Assembly: GCA_010405405.1 (NCBI GenBank)
Contig: MU004236.1
Location: 1,618,070 to 1,682,069 of the forward strand
From: Microthyrium microscopicum
Lineage: Eukaryota > Ascomycota > Dothideomycetes > Microthyriales > Microthyriaceae
DNA length: 64,000 nt
Direction of reading: 5' to 3'
The translations under genes were made by a program, and so were the position numbers. This document shows positions 1-64,000 of the stretch, one piece after another (the first letter of the stretch is position 1; each line of letters begins with the position of its first letter). The notes under the pieces were generated by a model that saw nothing but the letters and a program-made list of their open reading frames with translations, did no database searches and had not been told where the DNA came from.

Positions 1-286
1 GGTCAGTTAAAGGTGCCTCGCAATTGAACGGGTGAACACCAGTTAGGCGAATCAAACGCGGGTCGCGCAGTACGTGGCTATCCGGTGTATCTTTGTCAAC
101 ATCTAAAACTTTGGTGGCTGCGGGTGTAGGAGGCGGAAGTGGAAACTCTGGTTCTGCTGAAGGTGATGAACATCCTGTTCGTGAATCTCCAAGTGTACTG
201 TCGGGGGGTGTAGGTGGAAACTGGTTGCTGTCCTTCAGGACGTCGGTTGACTCGGGTTTGCTAGAGTCTATAGCGGTGGCTTCCAT
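1..286 (-). CDS. niaD: Nitrate reductase (NADPH), 5' end only, cut by window edge
   Basis: On the minus strand an ATG at 286-284 opens a frame that stays open to the first base of the window (95 codons). The first ~65 residues are a Pro/Ser/Thr-rich leader. They are followed by RDPRLIRLTGVHPFN at about residues 77-91, then CEAPLTD, which is the highly conserved start of the molybdopterin domain of fungal assimilatory nitrate reductases (NIT-3/NiaD). The enzyme reduces nitrate to nitrite in the cytosol with Mo-cofactor, haem b5 and FAD domains; those domains lie beyond the window. Several GATA-factor core motifs upstream fit nitrogen control by an AreA/NIT2-type factor, but that is inference. 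The partner nitrite reductase gene is not present in the 2.6 kb upstream, where it lies in some ascomycetes. Confidence 0.88.
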   Translation of the reverse strand, partial: MEATAIDSSKPESTDVLKDSNQFPPTPPDSTLGDSRTGCSSPSAEPEFPLPPPTPAATKVLDVDKDTPDSHVLRDPRLIRLTGVHPFNCEAPLTD

Positions 287-2930
287 AACGACGAACAAGA
301 TATATGAAACTAGTTTGTTTTGGGGTATGAAAGGCCAACGGTAAGATGTTGAGCTAAGAGATTGCGAATGGCTAAAATCATGCCTTACATTGCACAATCA
401 ACAGCGCTTCAAGCACACTTGAAAAGAGAATGATAAACTTTGGACTTGGCAAGTATGAAGACAAGGTATTTCTTTTTCCATTCCAAGTACTCGGAGTTCA
501 CCATGATCGGAATCATCCTGTAGATCGCGTTATCAACAGCCTACCATTGACTCCGGAGAAGCGTACAGCATCATTGAAAGAATAAGCTAGCTGGAGAAAC
601 ACCCGCGGAGGTTCGCTCACCACATACGGTAATGTGGGGAGGGCATATCTTGCAGCAGGCTCGATCAGCATAATGCTTGTAACACCATATTTGAAAATAC
701 AATAAAAAAAAGTCAGAGTGCCATTCTTGAATCTGAACAACGTGTTGCATCAACTGCCAGTTGTTGGTGTTCTTGAATCAGAGAAAGCCTTTGATCGATA
801 AGGACAAAACATCTCCCAGCTACATCGTTACTGAAATCTTTGGTAATGGTGTCCAAACTGCCGAAAGGATCTGATGATGGGGAATTCAGGTTCTGTGTGG
901 TTCGTCGCAAATTCGTTCGCCTCCTGTCTAGAGATCCAGAACCATTCCCAAAAAGGAATGGTGTTATCTTTTCCTTTTCGGCCAATCACAGCCCTTGCTT
1001 TGCAACTTCCATCTCGTGTAACTACGGTACCGCGATATAAACTTCGCCATCTCCGAACCCCATGTGCCTCTGTCGGCGAAGTCACCTCGTTTGAAGCAGA
1101 CCCAGAATAGTCAGAGTTGTAATTCTTGACCTTGGATGGTGGTCGTATTCCCCATCCTCTCACGTATACCGCACCTGGAGAGATTATCAAGAAAATATCA
1201 ACAGAATAACCAAGCTACGACTTGCCCAAGCTTCCATGGCCATCCTACGTTTGTTCCAAATTCAATTCCACTGCTCACTCTTTCAACTCGTTCCGAGTGA
1301 TGTTAGGTATTTTGAAGTCGAACTGCCTGACAGTGCGCATTTCTCAAACATTTGGGCCAGCAGGTGTCATTCAACTATTGTCCTATGACATTCCCATACT
1401 GCATTCTGAAGCAGCGGAGTGAACATCTTGAAAGCTGATTTGCAAACAGACCCTTTTTTGGCGATGACAGCTCATCAACGCCCGCCAAAAATGAAGGACC
1501 TTCGACATACAGTATATCATCATCTGGAATCGTCACGTCACTCAATACCATTGATGGCCACTCATAATAATGCTCATTAGCTGTACTAGGTCATGTCCAA
1601 AAATAGTCAGGGTAGTTGCTGGGTCTTTCCCAATCCGTGATGAATATGTCCCAACCAGGACCAAAAGAGCCTGGATAGGCGAAGATTTCGATTTGGGAGA
1701 TGTGCAACTATTGAACCCTACCAGCGGCCCATCCATTGGTAAGGAACCTTCGGCGCCGTGAAAGCTGATCGGGGACATGAAAATACCATCCAAGCTGTAA
1801 GCGTGCAATGTACAACATTACTTCTGCCATCTAGGCTCGGCTATACACCCCCAAATATGGCTGATTATATCAATGATCAATGACCAACTCATGAGGCTGT
1901 TGTGGTCGCCGCTTTATCAAAACAAACACCCCATATTCGGCGCAATTTGGTAGTATTCGAGTGTTGATTCCGTACGTTGTGAGAGCCTTCTATTACGCTT
2001 TCCTTCACCGACTCCCAAATTCGCCTGACCAGAGCAAACAATGCTCCCGAATGCAACTGAGGCTCTGGCTTGATCGAAAGTTCAAACAAAACTCTACTAT
2101 GCGGTGTACAGCAGTGTGTATGCCTTGCCAGGCTTTGTAATGGTAATTGTGCTGTATGTCTTCTTCACCGGTCAATATGTGTTTACTATCCCCGTAGTTG
2201 TCTTTGACTTGACACATTCTGAGTCAGTTCACTTATGCGCCGACAAGCGGAGAAACTTTCTCGCAGATGTAGGGCGCAGCGTTAAAGTCAGGCCAGCGGC
2301 GACAAATGCTTTGGCTAGCAGGCTCTTAAAGAACTTTGGCTAAGCTCAACTCGCTGCTCAATAACCGGTTTAATAACAGTTAATGTGGTTTATCAGCAAC
2401 TGATAGGCTAACATCACCCTAGGGACTTGGACAATACAGTTAGCCTTCGGGATAAATCCAGTTGGGCCGCAACAATTGAGTATAGTTCCCGAGAAACTAA
2501 CCAAACAAAGGTCAGCATGGTAGCAAGCATGACACAATGAGAGATACAACACAGACCGATAGATTAGACTCATGATCGAGTTCCATGCATGGCAGTTGAT
2601 TGTTTTGCTGTACTGTCACTACTGTCGTACCAATTGGCCAAGCTCTCACAGTAATACGACCTTGAGGCCTGTTTGTGCAACTTCGGGCATATACTGCTGC
2701 TATGTTTGCTTGAAATTGAGGAACGCCGATAGAGGTCTTGCATCTGATAGTGTTCCTCTATACGCCAGTGCCGTATAAAGCCTTGCTCATGCTCAGAAGA
2801 TCGAATATCAAATCTTTCATCGATTCGATCATCTCAGGTACTCTCACCCCAACGAATTTCAACTCTCAAAACAAAACTACCTACAATCAACGACTTTGCT
2901 GCTCACACAGCTGGTTTCTCTCACGCTGCT
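287..2930. promoter_or_regulatory. Long intergenic interval between nitrate reductase and the 390-aa gene, with GATA motifs
   Basis: No recognisable gene is present. HGATAR-type motifs (binding core of AreA/NIT2 GATA factors) occur at 431-436, 530-535, 796-801, 964-969, 1184-1189, 2390-2395 and 2401-2406 on one or other strand. Such motifs are common by chance, so only the clustering upstream of a nitrate reductase start makes them notable. The open frames here (for example 120 codons on minus at 828-1190, 79 codons on plus at 2104-2343) resemble no family I know and lack any supporting codon or splice context. The stretch just before the downstream ATG (about 2,840-2,925) is rich in C, A and T, as fungal 5' leaders often are. 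Confidence 0.4.
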
Positions 2931-4103
2931 ATGCATCCCGTCGATGCAATAGTCCTGGGAAGAAAAGCATTCCCTGGTCTTCCCGGCTTCGCAGAAATGA
3001 TCCTTCCTAATAATGCCATGGCGGACTGGTCTGGTGCTTTCCCTTCCCATGATGTTGGGCAAAGACGGTTTCCAGGACATCATTCCATGAGACCTGGACA
3101 CGACATTCTCTTCAATGTTGGGCTCCCTAATCCCATCCATGTGGATCACAAAGTCCTCAACAAGAACCTTCCACGGTGGCGTGAGGTCTTCCCTCCCTCA
3201 CGTCTTAGAATGATAGACGCTCGGAACCTACGCCGACGTATGCAAGGTCTGATTGGCATGCAATTAGCCTACGGAGGCACTGATATAAACTCCACCCTAA
3301 TCTCAGTCTTGACATCTCTTTCTGGCCATGCTGGACGAACTGAAGGCCCTAGTCTCGATATCATCAGAATCCTTGAGGAGGCTTTTGCACGCGATATTCA
3401 ACATCATCACGGGGCCTCTGTTCAATCGACTTCCATTTACTTTTCTTGTTTGACAGAAATTGCCAACGTATTCCTGTCCAGGCCTATCGCTCGGGCGTTG
3501 CACAATTTTGCCATGCGAAATATCCGAGATATGCTCCAGGCAGACCTGATGTATCTGTTTCATATCTTATTCTATATCATTCACAACTCACTTTCAACCA
3601 TTACGGATATTACTCTTGTCCTCCGAGAAGTTCTTGAAAACAGGCCCACCATTTTTGCTGAACTTCTGGATCCAAGCTCCGACTATTATCAACGCCATCC
3701 GTTTTTCCACCCAGTGTATTCTACACTCATGCAGTTGAGACAAAGACTGGACGATGGGGGCATAGGTATGCCCCCTGCAGGCAGATTTCCTAGACTAAAC
3801 CTTCAACGTGGTCGCCGGGCTCCTCGAAGACTTCCTCGAGTTACGCATCCCTCGTCTTGGGAACGCCAAATGATGGATCCTTGGGCCCTAATGCGGATGC
3901 AAAGGGATCGGGATTTCCAACTCGAACAAGCTGCTGAGATTGGTGGTGACCATGTCAGAAGGCACATGCACTTCCTAATTGAAAAAGCCGGCAGGACTCC
4001 CGGATGGTCAGACGGGGACTTTGAGTCGGACGTGGAGTCATATTTTGACATGGATTTTATGGGGAACAATGGCTTTTTAAGCCCGGGGCACTTGCTGATG
4101 TGA
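2931..4103 (+). CDS. Hypothetical protein, 390 aa, single exon
   Basis: An uninterrupted 390-codon frame begins at the first ATG after a pyrimidine- and A-rich leader. I do not recognise the family. Residues 1-75 are rich in Pro, Gly, His and Phe. Residues ~80-240 look helical and hydrophobic (for example LMYLFHILFYIIHNSL near residue 205), which may be a buried helix or a single membrane-associated segment. Residues ~280-310 form a basic Arg-rich stretch (GRFPRLNLQRGRRAPRRLPR). The C-terminus is acidic (DGDFESDVESYFDMDFMG). There is no signal peptide. The length, the absence of introns and the bias towards this frame support a real gene, but it could be lineage-restricted. Transcript evidence would settle it. 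Confidence 0.6.
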   Translation: MHPVDAIVLGRKAFPGLPGFAEMILPNNAMADWSGAFPSHDVGQRRFPGHHSMRPGHDILFNVGLPNPIHVDHKVLNKNLPRWREVFPPSRLRMIDARNLRRRMQGLIGMQLAYGGTDINSTLISVLTSLSGHAGRTEGPSLDIIRILEEAFARDIQHHHGASVQSTSIYFSCLTEIANVFLSRPIARALHNFAMRNIRDMLQADLMYLFHILFYIIHNSLSTITDITLVLREVLENRPTIFAELLDPSSDYYQRHPFFHPVYSTLMQLRQRLDDGGIGMPPAGRFPRLNLQRGRRAPRRLPRVTHPSSWERQMMDPWALMRMQRDRDFQLEQAAEIGGDHVRRHMHFLIEKAGRTPGWSDGDFESDVESYFDMDFMGNNGFLSPGHLLM

Positions 4104-4664
4104 CCGGAGTGTGGGAGCGTGTCCCGGGTATCTGTTCAGGCAAAGATCATGGCATAATCTACACGAAGTGCTTGTTCTCAAATTTTTGTATCTTTGATGT
4201 TAGCGCTACTAGTATGCATACGATGTTCTGCAATATCGTTTAGTCGTTTACGAATATATGTTTCGGTTCATCTCGTCATCTGTAACCACTAGTGGACATG
4301 AAGAATAAAAGTGCAGATCAACCGCAATTGTATCCTGCTCAACGTAAACGATAATCTCGTAAGACACATGTATGTTTGACAGGATTGCCTTTGTCTGATA
4401 TGCCCATTGTTGAATAATCATTCATTGGGATATTGAATAAACATTCATTGGCATATTGAATAAACATTCGTTGGGATATTGAATGTAGCTCACACTAATG
4501 GCGCATCTTGCGTAGCTCTTTTAAATGTGTACAAGTCGAATTGGAATGAACATACGGCCACCCTCAATAAGAAGGCTCCGTTCCTGGAAACGCCATTACA
4601 TGCTAGTGGAACCTTGCCTGACACCCACAGCGCCATGCAAATTCAGAAGAAGCAGATGAATCCT
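4104..4664. other. Intergenic 3' region between convergent genes
   Basis: This holds the 3' flanks of the 390-aa gene and of bos1, which converge here. The only structure I see is the short tandem repeat at 4419-4486. A 64-codon plus frame at 4479-4673 overlaps the end of bos1 and looks like chance. Confidence 0.5.
4419..4486. repeat. Three-copy 23-bp tandem repeat
   Basis: Three units of 23 bp (cattcattgggatattgaa plus taaa) start at 4419, 4442 and 4465; the last is one base short. They differ by single bases only. A fainter half unit precedes at about 4403-4418. The period is not a multiple of three and the repeat lies between convergent genes, so it is probably a non-coding minisatellite. 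Confidence 0.85.
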
Positions 4665-5764
4665 TCACCGTAACCATTTGATGACAAAGTAGCAAAACAA
4701 GAAGAAGATGATCACTCCACCCCAGAATATCCATTTATGCTGTTTTGCCCGTCTCTCCACCATTCGAATCGTATCACCACTAATACCTAGAGTAGTGCCT
4801 ACGCTATACAGCCTTCGTTGTGCATTTTTTAGAGTCTCCCTTTGTTGCCCAAGATTCGACAGCACATCCGAACCGTAGTCCAGAAAGTTGTCTAGTTGCC
4901 GATGTGTATCTTGCATAAAGTTTTGCTCGCGAAAAGCATGTGTTTCTCGGTTGGTGTCGAGGGGTGAAGCACCCAGTGCCGTGGCGCCAAATGGATTACT
5001 ACTAGACGGGCCTGCATTGGCGTATGGGTTTTCGGGAGTTGCGGCGTGATGAGGTCGGCGAGCGAACAAGTCAGTTCGGGCTTGCGTTGCTTGCTGCGTG
5101 AAGATTGAATTAGCGAAACAAGTTGCCAGTAACATAGGGCGAGAGGAAGAAAACAGTGTGACTGGTGTAAATGACTAGAAGGCAGAATCTATTCTGGAAC
5201 TTCAAAGGCAAACAAGTTCAACCTTCAGCGAGCGGGTGCGACCACTGCGTTCAAGATTATTGGTTATGACCTCTTTTAAGGTTACCGGAGTGACTTGGCT
5301 AAGCTCCCCAATTCAATGGAGCGTATGTGCCGCTGATGTAGTCAGATGTGACGGGGTACTCACTCTTTCGGAGGCTTCATTCTTTAAACGGTCCATTCGA
5401 TCACGATAGTCTCCTAATTCAGACTTGAATGTCTTCACTCGCTCGTACGCCTTAGTCTGTTTTTCAGGGACCAGTTCTTGTTTCGCAAGTTTGTTATAAT
5501 CGTCGATGGTACGTGAGAAGGAGGTAAGTGAGGCATTGACCTGACCTATAGTAGTCATTAGTTCTGTCTGTTCGATTCTTTCAAGATGTCCGTAATGGCG
5601 CATTGATTGTCTCGTACCAAGTAGAGCGGAGGACGACTCGCTCCCCGAAGCCAAGGCATCGAGATCTTTCCGTATCGCGGCACCTTGCCGTAAGGCGTTA
5701 TTATAGAGAGAATTCTATGTACAAATTAGTCGAGTAAGGCGCACCAGACATAAGATCGTACCAT
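4665..5764 (-). CDS. bos1: Golgi Qb-SNARE Bos1/membrin, three exons
   Basis: Spliced exons on minus are 5764-5762 (ATG only), 5714-5364 and 5093-4665, giving 260 aa. The first intron (5715-5761, 47 nt, GTACG..ATAG) lies directly after the start codon; exon 2 then continues NSLYNNALRQGAAIRKDL, the usual fungal Bos1 start. The second intron (5094-5363, 270 nt, GTGAGT..GCAG) is long for this window. An N-terminal helical region with SLTSFSRTIDDYNKLAKQEL is followed by the PHHAATPENPYA linker, a SNARE coiled coil (about residues 170-235, with NLGQQRETLK around the central layer) and a C-terminal anchor WIFWGGVIIFFLFCYFVIKW. Family role: t-SNARE for ER-to-Golgi vesicle fusion with Sed5, Bet1 and Sec22. 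The gene is divergent from the M28 peptidase gene, with 441 bp between their starts. Confidence 0.9.
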
Positions 5765-6205
5765 CGCGGAGCTGAAAGGAGGAAGATGTTTGATGGTTTG
5801 CGCCGGAAGTCGGGAAGTTGAGTACTGGTAATGGCGCGTTTGTTTTGGGATACTGTGTACTTCCGTGATAGATACTACAGTAGGCCTAGCTGTGATTGGT
5901 ATCGTAGAATGGAGAGGAAGAGAAGATAGCAATTAGACACTTCATCGTTAACTTTTGGCGATGTGGACATTCCATTTTCAGATGCGTGTGGCTGAAGCTT
6001 TTCACTGCGCCACATCAAAGTGGCATTCTGTACTTTTTTCCATTTGAGTTTATGTGCAATCTGGAGATTGGGGCTCCATAGATATTTCATTAAGTTTCTT
6101 ATATTGACTTTAAGATATCAGATTTTGAAGAACAACTACTGCTTCTACCATGGTCTTTCACTTTCGTTTCGCCTCAACGCTACTTCAAGTGTCGTCGAGG
6201 ACACA
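5765..6205. promoter_or_regulatory. Divergent promoter region between bos1 and the M28 aminopeptidase gene
   Basis: This 441-bp stretch separates the two start codons and must contain both promoters. I see no unambiguous TATA box. The peptidase frame is open upstream to 6020, but those 62 codons do not look like a signal peptide leader and are taken as 5' UTR. Confidence 0.45.
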
Positions 6206-7636
6206 ATGTTGTTACTTCACCTCTTATCAGCCATGACTTTAATATGCGCTGTACTGGCTGGCAACGCATCTCAATTTATATTTCCATCACCTGAAGCAGA
6301 ATGGCCTCGATTTCCCGAAGAAACGAAGCTTGTTGCTCATGCGCCAGACGCAGAGCTTCGCGATATGCTCTCTCAAATAGATCCAGCGCGAGTAAAGCAG
6401 ATTATCACTAAACTGGTCTCCTTTGGCACGCGGCACACGCTTTCGACTCAAGATGATCCAAATCGGGGAATTGGAGCTGCTCGCGACTGGATCGCATCTG
6501 AAATGCGCACTTTTGCCAAAAAGTCCAGTGGCAAAATGACCGTCACGGTTCCAGGATATACTCAGCAAGTAGCATCGCGCATCACTTTTCCCGTCCAAAT
6601 TAGCAACGTTGTTGCTAGACTGGAAGGCTCCGTTGATCCCAGTCGTGTCTATGTCATCTCTGGGCACTATGATAGCATGAACTCTGACATAATCAATCAT
6701 GAGGATGATGCTCCCGGAGCCAACGATGATGCGTCCGGTGTAGCCGTGGTGATGGAGCTTGCAAGAATCATGTCAGACAAGAAGCCTCATGCTACGATAC
6801 TGTTTGCTGCTGTCGCCGGGGAGGAGCAAGGACTCTACGGATCTGCATTTATGGCTCGAACGCTAAAAAGCGAGGGTGTAAACGTGGAGGCTATGCTGAA
6901 CAACGACATTGTTGGAAGTTCTACTGGCGCCAAAGATCAGAAGGAACCATACGTTATCCGCATGTTCGCCCAAGGACTACCTACCACACTGAGCTCAGCG
7001 CAAACGCAGCAAATTCTTAGGATTGGTGGTGAGAATGACTCACCGACCAGGCAGCTCGCGCGTTTCATTCAGGACGTTGCTACAAACGACGCAACAGGCA
7101 TGAATGTACAGATTGTTTATCGCCTCGATAGGTATGGTCGCGGAGGAGACCACTCTAGCTTCCTTCAACAAGGCTATCCGGCTGTACGTTTTACAGAACC
7201 AAACGAGAACTTTGCTCATCAGCATCAAACTGTACGGAAGCAAGGCAATCTACAGTATGGCGATTTGCCCGAGTTTTGCGATTTCAACTTCATTTCCCGC
7301 GTTGCAAAGGTCAATATGGCAGCTCTATGGAGCCTTGCAAACAGCCCTGGCCTGGTACCCATTGTGAAGCTCAACACGGCGGGCATGATCAATGATAGCA
7401 ACTTGTCTTGGAATGCTGTCAAGTCAAGCGATGTAGCAGGATACGAAATCGTTTGGAGGCAAACACTGTCTTCTTATTGGACTAATGTAAAAGCCGTTGG
7501 GAATGCACTCTCTACCACCATGTCCATCAGCCCCGACAACGTGATTTTTGGTGTGAGAGCGGTGGGAAAGAATGGTTATCGTGGTCCTGTTACTCCTGCT
7601 GGCCATCCCTCATATCCTTATTTCAAGCAAGGCTGA
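6206..7636 (+). CDS. Secreted M28 family zinc aminopeptidase
   Basis: The protein is 476 aa from the ATG at 6206. I chose this start because it opens a classic signal peptide (MLLLHLLSAMTLICAVLAG). A pro-region (to about residue 95) is followed by the M28 catalytic domain. All five metal-ligand motifs of the family are visible: GHYDS (His ~154), GANDDASG (Asp ~174), GEEQGLYG (catalytic Glu and ligand near 205), NNDIVG (Asp ~233) and GGDHSSF (His ~316). A C-terminal region at ~390-465 (LSWNAVKSSDVAGYEIVWR to FGVRAVGKNGYRG) reads as a fibronectin type III-like domain. Family role: removal of N-terminal residues from peptides outside the cell, with co-catalytic zinc. Length and layout are normal and the gene looks intact. 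It ends 37 bp from the stop of the WSC gene on the other strand. Confidence 0.9.
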   Translation: MLLLHLLSAMTLICAVLAGNASQFIFPSPEAEWPRFPEETKLVAHAPDAELRDMLSQIDPARVKQIITKLVSFGTRHTLSTQDDPNRGIGAARDWIASEMRTFAKKSSGKMTVTVPGYTQQVASRITFPVQISNVVARLEGSVDPSRVYVISGHYDSMNSDIINHEDDAPGANDDASGVAVVMELARIMSDKKPHATILFAAVAGEEQGLYGSAFMARTLKSEGVNVEAMLNNDIVGSSTGAKDQKEPYVIRMFAQGLPTTLSSAQTQQILRIGGENDSPTRQLARFIQDVATNDATGMNVQIVYRLDRYGRGGDHSSFLQQGYPAVRFTEPNENFAHQHQTVRKQGNLQYGDLPEFCDFNFISRVAKVNMAALWSLANSPGLVPIVKLNTAGMINDSNLSWNAVKSSDVAGYEIVWRQTLSSYWTNVKAVGNALSTTMSISPDNVIFGVRAVGKNGYRGPVTPAGHPSYPYFKQG

Positions 7637-7673
7637 AATGTAATGAACTGCTAGCTCAGAATTCGTCATTACT

Positions 7674-8099
7674 TCATGAAATCAGTCTTCTAGGTTTGAG
7701 ACCAGTTGATGGAGTTTTATCATACCCCTGTTGGCCGGCATTTCCACCACTTTCGGAGGTCATTTGATATACACTCCATAAATTCTGGCCTCCACACATT
7801 TGGAAAGGATATCCAGCGCAAGGATTGTTGCAAGAAGCTCCATCAACTAGAGCATCGTTTGGAGGCAGTGAGTCGCCACAGTAGCAGTCGGTTCCATTGA
7901 CTAGACCCATTGTGATGTGCTCAAGCTGAAAGCATGTATTTCGGCAGTACCCAACAGATTGATAGATGTCAGACCGCTGAAAATGCATAGGGACGTAGTT
8001 GTAGCATCCAACGTAAGCTGAAGTCTCCTGGGCTGTTGAAGGAGCGCCGAGAAAGGCTAACGCCGTGGTGGCAAGATATGCCAACCATGGGAAATGCAT
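7674..8099 (-). CDS. Small secreted single-WSC-domain protein
   Basis: The protein is 141 aa, in one exon. A signal peptide (MHFPWLAYLATTALAFLGAPSTAQ) is followed by one WSC domain at about residues 27-112 with the expected eight cysteines (YVGCYN, YCRNTC, DCYCGD, SCNNPC, QMCGG) and the GLVNGTDCYCGDSLP core. WSC domains are carbohydrate-binding modules of fungal cell-wall sensors and some secreted enzymes. There is no Ser/Thr stalk and no transmembrane helix, so it is not a full Wsc1-type sensor. It probably acts as a free wall- or glucan-binding protein. The C-terminal 28 residues are low in features. The convergent M28 gene leaves no room for a longer 3' exon. Confidence 0.82.
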   Translation of the reverse strand: MHFPWLAYLATTALAFLGAPSTAQETSAYVGCYNYVPMHFQRSDIYQSVGYCRNTCFQLEHITMGLVNGTDCYCGDSLPPNDALVDGASCNNPCAGYPFQMCGGQNLWSVYQMTSESGGNAGQQGYDKTPSTGLKPRRLIS

Positions 8100-9938
8100 G
8101 TTTGAGTATTTGAGAACAAAATCTGTCTATGCAGGTGTTTAGGGAATGTGAAATCGTCAATATAGACGGAGGACAGTTATGACGGTATTGTGAACGCCTT
8201 TTTACCCCTTTCAAATTGTGGTGGCAGTGCAACATGCCATCTGATTGGTGGAGGCTTAACAGCCTACGGGTTCAGCCTTATAGGTGCAGAAGGCTGAATA
8301 TTCACTATTCACCCATCATTTACTTGATCTTCTAACTTCCAGCAGTTTCTTTCTGTCAGACGAATTATCTCCCAGTGGCGCGTCATTGCAACTTTTCAGC
8401 TCTCATAAGGTCGCACCAGTTTTTATCTTCTCCATTATATCGACAGTTTTCCTGACGAATTGCAGTTCATAAAAAGTAGGAGGTGAAACGCCTGCTCGCC
8501 AGTACATTCGTGGATATAAGTATACGAGGGAGATGTGGGCGGTCCTCTTATTTTTTGCTGCTGTCAGTGGCCACTTATACGTTATGAAAGGATTCCAAAG
8601 TCACAGACAAGGCGTCATTGGTCTTTCAGTCGACTCAGCCTCGACATTTCTCTTTTAAGCCATTTACAGGGATCACGCGGGCTTTGCTGAAGAGCCACTC
8701 CAGAGCCTTATGGAAGCCTATTTCAATTTGGATAACATAATAGCTGACATCGAAGGTGTCGATCGGGTTTTGAAGTTGAGGAAGCCCAGGAATGGGGAAG
8801 AGTGAAGGTGAGCTTTGTCGACAACACAGGCCATTCTGCAATACCTGGGCTGCTGACATTGCACTAGTAAACATTCCAAACCGCTTTTGGGACGTTGATC
8901 GGCAGGTCCCAACCTTGATAACAACTGGAAGCGTTCATCTCTCTCAAGAGCAGCCAAAGACGTCCATGCGTTGAGCGTGACAGTTCTGGCTGAGGACAAA
9001 AGAGTCAAATGGAATCACAAGAACTCCAATGAATAAAAGAAGATCCTGAGCTTACAGAAGTGGAAATGCAGATGCATTCAGACGCTGATCAAGTAAGCTA
9101 TGTGCCACCTTTAAGTGCGAATCCGCATCGATTGCGATATCTACCACCAAGTGTGATATCTACCACCAAGTGCGATATCTACCACCAAGTGCGTTATCTA
9201 CCATCAACTGCTATACCTACCATCAGCTGCGATATCTACCATCAACTGCGACGGTTATGATCATCCTTTGTGCTAACAAATGCCGTTTCTTCTGATAACA
9301 GACAACATGAATTAACATTACGTATATCGATACTTAAGAGCACCCAACAAGGCAACAGAGAATCTATGTGATGTCTGCCTCATTTAGCATCTGAAATGTA
9401 CGGGGCTGTGTCAGTAAACCTGAAAAAGGAGGCGGCTTTGGAGGCTGAGCAGCCACTGCAGCTTCAGACGCACTGCACGTTGATGGGCGTACGAGACATA
9501 GCCTGACGAGATCAAGATTCTTTGCTAACAAAGTTCCTCTGGTTTTCATGAGAATTTCAGATTCGATATTTTTGCAACTTGTCGTTGCGCACTGCACGTG
9601 AAACCTTCAACGATCATCTCAACAAGCATATTATATCTCATAGAAGGAAGCATCCTGCTCAGGTGTACTTACCATCCGGTTTATCCTCGACACCACCACT
9701 TGCATATTGCCCCGCACCACTATCTTCACCGCAAGGAACCAGAGCCTTATTGCATATCATTTGGGCAATTACCACAGAGCCCATTTGTTCATGGCCAAGT
9801 CGAGATGACTTCAAGCATCAAGCCAAACTTCGATTAGGTCAGAGTAAGCCATGTTAGCCCAGCCTGACGGGTAAACACACTTTCACTCGCGAGTTGCGAT
9901 CAAGCCAAGCTCGACGATATAGAGTCCATCGTCTTGCA
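8100..9938. other. Intergenic interval upstream of the STAND-Rho gene
   Basis: This 1.8-kb stretch lies between two divergent genes. I find no coding frame I can support. Overlapping frames at about 8,635-9,008 (minus) and 9,579-9,857 (plus) look like chance or an unrecognisable relic. A run TGGATATAAGTATACG near 8,511-8,526 resembles a TATA-type element but has no gene assigned to it. The 19-bp tandem repeat at 9134-9247 is the only clear structure. Confidence 0.45.
9134..9247. repeat. Six-copy 19-bp tandem repeat
   Basis: Six units of exactly 19 bp start at 9134, 9153, 9172, 9191, 9210 and 9229. The consensus is gcgatatctaccaccaagt, with later units carrying atcaact at the end. Units 1-3 are nearly identical and units 4-6 form a slightly diverged sub-group, so the array probably grew in two steps. 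Because 19 is not a multiple of three, the array is not coding. It ends about 690 bp upstream of the STAND-Rho start codon. Confidence 0.93.
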
Positions 9939-12900
9939 ATGGATCCTCTGTCAATAACGGCGGCTGTTGTTGGTCTGCTCACCGGATGTGGCAAGATTGG
10001 ATTTGCCTTGAAGGAATTCCATGATGGCTCTAACCATGCCTCCACCGCTGTCAACGGCCTCATCCTTGACGTGGAAGGTTTTGTCAAAGTCTTGGAGCTC
10101 ATGAAAGCCACGATTGAGCAGCCAAGCATCCAGACATCACTGCACAGTACTGGCCATATCGGCAATCACTGGAGCAACATCACAAAGCTCATCAATAATG
10201 CCCAGCAAACCCTTGCTAGGCTGAGCGACATGCTCGAAAAGGTCAACAAGAGCGTCAAGTTTCTTGATGGAGCGAGAAAACATCTTCGACTGAAGTCTGC
10301 ATCTGAAGAAATTGCTACTTTCCACCTTGAGATGAAATCTTACAAAGATACGTTACAGCTCTCGATACAAACTGTGATATCGTAGGTGTTTGAAACCTTC
10401 AAAAAAAAAATGCAGGCTTACTAAACGTGCCTAGGTGGAATCAAGTCAACTTTCAGGAGTCCACAAGTCAAATCTTACCTAGCTTGGAAGACTTGAGTTT
10501 AGAGGTTAGACGGATTGCCTCAGTTCTTCGGGAGCGAATGATTCAACTGCAAAGCACTGGAGACTCGACCATAGAACAGCATCAGCTTATAACTGCTGAT
10601 AATTTGACAAACTGTGTCCGCTCCGCTGCCTCAGTAGTTTCATCTGCGTCGACCATTCTTGGAATCTCTCCTGAAAATAATGTCCCGGGTGCTCAATCAT
10701 CAGAATTCGGAGACTGTTTTCCGATCGAACACAACGAGACCATGCAAAGATGGTTATCCTCCGTTAGTGTGTACAGATCAGGTCCTTCTCGGGTGCCGGA
10801 CGACACAAGAAGCGCCATATGGCCCGCTGAAGACAACGAAGTTCACCATTCAGATTCTGACGATGACCTGGAGCAAGAGATCGTTCAAACACTTCTCGAA
10901 AAAGGAAAAGAGAAACTCACTTCAGACGACATAGTTGCTGCTGAGCGTCTATTTCTTAACTGCCTTGCGCGGAGCTACCAAGTCAGATCTTTGAGGCTGA
11001 CTTTCGAGCAACCAGTTCTTAACCTTTTGAAGGAGATATATTACTCTCAGGAAGACTGGAGCCAGCTTCAGGGTATATTGATAAAGCAAGTGGCACTACA
11101 ATCACGAATTGCTACCAGAGGTGGCGATGACGGGCATACTCTGCTTCTTGAGCTCTCTGATGCGCTTCTGAAGCTCAAGAATTATACTGAAGCTCGTCTG
11201 TACGGTAGAAGAGCTCTCAAAACAGCCCGCAAGCGTCAAGCATCATCCAGAGTGGAGGCTACTCGAGCTTCTCTAGATATGCTAATTAGCATTTGCCAAG
11301 CTGATAATGATTTGGATGGGCAAGAAGCCTATCAGCTGATATTGACTGATCTAATTCAGAAGACCAAGTTGCAATCGACTGGGTCCACACTGCCATCTTC
11401 TCCTTCTGAAGTGCAGAATAAGATTCTGACTGAAAATTCCACAGCAAATGCGTCTCATCTCAAATCCGCGTCTGCAGGCCTTGTTGGCTTAGAAACTGAG
11501 CATGAGCGTCGAGAAACACGAGAAGAGCTACAACCAAGTGATGGAGAACAAGGTTCATCGCAGCCGCAATCCACAAGCATAGCCCAACCTATTGAGGCTT
11601 CACCTATTGGCGATTCAAGACCAGTGCAATCCTCAGAGATAGCATTGAATGCTGCAAGGTAAACGCGACATGTGAGCAGAGAAAAAGTTGCTAATGGTTA
11701 ATAGTTCGAAATCACTCGAAATATCGAGGCCAGAAGCAGAGATTTCAAGAATGGTTGATCATGCGTCTGTTATGCCAGGAAAACACAGCACGGAAGGCCA
11801 AACCTATAACGAGTCGAACCCAAAATCTCGACACTATATACATTCCGAATACGATCCCTTCAGAATTTCAAGCTCATTAAGTCTGGAACTTCGACCCTCC
11901 TCAGTAATTCTTCATGCTAGCCCTGTGCGTGATGTCGCTGTAAGCCTGGTTTCTCTAGAGCAACAGATCGTTTGTGATGGCGAAGCTACCATATCTTCTT
12001 CCTCTAATTTGTCTCTTGCAAGTACTGGCGGAAGACGAGAGAGGCAACTGCTAAATTCAATGAATGTGGAACAAGCACATACTGACAATACTCTGCCATT
12101 TCCAAGTGCTGAGTCTTCCAATTCGGAAGACTCAAAATCCATTTCTGCAATACAACTTGCTGGTGTCCAAATCTGGGCCGTGACGAGTGAATCCAAGAAA
12201 GAAACAATAACTTTGGCGACAGGTTTAAAGTTGATGGACACGCAAACCGTTATGACTGTTAACGCCTCTGAAAGGCTCGCTTTCAAGCTGGCTCTGGAGA
12301 AACATTTAAGAAATTTCACATATAACGCAATGCCCGTTATCGGAAATGGCGCGTGTCTTGAAAACGTGGTCCTACTCATCAACGGCAGCTATCACGATCT
12401 ACCTTTAGAAGAGAGAAACGTAGAACTGCTTCTGCAGGTGGCTCGAAAATGTAAAGCCATCATCTTTTATCAACTCTCACCTGATCGAAACAGGGATATA
12501 CTGAGTCTAATACGACAATACAAGGGTCAAAAACAATCCAGAAAGGCCATTCTGCTCTCCATTGCCAACACTAGACCTCAGATCTCAATACTCGAAACCT
12601 CTAGAATATTCGCTGAAGGATTGACTCAATCTCGTTTTACAGCAAGACAAGCCAACCAAGCCATTTCTAACATTCCAAGACTCTTTCTGTCACCGCTTGA
12701 TAGCCTGCGATGCGATGCTCGGAGAAAAGTTGTAGTTGTAGGAGACCCCATCCAGGGAAAGACGGCTCTCATGATGTAATCCTTCTGTATAGTCCTTCAT
12801 TGGGATACTTGTGCTAACATCTCCTGCTCTAGCCGATTTGCGCGGGGCGAAATGATTGAGGTAAGAACAGATCCTATTGATGTCTCTGATGGTCGTAGCT

Positions 12901-13564
12901 TGCTAAGATCCATAATCCAGGTTAACAGGGCAACGGTGGGTCTTGACCAGTACGTTGGCTGGGGTTATTGTGTGGATCAAAAAGTCGAGCTGTCTATTTG
13001 GGATACACCAGGAATCGAAGATTATGACAGATTACGCCCACTATCGTATCCTGATAGTCATGCTATCCTGATATGTTTCGGTATTGATGCTCCGGACTCA
13101 CTCGATAATGTACAGGAAAAGGTTTGTGTGTCTATGCTTTCTAGTAGATGTCGCTTTTGGTATCGTGCTAACACAAGAGAATAGTGGATACCTGAGGTGC
13201 TCCATTTCTGCAGTGGACTGCCCATAATTCTTGTAGGCCTAAAAAAAGAACAGCGCACCAATTCAAGTACAATCGAAGACTTGCATAAAACGGGCCAAGT
13301 GCCTGTTACTATGGATCAAGTAAGACGATGTTTTGGGTACAAGTACCATAACTTGCAACCAGCTAATTGATCTTGTAGGGAGAAGATGTTGCAAAGAGGA
13401 TAGGCGCTGTAGCGTATTTAGAGTGTTCAGCTTTTACAGGCGAAGGCGTCACTGAAGTATTTGATCATGTTGCAATGGTAACTACCCAGTCTGTTGCAGT
13501 CAAGACGACGACGAAAAGCCTTCGCACGCGACTAGGTATACGAAAGAGTCAAATCAGAGAATGA
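9939..13564 (+). CDS. STAND N-terminal domain / TPR-like / Rho1-like GTPase fusion protein, six exons
   Basis: Exons are 9939-10381, 10435-11658, 11705-12775, 12833-13121, 13185-13319 and 13379-13564. All junctions are GT..AG and keep frame; introns are 46-63 nt, several with CTAAC-type branch points. The product is 1,115 aa. Residues 1-148 ([27 protein letters not shown]...) match the fungal N-terminal domain of STAND proteins. Residues ~292-455 are helical repeats resembling TPRs ([31 protein letters not shown]). Residues ~560-890 I do not recognise. Residues ~897-1095 are a GTPase domain very close to fungal Rho1: [56 protein letters not shown]. The P-loop is GDPIQGKT (902-909). The Gln of DTAGQE is Ile (974), and the Asp of the KKD guanine motif is Glu (1031). 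An insert of about 20 residues precedes switch I, whose Thr (947) is kept. The tail is basic with no CAAX box, so no prenylation is expected. Likely a signalling or allorecognition-type receptor; function inferred. Confidence 0.82.
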
Positions 13565-15200
13565 TCTCACAAATTCAACCGGATGTCGAAGCTCCAGATC
13601 TCGACTAGCGTTATGGACTACATACTTAGGTTTAAAGGACGGATATAATTTTGATTCGATGCAGAGATATCTTAGGTACCTACCTAAGTTACCCAAGGCC
13701 AAGAGTGCAGACGGGTACTCTGGTTGTTCCGCAAATATGATATGATGCTAGGGTGTTCATGCACGCGGTATATCAGGCACTCAAACATTGCCATCTGGTG
13801 AACGATGGGTATCTCTAATGCAACTCTGAGCATGCTCTGATATCGGCGATGCGATGTAGTTGGACAGCGATGAAGTCAACACTGGGCCCTGGCAAAGACT
13901 TGCAATGACGAAGGGACCCAGTCGCGTGCCGTGGACACTAAACAAGACTAACACTGAAATCGACTAGACGCTGATCTTGCTGGGCCTCGGGACGCTCGCA
14001 GCGTGGCAATGGACACGCGAGTGACGCGACAAAATGATATCCATAAGAACCAAGGTTTCGCCTGTGGTCTATACCATATCGTTAGTACATAGCCGTGCAT
14101 AGGGGAGTGGTAAACACGCTCCTGACACGCTGCCACGGTGCTGTCACGGAGCTGTCACAGACTAGGAGCAAGGTAGAGTATTCTAATTGGTTGATAATTA
14201 TTAATAAGAAAGAATATTAATAAATCTAGGAGCTATCGGAGTTAAGGGAGTAAGTAGTAAGGATAAGGGTCGTGCAGTATATATTCAGTTTATGAGTAAA
14301 TTTATTTTTAGATCTCGTATTATCCTTATAGAAACTAAGCCGTAATTCTATACATAATAATGTAATAGCCTAGCCGCTTATAGCTTAGCCTAAGCCGTAA
14401 ACTAGCAAACTCTCTTTAAGCTAACCACCAGCCAACCACTAGTTCAATTCTCGCAACAGTAGCAAAAATAAACAAGTTCAAAATTAAGTAGGAAAAATAG
14501 AAGAAAATAGAACTCAGCCAAAATTGGCTAATTTCTTTTTTTGTGATTTTTGGTTGCTGACTAAGCATTTTCAACCAATCAAAAGATTTAGAGATATCGC
14601 TAACATAGCCTTAACACGCTAACACGCCTAACACCATGTCAAGATCTGTCACAGTGTCAAATTCTGTCACAGTGTATACACCCAACCCAGCATTGACATA
14701 TGTCAATTAATTAAATTCGTGTCTAGACCGTGAATTACCTGTGAACGCCCTCCCCTTAGGCCCGGCCATGTAGTATTCGATTGGAAGTTTAGGTAAACAC
14801 AAATGAAAGAAAAAGATGACCTCAACTGAGGCAACAAAAGCAAGCAATTCTGGCGGTTGTAACTTGTAAGTTGAGAACTTGAGCCGCGCCGTAAATTTTC
14901 CTAATCGATAAGCGGAAAGGAGACAAGTGCCAACAAGAGACGGAAGCACTTAGCAGGCAAGGGGGCCAAACGTCATGATGTTTCTTCCTTCACTTTTGTT
15001 TGGTCCGCCAACTTCCGCTGCATATGCAACAGAGGCAATGCCGGCCAATATATCCTCTCACCTAACTCTTTGCTCGCGTGCCAACTGCCCAAAATTAAAG
15101 GACATCCTAGCCCTTTTTCTTCACCTCCTAATTTTTCCTCTGTTTTTGCCATTTTCCGCCTGCAACTCTCTACCATCCACCTATATCGCTATACCTAACC
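13565..15200. other. Intergenic, AT-rich, containing a dispersed-repeat copy
   Basis: No gene is supported. About 13,860-14,140 has ordinary composition. From about 14,160 to 14,700 the sequence turns AT-rich and holds repeat copy 1 (14,235-14,575). Short direct motifs CTGTCAC recur at about 14,140-14,160 and again at about 14,645-14,672 on the same strand, so they are not terminal inverted repeats. A frame open from 14,975 into the next gene is 5' leader and not a longer start. Confidence 0.45.
14235..14575 (+). repeat. Dispersed repeat, copy 1 (SINE-like, unnamed family)
   Basis: This segment aligns by eye with 17,250-17,505 in the same orientation. Shared landmarks in order are GGAGTAAGTA/GGAGTAAATA, a tatatattca block, CCGTAA-tct, TGTAATA, TAGCCTAAG-CGTA, TAGTTC-AAT and, further down, AGCCA..TTGGCT followed by a T-run. 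TAGCTTAGCC (14,381) and AGTTCAATTC (14,441) resemble polymerase III box A and box B, which hints at a tRNA-derived SINE. This is weak, and the boundaries are approximate. The AT-richness suggests partial RIP. Confidence 0.5.
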
Positions 15201-16894
15201 ATGCTCTTTGCTCCCACATTTCCTGCCTATACAGGGCCTCATACAGTCGGCAGCTGCGATGTGGAAGTCCCTGTCTTCCAGCTGGATTCCCCAGTCGACG
15301 CTCCAGATGCTTCCCTAGGAACCGTGGCCTTCCGCATATTCTATCCATGCGAACCAGAAAGCAAACCAAGACCCGTCAAGTGGCTGCCTTCTCCACAATC
15401 AGAATATGTGAGCGCATATTGTCGATTCGCTGGCGCATCGCCGAGGCTGGCCGGATTTCTATCGTAAGAATGTCCCAGATCACTACTCAATGGCAATCAT
15501 TTAATGAGCCCAGCTATTTCCCTCAATTCCTATACATGACCTCCATTCCCGTACAACGAAACGCCAAACTTGCTCAAGCAACCACAGATACAGGGCGTTG
15601 GCCAGTCCTAGTCTTCTCCCATGGCCTCGGTGGCTCACGAAATGCCTACTCTCACATCTGCGGCTCCCTCGCATCCTACGGCATCATCGTGATAGCCCCC
15701 GACCATCGCGACACGAGCTCACCCATCTCCTTTGTTCGCGCTACCGAGACCACCGAAGCAAAGATAGTGGGCTACAATAAATTTTCCCACACTCCCTCTC
15801 CCGAAGTCTACCAGGGTCGTGATAACCAACTGCGCATCCGCCTCTGGGAACTCGGCTGCATCCACGACGCCATGGTCCGTATAGATCTCGGCACCTGTCC
15901 CGCAAACTTAGACGACAACAAGTCTTCCAAAGGCGCCCGCACCGAAGTCCTCGATATGTTTCGCTCGAAAATGAACCTACACGCTCCTGGCTCAATCGCC
16001 TGGGCCGGCCACTCTTTCGGCGCAACGACAATGGTCCAGCTCCTGAAATCAAGCTACTACAGCGCGCCCACTGAATCCGAAAAGACCGAATTAACTTCCA
16101 CCCTCTTCCTACCATCCCGCGATTCGCCAATAGTCCAGCAAATCACGCCCGCCAGCGTATCCCTCCTTCTCGACATGTGGTGTCTCCCCCTCCGCTCAAA
16201 AGCAACCCGCTGGCTCTGGAACAAACCCATGCCCGCATACTCTCAGTCCCACGCAACCGTACCACCCGCAGGCGGTTCAGCGCTACTCAGCGTGCTATCA
16301 GAATCATTCGCCATCTGGGATGGCAATCTAAACGACACCAAACGCGCGCTTGCACCAACAACTGCACCACCAAATGGGAATATCAAATGGACACCGCATT
16401 TCTTCTACCCCGAAGCATCAGCGCATCTAAGCCAAAGCGACTTCGGCCTCGTCTTCCCCTGGCTAACAGCACGCGTCCTCAAAACCAAAGAACCAGACCG
16501 TCTCCTCCGCCTGAATGCGCGCGCAATGCTACAAGTCCTCCGCGAAAATGGCTTTGCGGTCGCAGGACCAACAGCCGCAGATCTCGAGACATCCAAGAAC
16601 ACCAAAATGTCTGAAAAGCCACTGGACGACGCGGCAATTCTAAAAGCAGATGGCGGTGTGCGAGGCTGGAAGGCCGTCGAAATGAAATCCTTCAAAATCA
16701 AGCAAGAGACCGTTGCTAGCGATGACGCGAGCGCGAGTTCTGGTTCGGGTGTACATGTGGAAGATGACTATCAGCAGGAGCAGGCGGGTGAGGTCGATGG
16801 AGCAGATATTGTCGCGCCAGCCGAGGAAGGTGAGAATTTGGCGATGCGGCCGACGGCTAGTCGGAGAAAGAGTAGTGCGATTGCTGTGCATTGA
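15201..16894 (+). CDS. PAF-acetylhydrolase-family serine hydrolase, two exons
   Basis: Exons are 15201-15463 and 15514-16894, separated by a 50-nt intron (GTAAG..CCAG); the product is 547 aa. The N-terminus (MLFAPTFPAYTGPHTVGSCDVEVPV, then VAFRIFYPCEP) is typical of the platelet-activating-factor acetylhydrolase group. WPVLVFSHGLGGSRNAYSHICGSLASYGIIVIAPDHRD is the oxyanion and core-strand region. The nucleophile elbow is GHSFGA (Ser ~255). Asp ~308 (LLLDMW) and His ~392 (SAHLSQSDF) complete a plausible triad. Known role of the family: hydrolysis of short or oxidised sn-2 acyl chains from phospholipids. There is no signal peptide or membrane segment, so it is probably cytosolic. The C-terminal ~90 residues are acidic and Ser-rich and look disordered. 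The start at 15201 fits the family; the frame open from 14,975 gives an unrelated leader. Confidence 0.88.
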
Positions 16895-18395
16895 GCGGTA
16901 CAGTCTTTGAAGACGTTTGTATAAATAGTGTTTGCGATGGCATGATCTTTGGGCATTTTTATAAGCGGCATTGGTAGCGATTTGCGATTATACCAAAGGC
17001 ATGGATTATGGATTTGATGATGAGCATGAATATAGAGATGATAGACAGTACACATACCATAGCGTGGTAGGGGGGGTAATAGAAATCATTGCCAGTGATG
17101 TTTTAGAAGACCGTGAAGTTATTATAGAAATATTATAATAGGGTCGTTTTCCTATTTTAGTATTATGTTACCTTATGTATAGTCTAAGTCTATCTTCTTC
17201 TACTTTAAGCATTTTTAGCTAAAGGGGGAGAAGTTACGATAGGACTTTTAGAAGGAGTAAATACGATAGCCGCCAAGGCTTCATCGTACCTGCTATATAT
17301 TCACATTCAAGGTAAATTCAATTAGTAAATCACGATCGTAGTAGAACCGTAGATCCGTAACTCTCATTGTATTGTAATACCGTGCTAGCCTAAGTCGTAG
17401 TTCGAATGTAAGAAAAAAAAAAAAAAAAAAAAAAAAGGGAAGCCAGTTTTGGCTCATTGTGCCCCTTTTTTTGGTGTTGTAAAGAGCATTACTTTAAAAA
17501 GGCCATTTTTACGCTAAAAATAGCACTTCCGAAGAAAATACTATTCCTAAACTAATCTACAATTTCTCTCCCTGTCCCAAGAAGTGCTATGTTTCTGCTA
17601 AAGATTACTGGAAATCATGAAAACATCCTCGTAACACTATTTCCATTACCCCCCGTCGCGCGCTATGGTACATAGCGATTAGCAATAGATTGACTTCCCT
17701 AGATCAAGTTTGGAAATGTACCGTGATTTCACAATTGTGGAGACCGATTATTAAAGTGCAAAAGAGCATAGATTGACTAATTCCTAAATTTTCAAATCCC
17801 GATAATGCAAACAATGAAAGGCAAAAAAGCTATCATTCGTGGTGTGGCGACCCAGTTCCAAGCAACCCAATAGTTCTACTAACCATCAAAGGAATGCTCC
17901 TGTTCCATGGCGTTCGAAGAGACCCATCAATCCAATAGCATACATACTTTACACAAATTTCCAAAGCAAAGACGTGCCACATCATCCAGTAAAGTTCAAT
18001 CAATAGCAGCCAGCGAGAGAGTATGATCACGATCATGATGTGGAGTCAGGTGCAATGATGCAGACCAAGAAGACGATCTCAGAAAATGTTCAAGGCGAGC
18101 CAGACGAAGTCATCGTTCAACGTCAAGTGTTGTCAAGAGGAAACCGGCTTACGAGCATCCCAAGCACCACATGCGTAACGATCGTTCAACGCAGGAGTGA
18201 AAACAGAAAGACAACCGAGACTCCAGAAATATTTTTTCAGGGGTATCATGTCGAGAGAGCAAACGATCCAAAGCAATCCGCAAATCCGGGTAATGGATTG
18301 CCAACACGGTCGAAAAGTGCAGATAGTTGATTGCAAAGCATGTCAAAAACATCAGTGTAAAATCACAGATCAGGTCGGACAGAGTGACGCCTCTT
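16895..18395. other. Intergenic between PAF-AH-like and KH genes
   Basis: The two genes converge here. The interval holds both 3' flanks, repeat copy 2 and a long A-run. Open frames at 18,040-18,454 fall in the 3' flank of the KH gene and look like chance. A GGGGGG-containing stretch near 17,070 marks no feature I know. Confidence 0.45.
17250..17505 (+). repeat. Dispersed repeat, copy 2, with A(24) tract
   Basis: This is the second copy of the family seen at 14,235-14,575, in the same orientation. It carries TAGTTCGAATGTA (17,398-17,410), close to the box B consensus of tRNA genes, followed at once by a 24-base A-run (17,413-17,436). The tract is followed by AGCCAGTTTTGGCT and a T-rich stretch that match the equivalent part of copy 1. 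A tRNA-like box followed by poly(A) is what a SINE would show. I could not define box A or target duplications, so this stays a suggestion. AT-rich sequence also extends upstream to about 17,085. Confidence 0.5.
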
Positions 18396-20273
18396 CTACG
18401 AGGTTGGTGCTGGTTGATTTTGGCCGGGTTGGAGAGCTGCGGCATACCACATAGCCATGTAGTTGGCGTAGCCGCCGTAGGCAGCATATGGGTCAGCTGC
18501 AGTATCGGCACTATCGGCACCATTAGAGCCACCTTGCTGGCCTTGGTTGTATCCGTTGGACTGCTGGTTGTAGGAGTTGTTGCCGCCATTTCGACCACCG
18601 CCATACTGTTGATTTTGCGAATAACGGTCACCACCATTGTTATCATGACGATTATTGGCACGTTGATTACCCTTTTCACGCTGAATGGCGTTAGTTGACG
18701 AGTTAAATGCAGAGGATATTTGACGACTTACCACCATGTCGACCTTTTCCCATACAGCTGCCTTTGCAGCAGCTATAGCTTGGGCGGTGCCAACGAGTCC
18801 AATTTCACGCTCAATATCGGCACCCGATGCCTGGGAGACATTGATCTTACACTGGGAGGTTGCCTGCATTTCGCGGATCGTTTCACCACCTTTTCCAATA
18901 ATCATACCCACAGATTCCGATGGCACCATGATCGTTTCAGAGATCTTTCCTGGAGGAGGGGCATGATTGTCATTATTCCGAGTCTGTGGTGCATAGTTTT
19001 GAGCAGGAGCATTGTCAGTTTGACCGGAATTGCCACGGGTGTCACTCTCAACGATTTCCATGATCAGATCCTTGGCTTTTTGCGACGCTTCAGGTGTGCC
19101 AATCAGGTTCACTGGACGAAGGCCATTCAACGACTTGTTGGGGCCAACAATATTAATATGGCATTCGCTCCGCTCTTGAAGGTCACGAATGGTTTCACCA
19201 CCACGTCCTATGATTAGGCCTACGGTCCGATCAGGTACCATAATCTGCACGGCATTTTCACCTTCACGAAGGGCAGGTTGTTGCGAAGGAGATCTACCAT
19301 GTGAGGACTGCTGTTGTTGTTGCATCATTGGTGGTTGCTGGGGTCGATAGCCGCCATCACGATTGTCGTTGCGAGGTCCGCGAGAATCGCGGCCTTGATT
19401 AGCCTTGTTTTCAGCAATAGTGCGATCAATCTCGCGCTTGGCAGCTTCACGAGCTCGGGGAGGACCAGAGATGCGACACGAGCGAGTAGGTCCAGGATGA
19501 TCAGGCGATGTGATGAATTGGATGCGAGCAGAGGTCTCAGATTCAATGCGGCGCATGTTTTCGCCTTGACGACCAATAACCAGTCCAACAAGGTTAGAAT
19601 CAATTTCGATCAAGTCAGAATCGTCATTGTCACGGCGAGGAGGTGATCTATCACGGCCATATCCACGGCCATTCGGGGGCGAAAATCGTTGGCCACGAGC
19701 GGGAGAGCGAGAGCGATCTCGAAAGCCACCACGTCTAGCATCATCACGACGGTCATCACGATATGGATTGGCATTGTAGTTGTCGCGGCGAGGAGAACGC
19801 GAGCGGGAGCGGGAACGTTGGTAAGGTCCACCTCTACGAGCATCTGAGGAGTAATTAGAGATTGCACGGCGAGTGGAAAGTTCAAAGCAATTACCAGCAG
19901 AATTACGACCACTATCATAAGCAATGCCCTTTTCAGCAGCGAAGCTTCTCGCTTTGGCGATTGCATCATTTATGTTGACAGACCCGCTGTTGACTGGGTT
20001 GACAGCAGAAAGATCAATGTGTCCGGAATTGGTCGGTTGAGGAAGGCCATAGGGAGGCATCTGCGCATGTCCGGGTGGAGCAAGACCTAGAGCTTGTAGA
20101 TTTAGAGGAGCTCCTAGTGGTTGACCGGATTGTTGCTGTGCTTGCGGTTGTGCTTGGTTAGCTGGAGCTTGCGCTGCTAGATCACGAAAGTTAGGATTAT
20201 TCATAATTCTTTGTGAGAGGTTGGTCGTACCCAAAGCGGCCAGGATGGCTTGAAGATCTGGTGGTTGTGCCAT
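18396..20273 (-). CDS. Three-KH-domain RNA/ssDNA-binding protein (FUBP-like), three exons
   Basis: Exons on minus are 20273-19895, 19843-18732 and 18680-18396; the product is 591 aa. Both introns (19844-19894 and 18681-18731) are exactly 51 nt, have good GT..AG signals and a CTAAT/CTAAC branch point, and contain no in-frame stop, so the unspliced frame is also open (625 aa). The N-terminus MAQPPDLQAILAAL is followed by a Gln/Pro-rich part, then an RS-rich segment (~137-200). KH domains lie at ~204-270 (GxxG loop GRQG), ~324-392 (GRGG) and ~427-495 (GKGG). The tail is Asn/Gly/Gln-rich and ends in a PYAAYGGYANYMAMWYAAAL motif like those of FUBP-type proteins. Likely role: nuclear RNA processing, or single-stranded nucleic acid binding. 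The upstream ATG at 20,411 gives a non-conserved leader and is rejected. The start codon is only ~210 bp from the RIP block. Confidence 0.88.
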   Translation of the reverse strand: MAQPPDLQAILAALGTTNLSQRIMNNPNFRDLAAQAPANQAQPQAQQQSGQPLGAPLNLQALGLAPPGHAQMPPYGLPQPTNSGHIDLSAVNPVNSGSVNINDAIAKARSFAAEKGIAYDSGRNSAGNCFELSTRRAISNYSSDARRGGPYQRSRSRSRSPRRDNYNANPYRDDRRDDARRGGFRDRSRSPARGQRFSPPNGRGYGRDRSPPRRDNDDSDLIEIDSNLVGLVIGRQGENMRRIESETSARIQFITSPDHPGPTRSCRISGPPRAREAAKREIDRTIAENKANQGRDSRGPRNDNRDGGYRPQQPPMMQQQQQSSHGRSPSQQPALREGENAVQIMVPDRTVGLIIGRGGETIRDLQERSECHINIVGPNKSLNGLRPVNLIGTPEASQKAKDLIMEIVESDTRGNSGQTDNAPAQNYAPQTRNNDNHAPPPGKISETIMVPSESVGMIIGKGGETIREMQATSQCKINVSQASGADIEREIGLVGTAQAIAAAKAAVWEKVDMVVSRQISSAFNSSTNAIQREKGNQRANNRHDNNGGDRYSQNQQYGGGRNGGNNSYNQQSNGYNQGQQGGSNGADSADTAADPYAAYGGYANYMAMWYAAALQPGQNQPAPTS

Positions 20274-20482
20274 GATTGATTGATCAAATGATGTGTAAAG
20301 CGGGTAAGTGAGATTTGTAGTTGTTTGGGTGTAGCGAAAGAGCCAGCTCTTGATGGAAGATGGAAAATTAGGCGGAAGAGAGAGGTGGAAAGGTGTTGTT
20401 AAAGAAGGCAAATGGATCTGAGGTTGGAAACGGAAAAGGTCACACTAGCGCTGGGTAAACCTCGGAATCTCGGCGTTTCGCG
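20274..20482. promoter_or_regulatory. KH-gene 5' leader and promoter squeezed against the retroelement block
   Basis: Only 209 bp lie between the KH start codon and the target duplication of element A. Composition here is normal, so RIP has not spread visibly into it. Any promoter longer than this has been displaced 41 kb by the insertion or is supplied by the element itself. That is inference from position. Confidence 0.5.
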
Positions 20483-20487
20483 AAGGT

Positions 20488-20639
20488 ATGTTGTGATGAA
20501 GAACATGCCAAGGGATTAGATAATCGCAGGACCTAATTAGGGATAACATAATCCCCTAATTAGCGTATCCTAAAAACTATATTAGGCCCTTAGACTCCTA
20601 TAGTAATTAACTACGCTTTATTTCTTATATTCTTATAAT
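20488..20639 (+). repeat. Left LTR of element A (152 bp)
   Basis: It pairs with 61608-61759 at full length without gaps. Differences between the copies are transitions. The outer edge of each LTR is much less altered than the inner edge. The ends lack a clean TG..CA, so the exact termini could shift by one or two bases. Confidence 0.85.
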
Positions 20640-23600
20640 ATCTAGTAGTAATAATTTAATTTAATTAAGACCTCTAGATAATAAACCTCTTATAAAAATT
20701 CTTAGATTTACCTTATTATTAATAATTACTTAGGATTAATATTTAGTAGAATATACTCTAAGAATACTATTCCCTAATTAGCTAGCTTTATTATAGCCTA
20801 ATACCTAATAACTATATATTAAGAAATAATTCTTAGAATTTATATATAATAATATTCTTTACTACTATATATCCTAAAAATATCTTAAATTATCTTTAAT
20901 TTAAACTACTACTTTAAGGATTATTAAATATATTATAAGAATTATCTCTTCTATAATAATACTCTCTTTATTCTTATTAACTTTTATTACGTTAATTACG
21001 TAGTTATTAAATAAAATATAGAAACTTCTTTTTAGAAAATCTCTTAGGATAATATTATAAGAACTTTATTATATAGATTAAAGCTAATAAATAATAATAT
21101 AAACTCTTAGCCTTAGGTTATCTTAAGAAATTAAATTAAGATCTTATTTATACTAAGGAAGTATAAAAATCTACCTTAGAATAATCTTTTAACTCTAGAT
21201 TCTATTTAACTAACTTTAATATAAGAACTTTTAGACCTTAAGATTCTTTCTCTACTTTATTAAGATTATACTCTTTATTAAAACTATTACTCTCTTTTAC
21301 TAAAATAAATAACTAGCATAATAATATTATAGCTTAAGCTATAAGATAAGATACTTAGTAAGCATAATACTAAGCCTAGGTTACTAACTTAAGTTCTTAA
21401 GATAAGTAACTTACTCTTATATTACTAAATAACCTTTTTAGCGTACTAAATCTTAGTTCTAACCTTATAACTTAGATTACTAATATTTAGTAATTAGAGC
21501 CTTAAGTCTTAAACTATCTTATTAGCGTATATTAAATTAATCTCTAGATTATTAACTATCCTTTTATTAAACTATAAACTCTCTTCTAAGCTTAGAACTA
21601 TACTCCTAGGAAACTTAACTACATTCTTTAAGCCTATAACTAAATTTTTTAACGTAATAATAATAAAAATTAGTAGTTTATAAATAAGCTTATTCTTCTT
21701 TAAAGAGCGTTATTTTACTCTATTATTAATAAGCAAATTAAATAAGATTATAGCTCTAAACTTATAAAGGACATCTAATATACTTAGTAATAAAAAATAG
21801 TAAATTATATTACTAAATTAACCTCTTACCTTAATATAAGTAAGTTTACTCTATATACTTAAGATTATTAAGTAGATAAAATTAAGACTTATATCTAAAC
21901 TTAGGCTTTAACTTAAAAAACTTTATAAATAGGTATTACTTATTTAGACTTTATAAGAAAGCTAAGTAAAAAGTTAGATAAAACTATTAAATTACTCTTC
22001 TAAACTTTTAGTTCCTAAAAACTTATTAAGATAATAAAAGATATTCCTTAGGAATAGAAATAATATTTAATTAAGTTTAAGATACTTCTTAATAGTTTAT
22101 TCTTTAAGAAACTAAGTAAGTATAATACCTAAGCTAAGAACCTCCTTTATACCTTTAAGGCTAGTAAGGATATTCTTTTATTAAATTCTACTTTACTTAA
22201 GTAATAGAAAATTACTAAGGTTAGAAAATATCTCTCTATTAAGTAACGTCTCCTATAAGCTAACTTAGCCTAATAATAAGCTATAGAGGAGTTTAAGATA
22301 CTTAAAAGTTTATTTTACTTCTTTACTTACTTTTAATCTATATTTAGTATTAAAAAAGATATACTTAAGGTTAGTATCTAGTAAGATTATATATTATAAG
22401 TTTTATCTACTAAGGAATTTATTTATTATCTTTATATTCTATAGACTTAAATAAATCCTATACTTACTAATTATAAAATAAGTATCTAAATCTAAGAAGG
22501 CTTTAAAGAATAAGTTACTCTTAAAGCTAAGTATAAATATAGTACTATTCTTAACTCTATAGTTAATATTTTAGCCTTTAAATAAGAGATTATTAAATAT
22601 AATATAAACTTCTATAGAAATACGTATAATACTTATAACGCTTATAGGCTAGGGTAGCTTAATAAAATCTCTTTTAGTTTTAAGAAAGATAAAAAGCCTA
22701 TCCTAAATACTAGTTCTAAGGAATATTTTAAAGAAGTTAATAATAAAAACTATACTAATAATAAGCTTAAGTTAGATAATAAAAATTTAGGATAGCTTAA
22801 TACTATAAATAGTTATAGTTATTATCTTAAAGAATAATATAATACTTAATACTCTAAGAAATTTAACTTTAATAAAAAGTTATATCTCTCTTATAAAAAG
22901 GACTCTAAAAGTAGGAAAGCTCTTATAAATAACTCTAAACTTAAGTACTAAAATTATAGTAAACTTAGCTACTATGCTATAAATTATAAAAAGTTTAACT
23001 AATAATAATAAGGTTTAAAAAATTACTATTATTAAGAAATAAATAAGAATCTTCTAGCTTAGAACTAGAATACCCTACTTATTTATATAATAACTAATAA
23101 GCTTTTCTTAACTATATAAGCAAATATAGTAATACTCTTTTATATCTACCTATTTACTTATATTATAAAAATTATTCTATTAAGACTATAGCTTTCTTAG
23201 ACTTAAGAGCTAATTCTATTTATATTAGTTAAAAGATTATTAAGAAACTTAAAGCTTCTATAATACCTATCTTAAAGAAAGAAGTTACTTTTATAAATAG
23301 CTATATAGTTATAACTTTCTTTAGGATTTACTTACCTTATTATATTAAGACTTTTTATAGCTACTTTAAGGCTTATATTCTAAATATTTCTAATCTTAAT
23401 ATTATTTTTAGACTCTTATAGTTCTAGTTATATAATTTATAGATTAATTAAATAATAGAGTAAATTAAGCTTATAGAGTAACGCTTAGAAAGCTTATATA
23501 CTTATAAGCTTACTATAAAACGCTAGGTAGAGCCTTTTTAGAATAAAGAGAGCTACTTAAAATAAATAGAGTAGTTTATAGCTAGCTCTCTTTACGTAAT

Positions 23601-24475
23601 CTTTTAAGTACTTTAAAATAGAGTAAAAAGAGTAAAAGATAAAGTTAAGAGCGTTCTTTAGCTAATTTAAGGAATATAGAAATAGCCTAATATCTTCTTA
23701 ATAACTAATAACCTTAATATTAATAAACTTACTTTAGAAAATAAAGATATATAGAAACTTTTAAATAATTACTATAGGTTCTTTTATTATATTCTTCCTA
23801 AACTCTTACTATACTTTAAGTTTAATTATAAAATCTTTATAAAGAATGCTCTTTCTTATAACTAAGCTTATTATTAGATATCTAACTTATAACTAAAAGA
23901 GTAAAAAAAGTAGATTTAAGAACTACTTACTAAAGAATTTATTAAAGTCTTAAGAAGTCCTTAGAGTTTCTTTATCCTATTTATACTAAAGCTAAGAAGA
24001 AAATAAAGAATATATATTAACTATTATCTACTTAATATAGTTACGTATAAGGATACTTATTCCTTACTATAAATTAATAAGTATCTTAATACTATTAATA
24101 AAGTAAGATTCTTCTTTAAGCTTAACCTCCTATTAGGCTATTAGTAAGTCTATATAGTAAAAAAAGATATTAAGAAAATAGCCTTTAATACTAGGTTTAA
24201 GAAGTATAAGTTCTTTATTATACCTTTTAGATTAATAAATATACTATTATTCTTTTAGCGTATAATAAATACTCTTCTTTAGCTTTTCTTATTAACCTAT
24301 ATAGTTATTTACCTAAATAATATTATTATTTACTTAGATACTATAAAGAAATATTATAAGTATATTACCTAAGTTTTAAAGATTCTTTAGAATAATAAGC
24401 TCTATACTTATCTTAATAAATATATCTTTAAAGTTAAAAAGATTAAATTCTATAGCTATAAAGTAAGAGATTAGT

Positions 24476-24835
24476 TGTTAGAGATTAAGGTTATAGAGTA
24501 GGTAAAAAGGTTATAAGATACTTAATAAATTAGGCATATAGAAATAAGGATAAAAGTAATTACTAAGGAACTATAAGAGGATTCCTTAGCCTTTATTTTA
24601 TTACCTAAGAACCTCTAAGGTTCCTCTCTAAGTTAGAGTAGTCTATCTATAAGCTAAGGTACCTTAGAGGTATGCTTAGCTACTAATTATAATAGTTAAG
24701 AACCTATTAGTTCTCTTAACTATAGAATATACTAAAGCTAAAGAAGTAGCTCTACTAGCTTCTAATAGCTATTAGGCTAAGGCACTTAGGCTATAATACC
24801 TATCTAGAAGAGTCTATTAGGTTTAATTCCTAATA
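24476..24835 (-). repeat. 3' LTR of element B (360 bp)
   Basis: It matches 55444-55803 along its whole 360 bp at equal length and is preceded by the TTAGT duplication. A purine-rich stretch (read on minus) lies just inside it, as expected next to a 3' LTR. Confidence 0.9.
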
Positions 24836-25028
24836 TTATCCTTCTAATAAAAACCTAAATATTCTTATAGGTCTCTAAAGAGTTAACTACATTCTAATAG
24901 TACTAATATACTTTAGGATATATTATATTATAATAGTATAAACTACTTAGCTACTATCTAGCTAGCTAGATAATAATCTTAGTAAATCCTAATAAACCTA
25001 TTATTAGTTTTAAACGTTACTTAAAAGA

Positions 25029-25250
25029 TGTAAGGAGCTATTAGGCACGATTAGGCAAGCAGAATGTAGCTAGTATTGTAGGATCTACATATAGAGAGAG
25101 GAGATCTAGAGATAGAGCTATAGATATAAAGATATAGGGCCTAGGGAATCCTTAGATATACTAACCCTAAACGGAATAAAGAGATCTTATCTATAGGATT
25201 AGATCTCTAAATCTAACACTAAAATACCAAACCTATAAGGATTCCTTACA
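25029..25250 (-). repeat. 3' LTR of element C (222 bp)
   Basis: It matches 32464-32685 over the full length; the terminal inverted octamer TGTAAGGA/TCCTTACA is intact here. The purine tract of the element abuts it on the inner side. Confidence 0.9.
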
Positions 25251-28200
25251 TAACTCCCCCTTTCTAAAACAGACCTCCTAGGCTATTCTAATTTATTCTA
25301 TTCTAGGCTAGGCTAGGCTAGTCTAGTCTGGTCTAGTCTAGTCTATATAAATACTAAACTCCTTTATATATATTACTACTAAGAGATATATAATACGTTA
25401 TCTACTAACCTTAGCAACTATTAAAACCTATTAATAAAGGTAAGGATGTCTATTTAAAATAGTCTATAGTGTCTAATAGTTTTAATAGTAGCGTTATTAA
25501 AATAAACTAAAAATAAGGGGTATAAAACTATAAAAACAAAACGTTTTTATATTACGTAATCTTAATCTATAGGCAAACTGTTAATATCGTAATCTTCTTC
25601 TTAGTTAGGCTTTAGCAGCTTTTAAGAGGAATATAGACTTAGTTTATTAAGATATAGATAATAAAACTCTAAAATAGCATTAGGCGCGTTAAGCACGTTC
25701 TACTATAGTTACTAACTCTTATTATAATAACTATTTTACTTAATTCTATATTTTAGGACCTTGCCTTTACTACAGCCTTCCTATTTACTATTAGTAATAG
25801 TGTCTATAAGCTATTCCTCTTCTTTACTTTTAACTTTGCTAATAATAGTTAGTAGAGGGTTAACTTCTTTAAGAAGCTTAGCCTTATTGTTAATAGGGTA
25901 TAATAACTAAGTATAAAATACTAGATATATTTTTATTAACTTAGATAGGTCTAATTTATAAGTAATATTATTAATCTTATAGAGGACTTTAAATAGTCTT
26001 ATACTCTTATTATTTAGCGTTTTTAAAGGGCGTATTATATTATAGTTACGAACGTTAAGATAAACCTAATCTCTTAGATAAAGATTAGGTGCTAGACGTT
26101 AGTACTTATTAGCATAGAGCTTTTATTATAATTATGCCTATATTAATTGTTTCTTTAAGAATTAGTATAATTTCTCTTTACTATCCTAGATATAGTTTAC
26201 TAAGGCAACTTCCTTATAAGTTGCTATAGATTTATATAAAGCTTTAGGTAGTAGATAATAAGCTAATTCTAATCCTAATTTTAGTAGGAAATTATTTTAG
26301 GCCTTAAATAGTATAAAGCCTATAGTAGCGCTTACTGCTAAGTTAACTATAAACTTAGTAAAGGGTAATAATAAGGCCTAATTGTCTTAGTCTTAGTTAA
26401 TAAATGAGCGTAGGTACTATTTAAGTATAGTAATTAAAATTTCTATAATTTTATCTATCTTAGGATGCTAAGCTATACTTAGCCTTAGAGTAACGCTAAT
26501 ACGCTTATAAAGGTAGCCTTAAAATGCTAACGTGAACTAGGTCTTTCTATCTAATAGGATAGAATCTAGCTAACTATAAAGCTTCTAGATGTAGTTAATA
26601 AACGCTATAACTATTATTTTAACTAATAGGTTAGGAAGGGTAATAAATCTCTAAGACTATATAAGGTAATTAACTATAACTATAATATAGTAGTAGATAA
26701 TTCTTTAGTATATATATCTTAGCAAGGAGATAGTAAAGTTAATAAAAATATTTAACTAAGTATAATCTAATAGTAAGAAGGATTTTAATAAATCTTGCTT
26801 CTTTTAATGTATAGGTTTAGTAAAGACATAGTAATAGCCCTTAATAAAAGTCTTTATTAACTCTAATATGCGTAGCTACTAGTAGTCTTGCTATAAATAG
26901 TAGTATATTGTTATAACTCCTTTATGTCTTATAACCTTATATTAATAAGCCTACTTTATAGCTTTATAGCGTAAGTAGGCAGTAGGAATAAAGAGCTTTT
27001 ACTAGTAAAGCACTATACTATTTAGCATAGCTTTATAATCTATTAACTTAATATACTTTTAGTTAGGGATATTAAAAAGTAGGAAGTAGTCTTTTTATAC
27101 TTTAGCTAGCTAAATTATAATTAATAGCTCGTTAACCTTACTTGCTTTTATTACCTCTTTTAAGAACTATTCTAGGGTAAAGTTTAGGGATTCCTTATTA
27201 ACTAGTAGAGAATTATCTAAACTAACTAGAGCCTTATTTTAAAGGCTCTTTATAATAGGTTCTAAATATAACTCCCCTATTATAGTAGTATCTAACTTAT
27301 TCGCTATAATTATAGCTACTTATAAAAGGGATAAGGTAATAAGATTAATAAGAATTATAGTAAGTTTAATTACTTTTTCTATACTAAACTAGTAAAGGAA
27401 TAAAAGTAGTTAATACTACTAAGTAATTTATAGATTATTATTACTTTAAGGAAGATCTTAGGAACGTCTTGTAAGAGCGTTAGCTTTATTATTAGCTATT
27501 CCTAGGCAATATTTAATAAGGAAGTAGAACTATAATAGGAATTTAGCCTATTGTATTTAATAGTAAGTAAGCTTCTTTGTTTTTATAAATATTTAGAGGT
27601 TTTAATAATTTGAGAAGACCTTAATAACGTCTTCTATATTAAAGAGTTTAGGTTCTTATTCTTTAAAAGCTTAGATAATAGCTAATAGTTTCTTATTATA
27701 GATGTCGTAATTGTATTTTATAGGTGTTATCTTTTTAGATAGGAACGTAATAAGTTTAAGATCTTTGTTAGCATCCTTTTATAATAATACTACTATATAT
27801 ACCTAATCTAAGGCATTTATTTCTACCTAAGTTTCCTTATTATAGTCAAAGTAGATAAGAATAGGGGTAGAAGTAAAAGCTTCTTTAAGAGCTTTAAACG
27901 CTCTCTTTTTTAGCCCTTCTAGATTCTATGGAAAGACTATAATAGCGTCTTTTCTTATAAGATTAGTTAATAGCGCCGCTATAGCTAAGTAGCTAAATAT
28001 AAAGTAATAGTAGAAATTAGTAAATCTAAGGAATGCCTAAACGTCTTTTAAGTACGCTAGTTATTCTTATTCTAATACTATCTAAACCTTAGTAAGATCT
28101 ATTTTAATGCCCTTAGTAGTAATAATTAGACTAAGGTATTTAACTTCTTAGACGTAGAATTTAGACTTCTTAATATTTAGGAATAAACTTGCACGTTCTA

Positions 28201-31200
28201 ATATATTTAAGATAAGATAGATATATATATTATATTCCTCTAACGTTTTACTAAAGATTAAGATATTATTAAGGTAGATAGTAATAAAATTATTAAGAAA
28301 TTATATTAACGCGTAATTAACGTAAGATTAAAACGTTCTTAGCCCTTCTATAAGACTAAAGAGGAGGACGTTAAATTCAAAGAGGCTATATTAGGTAAGA
28401 AAGGCTGTTTTATACTTATCTCTAGGTTTAATCTAAATCTATTTAAATACTATAATAATATTAAATTTTAAGTAGAACTTTACGCGTATTAAACGTATAA
28501 GTATTTCATTAATAAAAGGAGGAATATTATTATTCTTAATAGTAATTTTATTAAGTCTATAATAATTAATATAAACTCTAATACCTTTACCTAGCTTACT
28601 AACGTAAAGTATTAATGTAGCATATTAAGACTTAGAAGGCCTTATAAACCTGCGTGCTAATAATTACTCTATATACTACTTTATTACTAATGCTTACTTT
28701 AAGGATATTAAGATAGGATAATGTTTTAGTATTTTTGTATTTAGGATAAGGTTAATAGCATAATTAAATTTACCTTAATATAGTATAAAAGTATTAGCTT
28801 ATTTTAGGTTAAAAACCTTAAAGTATCGTTAGAACTCCTTTAGAATAAGCTTTAGTATTTCTTCTTATAATATATATAGGCTGTCCTATTTATTTTGCTA
28901 TTTAATATAATTCTCTTTAGAGATAGCGTAAGCAAAGAGATTTATTGCTTCTTTATTATTATCGTCCTTATTTATTATTCTATTATCTTTTATCTTTTTA
29001 AAATCTTCTAGCTAAAAGGCGTTAATAATAGCGTCTTTACGTTTTAAAAGCTTCTTAAATACTATAATAAATATAAACGTAATGTTTATATTATTAGGAA
29101 GAGGAAGGTTAATTATATATCCTTTTAGATCTATAGATATTAGGCAACGTAATATAATATAATTAGTAATATATTATATGCTACTAAAGGTTAAGATTCT
29201 TAATCCTTTATAGAGATTAACTTTATATTAGTCTATCTAAGGCGCTCCTAATATTAGGTTATATAAGGCAACTTTTATAACGAAATAACTAAGTTATTTA
29301 ATATAGTAGCTAATATAAATATTAATAAGGGCAGCCTTATTAACTATAGAAATAGACTTGCTATTAGCAAGCTTAATAATTTAAGGTTAAGTAAGGTTAA
29401 ATATTAGTATACTATATTATCTTAAGTAGTAGAAATTAACAATACCTATAGCGTTACTACCTATATTAATTAGGATACCTATATTAGAATACGCTTTACT
29501 ATGTAAAATATAAACTTGCTCTACTATAGTCTACTAAGATCTAATAATAGGGTCTTTCTTTTTAATATCCTTTAGCTATACCGTAGGTATAATAGAAGCT
29601 AGTAATATGTAAATAGCTTAAGAGTATACTAGTATAACGTAGCTTTTATAGACTACTTCTTTATATTTAAGGCGCTTAATATAATAATATAGATATTTAA
29701 TAATAACCTCTTTATTCTTGCAAAAGGTCTTCTTAGCTTTTTACTTATTAGTTTTAATATTAGGTAGTTAGGCATTAGGTTGGTTATCCTAACGTTTTTT
29801 TTGTTTATTTTATGCTTTATTCTTATTTAGCTCCTTCTTATGGCTTAGTAAAGAAGTATCTAGTTTAATAGATAGTAGTTATCTTTATCTTAAGCTTCCT
29901 TAATGAAGGGCTATTAACCTTAATGCACGCGCGTAAATACTATAGCTAGTTAAGTAACCTTAGCTTTAATCTTTTAATTAGATAATAGCTCTTAACCCTT
30001 ATAAGGTAGGTTTTTAGCGTTAGCATAATGTCCTTTTTTGCTATAATAAATATAATGTTTCTTAGCCTTTAGTACTTAGAATATATTTAGGGATTAAGAA
30101 ATATTATTATTTTTAGCGTTAGTGTTATTTCCTTAATTAGAAGATTAATTATTTCTTTAACGTAAGTTATTCTAATATAGGTTACTATTATTTAGATTTG
30201 TATTAATATTTAGTTTATAGTTAATATAATAACTAACGTTATAGAGTTAAGTATAGAAGGTAGTAAAGTCTTTAATATTATAAGCTACTAAGGGATTTAT
30301 AAACTTTTTTAGGATTAGATCTTTGAGTTTAATAATCTTCTTACGTTTATTAAGTTCTATATTTATAGAGTTAGCTTTAAATCGTCCTAAGAACCTTTAA
30401 AGAGTCTTAGAATCTTTTATCTTAGCTTTAGGTGACTTTAACTAAGCTTTAGCATCCTTAAAATCGTTTTTAGAATAGAAGTAGCTATCTAGATTAGTTT
30501 ATATCTTGTTTATATACTTATATAGGTTCTTTAATTTTCTACCTCCTTAAATAATAGCAAGGTTATAGGTAGTACTAGTAAGGCGTTAATAAATAAACTT
30601 AATCTTTTTCTTTTCTATTAAGACGTATAAATACGCCTCGTTATTAAGTAGGATATTAAGTATCTTCTTTTTTTATATCTTATACTTAGTTATATTAATT
30701 CTAGTAAAGTTACTAGGTTCCTTAAAATAAAGGTAACTACTTATTACGCTTATAGTAGTTAATAATAGGGTTAAATATTATATGCCTATAGGTTAGATAT
30801 TACTTAATACTACTAGACGTATAGAATTTAACGTATAATAACTTAGAATAGCGTTATCTTCTAAATCTTTATAATTAATATAAGAAGGTAGTACTATAAT
30901 TAATGCTACTTATAGCTATCCTTCTAGTTTAGTAATTTTAGTACGTAGTAAGCTAACTAATTCTTAATATTAAAGGTTAGTAGCTTATTTAGTCTCTAGC
31001 TTTATAATAGCCTATTATTTAGATTAGCATGCTATATTTAATTTAATAGTATAATTGCGTTATAACTAGTTAATATAGGCTTAAACGTCCTTTATTAAAC
31101 GTTACTAATCTATAGCTTTATCCTATAAGGTTTTAAATGACTTCTTAAGATGAGCTATATTAAAGTTTAATTTTAGGAGATTCTTTATAATAGTATCCTA

Positions 31201-32463
31201 TACTAATCTTAAAGACTAATAGTAAAGAGTTATAGTCTATAATATTGCTAGCGTAATATAAAGTTATTTAAAGAAATCTTTAGAGTAGCTAGACTTAATA
31301 TAATAATATAAGAAATTCCCTCCTTTAATAGTAAGGTATTAATCCTATACTAGGTTTAATAGGTTTACTTCGTCTTAGTGAATTATTAATACTTATTTTC
31401 CCTATTTTAGTCTAATTCTATATAAGGCTTATATAAATAAAGGCTTATTTGTTATTAATAGAGTAATATTATAGTTTAAGTCTATAGGTATAATAGGTAA
31501 ATAGGAAAGGAATCCTAGAGGGACGTTTAAAGGGTTAAGTTAATTAAGTAGTAAATCTAACTAGAGTTATATATCTTTTAGAAAACGTACTTCACTATTA
31601 TTTAACGCTTCTACTATACGTTCTTTTCCTTTAATTACTTTTATTATAAAAGGGCTAGTAATCTAGGTAGCACTAGAGGTTAATACCTCTTCCTTTAATC
31701 CTAGTTCTTTTATTAACGTTGCGATAAGTGCTACTCTAGAAGCTTTCTCTACTTCTTAGATATTTATAGCGTTCTAACGTAGGAATTTAGCGTCTTTATT
31801 ATTAAAGAGTCTTTTATCTTTTTTAAGTATTAGAGGAAGTTTAATAGTATCTTAAACCCTAAGTAGTTCGTATTAAAGGGTTAACTATAAAATTAATATC
31901 TAATTAGCTTTTGTATCTAATACAACTAACGTAGCCTTTAAGAAGCGTCTATATAAGTCGTAGAGAGGTAGGGAACGCTTTAGTAAATAAGATTGTAAGC
32001 GCTTGTATTTAAGGTAGAAAGGATAAGGTAGTATGCTATAATTAGTGCGCTAGTTATTCTTATAATTTATAATAATATTATTTCTATTATTGTTAAAACT
32101 AATCTAATAGAATAATAAATATTTTAGACAAGAGATAGGGTATATATAAGTAGATAATAAGTAGAGAGGATATAGAATGTTTTTATAGATCGTTAGTAGA
32201 AGAATACAGTAGGGTAAACGCTTTGACCGCTTTATACTCTTTGTTCTAGTAAATAATACTAAAAAGGCGCTTATTTAATTAAGTGTTTGTAGCTTTGCTA
32301 GTACCTTTTATAAGGATCTAAATAGCGCTAATCCTAACTAAGGGTAGTACTACTAATTTGTTATTATTATTTAGCGAATTTAAGTACAACTTTAGCTAGT
32401 AGTAATCTAGTAATACGTAATAAATATATAGAGTTATTTTTTAGTATAGAGGTACGTAGATTA

Positions 32464-32685
32464 TATAAGGAGCTATTAGGCATAATTAGGCAAGTAGAAT
32501 ATAGCTAGTATTATAGGATCTACGTATAGAGAAAGAAGATCTAGAGATAGAGCTATGGATGCAAAGATATAGGGCCTAGGAGATCCTTAGATACACTAAC
32601 CCTAAACGGAATAAAGAGATCTTATTTGTAGGATTAGATCTCTAGATCCAACACTAAAACACTAAACCTATAAGGATTCCTTATA
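32464..32685 (-). repeat. 5' LTR of element C (222 bp)
   Basis: It is the equal-length partner of 25029-25250 and is followed by the AAAGA target duplication. Confidence 0.9.
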
Positions 32686-35600
32686 AAAGAGTACCTTTTA
32701 AATAATAATTTATAAAGCTAAACGTTACTATTAGGTACCTATTTAAGTTTATCTAGATTTATTAAAAACTTAGGCATTTTTAAGTTTCCTTAGGCTATTA
32801 CCTTAAGCCTACCTAATCTATAGATTATTACCTACTAAAAGCAACTTTTCTCTTTAGAATTTTTACTTATAGTAAGGATTAATATTAAAGCTTTTCTTAA
32901 TAGAAAGTACTTAATAAAGTAAATATTTACTCTCTACTAACCTAATTAGGTAGAAAAGTATTAAATAAGGCATATTTAATCTTATAATTACGTACTTCTT
33001 CTAATTTTTCTTTATTCTACTTTTATAGAATTAAAGTATATACCTAAGTAAACCCTAGCTAACTAAGTAAAGCTAACCTTTATAAATAAAGCTATAGTAT
33101 AAGAATAAGTCCTAGCTAGTAGTCCTAATATTTTATTAGTAGCTTTTTTATAAATCTACTTAGTATATTTTATACCCTTTTATACTTATTCTTTCTAATA
33201 GCTACTATAAAAGACAAAGTAAGAGCTAATAAGGCTCTAAATAAACCTAGTCTATCTTTATTTAATGCCTCTAAAGTCTCTAAGAATACTTCTAAGGTCT
33301 CTAAAGATACTATTACTTTATTAAAGACTTTAATTACTAGTATTATAAAACTAGCTAATTCTACTAATACTAATACTACTAAAAAGGTAACTAATAAAGT
33401 TAAATTTATTAATAGTACTTAAATTAATACTAATAATAACTATATTAAACTATTAAGTTTAGGCTACTTCTCTTTAAAGCCTTCTAAATCTAAGGAGATT
33501 AAAAAGGATACTACCTAAACTAAGAAGAAGAGAAAGGCTTTTAAGTATAACTATAATAGTAAATCTAAACTTTCTTAGCCTAATATAAAGTAAATACGTA
33601 ATAATAATATTATATATACTAATAAGGCTTAGGCTTAGTTTAAATTATACTAGACTTCCTTTATCTATAACGTATTAATTAATTATAGTTAGTTAAGTAG
33701 TAAATATCTTCTATATAACTCTAATAATAATAAGATAAAACTATTTAATATAAATAAGTCTATTCTATATAAGAATAAAGCTAAGTTAATTATTAAATAG
33801 TTTCTTATACTTAATCTATATTAACAATATACTAAAGTATATACTAAGACTTTCCTATATATTAATCTAAAAAATTAGTGCTATATAGCTTCTAAGGACT
33901 ATATATTAGCCTTTAAGGTTTAAGATAGTTATTACTATATAACTTATAAGACTACTAAGTCCTATTAGTAGTACCTTAAGGTAAGTTATTCTTAATTAAT
34001 TTAATTTAAATCTAATTATTACTAATTATTTCCTAAGTTATTCCTTATAAAAAGAGTATTACTAAGGACCTCCTTTAAAAGCGTTATAACGTAATAAAAG
34101 TCTACGTACTTTATTAGTAAATCTATAATAATAATCTAAGTAAGTATAATATAGGTTAGCTTCTTCATACTAAAAAGGCAATTTACGTTATTAATAAGGA
34201 CGTTATAGAGGCTATCTAGACGTAAGTAAACCCTTTTATTATACTTAGATTTAAACTAATATAAATAGGTATATCTATATTAACGCTATAAATAATACTT
34301 TTCTTCTACATTCTAGTATTACTAAAGATAAATATAATAGTATTTATATAATACTAGTATATTATAAAAATAACAAAAAGGTTCTTATAACTAAGAAGGC
34401 TACCTATTACTCTAAAGTAGCTCTACTTAAAGCTATTATTAATACTACTTATATTAAGCATTATAATAACCTCTATACTTATTATTATAGATTTAAACTA
34501 CTTATAAATAGTAGCTAAGAGGATATAAGTATTTTAATTATATTACTTAGATTCTAATTAACTCTATTCTAAATTATAGGTACTTTATTACGTTAAATTA
34601 GTAATCTTACTAACATTATAAAAATACTTACTTCTTAATAGGCTAATAATACTAAAAAAAAAGAGAAAGCTTCTAATATAAGTTAGTTTATAACCCTTTA
34701 GAGCTAGATTAATAAGTACGAGCTTAGAATAAATAAGTAAGTAGTTCTTTATTACTATCTAGTTATAATAGGTTAAATTAATTTTAAGGATAATAATTTA
34801 GAGTCTAAAGAGTCTAAAGAGTCTAAAGAGTAGATATAGTATCTAGTAGATATATCTAGTATTAAGTTAATATATCTAGTATCTAATAAATAAGATTAGT
34901 TATATTTTAGGTTTATTATAAGCTATTTATTAGTACTTAGTAGCTATTAGGTTCTATTTAAACTAATTTATATAAATAGTATAAGATAGTTTCTTCTAAT
35001 AAAATACTTTCTTAAATTTCTAAGTCCTCTCTTATAAACCTAAATAGTACTTAAGAGTATATCTCTATAAACCTAAAATTATTATTTTAAAGTATTTAAA
35101 GGGTACCCCTTTAAGAGTTAATAAGTAAAGCTAAAGCAATACTAATAGTTTTAGGTTTAGGTTTAAAATTAGTTCTATATCTAGTTTTAAATTTTCTTTA
35201 AGTCTTTTTTATTTAGACTATATTTATATATATATCTATAAGAACCTATTCGTTCTAAGGTATTATAATAGTACTATCTAAGTACTATTTAGTTTTATCT
35301 AAATAAGCTTATCTTAATTATAAGTAAGGTAAATTATTATTATACGTCTATATACGCTATAAGGTAACTATACTTTTATACTTATCCTTCTTATAAAAAG
35401 AGGCTTATCCTAAGTCTTATTATAACTATTTTAGTCTACCTAGCCCTTTCTTAGCTAGTATAGGTTTAGTAAGTACTAAAAGCTTCTTTAAACGTCTCCT
35501 TAGCTTCTTAGGCTTTAAATAGGGTTTATCTAAGTTAAGTTATTCTAATTTATATTTAGTTACTTCTATTAGAGCTAATTTAGCTAGAGAGATATCCTTT

Positions 35601-38600
35601 TTTTTTAACTTCTCTTAGTAGCGCTTTAACATAACTAAAGAGAGGTTACTAGTAAGTTTCTAGCTTACTTTAGACATAAGGTAGTTTTTTTACTTTACTT
35701 TATAATAATAGGTACTATCTTTATTAACTTTATATCTAATTATGCCTTTAACCTTATAGTAATTAATCTCTTTAAGGTCTAAGGTTTCCTAAGATAAGAC
35801 TATTTACTATAAGAAGCATATATTAGGTATATATTATTATAATAAGGAAATATAGAAAACGTTATAAACTAGAGCGCCCTTAAGTAAATTAATATAATAT
35901 ATATTATAATTAATAACCTTTATTACTTTAAAAGAGCTTATATACTTAATATCTAATTTCTTTTTAGACTTAGCTATTCTAATATTCTTTATATTAAATA
36001 GAACTTAGTTATTTACCTTTAAGGTAACGTCCTTATAACCTTTATTATAGTATTTAGCTTATAAGGTTTAAACATTCTCTAAATAAGCCTAAAGAGCTCT
36101 CTAAAGAGATAAAATATATTCTACTAGTTCCTTTACGTTAGGAGTAATACCTATTAGGTACTCTTTAAGTACTTTTAATATATATAAATATCTACTTATA
36201 TATACTATAAATAAAATAATACTAGTTAAGCTATATATACTATTATTATATATAAACTTAGTAAAATTAAGCTTTTTAGCCTAATTGTCCTACTCTTAGC
36301 TATAGTAGATACGTAAATAGTACTTAATCTCTTAGTTTTAATGCTCTATTTACCTATTTATTTAGGGTTAAAACGTAGTAGATAGCTTCTATTAAATTCC
36401 TAAGTAGTAGAGGAATATATTCTAAAACTTAGAAATAAATATAGAGCCTCTATTAGACATAATTATATTTAGTACGCTATAAAGTTATACTACCTTATAT
36501 AAAAAGAACTTAGTAAGATTATTTACGTCTATATCTTTATAATAAGGCACGTAATAAGCTATTTTAGTTAGTTTATAAATAACTACTATAATAGAGTTAT
36601 ATAGCTACCCTTAGAAGACGCTTAGAAGTAAGTTAGTAATAAAATTAACTATAATATCTTTTTAAGAAGCTATTAGTACTAGTAAGAGTAAAAGAAGCCT
36701 ATTTTAGCCTTATTTAATAGATATATTTTATTTATACTCTAAATAAGCTATATAGTACTCTTAGATATCTTTATTAATATTATCCTAAGTATAATAGTAT
36801 TAAATCTTCTCTAACGTCTTACGTTAGCCTTTATAGCCTCTTTCTAGGAAATTATTATAGAAACATTAAAAGACTTAAACTTTACTATCCTCTATAGTAA
36901 CCTCTATTTATAGATAGGTCTATTTATCTTCTATTAGCTTAGTAAGAAAGCTATTAAATACGTCTAACGTAGTAATAATATCTACTTCTTAAGAATTATT
37001 TCTTAAGTACTATAATAAGGTACTAATAGATATAACTAAGGTATTAATAAACCTAATTAGGTCTTTATTAAGCTTAGGGGCCTTAGATAGTTATAATTTA
37101 TCTTAGATAAAGTTTAATAAGGTATCTATAGTTCTTTTCTATTTTATATTACTTAAGAAGATATAGTTTAGTCTCTATAAGGATTTATTTATAGGGTTTA
37201 TCTTCCCTAGATAGTATTTAATATTAAACTTAAACTTAGTAAGGAAATCTACCTATCTTATATATATAGTAAAGATATTTTAGGATATATTAAGTAAATA
37301 AAAGTTTATATAATTTATTAGGACTAAGAACTTTAGAATACTATATAGGTACTTATAAAAGATCCTTATAGAGTTAATAATAGCTAGAAACTCCTACTAT
37401 AGAGTCTTATAGTAACTCTTAAGTCCTAATAGCTTCCTTAAGTAAAACGCTATAAGTTGCTATTAGCCTTCTTAGCCTAGCTTAGTTTATTTTTAGCTTA
37501 AAATACTATAGATTACTTACTTAGAGGCATCTATCTTTAGATAAGTCTTTAATATAGGATTATAGTAAGTAAGAATTAATATACGCATAAAGGTAGCCTT
37601 TAAGTTATTAAAAGATTAAATAGCTTTAAGAGGAAGATTAATAGAAACTAATTTCTTATTATATAACTATTAGCTTTTTAGGGCCTACCTTAAAAGCTTC
37701 TTAGTTAAAAAGTTTAATAGGGAAGTAATATAAGAGAAGTTAGTAATAAAACGTTAATAATAGTTTATAAAGCTAATAAACTCTCTTACTTAGTATATAT
37801 TATATAGCATTAGCTAATTTATAACTATTATAATCTATTCTAGTTCTACTATAATATTATCTAAGATTATAATATACTTAAAGTACTTAGTTTAGTCTAT
37901 ATAGAAGCTATACTTTAATAGCTTAGTATATAACTTAAACTTAATAAGTCTTTTAAGTACCTTCTTTATATATTTAATATAATCTTCTTTATTCTTAGAA
38001 AAAATAAAGATATTATTAAGATAAATAATATAAGTTACGTTAATAAAGCTATATAAGGCTTAGTTAATATACGCTTAGAAGGTAGTAGAAGCGTTAATAA
38101 GCCTAAAGAGTATTACTTAGTACTTAAAGGACCTATATTTAGTTTAGAATACTATCTTCTACTTATTACTAATATAAATATAAATATAATAGTATACTTT
38201 ATAAAGGTCTAGGCTTATAAAGAGTTTAGCTCTTAATAGTTAGTTTAGTAACTCTTTAATTAGTAATAAAGCATAATAGTCCTTAATTATAATATTATTT
38301 AGGCCTCTATAGTCTATATATAGATATAAGGTACTATTCTTCTTCTTTATAAAGATAATTAAAGCTCTAGTAAGAAACTAAGATTTATAAATAAATCCCC
38401 TCTTAAGATCTCTCTTAAAGTATTTACGCAAAACGACTAGTTTTACTTCTAATAAGCTATAAATAAGCTAATAAAGTATAGTTATACCTAGCTTAAAGTT
38501 AATAACTAAGTCCTATAAACTATATTTTACTAAATCCTATACTTTATCCTTACTAAAAGCCTCTATAAGCTCTTTATAGTAATATAATAAGTCTTATAGG

Positions 38601-40493
38601 CTAATGTAGTCTAATAAACCTACTAGATACTTAAAGAGCTAAGTAGATCTATTTTAACCTAATTAGAATAGTTCCTCTAAAGAGATAAAGCTAATCTTAC
38701 TATAGTAGTTATCTTCTAAATAAATAAAAAACAAAGTCTTAGCTTTAAAGTCTAGTAAGAGGTTCTAGTCCTTAAGCTAGGGCATCTTTATAATAATTAT
38801 ATAGTATAGTAAGTCTATAATATAAAATAATACCTTATTAGTCTTTAGAATCTTATTAAAGTTAACTACTATTACTTTAGTAGTTACTACCCTATAGATA
38901 GCTATAAGTATACTATTTAGGTACTTAGCTAACTTCTCTAAGAGATAATATATCTCTAATTAAAGCTTCTTAGCTAAGGCATAGTCTATAATATTAAAAT
39001 AGGCTCTACTATCTATTATTATACTCTATAGCATATAATCTTAGCCTACTTAATTCTAAGTAGTCCTTTATAGGACAATTTAGTACAATTTCTTTAATTA
39101 GTATACCTCCTTATTTAGAATCTTCTTATTCCTTACTACTTCTAGGACCTAAGTAATAACAACTTTATAAAAGTTACTAAGGAGGTTAAAGACTAGATTA
39201 TTCATAATAAAAGCTACAAGATTCTAATTAACTATCTTATAGCTTAGTCTTTTCTCTTAATTCCCTTTAGCTTTAAGTTAAAATACTTATAAGCTATATA
39301 GCCTACCTTATTATAGTTCTAGTACTTACCTTTACTAAGGTCGCTAAGGAATAGCTATTTAACTCTAGGCGTTATATTACTCTTTAGTTTATCTAGCTTT
39401 AAAGCCCTATTAAGAAAGCTTAGTCTAGACTTCTTTAACTTATTCCTCTAAGAACCTTATTAAGTCTTATCTTCTAAATCTATAAATATTAAACGCTATT
39501 TAGAGGATTTACTATCTCTAGTATCTTTCTTAGAAGTAGTTAGTATCTTTTAGTTACTAATAAGTCTTAAATACTTTAAAATATATTAAGATAAGGCTTC
39601 TTTAGCTATCTTAACTATATAGTCTAGGTTAAAGATTATATTATTTCTAAGGCAAGTAGATAGTCTATTACTAAAGAATAATAAGCAAATTAATACGTTA
39701 TTAATCTTATACTTATAAAAAAGAGGCATAAGCTTATTAAAATATTCTTAGAGAGTCTTTTCCTCTATTATAGTAGTTAGGAAGCTCTAAAAGGCCTTAT
39801 AACGCCTCTTAATAAGTAGACTAAGGAGTTTAAGGGCCTATTATTCTATAAGGGCCTATATAGGTTTATATTAGTCTAGTTTAGCTAACTAGGTCTAGAA
39901 ATTAACGTAATTATCCTAAGTAGGTTATACAACCTTCTTATTAAGGTAATTATAAGCTTAAAGAACTACTAAGTATAGGTCCTCTTTATATTTCTTTATA
40001 GTAAGTATATTAGTTATATTAAAGACCTAATCTTTATACTCTTATAGACTTTTAGCTTTATATATCTATAATTTATTACTACTATAAGCTAATTTAGAGC
40101 TATTATATTTAATATAGGCCAAAATAGCTAGGCTAGCATTATATTAACCCTATTTATTAATCTATTTAACTAAGCAAAGTTCTCTACGTTTATAAGCTAC
40201 TTTTATTACTTTAAGTTATTTAATCTTAAGTATATTACGTATTTACTATATTTTAACTTATAGCTATTCTAGCGTCTCTTTTATATTTACTACTAGTTTT
40301 AGATAAGCTTATTCTATATTAGTAAGATTACCTATAGAGCTACTTAGTCCTACTAGTATTAGTATAGCTATATCTAGTATAACTAGATTTAGTTTAGCTA
40401 GTTTCACTCTAGGGGCCTTACTCTTAAGTTTCGTTAGTTTATTACTTATAACTAATTATAGTATTTTAAAGAAAAAGCTTTATAGGCACTCTA

Positions 40494-40696
40494 TATTATA
40501 GATCCTCTCCATTGAGATCTCTTTATAAGATCTTTAGCATCCCCGTTACGTAATACTAAGGGCTTAGCGCCCAAGGTTTAGCTAGCATAGAGCTTATCTC
40601 CTACTAGTCCTAATCCCTCTTCTAGATTCTCTATCTTAGTTTTCTTAAATTATATTTATATTTAGATTACACCCTTATATCTATAGCTCCCTAATA
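40494..40696 (+). repeat. 5' LTR of element D (203 bp)
   Basis: It is the equal-length match of 55216-55418, preceded by CTCTA. It includes a conserved block gggcttagcgcc that both copies keep. Confidence 0.9.
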
Positions 40697-41492
40697 TAAA
40701 ACTAAGACTACTCTAATATTTAAAAACCTATTTTTAAAACGCGCCTACTAATATCACAAGATTTAATAGTTTACGTATTTAAATTTTATTATTCTATATA
40801 AAAATAAGTCTCTAGACCTACGAGAATAATAACCCTACTAGCGTAAAGATTTACGTATAAGGACTAAATAGCTCTATAAGCATAGACTAATTAATAATTA
40901 AGGAAAAGATCTTAGCGTCTTCTACCCTATATTTACTAGACCTATAGTAATAGCTTTATCTTATATTTATATCTCCTTCTATATACCTAAATTAATAGTA
41001 ATAAACCTAAACTAAGAATTACTCTTAATTAAAGCGCCTAAACCCTATCCTAAACTAGCTACTCTAACGAAGCAAATTATTTAAAAGGCATTAGCTAATC
41101 CTTACGTATTAGCGCTACCTACTTAATACTATTTAATATTACCTCTTTAGACTATATTTAGTAAACTTTCTACTAATTACTAATTAGAGACACGCATATA
41201 ATCTAAGATTTAATAATTCTAAGAAACTACTTAGTCTATAATATAATAGTTAACCCTAAAAATTTTTAATAGTAATAATAATATAGCTAAACTACCTCGT
41301 AGCTATAGTTAGTATTATCTTTCTATTTACTCTTACTATCCTTTTTTAGCCTAAGCTCTAATCCTATTAGATATTATTAAATAACCTAAAAGTAGCACTT
41401 AAAACTTATTTAAGAAGGATAAAGGTAAGAAAGTAGTATATTATAACGTATAGTTATATCTATTAGACTAAGATTAGATTAATTAGATTACC

Positions 41493-41654
41493 TATTATAG
41501 GTTAGATAACAAAGAGACAAGTTATATTATAAGCCTACTAAACAGAAAGGTAACTTAGAGAGAAAGAAGAGTCAAGAGACTCTTTAATCAAGGTGTTTAT
41601 ATATAATAGGGATAGCCTAAACGGGCATAGCTTTAGAGGGTTCAACCCTCAACA
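41493..41654 (-). repeat. 3' LTR of element E (162 bp)
   Basis: It is the equal-length match of 48918-49079, ending CAACA, with the C-rich (purine tract on minus) stretch directly after it. Confidence 0.9.
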
Positions 41655-42164
41655 TTACCCCCCTCGTCTAAAAAATTCTAGCTAAAACACTAAGTTAATC
41701 GTAAGATCCTAATCTTATCTAGCTATATCTAACGCTTACTATTCTTATAGTTCACGACGGAGTTTCTATTTATAACGCATAGATCTATACGTTCACTTTT
41801 AGGTATAAAATATAAAGCTTAAGTCATTAACTATTAGTTCTATACTAGTGTTTTGCCTATTTTAGACTAAATTCTAGGTATAAGGCCCCTTTCTTAGTAT
41901 ATAATATTAGTTCTTTTTAGTCATAATCCTATAAAGGCTACTTAATTAGCAAGTCGTCTTATTTATATTTAGTTAGAGCTTTATTACAATATTAAGAGAT
42001 AAGATTAGAAGAACGTAACTATGATTAAGTTATTATGCTTCTACTTATACATTTAGAGAGTATAAAGTAATATCGTTCTACAGAGTTAACTATTCTTCCT
42101 TTATTATACTTTAAACAAGCTTCTTCTCTTTTAATTAGTCCTTATTAAGTTTCTTCTTCCTTAC

Positions 42165-42228
42165 TTAATTAATTAATTAATTAATTAATTAATTAATTAA
42201 TTAATCTATTAATTAATTAATTAATTAG
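42165..42228. repeat. (TTAA)n microsatellite inside element E
   Basis: About fifteen tandem TTAA units are broken once (near 42,205) by a ttaatctattaa interruption. It lies in the unassigned 3' part of element E. It is a simple-sequence expansion in AT-rich DNA. Confidence 0.9.
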
Positions 42229-45200
42229 GTAAGTCATTCGTCATAATAGCTATAGCCTTACTAATCGTATAGAGATAGCTACTCTAATTATTAACGCTTT
42301 TAACAATACTATTAGCTTTAATAGTTATATCCTTATTACCATTACTCCTCCTTATATACACGTTGCTAACTATAATACTCCTTAACCTTATCCGCCTACT
42401 ACGCATAAGGTAGCTATATATAAGGCTTACTAGAACGACGTAAATAAGGGCTTTTATACTCTTACCTAAGTCTTACTTCGTTATTAAAATAATATTATTT
42501 ATAACCTAAGTCCTTATCTACTAACTACTCTCATCTACTAAAAGATATACGTAGTTATTAACTACTATAATCTATAAAACTATACTTTATTTAAGGTACT
42601 TTATATTAACTAGACTATACATATTTCCTTTATTTTTCTTAGTTTATACTAACGTATTTATAGAATAAAGCTATTTATATTATAGCTAACTATCCTCCTA
42701 ATTCCTCTAACAACTATCTTAACTTATTAAACGCCTCCTCTAAGGGGTTTACTAATAGTTCATAGCCTAACGTTTATAGCATTATAATTTATTAGGATAC
42801 TTTTACTACGATTTAGTTAACTAGTAGCTAGGCTAGTTATCTTAAGGCCTTAGATATTTATTATATAAGTATCCTACAACTTAAAGGAACTAAGGTTTAT
42901 AAGGAGTAGCGTTATACTTACTACATTAACTATTCTAATTCTAAGAATTAGCTATAGTATATTAGTTATATTTAGCTTCTAGGATTTTATAATAATATAT
43001 ATTTAAACTATATCTATAATAACAATATTAGCTTAGATAAGAAATATCCTTATAATAATAAGGAGGAGGTTACTAAGGAGGATAAGAATCCTTTACTATT
43101 AACTATCTACTTTAGTCCTCCTATACCCTAAGACACTACTTAAGTTTATCTTCCTTAGTAGTAAGGATTTATTAGGCATATCTTATTTCTTTAGTTTTCT
43201 TATATTTTATAATTTTTTTAGTTTTATTTAGTAAGAAAGAAAGTCTTAGTATAGATAAAAGAAAAGTATTTTTATACGTAGGTTATAAATAGCACCTCTA
43301 ATTATATCTCTATAGAGTTAATTACTATAATAGAAGAGCTAGTTTTTAATCTTAGTTATACTTAAAGAATAGACTAGTTTAGTATTAATCTTTTATAATT
43401 ATCTTATACGTGCTTTATCTTCTCTATCTACTTTACGTAGGCTTCTAACTATTTAATAAAGTTAATTAATTCTTTCGTTATATCTAGATAACCTACCTAT
43501 TTAATAATATAGACTATATAGAGTTTACTCTTTATTATCTTCTTATATTTTTTAGCTATAATTTCCTTTACTAGCTACTCTTCTTATTCTTCTTTATCTA
43601 AGTCCTTAACTAAGATTAATAGTAGATAAGAATTATTAGCGTCTTAACTTAAGAATAAGTTATCTATTACTAGTCTAAGTAGATTAATATAGAATTTCTT
43701 AGTTCTCTATAGCGTATTTAGTATAATTATATATAAGCTTACTATCTTTATAACTTAGAACTTAGAGTAATAATAATTAAACTTCTTCTTTACTTATTTA
43801 GTCTTAGTATTCTTTAGGTCTAGCTAGACCTAATTACTAACTTTATACTTAGGCATTTAGATTCTTATTTAGTTAACTTATTCCTATATCCTTTCTTAAG
43901 TAAAGGTTATAATATCTTAAGCTTATTTCGTAGCTTTTAAAATTATATAAGTAGCTTCTTCCTCTTTCTCTTTTAAAGTATCCTTCTATTTAGATAAGGA
44001 AGCTTACTTAAGAAAGTCTAGGAAGGTAGAGTTTTTAAAGCTATAGGATAGAAAGAAGGATAAGAGTTCTATTATAGATAAGCATTATAAGTTAAGCATA
44101 AGTTAAAGTATTAGTATTAGTAAGAACTAGTTTAATTATATATAATTTATATATATTTATACTTTAGCTTTAATATCTAAGTTCTATCATTCTATAGAGC
44201 TATCTATCTAGAGGTAAAATATAGTTAATAGCCATAGCTCTATCCATAATAGTATATAAAACTTTATCTAAAAGTCTCCTATAAATACTAGGTCACGATT
44301 ATAGATAATTACGTTAAGAATACTATAGAAGGAATAAACGTATTATAAGAAAATAGCTATAACATCTTTAGCTTCTCTTTAAGCAAAGGAGATTAAAATT
44401 ACTCCTTTACTTAGCTAATTAGTAATAACTATTAAGATTATATATCCATTTAATAGAGGAAGGTTTATTATAAAATCTATAGATAGTTCTTACTATTATT
44501 AGCTTAGGATAGATAAAAGCTTTAAGAAGCCTCTTTTCTACTTACGACTAACTTTTAATTAGCTATATATACCACAATTTCTTATAAAACGCCTTATATT
44601 AGCTACAATTCCAGGCTAGAAGAAGTATAGCTATAAAGCTTAGTAAATGCCTTTATGGCTAGGATAGCCTTAAGTTAAGAACGTATAAGTTACTTATAGT
44701 ATTACTATCTATAGAAGTTCTAGATTCAAGATTTATAATCATCTTCTCTAGTAAAGACAATCCTTACTATTAATTAAGCAGTTAAGAACAAAGATCTTAA
44801 TACCTATAATTAATAGAAGAAACTTTTATCTACTAGCTCTAATTATCTAATAGGCTACTTAATAGATATTATTAGCCTACACTACCTTATTCTACTAAGT
44901 TACTAATAGTTTAAGGACATTTAGTATTAGTAGTAGTAAACTAAGAATTAAAGCTTTATTAGCTAGTAGAGTCTCTATTAATTTATCTTTAACCACTATA
45001 GGAAGAGTAGTAATATAGATAGGCAAGGCTTATAGTAGTTTAAGTAATTAATCTCCTTAGATACAAAGTAGTTAGAAAGTTCTAGCTTAGATTCTCTTAT
45101 TAGCTACGTCCTAGAGCATATCTTATTTATAATAAAAGAGACTATCTACTATGCTATTTTGTAGGCCTAGTTAGTACTTAATTATTATATTATACTTTAT

Positions 45201-48200
45201 AAGTTTAATAGACTATTAGACGTACTTTTCTATAAGCTTCTATAGTTTTATAAAATACTCTAGGTTCTTATAATTAAATATTACTTTAAACTTCTTTACT
45301 ACTTATAGCTCTAAGTCCTATTCTTCTAGAGCAAGCATAATTATAAGTATCTCTTTATTATAAATTAGGTAGTTATTTTAAGCAAAGTTATACTTTTTAA
45401 AGAAATAGGCTACTAATTAAAACTTACTTATCTTATTCTTTTATACTAGTATAGCTCTTAAAGAGTAACTAAAGGAGTTAATATAGATAAGAGTCTTTCT
45501 ATTATAGTTAAATAAGGCTAGTATTTAGTTAGTAGTAAAGAGCTATTTTAGCTCCTTAAACGTAGCTCTCTCTAGGTCTTTAAATAAGAAGGGAACGTCC
45601 TTCTAGGTAAGTTAAATAAGAGGTTTTATAATTATTTAAAAGTTTAGTATAAACCTATAATAGAAGTTAGCAAAGCTAAGGAAAGCTTAAACTCTACAAA
45701 CGTTCTTAGGAGCCTTCTATTCTTAGATTGCTTTAACTTTAGCTAAGTCTATTAAGATTCCTTATCTAGCCTTAATAATATAGCCTAGGTATATTATCTA
45801 AGTAGTTATAAATTTATACTTCTAAATATTAAGGTAGAGTCTTACTTTTTATAGCTACTTAAAGACTTTATAGACGTAGACCTTATATTACTTCCTAGTA
45901 CTTAAGCTAAAAATTAAGACGTTATCTAAGTATATAGAAACGTAGTTATCTAAGATATCCTAAAGGATAAAGTTAATAAACCTTTAAAAGGTACTTAGAG
46001 TATTTAATAACCTAAACAATATTACTATTTATTTAAATAAGCTATATTATATCTAAAAGGTTATCTTTTACTTATTACTTTTATATATCTAAATCTTATA
46101 AAATGCTTAAAATACGTTTAGCTTAGTAAACTATTATACCTTTCCTAAGGTATTTAGTATTTTATAGATAAGTAATAAGAGGTAATAGTCCTTTATAATT
46201 AACTTATTTAACGCGTAGTAGTTATAATAAAACTAAATTAATTTATCTACTTTATAAATAAAGAGAACTAATACTCTAGTAGGCAAGTTACTTACTTAAA
46301 TAAACTTACTTTCTAGTAGATTATTAAGGATTCTTCTAAGAGCTAGTAATTTATCTTAATTTATAAGGTATAATACCTACTAAGATAACTAAGGTTTCTT
46401 TTTATTAGCGTCTAGGATTAGGTTAATCTTATAGTCTATAAAAAGGCCTTAGATAGATAGCTATTTATTAGCTAGCTCTCTTTAAAAGAGGTTAAGGTAA
46501 TCTAAATACTATTTAGGAAGCTTCCTATAAGGATTAATATACTTCTTTAGAGTAAGAGCTTTTTATAAGTCATAAAGACTTATAGTAAAGACTTATACGA
46601 TTAATATTAAGCCTTCTTAAGACTATCTTATCTACTTTCTAGCTTATTAGGTAAGTATCTTAAATACTATAGCCTTAATTACTATATAGTTATACTTCTT
46701 TTAAGGAGTCTTTAGACTTATAACTATATAACCTATTTTATTAAAGACTAGCTTCTTAGGTTTTATATAGAGAATAATATCCTATTTTTTTATCTAAGGT
46801 AGGCTAAGGATTATATTATAGCCTAAGGTCTCTTTTACTATAAAGGCTTAAATAGTTTCTTTATAGCCTTTAATATTAATCTTTATAATTACTATTTTAT
46901 AGATTTCTTTAACCTTACTATTTATCTTTTTAATAGGAATTACCTAAGATAGCAATATACGTTCAAGTTTACGTCTTTAAGTAAAGTAGAGATTTATAAA
47001 GAAATAGGTTAAGTAGCTACTATTAATAAAGCCTATATACAAAGAAAGTTAATTTACTATTAAAAGTATTAAAAAGGGCTTTATAACTATATCCTAAATA
47101 AAGAACTTCTAACGCTATCCTAAAATAATATTTTTATAATTTTCTAGCTTAGTATTACGTCTTTAATCTAAGCTTGCTAGTTTTCTAATTCTACGTTAGT
47201 AACATTATATAGATTATTATAAAGGTTATTATTTCTTAACTAAGTAATAGTAGCCCTTACTAGCTAGCTACTCTAGGGGACGTTTAGAGTATTAACAACA
47301 CTAGCCTAGAATCTACTAGTATTATCCCATAGGCATCTACCTCTAATAGTACCTCCTCTACCTTATCCTTATCTATAGCTAGCCTAGCTATAAAAGGAAT
47401 TCTAACTTCTAAATAACGCTTAGGGCGCCTATTTATAATCCTAAATCCTATAATTAGCTAAGCCATAGCAAAAATAAAGGTTATTTTGCTTATAATAGTT
47501 ACGCTAGGCTTAGCTAGCTCTAACCTAAACGCCTTCTATTACGTCTAAGTCCTAATTCCTAAATAGTTAACTCTACTAAGCACTTATTTTAGCGCTTAGG
47601 CCTCTTAAACTACAATAGCTTATATAGGCTTAAACTATTTAATCCTAGGTCTCTAAAGCTTCTTAGGTAAAGGTATCTAAATTATTAAGCTAGGAGTAAG
47701 TAATTAGGACTATCCTAAGACTAAAATCTATAGCGTTTTTTAAGAACTATATCTAAATAAGGGCAGCCTAAAATTATACTCTAGTATAGACAAGATACTA
47801 TTAAAACTTAGCCTAAAAGATTCTCTATTCTTTACCTCCTTACTAGATCCCTTAGAGGTTTACTAAAGCTCTTATTTCTTTATATAGATTATAAAAGAAA
47901 AAGTTTATCTATTCTATAAACTTACTAAAACTTATAATACTATAGCTAGTAGGATTCTAAATCTAGGGAAGAACTCATTAAGTAGCATCTTCTATAAGCT
48001 AGCTAAATATATAGTAGATTTAGGCATAGTCATCTATATAAATCTATTTATTAATATACAATTTCGCTTTAATCATTTAGTAAAAACTAGGATAAAGAGT
48101 TAGGTCCTTATATAAATATCGTTCTAAGTTTAGGAAAGCTAGTCAAAGGTTTTATAGTAGTAATTAAAGTAGCTTATATTAAGCAGCTAGAAAATTTATT

Positions 48201-48917
48201 AAAAGAGGTAAAAGAAGAGCTACTAATTTAGCTATCATAATTAGAGTCTAAAGAAGATTAGCTTATAAAATTAGAGAAGAGTAATAGCTATAGTTAGAGG
48301 TTTCTTTAGCAAAGGGTACAACTAGTATTAAAGAAAGAGTTATACTAGGCATTATAGATTTCCTTTAGAGTTATTCCTATTCTTACTACTACTACTAGGT
48401 TAGCATCTTATAAGTAGTATTATTTACTTATTATACAAGGATCTTACTACTAGTACAAATATTAGTAAGCTATTCATTCTAGCTATTAACTTAGGCCTAG
48501 AGTTTAGTATAAACTACTACAATTTATTATACATTCTTATTTAATTATATACAAATTTTACTAGTTAACTTATTTAGTTATTATAAGGCTTATCTATAAC
48601 TAGTAGTAGTTATACATAATTATAAAATAGATAAATTAAGCGTATCATTAAGTAGTAAAATACTATTTATTACTTATTACAAGTTATTATTAGTTACCTT
48701 CTAAGATACGTCTAAGTAGTTCTATAGCTCTATCTATTATTAGTTAATATACGTAAAGTACGCTTCTACGTTCTTACAAGTAAAGCCCTTAAAGGACGTT
48801 TCTCCATCTTATCTAGCAGTCATTAGGTAAGAGGAATCTTAGTCTACCATTCTAGCTATTTATTAATAGACGAAGAGGAAGTAGGTAAAAAGAAAAGTTA
48901 GTTTTAAAGTTACCTAA

Positions 48918-49079
48918 TATTATAGGTTAGATAACAAAGAGATAAATTATATTATAAGCCTACTAAATAGGAAGGTAACTTAGAGAGAAAGAAGAATTAA
49001 AAGACTCTTCAATTAAGGTATTTATATACAATAGAGGTAGCCCAAACGGGCATAGCTTCAGGGGGTTTAACCCCCAACA
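48918..49079 (-). repeat. 5' LTR of element E (162 bp)
   Basis: It is the partner of 41493-41654 and is followed by the TTACC duplication. The run gggggtttaaccccc at its right end forms a palindrome, close to but weaker in the other copy. Confidence 0.9.
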
Positions 49080-52000
49080 TTACCTTTAAAGGCTAATACC
49101 TATAGTACTTTATAATATATATTAGTATTACTCTAAAAGATTAAACCCGTATTATCTCTACGTACTTAATATAAAATTAAGTAATATTTTAAGTATAAGA
49201 GTCTTTAAACTTAGAAGGAAAGATTAGACCTATACTTATTAATTTTATTATACTCTACTATATTTAAGGCAAAGTAGAACTAGAAGTTATTAAGGATAGA
49301 ATAGGCTTCACTCGTAACGTTAGCTTTTATACTAACGTCTAGTTTAAGTAGCTCTATAATTATATTAAATCTACCTAAGTAGTAAGCGTCACATTTAAAG
49401 CTATATGTATCAACTTAGTAAACCTATTAAAAGAATATTAGTATAATAAGGACCTCTCTACTATATACGACAACGCTATAGCATAAAATTTCCTCTTATA
49501 ATAACGTATTTATACTTTAGAAAGTAAAGCCACCTAAGCTACGAGCAAAGCTTATTAGTTAATTAAGCAATAGCTTTACTTTAAAGAATAGGATATAATT
49601 TACTACTACGAGGTAACTAAAGCTATAAATATTATTAAGCGTTTATATAACTCTTATACTAAAAAGCATAACTAGATTATATTCTTAAAAGAAAAAGTCT
49701 AAAACCTTAAAGATTAACTAAGTAACTTAGCCTATAAGACTAAAGAATTAGCGTACTAAATAGACTCTAATAAAAAAGTAGACGTAATACTACTCCTTTA
49801 GAGCTACCTACGCCTAAATCTCTATCTTAATACTAAGAGCGCTACGCCTACCTTAAAAGTATTAGTAAGCTCTAAAACTAACTCTACGTAAGAATAATAA
49901 AATTTTAGTATTTATAATAATAAGAAATAAGACTCGTACCCTTAGTAAAAGCTTAAAGTAAAAAATTACTTTTATTATAAAGCACGTACCTTTCTTAATA
50001 AGTTATCTTAAGCTATTTAAGTTTATAGTAAATATAAAAACCTTACTCTTAGCTTCATTATTAATTACGTTTAATATAACGTACTTAATCTATATACTTT
50101 TATAGCAAAGTTTTAAAACAATCTTAATTACTATTTTAAAGGTACTAATAAGCGTAAAGCTACCCTTCTTTAGCTATAAAATCTATTTAATAAGATAAAG
50201 AAGACTAATAACTTAAGCTCTTACTTAGTTAAGTTTACTAGTAAAACTAATAAGGCCTACTTATTTAATATTAATAAACTAACTTATATACGTAATATAA
50301 TTACTAAAGAGCTAACAAGCTATCTCTACGCTAGTAAGGTAATTATAAGCACTAAGTTTATAATAGAATTATAATAAGTTAACTACCTCTTAGATTATAA
50401 AAAGTTTAATAATAAAAATAAGGATAAGGATAAGAATAAGGATAAGAATACCTAGAAGATAATTCTATATTATAGCAATGCCCTATTCCTACGCCTTAAG
50501 AAAGAAGAACGTTACCTATAATATAGTAATAAAAGCTACAATCTATAATCTAAAACCATACCCTACTAAGGTAAAGATACTATATTTAATAATAATATCT
50601 AAACTAAATTAGCTTTAATCTATACTTCTTAGTTATACTATACTTTAAGTATAGAAAATAACAAAAATATACCCCTAACCTATAGCTAATACTAAGAAAA
50701 CGCGTAGCTCCTTTATACTAACGCACAGACGAGCTAAACTCTAATAAAGCGTAAAATAAATAAAAAAAACGTTAAATAAAAGCTATTTAAGCTTACCTAA
50801 GCAAATTTAAATCTAAGGAAGAACCTTATTATAGTATAGTAGTAGTTTACATATCTGCTACCTATCTACTAATTAATTAATTACTAGAAACTAATACTAT
50901 CCTAAAAGTAGGATAATAGTAGAGTACTATAGAGAGTATCTTTCTCTTAAATAGCTCTTATACTAAAGTAAAAATCCTTATTAATATAGGTAGTAGCGTA
51001 TTTAGCATTATCAACCCTTATTACCTCTAACTTTATAGCCTTAAATTTATTAAAATATTAAGATCTTATTAAGCTAAGATAGCTAATAGTTACGCCATTA
51101 TTACTATAACTTATATAGCATTCATTACCTTACATATTAGTATTTATCTTAAATAAGCCTTATGCTTTATTATAGAAATTACTAACTATAATATTATCCT
51201 TAAAGACCCTTAGGTTAACAAGTATAAAGTTATACTCTAAGGAGGCTAGTAGATACTAGGCTTCTACTCTAAGCACTATCTCTAAAGCTATATAGCTTTA
51301 TACCACTCTATTATAGTTAATTATAGAGGCCAAGTAGTTATAGAAAAGAAAGATAAGAATACTCTTAATATTTACGTAGTTTTTCCTTAAGTATTTATAA
51401 CTCTAATATAGCAAGAGAAAAACTAATTCTCTATATTATATAAAGAAGATTTTAACGCGTTAAAAGAAGAAAAAGATTTAGATCCTATTCCTTAGCACAA
51501 TATTACTAGTATTATAGTAATCTTAATAAAAGACTATACTAAATAGTAAAAGAAGCTTAAATAAGATCTATTAATATAAAAAGAATTACTTAGCCTAATT
51601 CCTAAAGAATTTTACTAACATATCTACCTCTTTAACTTAATACAAGCCAATAAATTACTACCTTATTACCTTAGATTTAACTACTCTATCCTAATAGATC
51701 TATAAGCTAAAGTACTTATATAAAAGTCTTATAGGATATCACGCTAATAAGCTTAAGTTATTAAAGAGTATATTAAAAATATGCTTAGAAAAAGCTTTAT
51801 CTATAAAAGCACTTTTTAATACGCTTTACTAGTTCTTTATATTAATAAACTAGGTAGAGGCATTTAGGTTTATATAGATTACTATAGATTAAACAAAATT
51901 ACCTTAAAGAATTAGAACATTCCACTACTTTTTACTAAAACCCTTATAAAGATCTATAAAGTTAGATTCTTCTCTAAATTTAATATTATTACTACCTTTA

Positions 52001-55000
52001 ATAATATTTATATTTATAAAGGCAATAAGTACAAAACTACCTTTCTTACCTATTATAGCTTATTTAAGTTCTTTATTATACTATTTAGTATAACTAGCTC
52101 CCTTAGAATATTCTAAGCTTTTATTAATAGCACTATTTAAGAATACTTAGACGATTTTATTATTATATACCTAAATAACATTCTTATTTAGAGCGAAACT
52201 AAAGAAAAATATATTACTTACGTCTACCTAATCCTTAATAAGCTTAAGAAGGTTAGCCTTTACCTTAATATTACTAAGTTAGAATTCATAACTAAGAGCA
52301 TTAAATACCTTAGTATTATTATTATACCTAACAAAATCCTTATAGATAAAAAGAAAGTAGAAGCAGTACTAAAATAGTAACACCCCTTATTACTTAAAGA
52401 CGTCTAGATATTTTTAGGCTTTACAAACTTCTACTACTAATTTATTAAAGAATATTCAAAAATTATAGTATTAATAATAGCACTTATTAAAAAGGACGTT
52501 CCTTAACAATATCTTTAGAACTTAGACGGCCTTAAAAAGGCTACTTTTAAAGCCTTAAAGAAAGCTTTTACTATAGTACCAATCTTACAACATTTTAATC
52601 TTAATAAAGAGACCTAGCTTAAAATTAATACCTCTAACTAGGTCACTATAGTAGTCCTTTTATAGAAGAATAACAACAAAGAACTTTACCTAATTACCTT
52701 CCTATTTAAAAAGATAATATTAATAGAGTATAACTATAATATTTACAATAAAGAACTACTTATAATTATCTATATATTTAAAGAATAGGAACTAGAGTTA
52801 TTCTTTATTAATAATCCTATTAAAGTCTATATAGACTATCTTAACTTAAGGTTATTTATATTTATAAAAAAGCTCTCCCACTATTAAGCGCGTTAGGCAA
52901 AGTTCCTATTATAATTCTAATTCAAAATCAAATACTATAATAGACTATTAAACACTAAAGCTAATGCCTTTACCTAATAGTCTTAAGACTTATTATAATC
53001 TAATAACGACTTATAAGTTACATAATAAGTACATCTTATACTATTCTCCTATTATTTCGCTAATACTTATAGCATATACTATATATTTAATATAATTATT
53101 TATAATACACGCCAAGCTATTAAGGTAGTAACTATATTAGTTTAGGGTAAACACCCTTTAATAATTAAGTTAGTTATAATTATTATTAATAAAGTCAATA
53201 TGTTTACTATAGAAGGAGAGTCAATTAGTAATCTAACTACAAGGAGTCATTCTAAGGATACTCCAACTTTAGGGGAATTAACTAGTTATTTTAAAGTAGA
53301 GAATATACCTACTAACTTAGAAACGTTATAGAAGGATATTATTAAAGCAAGTAAAAAGGATAAGCTTATTTAAGCTATCCACGATTATAAAGTAGCGTAG
53401 TATTACTACTTATTTTATAGTATACTAAAACGCAAATTTATTAAGTTTAGAAACTATTAAGTCCTTATAGATAGAACCATTTAATATCGCTAGCGCCTAC
53501 TAGTCCCTTATAAAAAACTTTACTATTATATAATATAATATACATACGATTATAAGATTATAGGATATAGAGATACTACTACAACTTATTAATATTTATC
53601 CTAATTCTACTATTAGTCTTACATAGTAGAAGACGTTAAGTAATATATAAAATAATGCCATTACGCTTTCTCTAAGCTAGTAATATAAAAGAAACAAGGC
53701 CTACTATAGTTATTCCTTTTACTAGACCACACGTAAGCTAATATCTTAATCAACTTTGCTATTACGTTACTATTATGTATTTACTTAAGAGTTATTTATT
53801 GCTATACTATAATAATAGTTAATAGACTTACTTGCACTCACTGTTTTATATCCTTAGCTAACCTTAACGTCTAGACAATAGTATTAGTATTCCTTAACTA
53901 GATCTAGAAGCATATTAGCTAGCTAGACTCTATCTTATCTAATTATAGATCCTAATTCACTTCAGCCTTCTAGCGCCGTTTATATAAGCAAGTAGGAGTA
54001 ATAATCCGTCTTACTACCATTTAGTACCTACAATCTAATAGTATTACTAAGATCGTAATATAAGCCCTAAAGGCTTACTTATAATGCTTTGTTAATTACT
54101 AATAAAATAATTAAGTAAGACTCCTACTATTCGTTAAGTTTAAGGCCAACTATGCTATCTACGCTATAACTAAAATAAGCCTATTTAAAGCGCTTAATAG
54201 CTTATTGCCACGCTCTAGCTTAGAACTAAATATACTAGGTAAAGTATTTATAGGCTCTAAGTTAGTACAAAGTAAATAACGCTCTATAGACGTATTTTTT
54301 AAAGATAGATAAGACTTACGTAATTATCTTCGTAAATAAATTTTATAGTCTTAGGCGCTAATAAATAAGCAAGTTAACTAATACTACTATCTAATACCTA
54401 ACCTTAAACTAGGCGACTAAGTATATTTAAATATATATTACTATAAAACCCTTCGCCCTTCTAAATTACTTAATAATAAATCTACTAGTTTATTTAAAAT
54501 CTTAAAAAAGATTAATATACTTACTTATAAGCTTAATCTCCCTAAGAAGATAAAAATATACCCTATTTTCTATACTTAGCTTTTATACCCTATCCTTAAA
54601 GGCGCTACTATACTATAAGAACCTAATAACCCCTTAGCTATTACTAATCTAAAAGGAAATAACAATAAGTAGGAATAATTAGTTAATTACGTTATTAATA
54701 GCTATTAGCATAACTAGCAAGGAAAAGGTAAAAAGAAGATACTCTAATATAAAGTTAAATTTACTAAATAGAATAATTAGAATTATAACCTAGATTAGCA
54801 ACTATAAATAGATCTTAAATTATACCTAGAGCTTATCATAGAGTTTTATAACTATAATCCTATAAAACTAGGCCCTTACAAGTTATTTATTAATCCTTAG
54901 AAAAAGAAGAATAAAAAATATAACTTTAATAGCATTCTTCCTAATTAGTAAGATTATTATTATTATTATAGCAGTATCTTAATACTTCTATAAACTAGAG

Positions 55001-55215
55001 TATTTTAAAAACATCTTATAGTTTATTAATACTACTTAACAGTTGCTTTAGTAGGCTAAAGGATAGTAAGGAATAAACACTCATAGTATTATATATAGAA
55101 GGATATTAAACTCTTTACTTTCATTATTATAGTTACAATACGTTTTATACCTATTATAGCGTTATCCTATATAGTTAGATTAGCTTAAGAGCACTAATAT
55201 TAAAAAGGAAAGTAT

Positions 55216-55418
55216 TATTATAGATCCTCTCTATTAAGATCTCTTTATAAGATCTTTAGTATTCCTATTACATAATACTAAGGGCTTAGCGCCTAAGGTT
55301 TAGCTAACATAAAGCTTATCTCCTACTAGCCCTAATCCCTCTTCTAGATTCTTTATCTTAGTTTTCTTAAATTATATCTACATCTAGATTACACCCTTAT
55401 ATTTATAGCTCCCTAACA
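55216..55418 (+). repeat. 3' LTR of element D (203 bp)
   Basis: It is the partner of 40494-40696, preceded by a purine-rich stretch (AAAAAGGAAAG) and followed by CTCTA. Confidence 0.9.
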
Positions 55419-55443
55419 CTCTATTAGTAAAAAGTAATTATAA

Positions 55444-55803
55444 TATTAGAGATTAGGGTTATAAAGTAGGTAAAAAGGTTATAAGACACTTAATAGATTA
55501 AGTATATAGAAATAAGGATAAGAGTAATCGCTAAGGAACTATAAAAAGATTCCTTAGCCTCTATCTTATTACCTAAAAACCTTTAAGGTTCCTCTCTAAG
55601 TTAAAGTAGTCTATCTATAAGCTAAGGTACCTTAGAGGTATACTTAGCTACTAATTATAATAGTTAGGAACCTATTAGTTCTCTTAACTATAGAATATAC
55701 TAAAGCTAAAGAAGTAGCTCCGCTAGCTTCTAATAGCTATTAGGCTAAGGCACTTAGGCTATAATGCCTATCTAGAAGAGTCTATTAGGTTTAATTCCTA
55801 ACA
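55444..55803 (-). repeat. 5' LTR of element B (360 bp)
   Basis: It is the partner of 24476-24835, ends in CTAACA and is followed by the TTAGT duplication. Element D sits only 20 bp inside this LTR. Confidence 0.9.
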
Positions 55804-57599
55804 TTAGTAAATCTAATCCTTATATAAAAAGACTATTTTAATTAAGTCCTAGCCTATACTTAAGAACGTATATAAAGTATATTAATTCTTTAGTCTTACC
55901 TTATACTATTAGTAGTATATTAAGAACTTTACTAAGATTACTACCTTTATCTTTAACTTTCTAAAGAAAACTAATCTAGATATTAAGAAAAAGAAGTACT
56001 ACTCTATTACTTAGACTTATTAATATACTATAGCCTTTAATAGAATTAAGACTCTATTAACCTTATTACTTATCTTAATAGTATATAATTTATAAAAGCC
56101 TATAAAGCTCTAAATAAATACTTTAGATTATATAATTAGTTATAAGCTAGTATAAGAGAATAATTAAAGTAAATAGTACCTAGTTACTTTTAATAGCTAT
56201 AAGCTAAGTAAAGCTAAACTTAATTATTTAGTATATAAGAAAGAGCTTCTTATAATTAAGGATATAATTAAGAAATACTAATACTACTTCCTAAGGAAGA
56301 CTACTAAAGTAATTATAAATTATAATAGCTTATAGTATATAAATATAATTAAGAATAATACTTAACGTATTACTTAATAAATTAAAGAGTTCTAAGAATT
56401 TAATCTTATTTTTATATATTATAAAGGTTTTTAAGTAGTAGTTCCTAATATTCTTAATTATTACCTAAACTTTTAAGAAAAATAGATTAATACTATTTAA
56501 GAAATAGAGCCTAAAGATAATAATAATAACTTATCTTTTAAAGTATAAACTACCTTATTAAAATTCTTATAAAAGTAAAAAGAATAAGAAGCCCTTTATA
56601 TATAGAGCTTATAAAAAGTATTAAAAAAGAAAGATTATACTATTTCTACTAATATATAAAAGAGGCTCTAGAAAAGTATTCTTAATTATTTTTAAATTAA
56701 CTTTAATAGAAATATTAAGAAAAAATATAGGTATCTATTCTTAAAGAAAGATTTTACTAAAGCTAAGATACTTACTAGTTTACTCTATATTTATTTTCTT
56801 TATTACTAAGACTTTATTAAGAAAGTATATAATTAGTATAAGTATTTATTATATATAAGCCTTACTAATATTCTTAAACTAGAAGGTTAATAGCTAAGGA
56901 TAAAGAATAACTTCTAAAAATTTACTTAGTTCTATTCTATATATTAAGTTTAATAAATAAATTAAAGTAGGCCTAAGTATAAGTCTTACTATTAAGTATA
57001 AAACCTATAGCTATTTAAAGCTTAGAGAATTAACCTAATTAGTAAACTTCTATAGAGTCTTCTTAAGAACTAATATATTATCTATATAATTAACTATACT
57101 ATAAGATAGCCTATTATAAAAGTAGTACTAAATATTATTACTTTTATAGTTATAAAATTTATTTATAAAAAAATTATCTTAGAATATAATTCTTCTTAAT
57201 TATTAATTTTAGATAATAGACCTTAGTTTATCTTAAACGTAATTTTATTCTTATTATAATAAATAAAGACTAAGTATTACTTAATAGTTCTATATAATCT
57301 TTAGTCTAATAAGAAGGTTAAGAGATTTAATAGCCTATTAAGTATATTCCTAACTAAGTTCTTAGAAGAAAAACTTATAGCTAGTTAGAATCTATATCTA
57401 GATTAAGTAGTTTATACTACTAAAGTATAAGCTTATACTATATTAGGAATATTTCTCTTCTTCTTTATTTATAAAAAAGATCCTAAGGACTTTAAAATAA
57501 GCTAAGTAAAGAAAGATAAATAAGCTAAATTAACTAGTATTATACTTCTTATCTATATAATTATTAAAGATTACCTAGAGAAGGTTAGAACTACTAAGT

Positions 57600-60500
57600 A
57601 AGTCTATTATAACGCTTTATTAAAATAAGCTATAGCCTTAAACCTTATTAATAGTAATATAATTTTAAAAGAAGACTTTATTATTAAATTCTTTATAGGT
57701 TCTTATATATTCCTTAAAAACTTAAATAAAACTAAATTCTAAGTAGTATAGTTTAGCTCTTATAAAGTTTTAAAGGCTTACTTCTTAAGAATATATATTC
57801 TTAAGATACTTAATAGAAAAGTATTTAGAAACTTTATCTATAAGAATTACTTTATATAAGCATATATATAAAAAGAAAATAAATATTATTACTAAAACTA
57901 GCTATATCTTAAGTATAAATAACTAAGTAAAAACAACTTTAAAAGCGTCTTAAATAAAGAGTATAGAAGTAAGATAAATATATTTACTATAACTAAAAAA
58001 AACTAGCTTAATAAATTAAGAAACCTTTTAGTAAAGTTAATTAATATTAAGAAGTCTAGTACTAGGAAATATTACTTAAGTCTACTTACTATTCTTCTTA
58101 ACCTTATAAGAAAAGTTTAAGAAGCTAAAGTAAGTATTTATAAATAAGAAAAGAAACATTTTATAGTAACTATTTATAACCTAAGTAGTAACTTAGAGAC
58201 TTCTATAGCGTTAGAATATATTTTTCCTAACCTAATTCTAGCTTTAGTATAAAGTAATTTAGAGTAGATAAAGTAAATTATATAGAAGATAAAATATTCT
58301 ATAGTACTATAAGATTTAGTAAAAAAGAAGAATAATAATATTTCTACTTTTCTAAATTAAAGCTTAGTAAAGAAGGAAATCCTCCTAGCTATAGTAGAAT
58401 AAGAATTAATTTTTATATTATTAAAATAATAAAAGTAGGAAGATAAATTATTAAAGCTAAGGAGCTATAATAGAATTACTACCCTAATTACTTATATATC
58501 TATACTAGAAGTAATAAATCTATATAAATAAGTATTTAATTCTAGAGAAGACTATTAAGGTATTAACCTTTTATTACTAAATACTATAAAAGTAGAGGTT
58601 CTTTCTATAGATTACTTTAAACCTAGTTTATTATAAGAAATAAATATAACTAAAGAATTTTTATAAGATACTAATATATTTAGGCTAACTATAATACTTA
58701 GTAGTTTTATATGCCTTAGTATTAGCTTATAATATTTAGGATTAGGATAGAGATAATAAAAGGCTACTCCTAAATAAGAAATTATTTTACGTATAGATAT
58801 AGATAAGGTGCCTATAAGAAAGAAAAGAAAAATTAACCTTTTATTATCTCTTTTATAACCTTTCTTAATTATATTTATTTAAGGAAACTATTTATAAGAA
58901 ATTACTTTTATTTATTATTAATTTAAGTAAATTATTATAAGTAATAATAATTAAAATTAAACTTTTAAATCTTTCTAATAATTCTTAGAACTATTACTAA
59001 GGTTATTTAAATATAATAAGCTATCTCTAGATCTCTTTAGTAATCTTTAAGATTATTACTAAAAGCCTTCTTATAAAATATTTAATAGTAAGAAATAAGA
59101 AACTTAAATAACTTAAATTCCTAAGCTAACTTACTACTTTTTAGTCTTAAAGTAATATAAGCTTAATATTATTTTTCTCTATTCCTTAAAAGATAACTAA
59201 CTCTAAGAATTTAGTCCTATTTCTTTCTCTATATAAGTAAGCTAATATACTTCTTTCTTACTAAAATTAAATATAGTTAATAAAGCTTCTAGATAACTTA
59301 AAGATAGTATAAATAATAAGCTACTAGTAGGGCTATAAATAAAAATAATAAGTAGTCTAGTAACTATCTATATTAATTATATAGTATTTATACTTACTTC
59401 TTTTATTATAAATAAGTAATTTTATTTACTATTTAAGGTATAATTTATATAAGCCTTATTAAATATAAAATTACTCTTTATATCTTAAAAAACTATATAA
59501 TTATACTAAGTAATAACTTTTTTATCTAAAAGCTTAAGTATATAATAGTATTTATATTTATTATAATACTAATTAGGTTAGTAACTCTAAATATAAGCTA
59601 TAGCTACTTATAGTTTATTACTACTAGATAATAAGTTAGTTATTACTATAGTAGCTAGCTTAGTCTAAGTAAGACTATGCTTAATATAGTACTTAAGTAA
59701 TACTAAGATTTCTTAAGAAATTTTAACTCTTTAATTTTAAAAATCTTATAAGACCTAGATAAGCTTATTCTAAGTCTTCTTCTTATATATCTATAGTTAG
59801 TAGTTTAAATAGATTAATTAACTACTTACTATAGTATAAGCTATATTATTAGGTAAATACTTATAAGTTTACTTATTAAGCTTCTTTAAAAGAGTTAAAT
59901 AATAATCTAAACTAAGCTTTATCTTAATTTAAAGCTTAGATAAAGTCTTACGCATACTACTTTACTTCTTTATAAGCTAATATAATAATATTTTTATTTT
60001 CTTCTTACTTAAAGACTTAATATATTCTAATTTATTTTTAGAAATATTTAAGAAGCTAGTCTTATTAACTATATGCTTATATATTTATAAAATACTATAA
60101 GTTTACTCTAGCTTAAGTATTATATAATAGTAGTAGCCCTAGCTATACTCTTAGTTAATAATCTAGTATAAGGTTATTTTAGAATATACTAAGCTATTCT
60201 AAATATATTAAAGTATATTTTCTATTACTTAAATCTAGAAATATATTATATCTTATTCTACGTATATCTATATAGAATTAAGTAGTATAGTATTTAAGAA
60301 GTTATAGTCTAAATTAAAGATATTAGTAATATAAGTACTAAATATTATAAATAGCTTAATCTTATTTTAATTTAGAAGACTTATTTTCTAAAGCTATTAA
60401 AGTATTACCTATATTAGAGTATTCTCCTTAGTAGAACTTACCTTTTATTTAGGCATTTCTTAAGTAGCTTACTTATAAGCTAACTTCTATTAGTAAAAGA

Positions 60501-61600
60501 ACTTACTCTTTAGGACTAGAGAATATTATCTAAATATAAGTAATTATTTATAAGATTATCTTATCTTAGAATTAATATTATAGTAGCCTATAAAAGCTTA
60601 CTAGTAAGCTTCCTTAAGAGAAGAATTTAGATAATTAATACTCTATTAATAACTAAATTTAGCTAGAAGAGGTAAAAAGTAGTTATTATTATTCTTTATA
60701 CTTAAGAATCTTAATATACTATCTTATTAGCTATAAGCTTTAGCTAGAGAAGATAAACGTATAGGTATATTTATAAATAATTATAGACGTTCCTTAGAAT
60801 AAGGTTAAGTAACTAGACTTAGAGACTAAGTAATAAGACTTAGAGCCTACTATAAAGATTTAGCTTAATTATACTAAGCTTAAGAAACCTAAAAATAAGT
60901 ACTATACTTTCTAGGTAACTTTAAAGGCAATATAGTTAGCTTAGTATAAGGAGTTATTTTAAAGAGCTTTTATAATTAAAAGCTTAAGAAGAATTAAGAA
61001 TTAAAAAAGAGAAATATATAGAGCTACTTATACTTAATAATATTAGAAGTATAAGAGAAAATTTACTTCTACTAGCTTAAAGTATTATAGAAGTATAATA
61101 AAGAAAAAGAAGAGAAGATAATAGATTATAAAGCTTTATAAATATAGGATTAGGCCCTTATCTTATATTTATTTAGACTAGTAATTACTACTTAGTTCTT
61201 TATTACTATCTATATATTACTTCTTATAAACTTTACTCTTTAAGGCCTTAAAGTATAGGTTATATATATTCTTTATTAGATTAAGTAGCCTTAGTATATT
61301 TATATAAATTCTTTATAATTCCTTAATTTACTACTATTAATAGCCTCTATATAAATAAACTTTCCTAAAAAGATTAAAAACTATAAACGCCTAAGTACTA
61401 TTTATAATAGTTTAACCTAAATCTTAAGGAAGATCTTAGAAAGATAACTTCTTAGAGATTACTTTATAATATAGCTAGAGTAATAGTTTTAGATCTTAAG
61501 TAAAAGTTCCTTATTAATTATTATAATATTCTTTTTATTTTACTTATTTATTAAAGCTATAACTATAGAATTTATAATCTTAAGAAAATTTATACTAGTA
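57600..61600 (+). other. Unassigned 3' part of element A
   Basis: This is about 4 kb between the integrase remnant and the right LTR of A. I see no LTR pair inside it and no recognisable domain on either strand. It may be an extra 3' region of A or a further old insertion too decayed to see. Confidence 0.4.
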
Positions 61601-61607
61601 AGGAAGA

Positions 61608-61759
61608 ATATTATAATAAAGAATATACTAAAGGATTAGATAATTATAGGACCTAATTAAGGATAATATAATCCCCTAATTAGCATATCCTAAAAACTAT
61701 ATTAGGCCCTTAGACTCCCATAGTAATCAACCACGCTTTATTTCTCATATTCTTGCAAT
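61608..61759 (+). repeat. Right LTR of element A (152 bp)
   Basis: It is the partner of 20488-20639, preceded by a purine-rich tract and followed by the AAGGT target duplication. Normal host base composition starts within a few bases of its end. Confidence 0.85.
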
Positions 61760-61764
61760 AAGGT

Positions 61765-62188
61765 GCAGGTGAACAGAGCCACGTGATCGGAATTTCACTC
61801 AACATTCCATTGAACTGAAACAAGGTAAAGACTTAAATAAGTAAGCCCTAAGAAAGAATGGAGATAATTCAAATTGTGAGATTCAAGAGGTATATTGCGC
61901 CAATACTATACTGACTACAAATTGCTTTGCTTTGCATGGTGGTACGTACCAAGACCCACCATGCGCCAAGGCTTGACTTTCCCAATTGGGACTTTCGCGA
62001 TGCTCCCTCCATTGGCGTTTGTAAGAACCCCGACTCGTCCCAACCTCACCCTCTTCAGCATGAAACCCGATTTGGGCCTGGAGACAATGATGAGGGAATA
62101 CTTTGACTAATTTGTTTCATTTTGTCTCTCTTCCGAATTCACCACGATCCTTGCTTCCCCTTTCCTTGTCCTGATCCTTGTATTCATT
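61765..62188. promoter_or_regulatory. Intergenic, promoter side of the AAA ATPase gene
   Basis: Normal-composition DNA lies between the outer target duplication and the ATPase start. A 71-codon frame at 61,895-62,110 has no recognisable features. A pyrimidine-rich stretch (tttgtctctcttccgaattc and on to 62,180) just before the ATG is typical of fungal core promoters. Confidence 0.5.
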
Positions 62189-64000
62189 ATGGTCGTGGTA
62201 AGATCCGGCATCTTGCGCCTGTATCATTTTCGGCCTAAACCAATTCTATTCTCGTCTCAATGGCTTCTTCAACATCAAATTCCTGTCCAGCGCTTTTCAG
62301 TCATATCCAAAACATACCTCCAAGGACCAACACAACCATCTCCAGACCCAAATCCACTCCCTGTTGACAATGAGCTACCCCCAGACTCAACATCTATTCC
62401 TAAAGGAGCATGGAAGGGAACTGCTTTCAAAATGGCTGAGAGCGCACTTACTACTCTTGCATCCATAACAATTCTAGGGTTAGTGCTCGATATCATGTTA
62501 CACTTGTGTATCCAGCTAAATATGTACTAGACTTATTGGATACTCATATACGTTGTACTATAAGCGCATGGTTCTCGCAAAGATGGAAGTTAGTAGTTTT
62601 CGGATGCTTTCTCATCTCCTGTATTGACCATTGCTCCAGAATGCTTTCACGCCTGGCGACCCAGTCCTGGATCTAGCCTATTCACGGGGCGCATCACCAG
62701 ATGGGGAGAGCGCAAGTGATCACCAGCATTGGGTCCAACGACCAGAACAATCAGTCATAGACGCCATTATCGCTGGTCGTCTGCAGGAACACTACTACCT
62801 GCTCATCGGCGAAAAGGGCGTCGGCAAGTCATCCATGCTCATCGACGCTATGCGTAAAATCGATGGCGAAGGTGTGGCCATGTTTGAAGCGCATGCCGAT
62901 CTGGAAATATTTCGCGTCCGGCTAGGCAAATCCCTGGATTTCGAGTACCACGAGGACAACATTGGATCGCTGTTTTCGATACGTGGACCTCGTGATGCAA
63001 GTGCAATTTTGGATATTGAGCGTGCGTTCAATAAGCTGGAGAAAGTTGCATTGAAGCGAAGAAAGGCGGTTGGCAGACCGCTGATCCTCATCATCAATAG
63101 CGTTCATCTGCTTAGAGATGACGAGGATGGACGCGATTTGATCGAGTTGATCCAACAAAGAGCGGAGCAATGGGCTGCCTCGAATTTGGTGACGGTGGTC
63201 ATGAATAGCGACGACTATTGGGTTTACGAACGACTGAAGAACTATGCGACTCGTCTGAAAGTCCTGCCCGTACTTGATTTGACCAAGGATGCGGCGCTAT
63301 CAGCACTCAAATCTTATCGTTTAAGATATTTCAACGAAAATACCTCCAAGTCTATGCTCGAAGAGGTATATTCAAGAGTTGGTGGGCGGGTCTCATTCTT
63401 GAGTCGGGTGGCGAAAGAGAAAAACATGCTGCAAGTCTGCCAGTACATTGAGGAGGCTGAAAAGACGTGGTTTCTAAACAAGGTACGCCAAAAAGAAGAC
63501 CGGATGTCTATTACCATACCTAACAGTTGCAGTGCTGGATACTTGGCTCAGAAATGGATGACGATGTTATGGATCAGCAGAAATTCGCGTCTGCGGCCAT
63601 GGTGCTAGCCAAAGCACTGGTAGAACAAGAAGCAGAACAGCATCTAGACCACCAATCCGACGACGAACAGGACACAGACTCCACAGGGGTAATAACAAAA
63701 TCAGTCAAAGATTCCAAGGGGAACTACGTGCTCCCCTCTCTCCCACTTCACAAAGCTCGCGAAGTCATGACGCGAGCCGACTTCATTCAAGCTTACGACC
63801 ACGACAATATCTTCACCATCAGCGCTGACGGCAGAGTGCGAGCTGATAGTGTGCCAATGATGACTGCCTTCCGTTCCGTCTGCAATGAACCTGGATTCGC
63901 CAAGTTCCTTGAAGACACACTTGATCGCATTAGCGATATCGAATCCTTGGGACGTACGAGAGAACTTACCATCAAGGATCTCTGGAAGGGCGGCAAGTAC
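62189..64000 (+). CDS. Membrane-anchored AAA-type ATPase, probably mitochondrial, 3' end beyond window
   Basis: Exons are 62189-62478, 62531-62588, 62640-63482 and 63533 to the window end (553 codons so far, still open). The three introns are 50-52 nt with GT..AG and, in the third, a CCTAAC branch point. The start gives a basic, Ser/Arg-rich leader (MVVVRSGILRLYHFRPKPILFSSQ) like a mitochondrial presequence. A transmembrane segment follows at ~85-105 (LTTLASITILGLIGYSYTLYY). The P-loop is LLIGEKGVGKSSML. The Walker B position reads PLILIINSVHLL, with Asn-Ser in place of the usual acidic pair, followed by RDDEDG. Other conserved-looking blocks are LVTVVMNSDDYWVYERLK, GGRVSFLSRVAKEKNML and KTWFLNKCWILGSEMDDDVMDQQK. 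It resembles an uncharacterised fungal ATPase family; I know no defined function. Confidence 0.82.

What the first reader, a model, noticed from the sequence alone, without database searches (positions are those of the whole stretch)
9939..13564. A Rho1-like GTPase fused to a fungal STAND N-terminal domain and TPR-like repeats
Seen: a six-exon frame joins a [18 protein letters not shown] STAND leader, helical repeats, an unrecognised ~330-residue middle, and a domain that is nearly Rho1 in long blocks ([38 protein letters not shown]). Known: STAND/NLR-type fungal proteins normally carry NACHT or NB-ARC as the switch, followed by repeats. Inference: here a small GTPase may replace the NTPase switch, or a copy of Rho1 may serve as bait for factors that attack Rho1 and the cell-wall integrity pathway (an integrated decoy). 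I know no named family with this order.
Basis: partly seen in the sequence, partly recalled or inferred. Interest (0 to 1): 0.82.

Follow-up and report, generated by a model that had tools for sequence, protein, structure and literature searches.

The report
Death-domain protein carrying dead Rho1
A fungal gene joins a probable cell-death-type front end to worn-down, catalytically dead copies of two of the fungus's own proteins (the lipid pump Drs2 and the switch protein Rho1), which looks like a bait or sensor built from the cell's own parts.

Summary
Introns 3-6 sit at the codon and phase of the four introns of the genome's own rho1, intron 1 matches two paralogs; only the intron-2 join rests on splice signals alone.

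The 'unrecognised middle' is a degenerate Drs2 flippase P-domain, its catalytic motifs lost. The C-terminus is a rho1 copy with Ras-G12P-like and Q61I-like changes, altered G4 and no CAAX. It keeps 50 of 55 residues of rho1 64-118 against 62 of 116 elsewhere (block chosen after seeing the data), with synonymous sites saturated in both: selection on a face rather than on a switch.

The N-terminus is HeLo-like (PF17111) by relation: below cut-off here, above it in two paralogs that carry WD40 where this has Drs2+Rho1. No NACHT or NB-ARC was found. Best reading: a HeLo-like/TPR protein whose sensor is two dead host-protein copies (decoy or guard). 'GTPase replaces the NTPase switch' is disfavoured. 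Fungal proteomes could not be searched, so spread and novelty are uncertain.

The parts
9939..10381 (+). exon 1 (aa 1-148): HeLo-like/PF17111-type helical bundle
   Evidence: PF17111 21.8 bits, below cut-off 27.2; paralog N-termini L029 37.3 and L030 33.6 bits above it; AF2 model of aa 1-147 pLDDT 86.1, four long helices plus a short one
10382..10434 (+). intron 1 (53 nt)
   Evidence: same codon and phase (2) as in paralogs L029 and L030
10435..11658 (+). exon 2 (aa 148-556): helical region with [11 protein letters not shown] motif, weak TPR (aa 343-414), low-complexity-looking linker
   Evidence: aligned with L030 to aa ~456 and with the part of L029 given (to aa ~254); TPR_12 16.4 bits, below cut-off 30.1
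11659..11704 (+). intron 2 (46 nt); the only join not backed by a related gene
   Evidence: GT...CTAAT...AG; an in-frame TAA follows the donor if it is not spliced
11705..12775 (+). exon 3 (aa 556-913): linker, Drs2-like P-domain copy, start of the GTPase with P-loop
   Evidence: one open stretch (ORF 11676-12779)
12006..12677 (+). degenerate Drs2 P4-ATPase P-domain copy (aa 657-880)
   Evidence: 29 of 40 P4-invariant residues changed
12741..12764 (+). G1/P-loop GDPIQGKT (aa 902-909)
   Evidence: rho1 has GDGACGKT
12776..12832 (+). intron 3 (57 nt), same position and phase as rho1 intron 1
12833..12860 (+). exon 4 (aa 913-922)
12921..13121 (+). exon 5 (aa 923-989): switch I, switch II and following helix region
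13017..13244 (+). conserved Rho1 block, rho1 residues 64-118 (aa 955-1009), interrupted by intron 5
   Evidence: 50 of 55 identical, pN 0.096, pS 0.911
13122..13184 (+). intron 5 (63 nt), same position and phase as rho1 intron 3
13185..13319 (+). exon 6 (aa 990-1034)
13320..13378 (+). intron 6 (59 nt), same position and phase as rho1 intron 4
13379..13564 (+). exon 7 (aa 1035-1095 and stop): G5 region, C-terminus without CAAX
   Evidence: own rho1 ends in CLVL; the copy ends in SQIRE

Best explanation
It is one gene for a sensor/executor protein of the fungal HeLo-like group. A HeLo-like helical bundle (in studied relatives a membrane-targeting death domain) and a TPR-like scaffold carry, in place of the WD40 part of its two closest paralogs, catalytically dead copies of two of the cell's own proteins: the P-domain of the Drs2 flippase and the GTPase Rho1. 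Most likely the pseudo-Rho1 (through its preserved switch II-alpha3 face) and the pseudo-P-domain bind partners or attackers of Rho1 and Drs2, and a change in that binding releases the N-terminal bundle: a tandem integrated decoy or guard. Shown: gene structure (intron 2 excepted), the two host sources, loss of both sets of catalytic residues, amino-acid conservation concentrated in one Rho1 block. Inferred: partner binding, autoinhibition, cell-death output.
For: All four rho1 introns are shared at identical codon and phase. Synonymous differences are saturated (pS 0.89 over 176 aligned codons) while pN is 0.28: the frame was kept by selection. Rho1 residues 64-118 are kept 50 of 55 against 62 of 116 elsewhere (Fisher p 7.6e-7, but the block was picked after seeing the identities, so p is optimistic); in the five real Rho paralogs the same block is 0.51-0.64 identical to rho1 against 0.50-0.63 for the rest, the largest gap being 35 of 55 against 51 of 103 in L037. 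Block pS 0.911 speaks against recent gene conversion. Invariant Rho residues changed 10 of 43, including G14P, A61P, Q63I, D120E. The Drs2 copy loses TGD, the motif-III Lys and DGxND, and no DKTG string is present. The source genes lie on other contigs (C1 and C11), so two captures are needed. The closest paralogs share the chassis but end in WD40. PF17111 is called HeLo-like (PMC9815663, passages), and HeLo-like domains are reported to share the cytotoxic, membrane-targeting properties of HeLo (PMC12881547, passages). Precedents: CHK2-like kinase domains as putative integrated decoys in Sordariales NLRs (PMC12258605, sections 14 and 20); in mammals pyrin indirectly guards RhoA (PMC11781737, passages).
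Against: No transcript, no partner, no phenotype. The N-terminus is below the PF17111 cut-off and its model matches no solved structure at E <= 0.001 (best 8.8e-3), so HeLo function is by relation only. TPR is sub-threshold. Residues that known Rho-modifying enzymes hit (Y34, N41, Q63; recalled) are changed, only T37 stays, which speaks against a bait for covalent modification. No NTPase for NLR-type activation. Retention of rho1-only residues (13 of 26) is partly just descent. The Drs2 part shows no preserved face of its own: invariant and variable positions are kept about equally (11 of 40 and 41 of 129).
Confidence: 0.45

Rival explanations
1. A house regulator, not an immune receptor: the dead Rho1 and dead Drs2 P-domain act as pseudoenzyme competitors or scaffolds that titrate Rho1 GAPs, GEFs or effectors and tune polarised secretion, much as pseudoGTPase domains take part in p190RhoGAP.
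For: Pseudoenzyme signature with one preserved block; Drs2 and Rho1 both serve polarised exocytosis in yeast (PMC11576722, passages; see also PMC5047699, passages); pseudoGTPase precedent (PMC5593906, abstract and outline).
Against: Proteins with related N-termini here carry NACHT-ankyrin, ankyrin or WD40; fast change (branch 0.78 against 0.01 for rho1) is more like an arms race, though it may also be relaxed constraint.
Confidence: 0.28
2. One reading: the Rho-type GTPase replaces NACHT/NB-ARC as the nucleotide switch.
For: P-loop GK-T, T37 and DxxG are kept.
Against: P at the G12 position, I for the catalytic Gln, E for the G4 Asp, an insertion in switch I; 16 of 31 nucleotide-contact positions kept (list recalled). 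Rho proteins without Gly at the G12 position, such as Rnd, are GTP-loaded and do not cycle (PMC13236570, passages), so at best a fixed state.
Confidence: 0.08
3. Two separate genes: HeLo-like/TPR (stop at intron 2 if unspliced) and a Drs2-Rho chimera starting at ATG 11694.
For: An in-frame TAA lies at 11660-11662 and an in-frame ATG at 11694.
Against: Only 31 bp between them; a standard 46-nt intron with CTAAT branch-like site fits.
Confidence: 0.08
4. A chance chimera on the way to decay, without function.
For: Degenerate motifs; position about 7 kb from a 41-kb AT-rich block.
Against: 1,095 codons open; pN 0.28 against pS 0.89 in the Rho core, pN 0.48 against pS 0.82 in the Drs2 part.
Confidence: 0.06

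Closest known systems
CHK2/PRD-4-derived PKinase domains in Sordariales T-NACHT NLRs (PMC12258605)
   Same: A copy of a single-copy host signalling domain at the C-terminus of a fungal receptor-like protein, proposed as integrated decoy
   Different: Those have a full NACHT tripartite architecture; here no NTPase was found, and two different host proteins are copied in tandem, both with lost catalytic residues
HeLo-like (PF17111) proteins, with HeLo and the MLKL four-helix bundle (PMC9815663, PMC12881547)
   Same: N-terminal helical bundle of the PF17111 group
   Different: Sub-threshold match; no amyloid motif looked for; no function tested; no Rho or flippase C-terminus in the passages seen
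Rho1 (fungal RhoA-type GTPase)
   Same: 64% identity over 176 columns with own rho1, same four intron positions
   Different: Catalytic Gln, G12-equivalent, G4 Asp and CAAX lost; fused to other domains
Drs2-type P4-ATPase
   Same: Second half of the P-domain, 29-31% identity
   Different: DKTGT absent, DGxND lost; only a soluble fragment of the pump
PseudoGTPases and constitutive Rho proteins (p190RhoGAP, PMC5593906; Rnd, PMC13236570)
   Same: GTPase fold with altered catalytic positions
   Different: Other architectures; the nucleotide state here is unknown

Membership tests
Fungal STAND/NLR | NACHT, NB-ARC or AAA NTPase | tested here: not met
   Pfam scan of the whole 1,095 aa at E <= 1 lists 8 families, none of these; the PF17111-related protein at L044 does have NACHT (44.9 bits, cut-off 26.7)
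Fungal STAND/NLR | C-terminal repeats (TPR/ANK/WD40) | tested here: inconclusive
   TPR_12 16.4 bits against cut-off 30.1, internal not C-terminal
HeLo-like (PF17111) | Profile match over the curated cut-off | tested here: inconclusive
   21.8 and 22.6 bits against 27.2; paralog N-termini 38-39% identical reach 37.3 and 33.6
HeLo-like (PF17111) | Membrane-targeting, cytotoxic bundle | not testable with these tools
   Helical-bundle model without significant PDB match
Rho GTPase (Rho1) | Descent from rho1 | tested here: met
   Four identical intron positions and phases; nearest to own rho1, 81/84, though the three-row Rho1 group gets only 51/43; the six best PDB matches are named Rho1
Rho GTPase (Rho1) | Catalytic and nucleotide-binding residues | tested here: not met
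   G14P, A61P, Q63I, D120E, switch-I insertion; P-loop GK-T, T37 and DxxG are kept
Rho GTPase (Rho1) | C-terminal CAAX | tested here: not met
   Ends SQIRE; rho1 ends CLVL
ROCO (Roc) | Roc domain better than plain Ras/Rho, with COR | tested here: not met
   Roc 58.6 bits is over its cut-off 27 but on the same stretch as Ras 124.5 bits; no COR family listed
P4-ATPase | DKTGT, TGD and DGxND motifs | tested here: not met
   No DKTG string; TSE and NTRPQ in place of TGD and DGAND
Integrated decoy | Duplicated host domain fused to an immune-receptor chassis | tested here: inconclusive
   Duplicated host domains: met (rho1; Drs2). Receptor chassis: HeLo-like/TPR shared with L029 and L030, but no NTPase
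Integrated decoy | Recognises an effector or non-self factor aimed at the host protein | not testable with these tools
   No interaction data

The most novel reading that the evidence does not exclude
A fungal immune-type receptor without an NTPase that watches polarised secretion with two tandem baits made from the cell's own Drs2 and Rho1: a double integrated decoy, and one built from a small GTPase, triggering HeLo-like membrane lysis when its pseudo-Rho1 face or pseudo-P-domain is engaged.
Probability: 0.28. Interest if true: 0.88.

Novelty: new variant of a known kind. Interest (0 to 1): 0.72.

Why it matters
Integrated decoys are established in plants (recalled) and so far, in what I read, only proposed in fungi (a CHK2-like kinase; PMC12258605). 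Here two unrelated host proteins were captured from two other contigs, both lost catalytic residues, and one block of Rho1 stayed nearly unchanged. That gives a concrete, testable idea of what fungi may guard (Rho1, flippase, polarised exocytosis), next to the guard model proposed for PLP-1 and the t-SNARE SEC-9 (PMC12881547, passages). Even if it is no immune receptor, a natural pseudo-Rho1 whose nucleotide pocket decayed while the switch II-alpha3 block stayed is a useful natural experiment on Rho1 binding.

Tried and rejected
Upstream relic: by eye, 8.7-8.9 kb looked like a decayed paralog; a profile of the three chassis proteins scores at best -3.0 bits in 8401-9900, while 40 random stretches of the window's first 8.3 kb, reversed, reach -1.2, so rejected. 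Gene conversion as the cause of the conserved Rho block: disfavoured by pS 0.911. Relatives outside this genome: none confirmed in genome contigs (58 pattern matches, 0 confirmed) or viral contigs (30, 0); these are prokaryote and virus collections, so this says little. First tree was spoilt by two bad outgroup fragments (L003, L007) that I had put in; rebuilt without them. In the rebuilt 8-row tree the copy joins own rho1 at 81/84 but the three-row Rho1 group has only 51/43 (56% of bootstrap trees); with one Ras-type outgroup the Rho1 fork is drawn open. Structure of the Drs2-like part (aa 635-903): mean pLDDT only 50.7, and the alignment fed to it contained five P4-ATPase rows, so the fold match to flippases (20 of 24 PDB hits at E <= 0.001; the other 4 are ORC) is not independent evidence. 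N-terminal fold search: 0 hits at E <= 0.001. Single shared introns are weak evidence: one search suggests that L036 and L037 are also interrupted at rho1 residue 98; the intron at 143 interrupts none of the five paralog alignments there; I did not model the paralog genes fully. Paper searches that listed no description of this architecture: (open-access library; listings only, beyond the papers named). The supplementary list of 185 non-canonical NLR domains of PMC12258605 was not seen and could hold a Ras or Rho domain.
Full report
What is there. The reported frame is a real gene on the + strand, ATG at 9939, stop ending at 13564. Exons: 9939-10381, 10435-11658, 11705-12775, 12833-12860, 12921-13121, 13185-13319, 13379-13564; introns of 53, 46, 57, 60, 63 and 59 nt; product 1,095 aa.

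How sure is the splicing? The genome's own rho1 gene (C11, about 426.5-427.5 kb, locus L033) has four introns, after codon positions 22.67, 32, 98 and 143. Window introns 3, 4, 5 and 6 fall at the same places and phases, allowing for one inserted residue in switch I. Intron 1 falls at the same codon and phase as in two chassis paralogs, L029 and L030. Intron 2 (11659-11704) has no such support; it has standard signals, and leaving it in gives a stop right after the donor. Because exon 3 is open from aa 556 to 912 and holds both the Drs2-like part and the P-loop, the Drs2-Rho fusion itself depends on no splice. The rho1 start codon is gone in the copy (alignment).

N-terminus. Pfam PF17111 (now named PigL_N; called HeLo-like in PMC9815663, passages) matches at 21.8 bits, under its cut-off of 27.2. 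In this genome PF17111 gives 10 matches, 6 over the cut-off, the window's own below it. I looked at all 9 others. The two nearest, L029 and L030, align at 37% (over the 268 aa given) and 32% (over 480 aa) with the window protein and carry WD40 repeats further on (54.1 and 283.1 bits). Of the others, L044 has NACHT plus ankyrin, L046 ankyrin, L041 beta-propeller matches none of which reaches its cut-off, and the part of L045 scanned nothing over cut-off; the C-termini of L042, L043 and L047 were only read by eye. AlphaFold2 on aa 1-147 with nine related sequences gives a helical bundle (pLDDT 86.1), but no solved structure matches at E <= 0.001. So the HeLo-like label is by relation, and its cell-killing function (PMC12881547, passages) is inferred.

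Middle. Residues 657-877 align with residues 834-1046 of a 1,281-codon P4-ATPase frame on contig C1 (29% identity, 73.9 bits). A search of the whole own genome with the middle alone found, beside itself, only this gene at E <= 1 (E 2.1e-13). Yeast Drs2 is the best PDB match (E 5.9e-5). Of the five P4-ATPases in the genome (six matches, one gene in two pieces) this one scores 73.9 bits; three others 38.1, 36.2 and 26.6, one none. The copy covers the second half of the phosphorylation domain and stops about where, by what is known of P4 pumps (recalled), the protein would enter the membrane. TGD is TSE, the motif-III QK is RN, DGAND is NTRPQ, and no DKTG string occurs. Of 40 positions invariant in the five P4-ATPases 29 are changed; of 129 variable ones 41 are kept. 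It can hardly be a working HAD domain.

C-terminus. Pfam Ras 124.5 bits, Roc 58.6 on the same stretch; the six best of 769 PDB matches are named Rho1. The tree puts it with own rho1 (81/84) on a branch of 0.78 against 0.01 for rho1; the wider Rho1 group is weakly supported (51/43). The intron evidence is the stronger one. Judged by positions where all paralogs present (at least four of five) agree with rho1, the copy has changed 10 of 43; the paralogs, each left out in turn, change 6 of 49, 7 of 50, 6 of 49, 3 of 41 and 5 of 42. Changed are the G12-equivalent (G14P), A61, the catalytic Q63, the G4 Asp (D120E), P36, F39, N41, L121 and, conservatively, L22 and L57; switch I has one extra residue. 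Kept are GK-T of the P-loop, T37 and DxxG. Of 31 nucleotide-contact positions (list recalled) 16 are kept. There is no CAAX box.

The most telling result: rho1 residues 64-118 (by recalled RhoA structure switch II, alpha2, beta4, alpha3, beta5) are kept 50 of 55 times, the remaining core 62 of 116 (Fisher p 7.6e-7). At positions that vary among the paralogs it is 37 of 42 against 41 of 85. In the five real paralogs the block is 0.51-0.64 identical to rho1 and the rest 0.50-0.63. I chose the block after seeing the identities along the chain, so the p-value is optimistic. Synonymous sites are equally saturated in both (pS 0.911 and 0.894) while pN is 0.096 against 0.344, and of 49 identical degenerate codons in the block only 14 are the same codon. 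So this is old and not a recent gene-conversion tract: selection held one stretch of the protein while the nucleotide pocket was let go. Saturation means that no exact dN/dS can be given.

How it most likely works. A working switch would keep its pocket; a relic would keep neither. A pocket let go with a kept face fits a protein that needs to be bound like Rho1 but not to act like Rho1: a bait, a guard-type sensor or a competitor. For the Drs2 copy only the loss of catalysis is shown, no preserved face. The chassis is related to HeLo-like proteins whose other versions here carry WD40 or NACHT-ankyrin. I therefore favour a tandem decoy or guard that releases the N-terminal bundle (0.45) over a non-immune pseudoenzyme regulator (0.28). 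Drs2 and Rho1 meet in polarised exocytosis in yeast (Drs2 shapes post-Golgi vesicles; exocyst Sec3 binds Rho1; PMC11576722, passages), and SEC-9, for which a guard model with the NLR PLP-1 has been proposed, is a t-SNARE (PMC12881547, passages). That this protein watches the same route is my inference. Against a bait for covalent modification: Y34, N41 and Q63 are changed, only T37 stays (sites recalled).

Novelty. Putative integrated decoys in fungi were proposed in 2025 for CHK2-like kinase domains in NLRs of Sordariales (PMC12258605, sections 14 and 20 read). The term 'gtpase' has 0 and 'rho' 1 occurrence in that paper's main text (that one place was not identified), and its supplementary list of 185 domains was not seen. 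My searches listed no description of a Rho or flippase copy in such a protein, in an open-access library only. No fungal proteome was searchable, so the same order may exist, annotated or not, in other fungi.

Noticed in passing
window 7674-8126 (-): A small WSC-domain protein (PF01822, 56.3 bits) lies 1.8 kb upstream; WSC sensors feed Rho1 in yeast (recalled). Possibly coincidence.
   Followed up: no
window about 21000-62000: A 41-kb block of 19-30% GC per kb between normal-GC flanks: an AT-rich isochore, perhaps RIP-mutated repeats or a centromere.
   Followed up: no
window 62628-63605 (+): AAA_16 ATPase match (40.5 bits) just beyond the AT-rich block.
   Followed up: no
L029 6191-7534: The stretch with the WD40 of this chassis paralog also holds a UBA match (24.0 bits, cut-off 22.4).
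   Followed up: no
L044 2781-6607: A full NLR-like gene in the same genome: PF17111-like N-terminus, NACHT, ankyrin repeats.
   Followed up: partly
window about 9130-9260: Short direct repeats of about 20 bp (gatatctaccaccaagtgc-like) upstream of the gene, seen by eye.
   Followed up: no
L043 and L047: Two further PF17111-like proteins whose N-termini resemble each other (GF-VGD near the start) and which seem by eye to share a second, unidentified domain.
   Followed up: no
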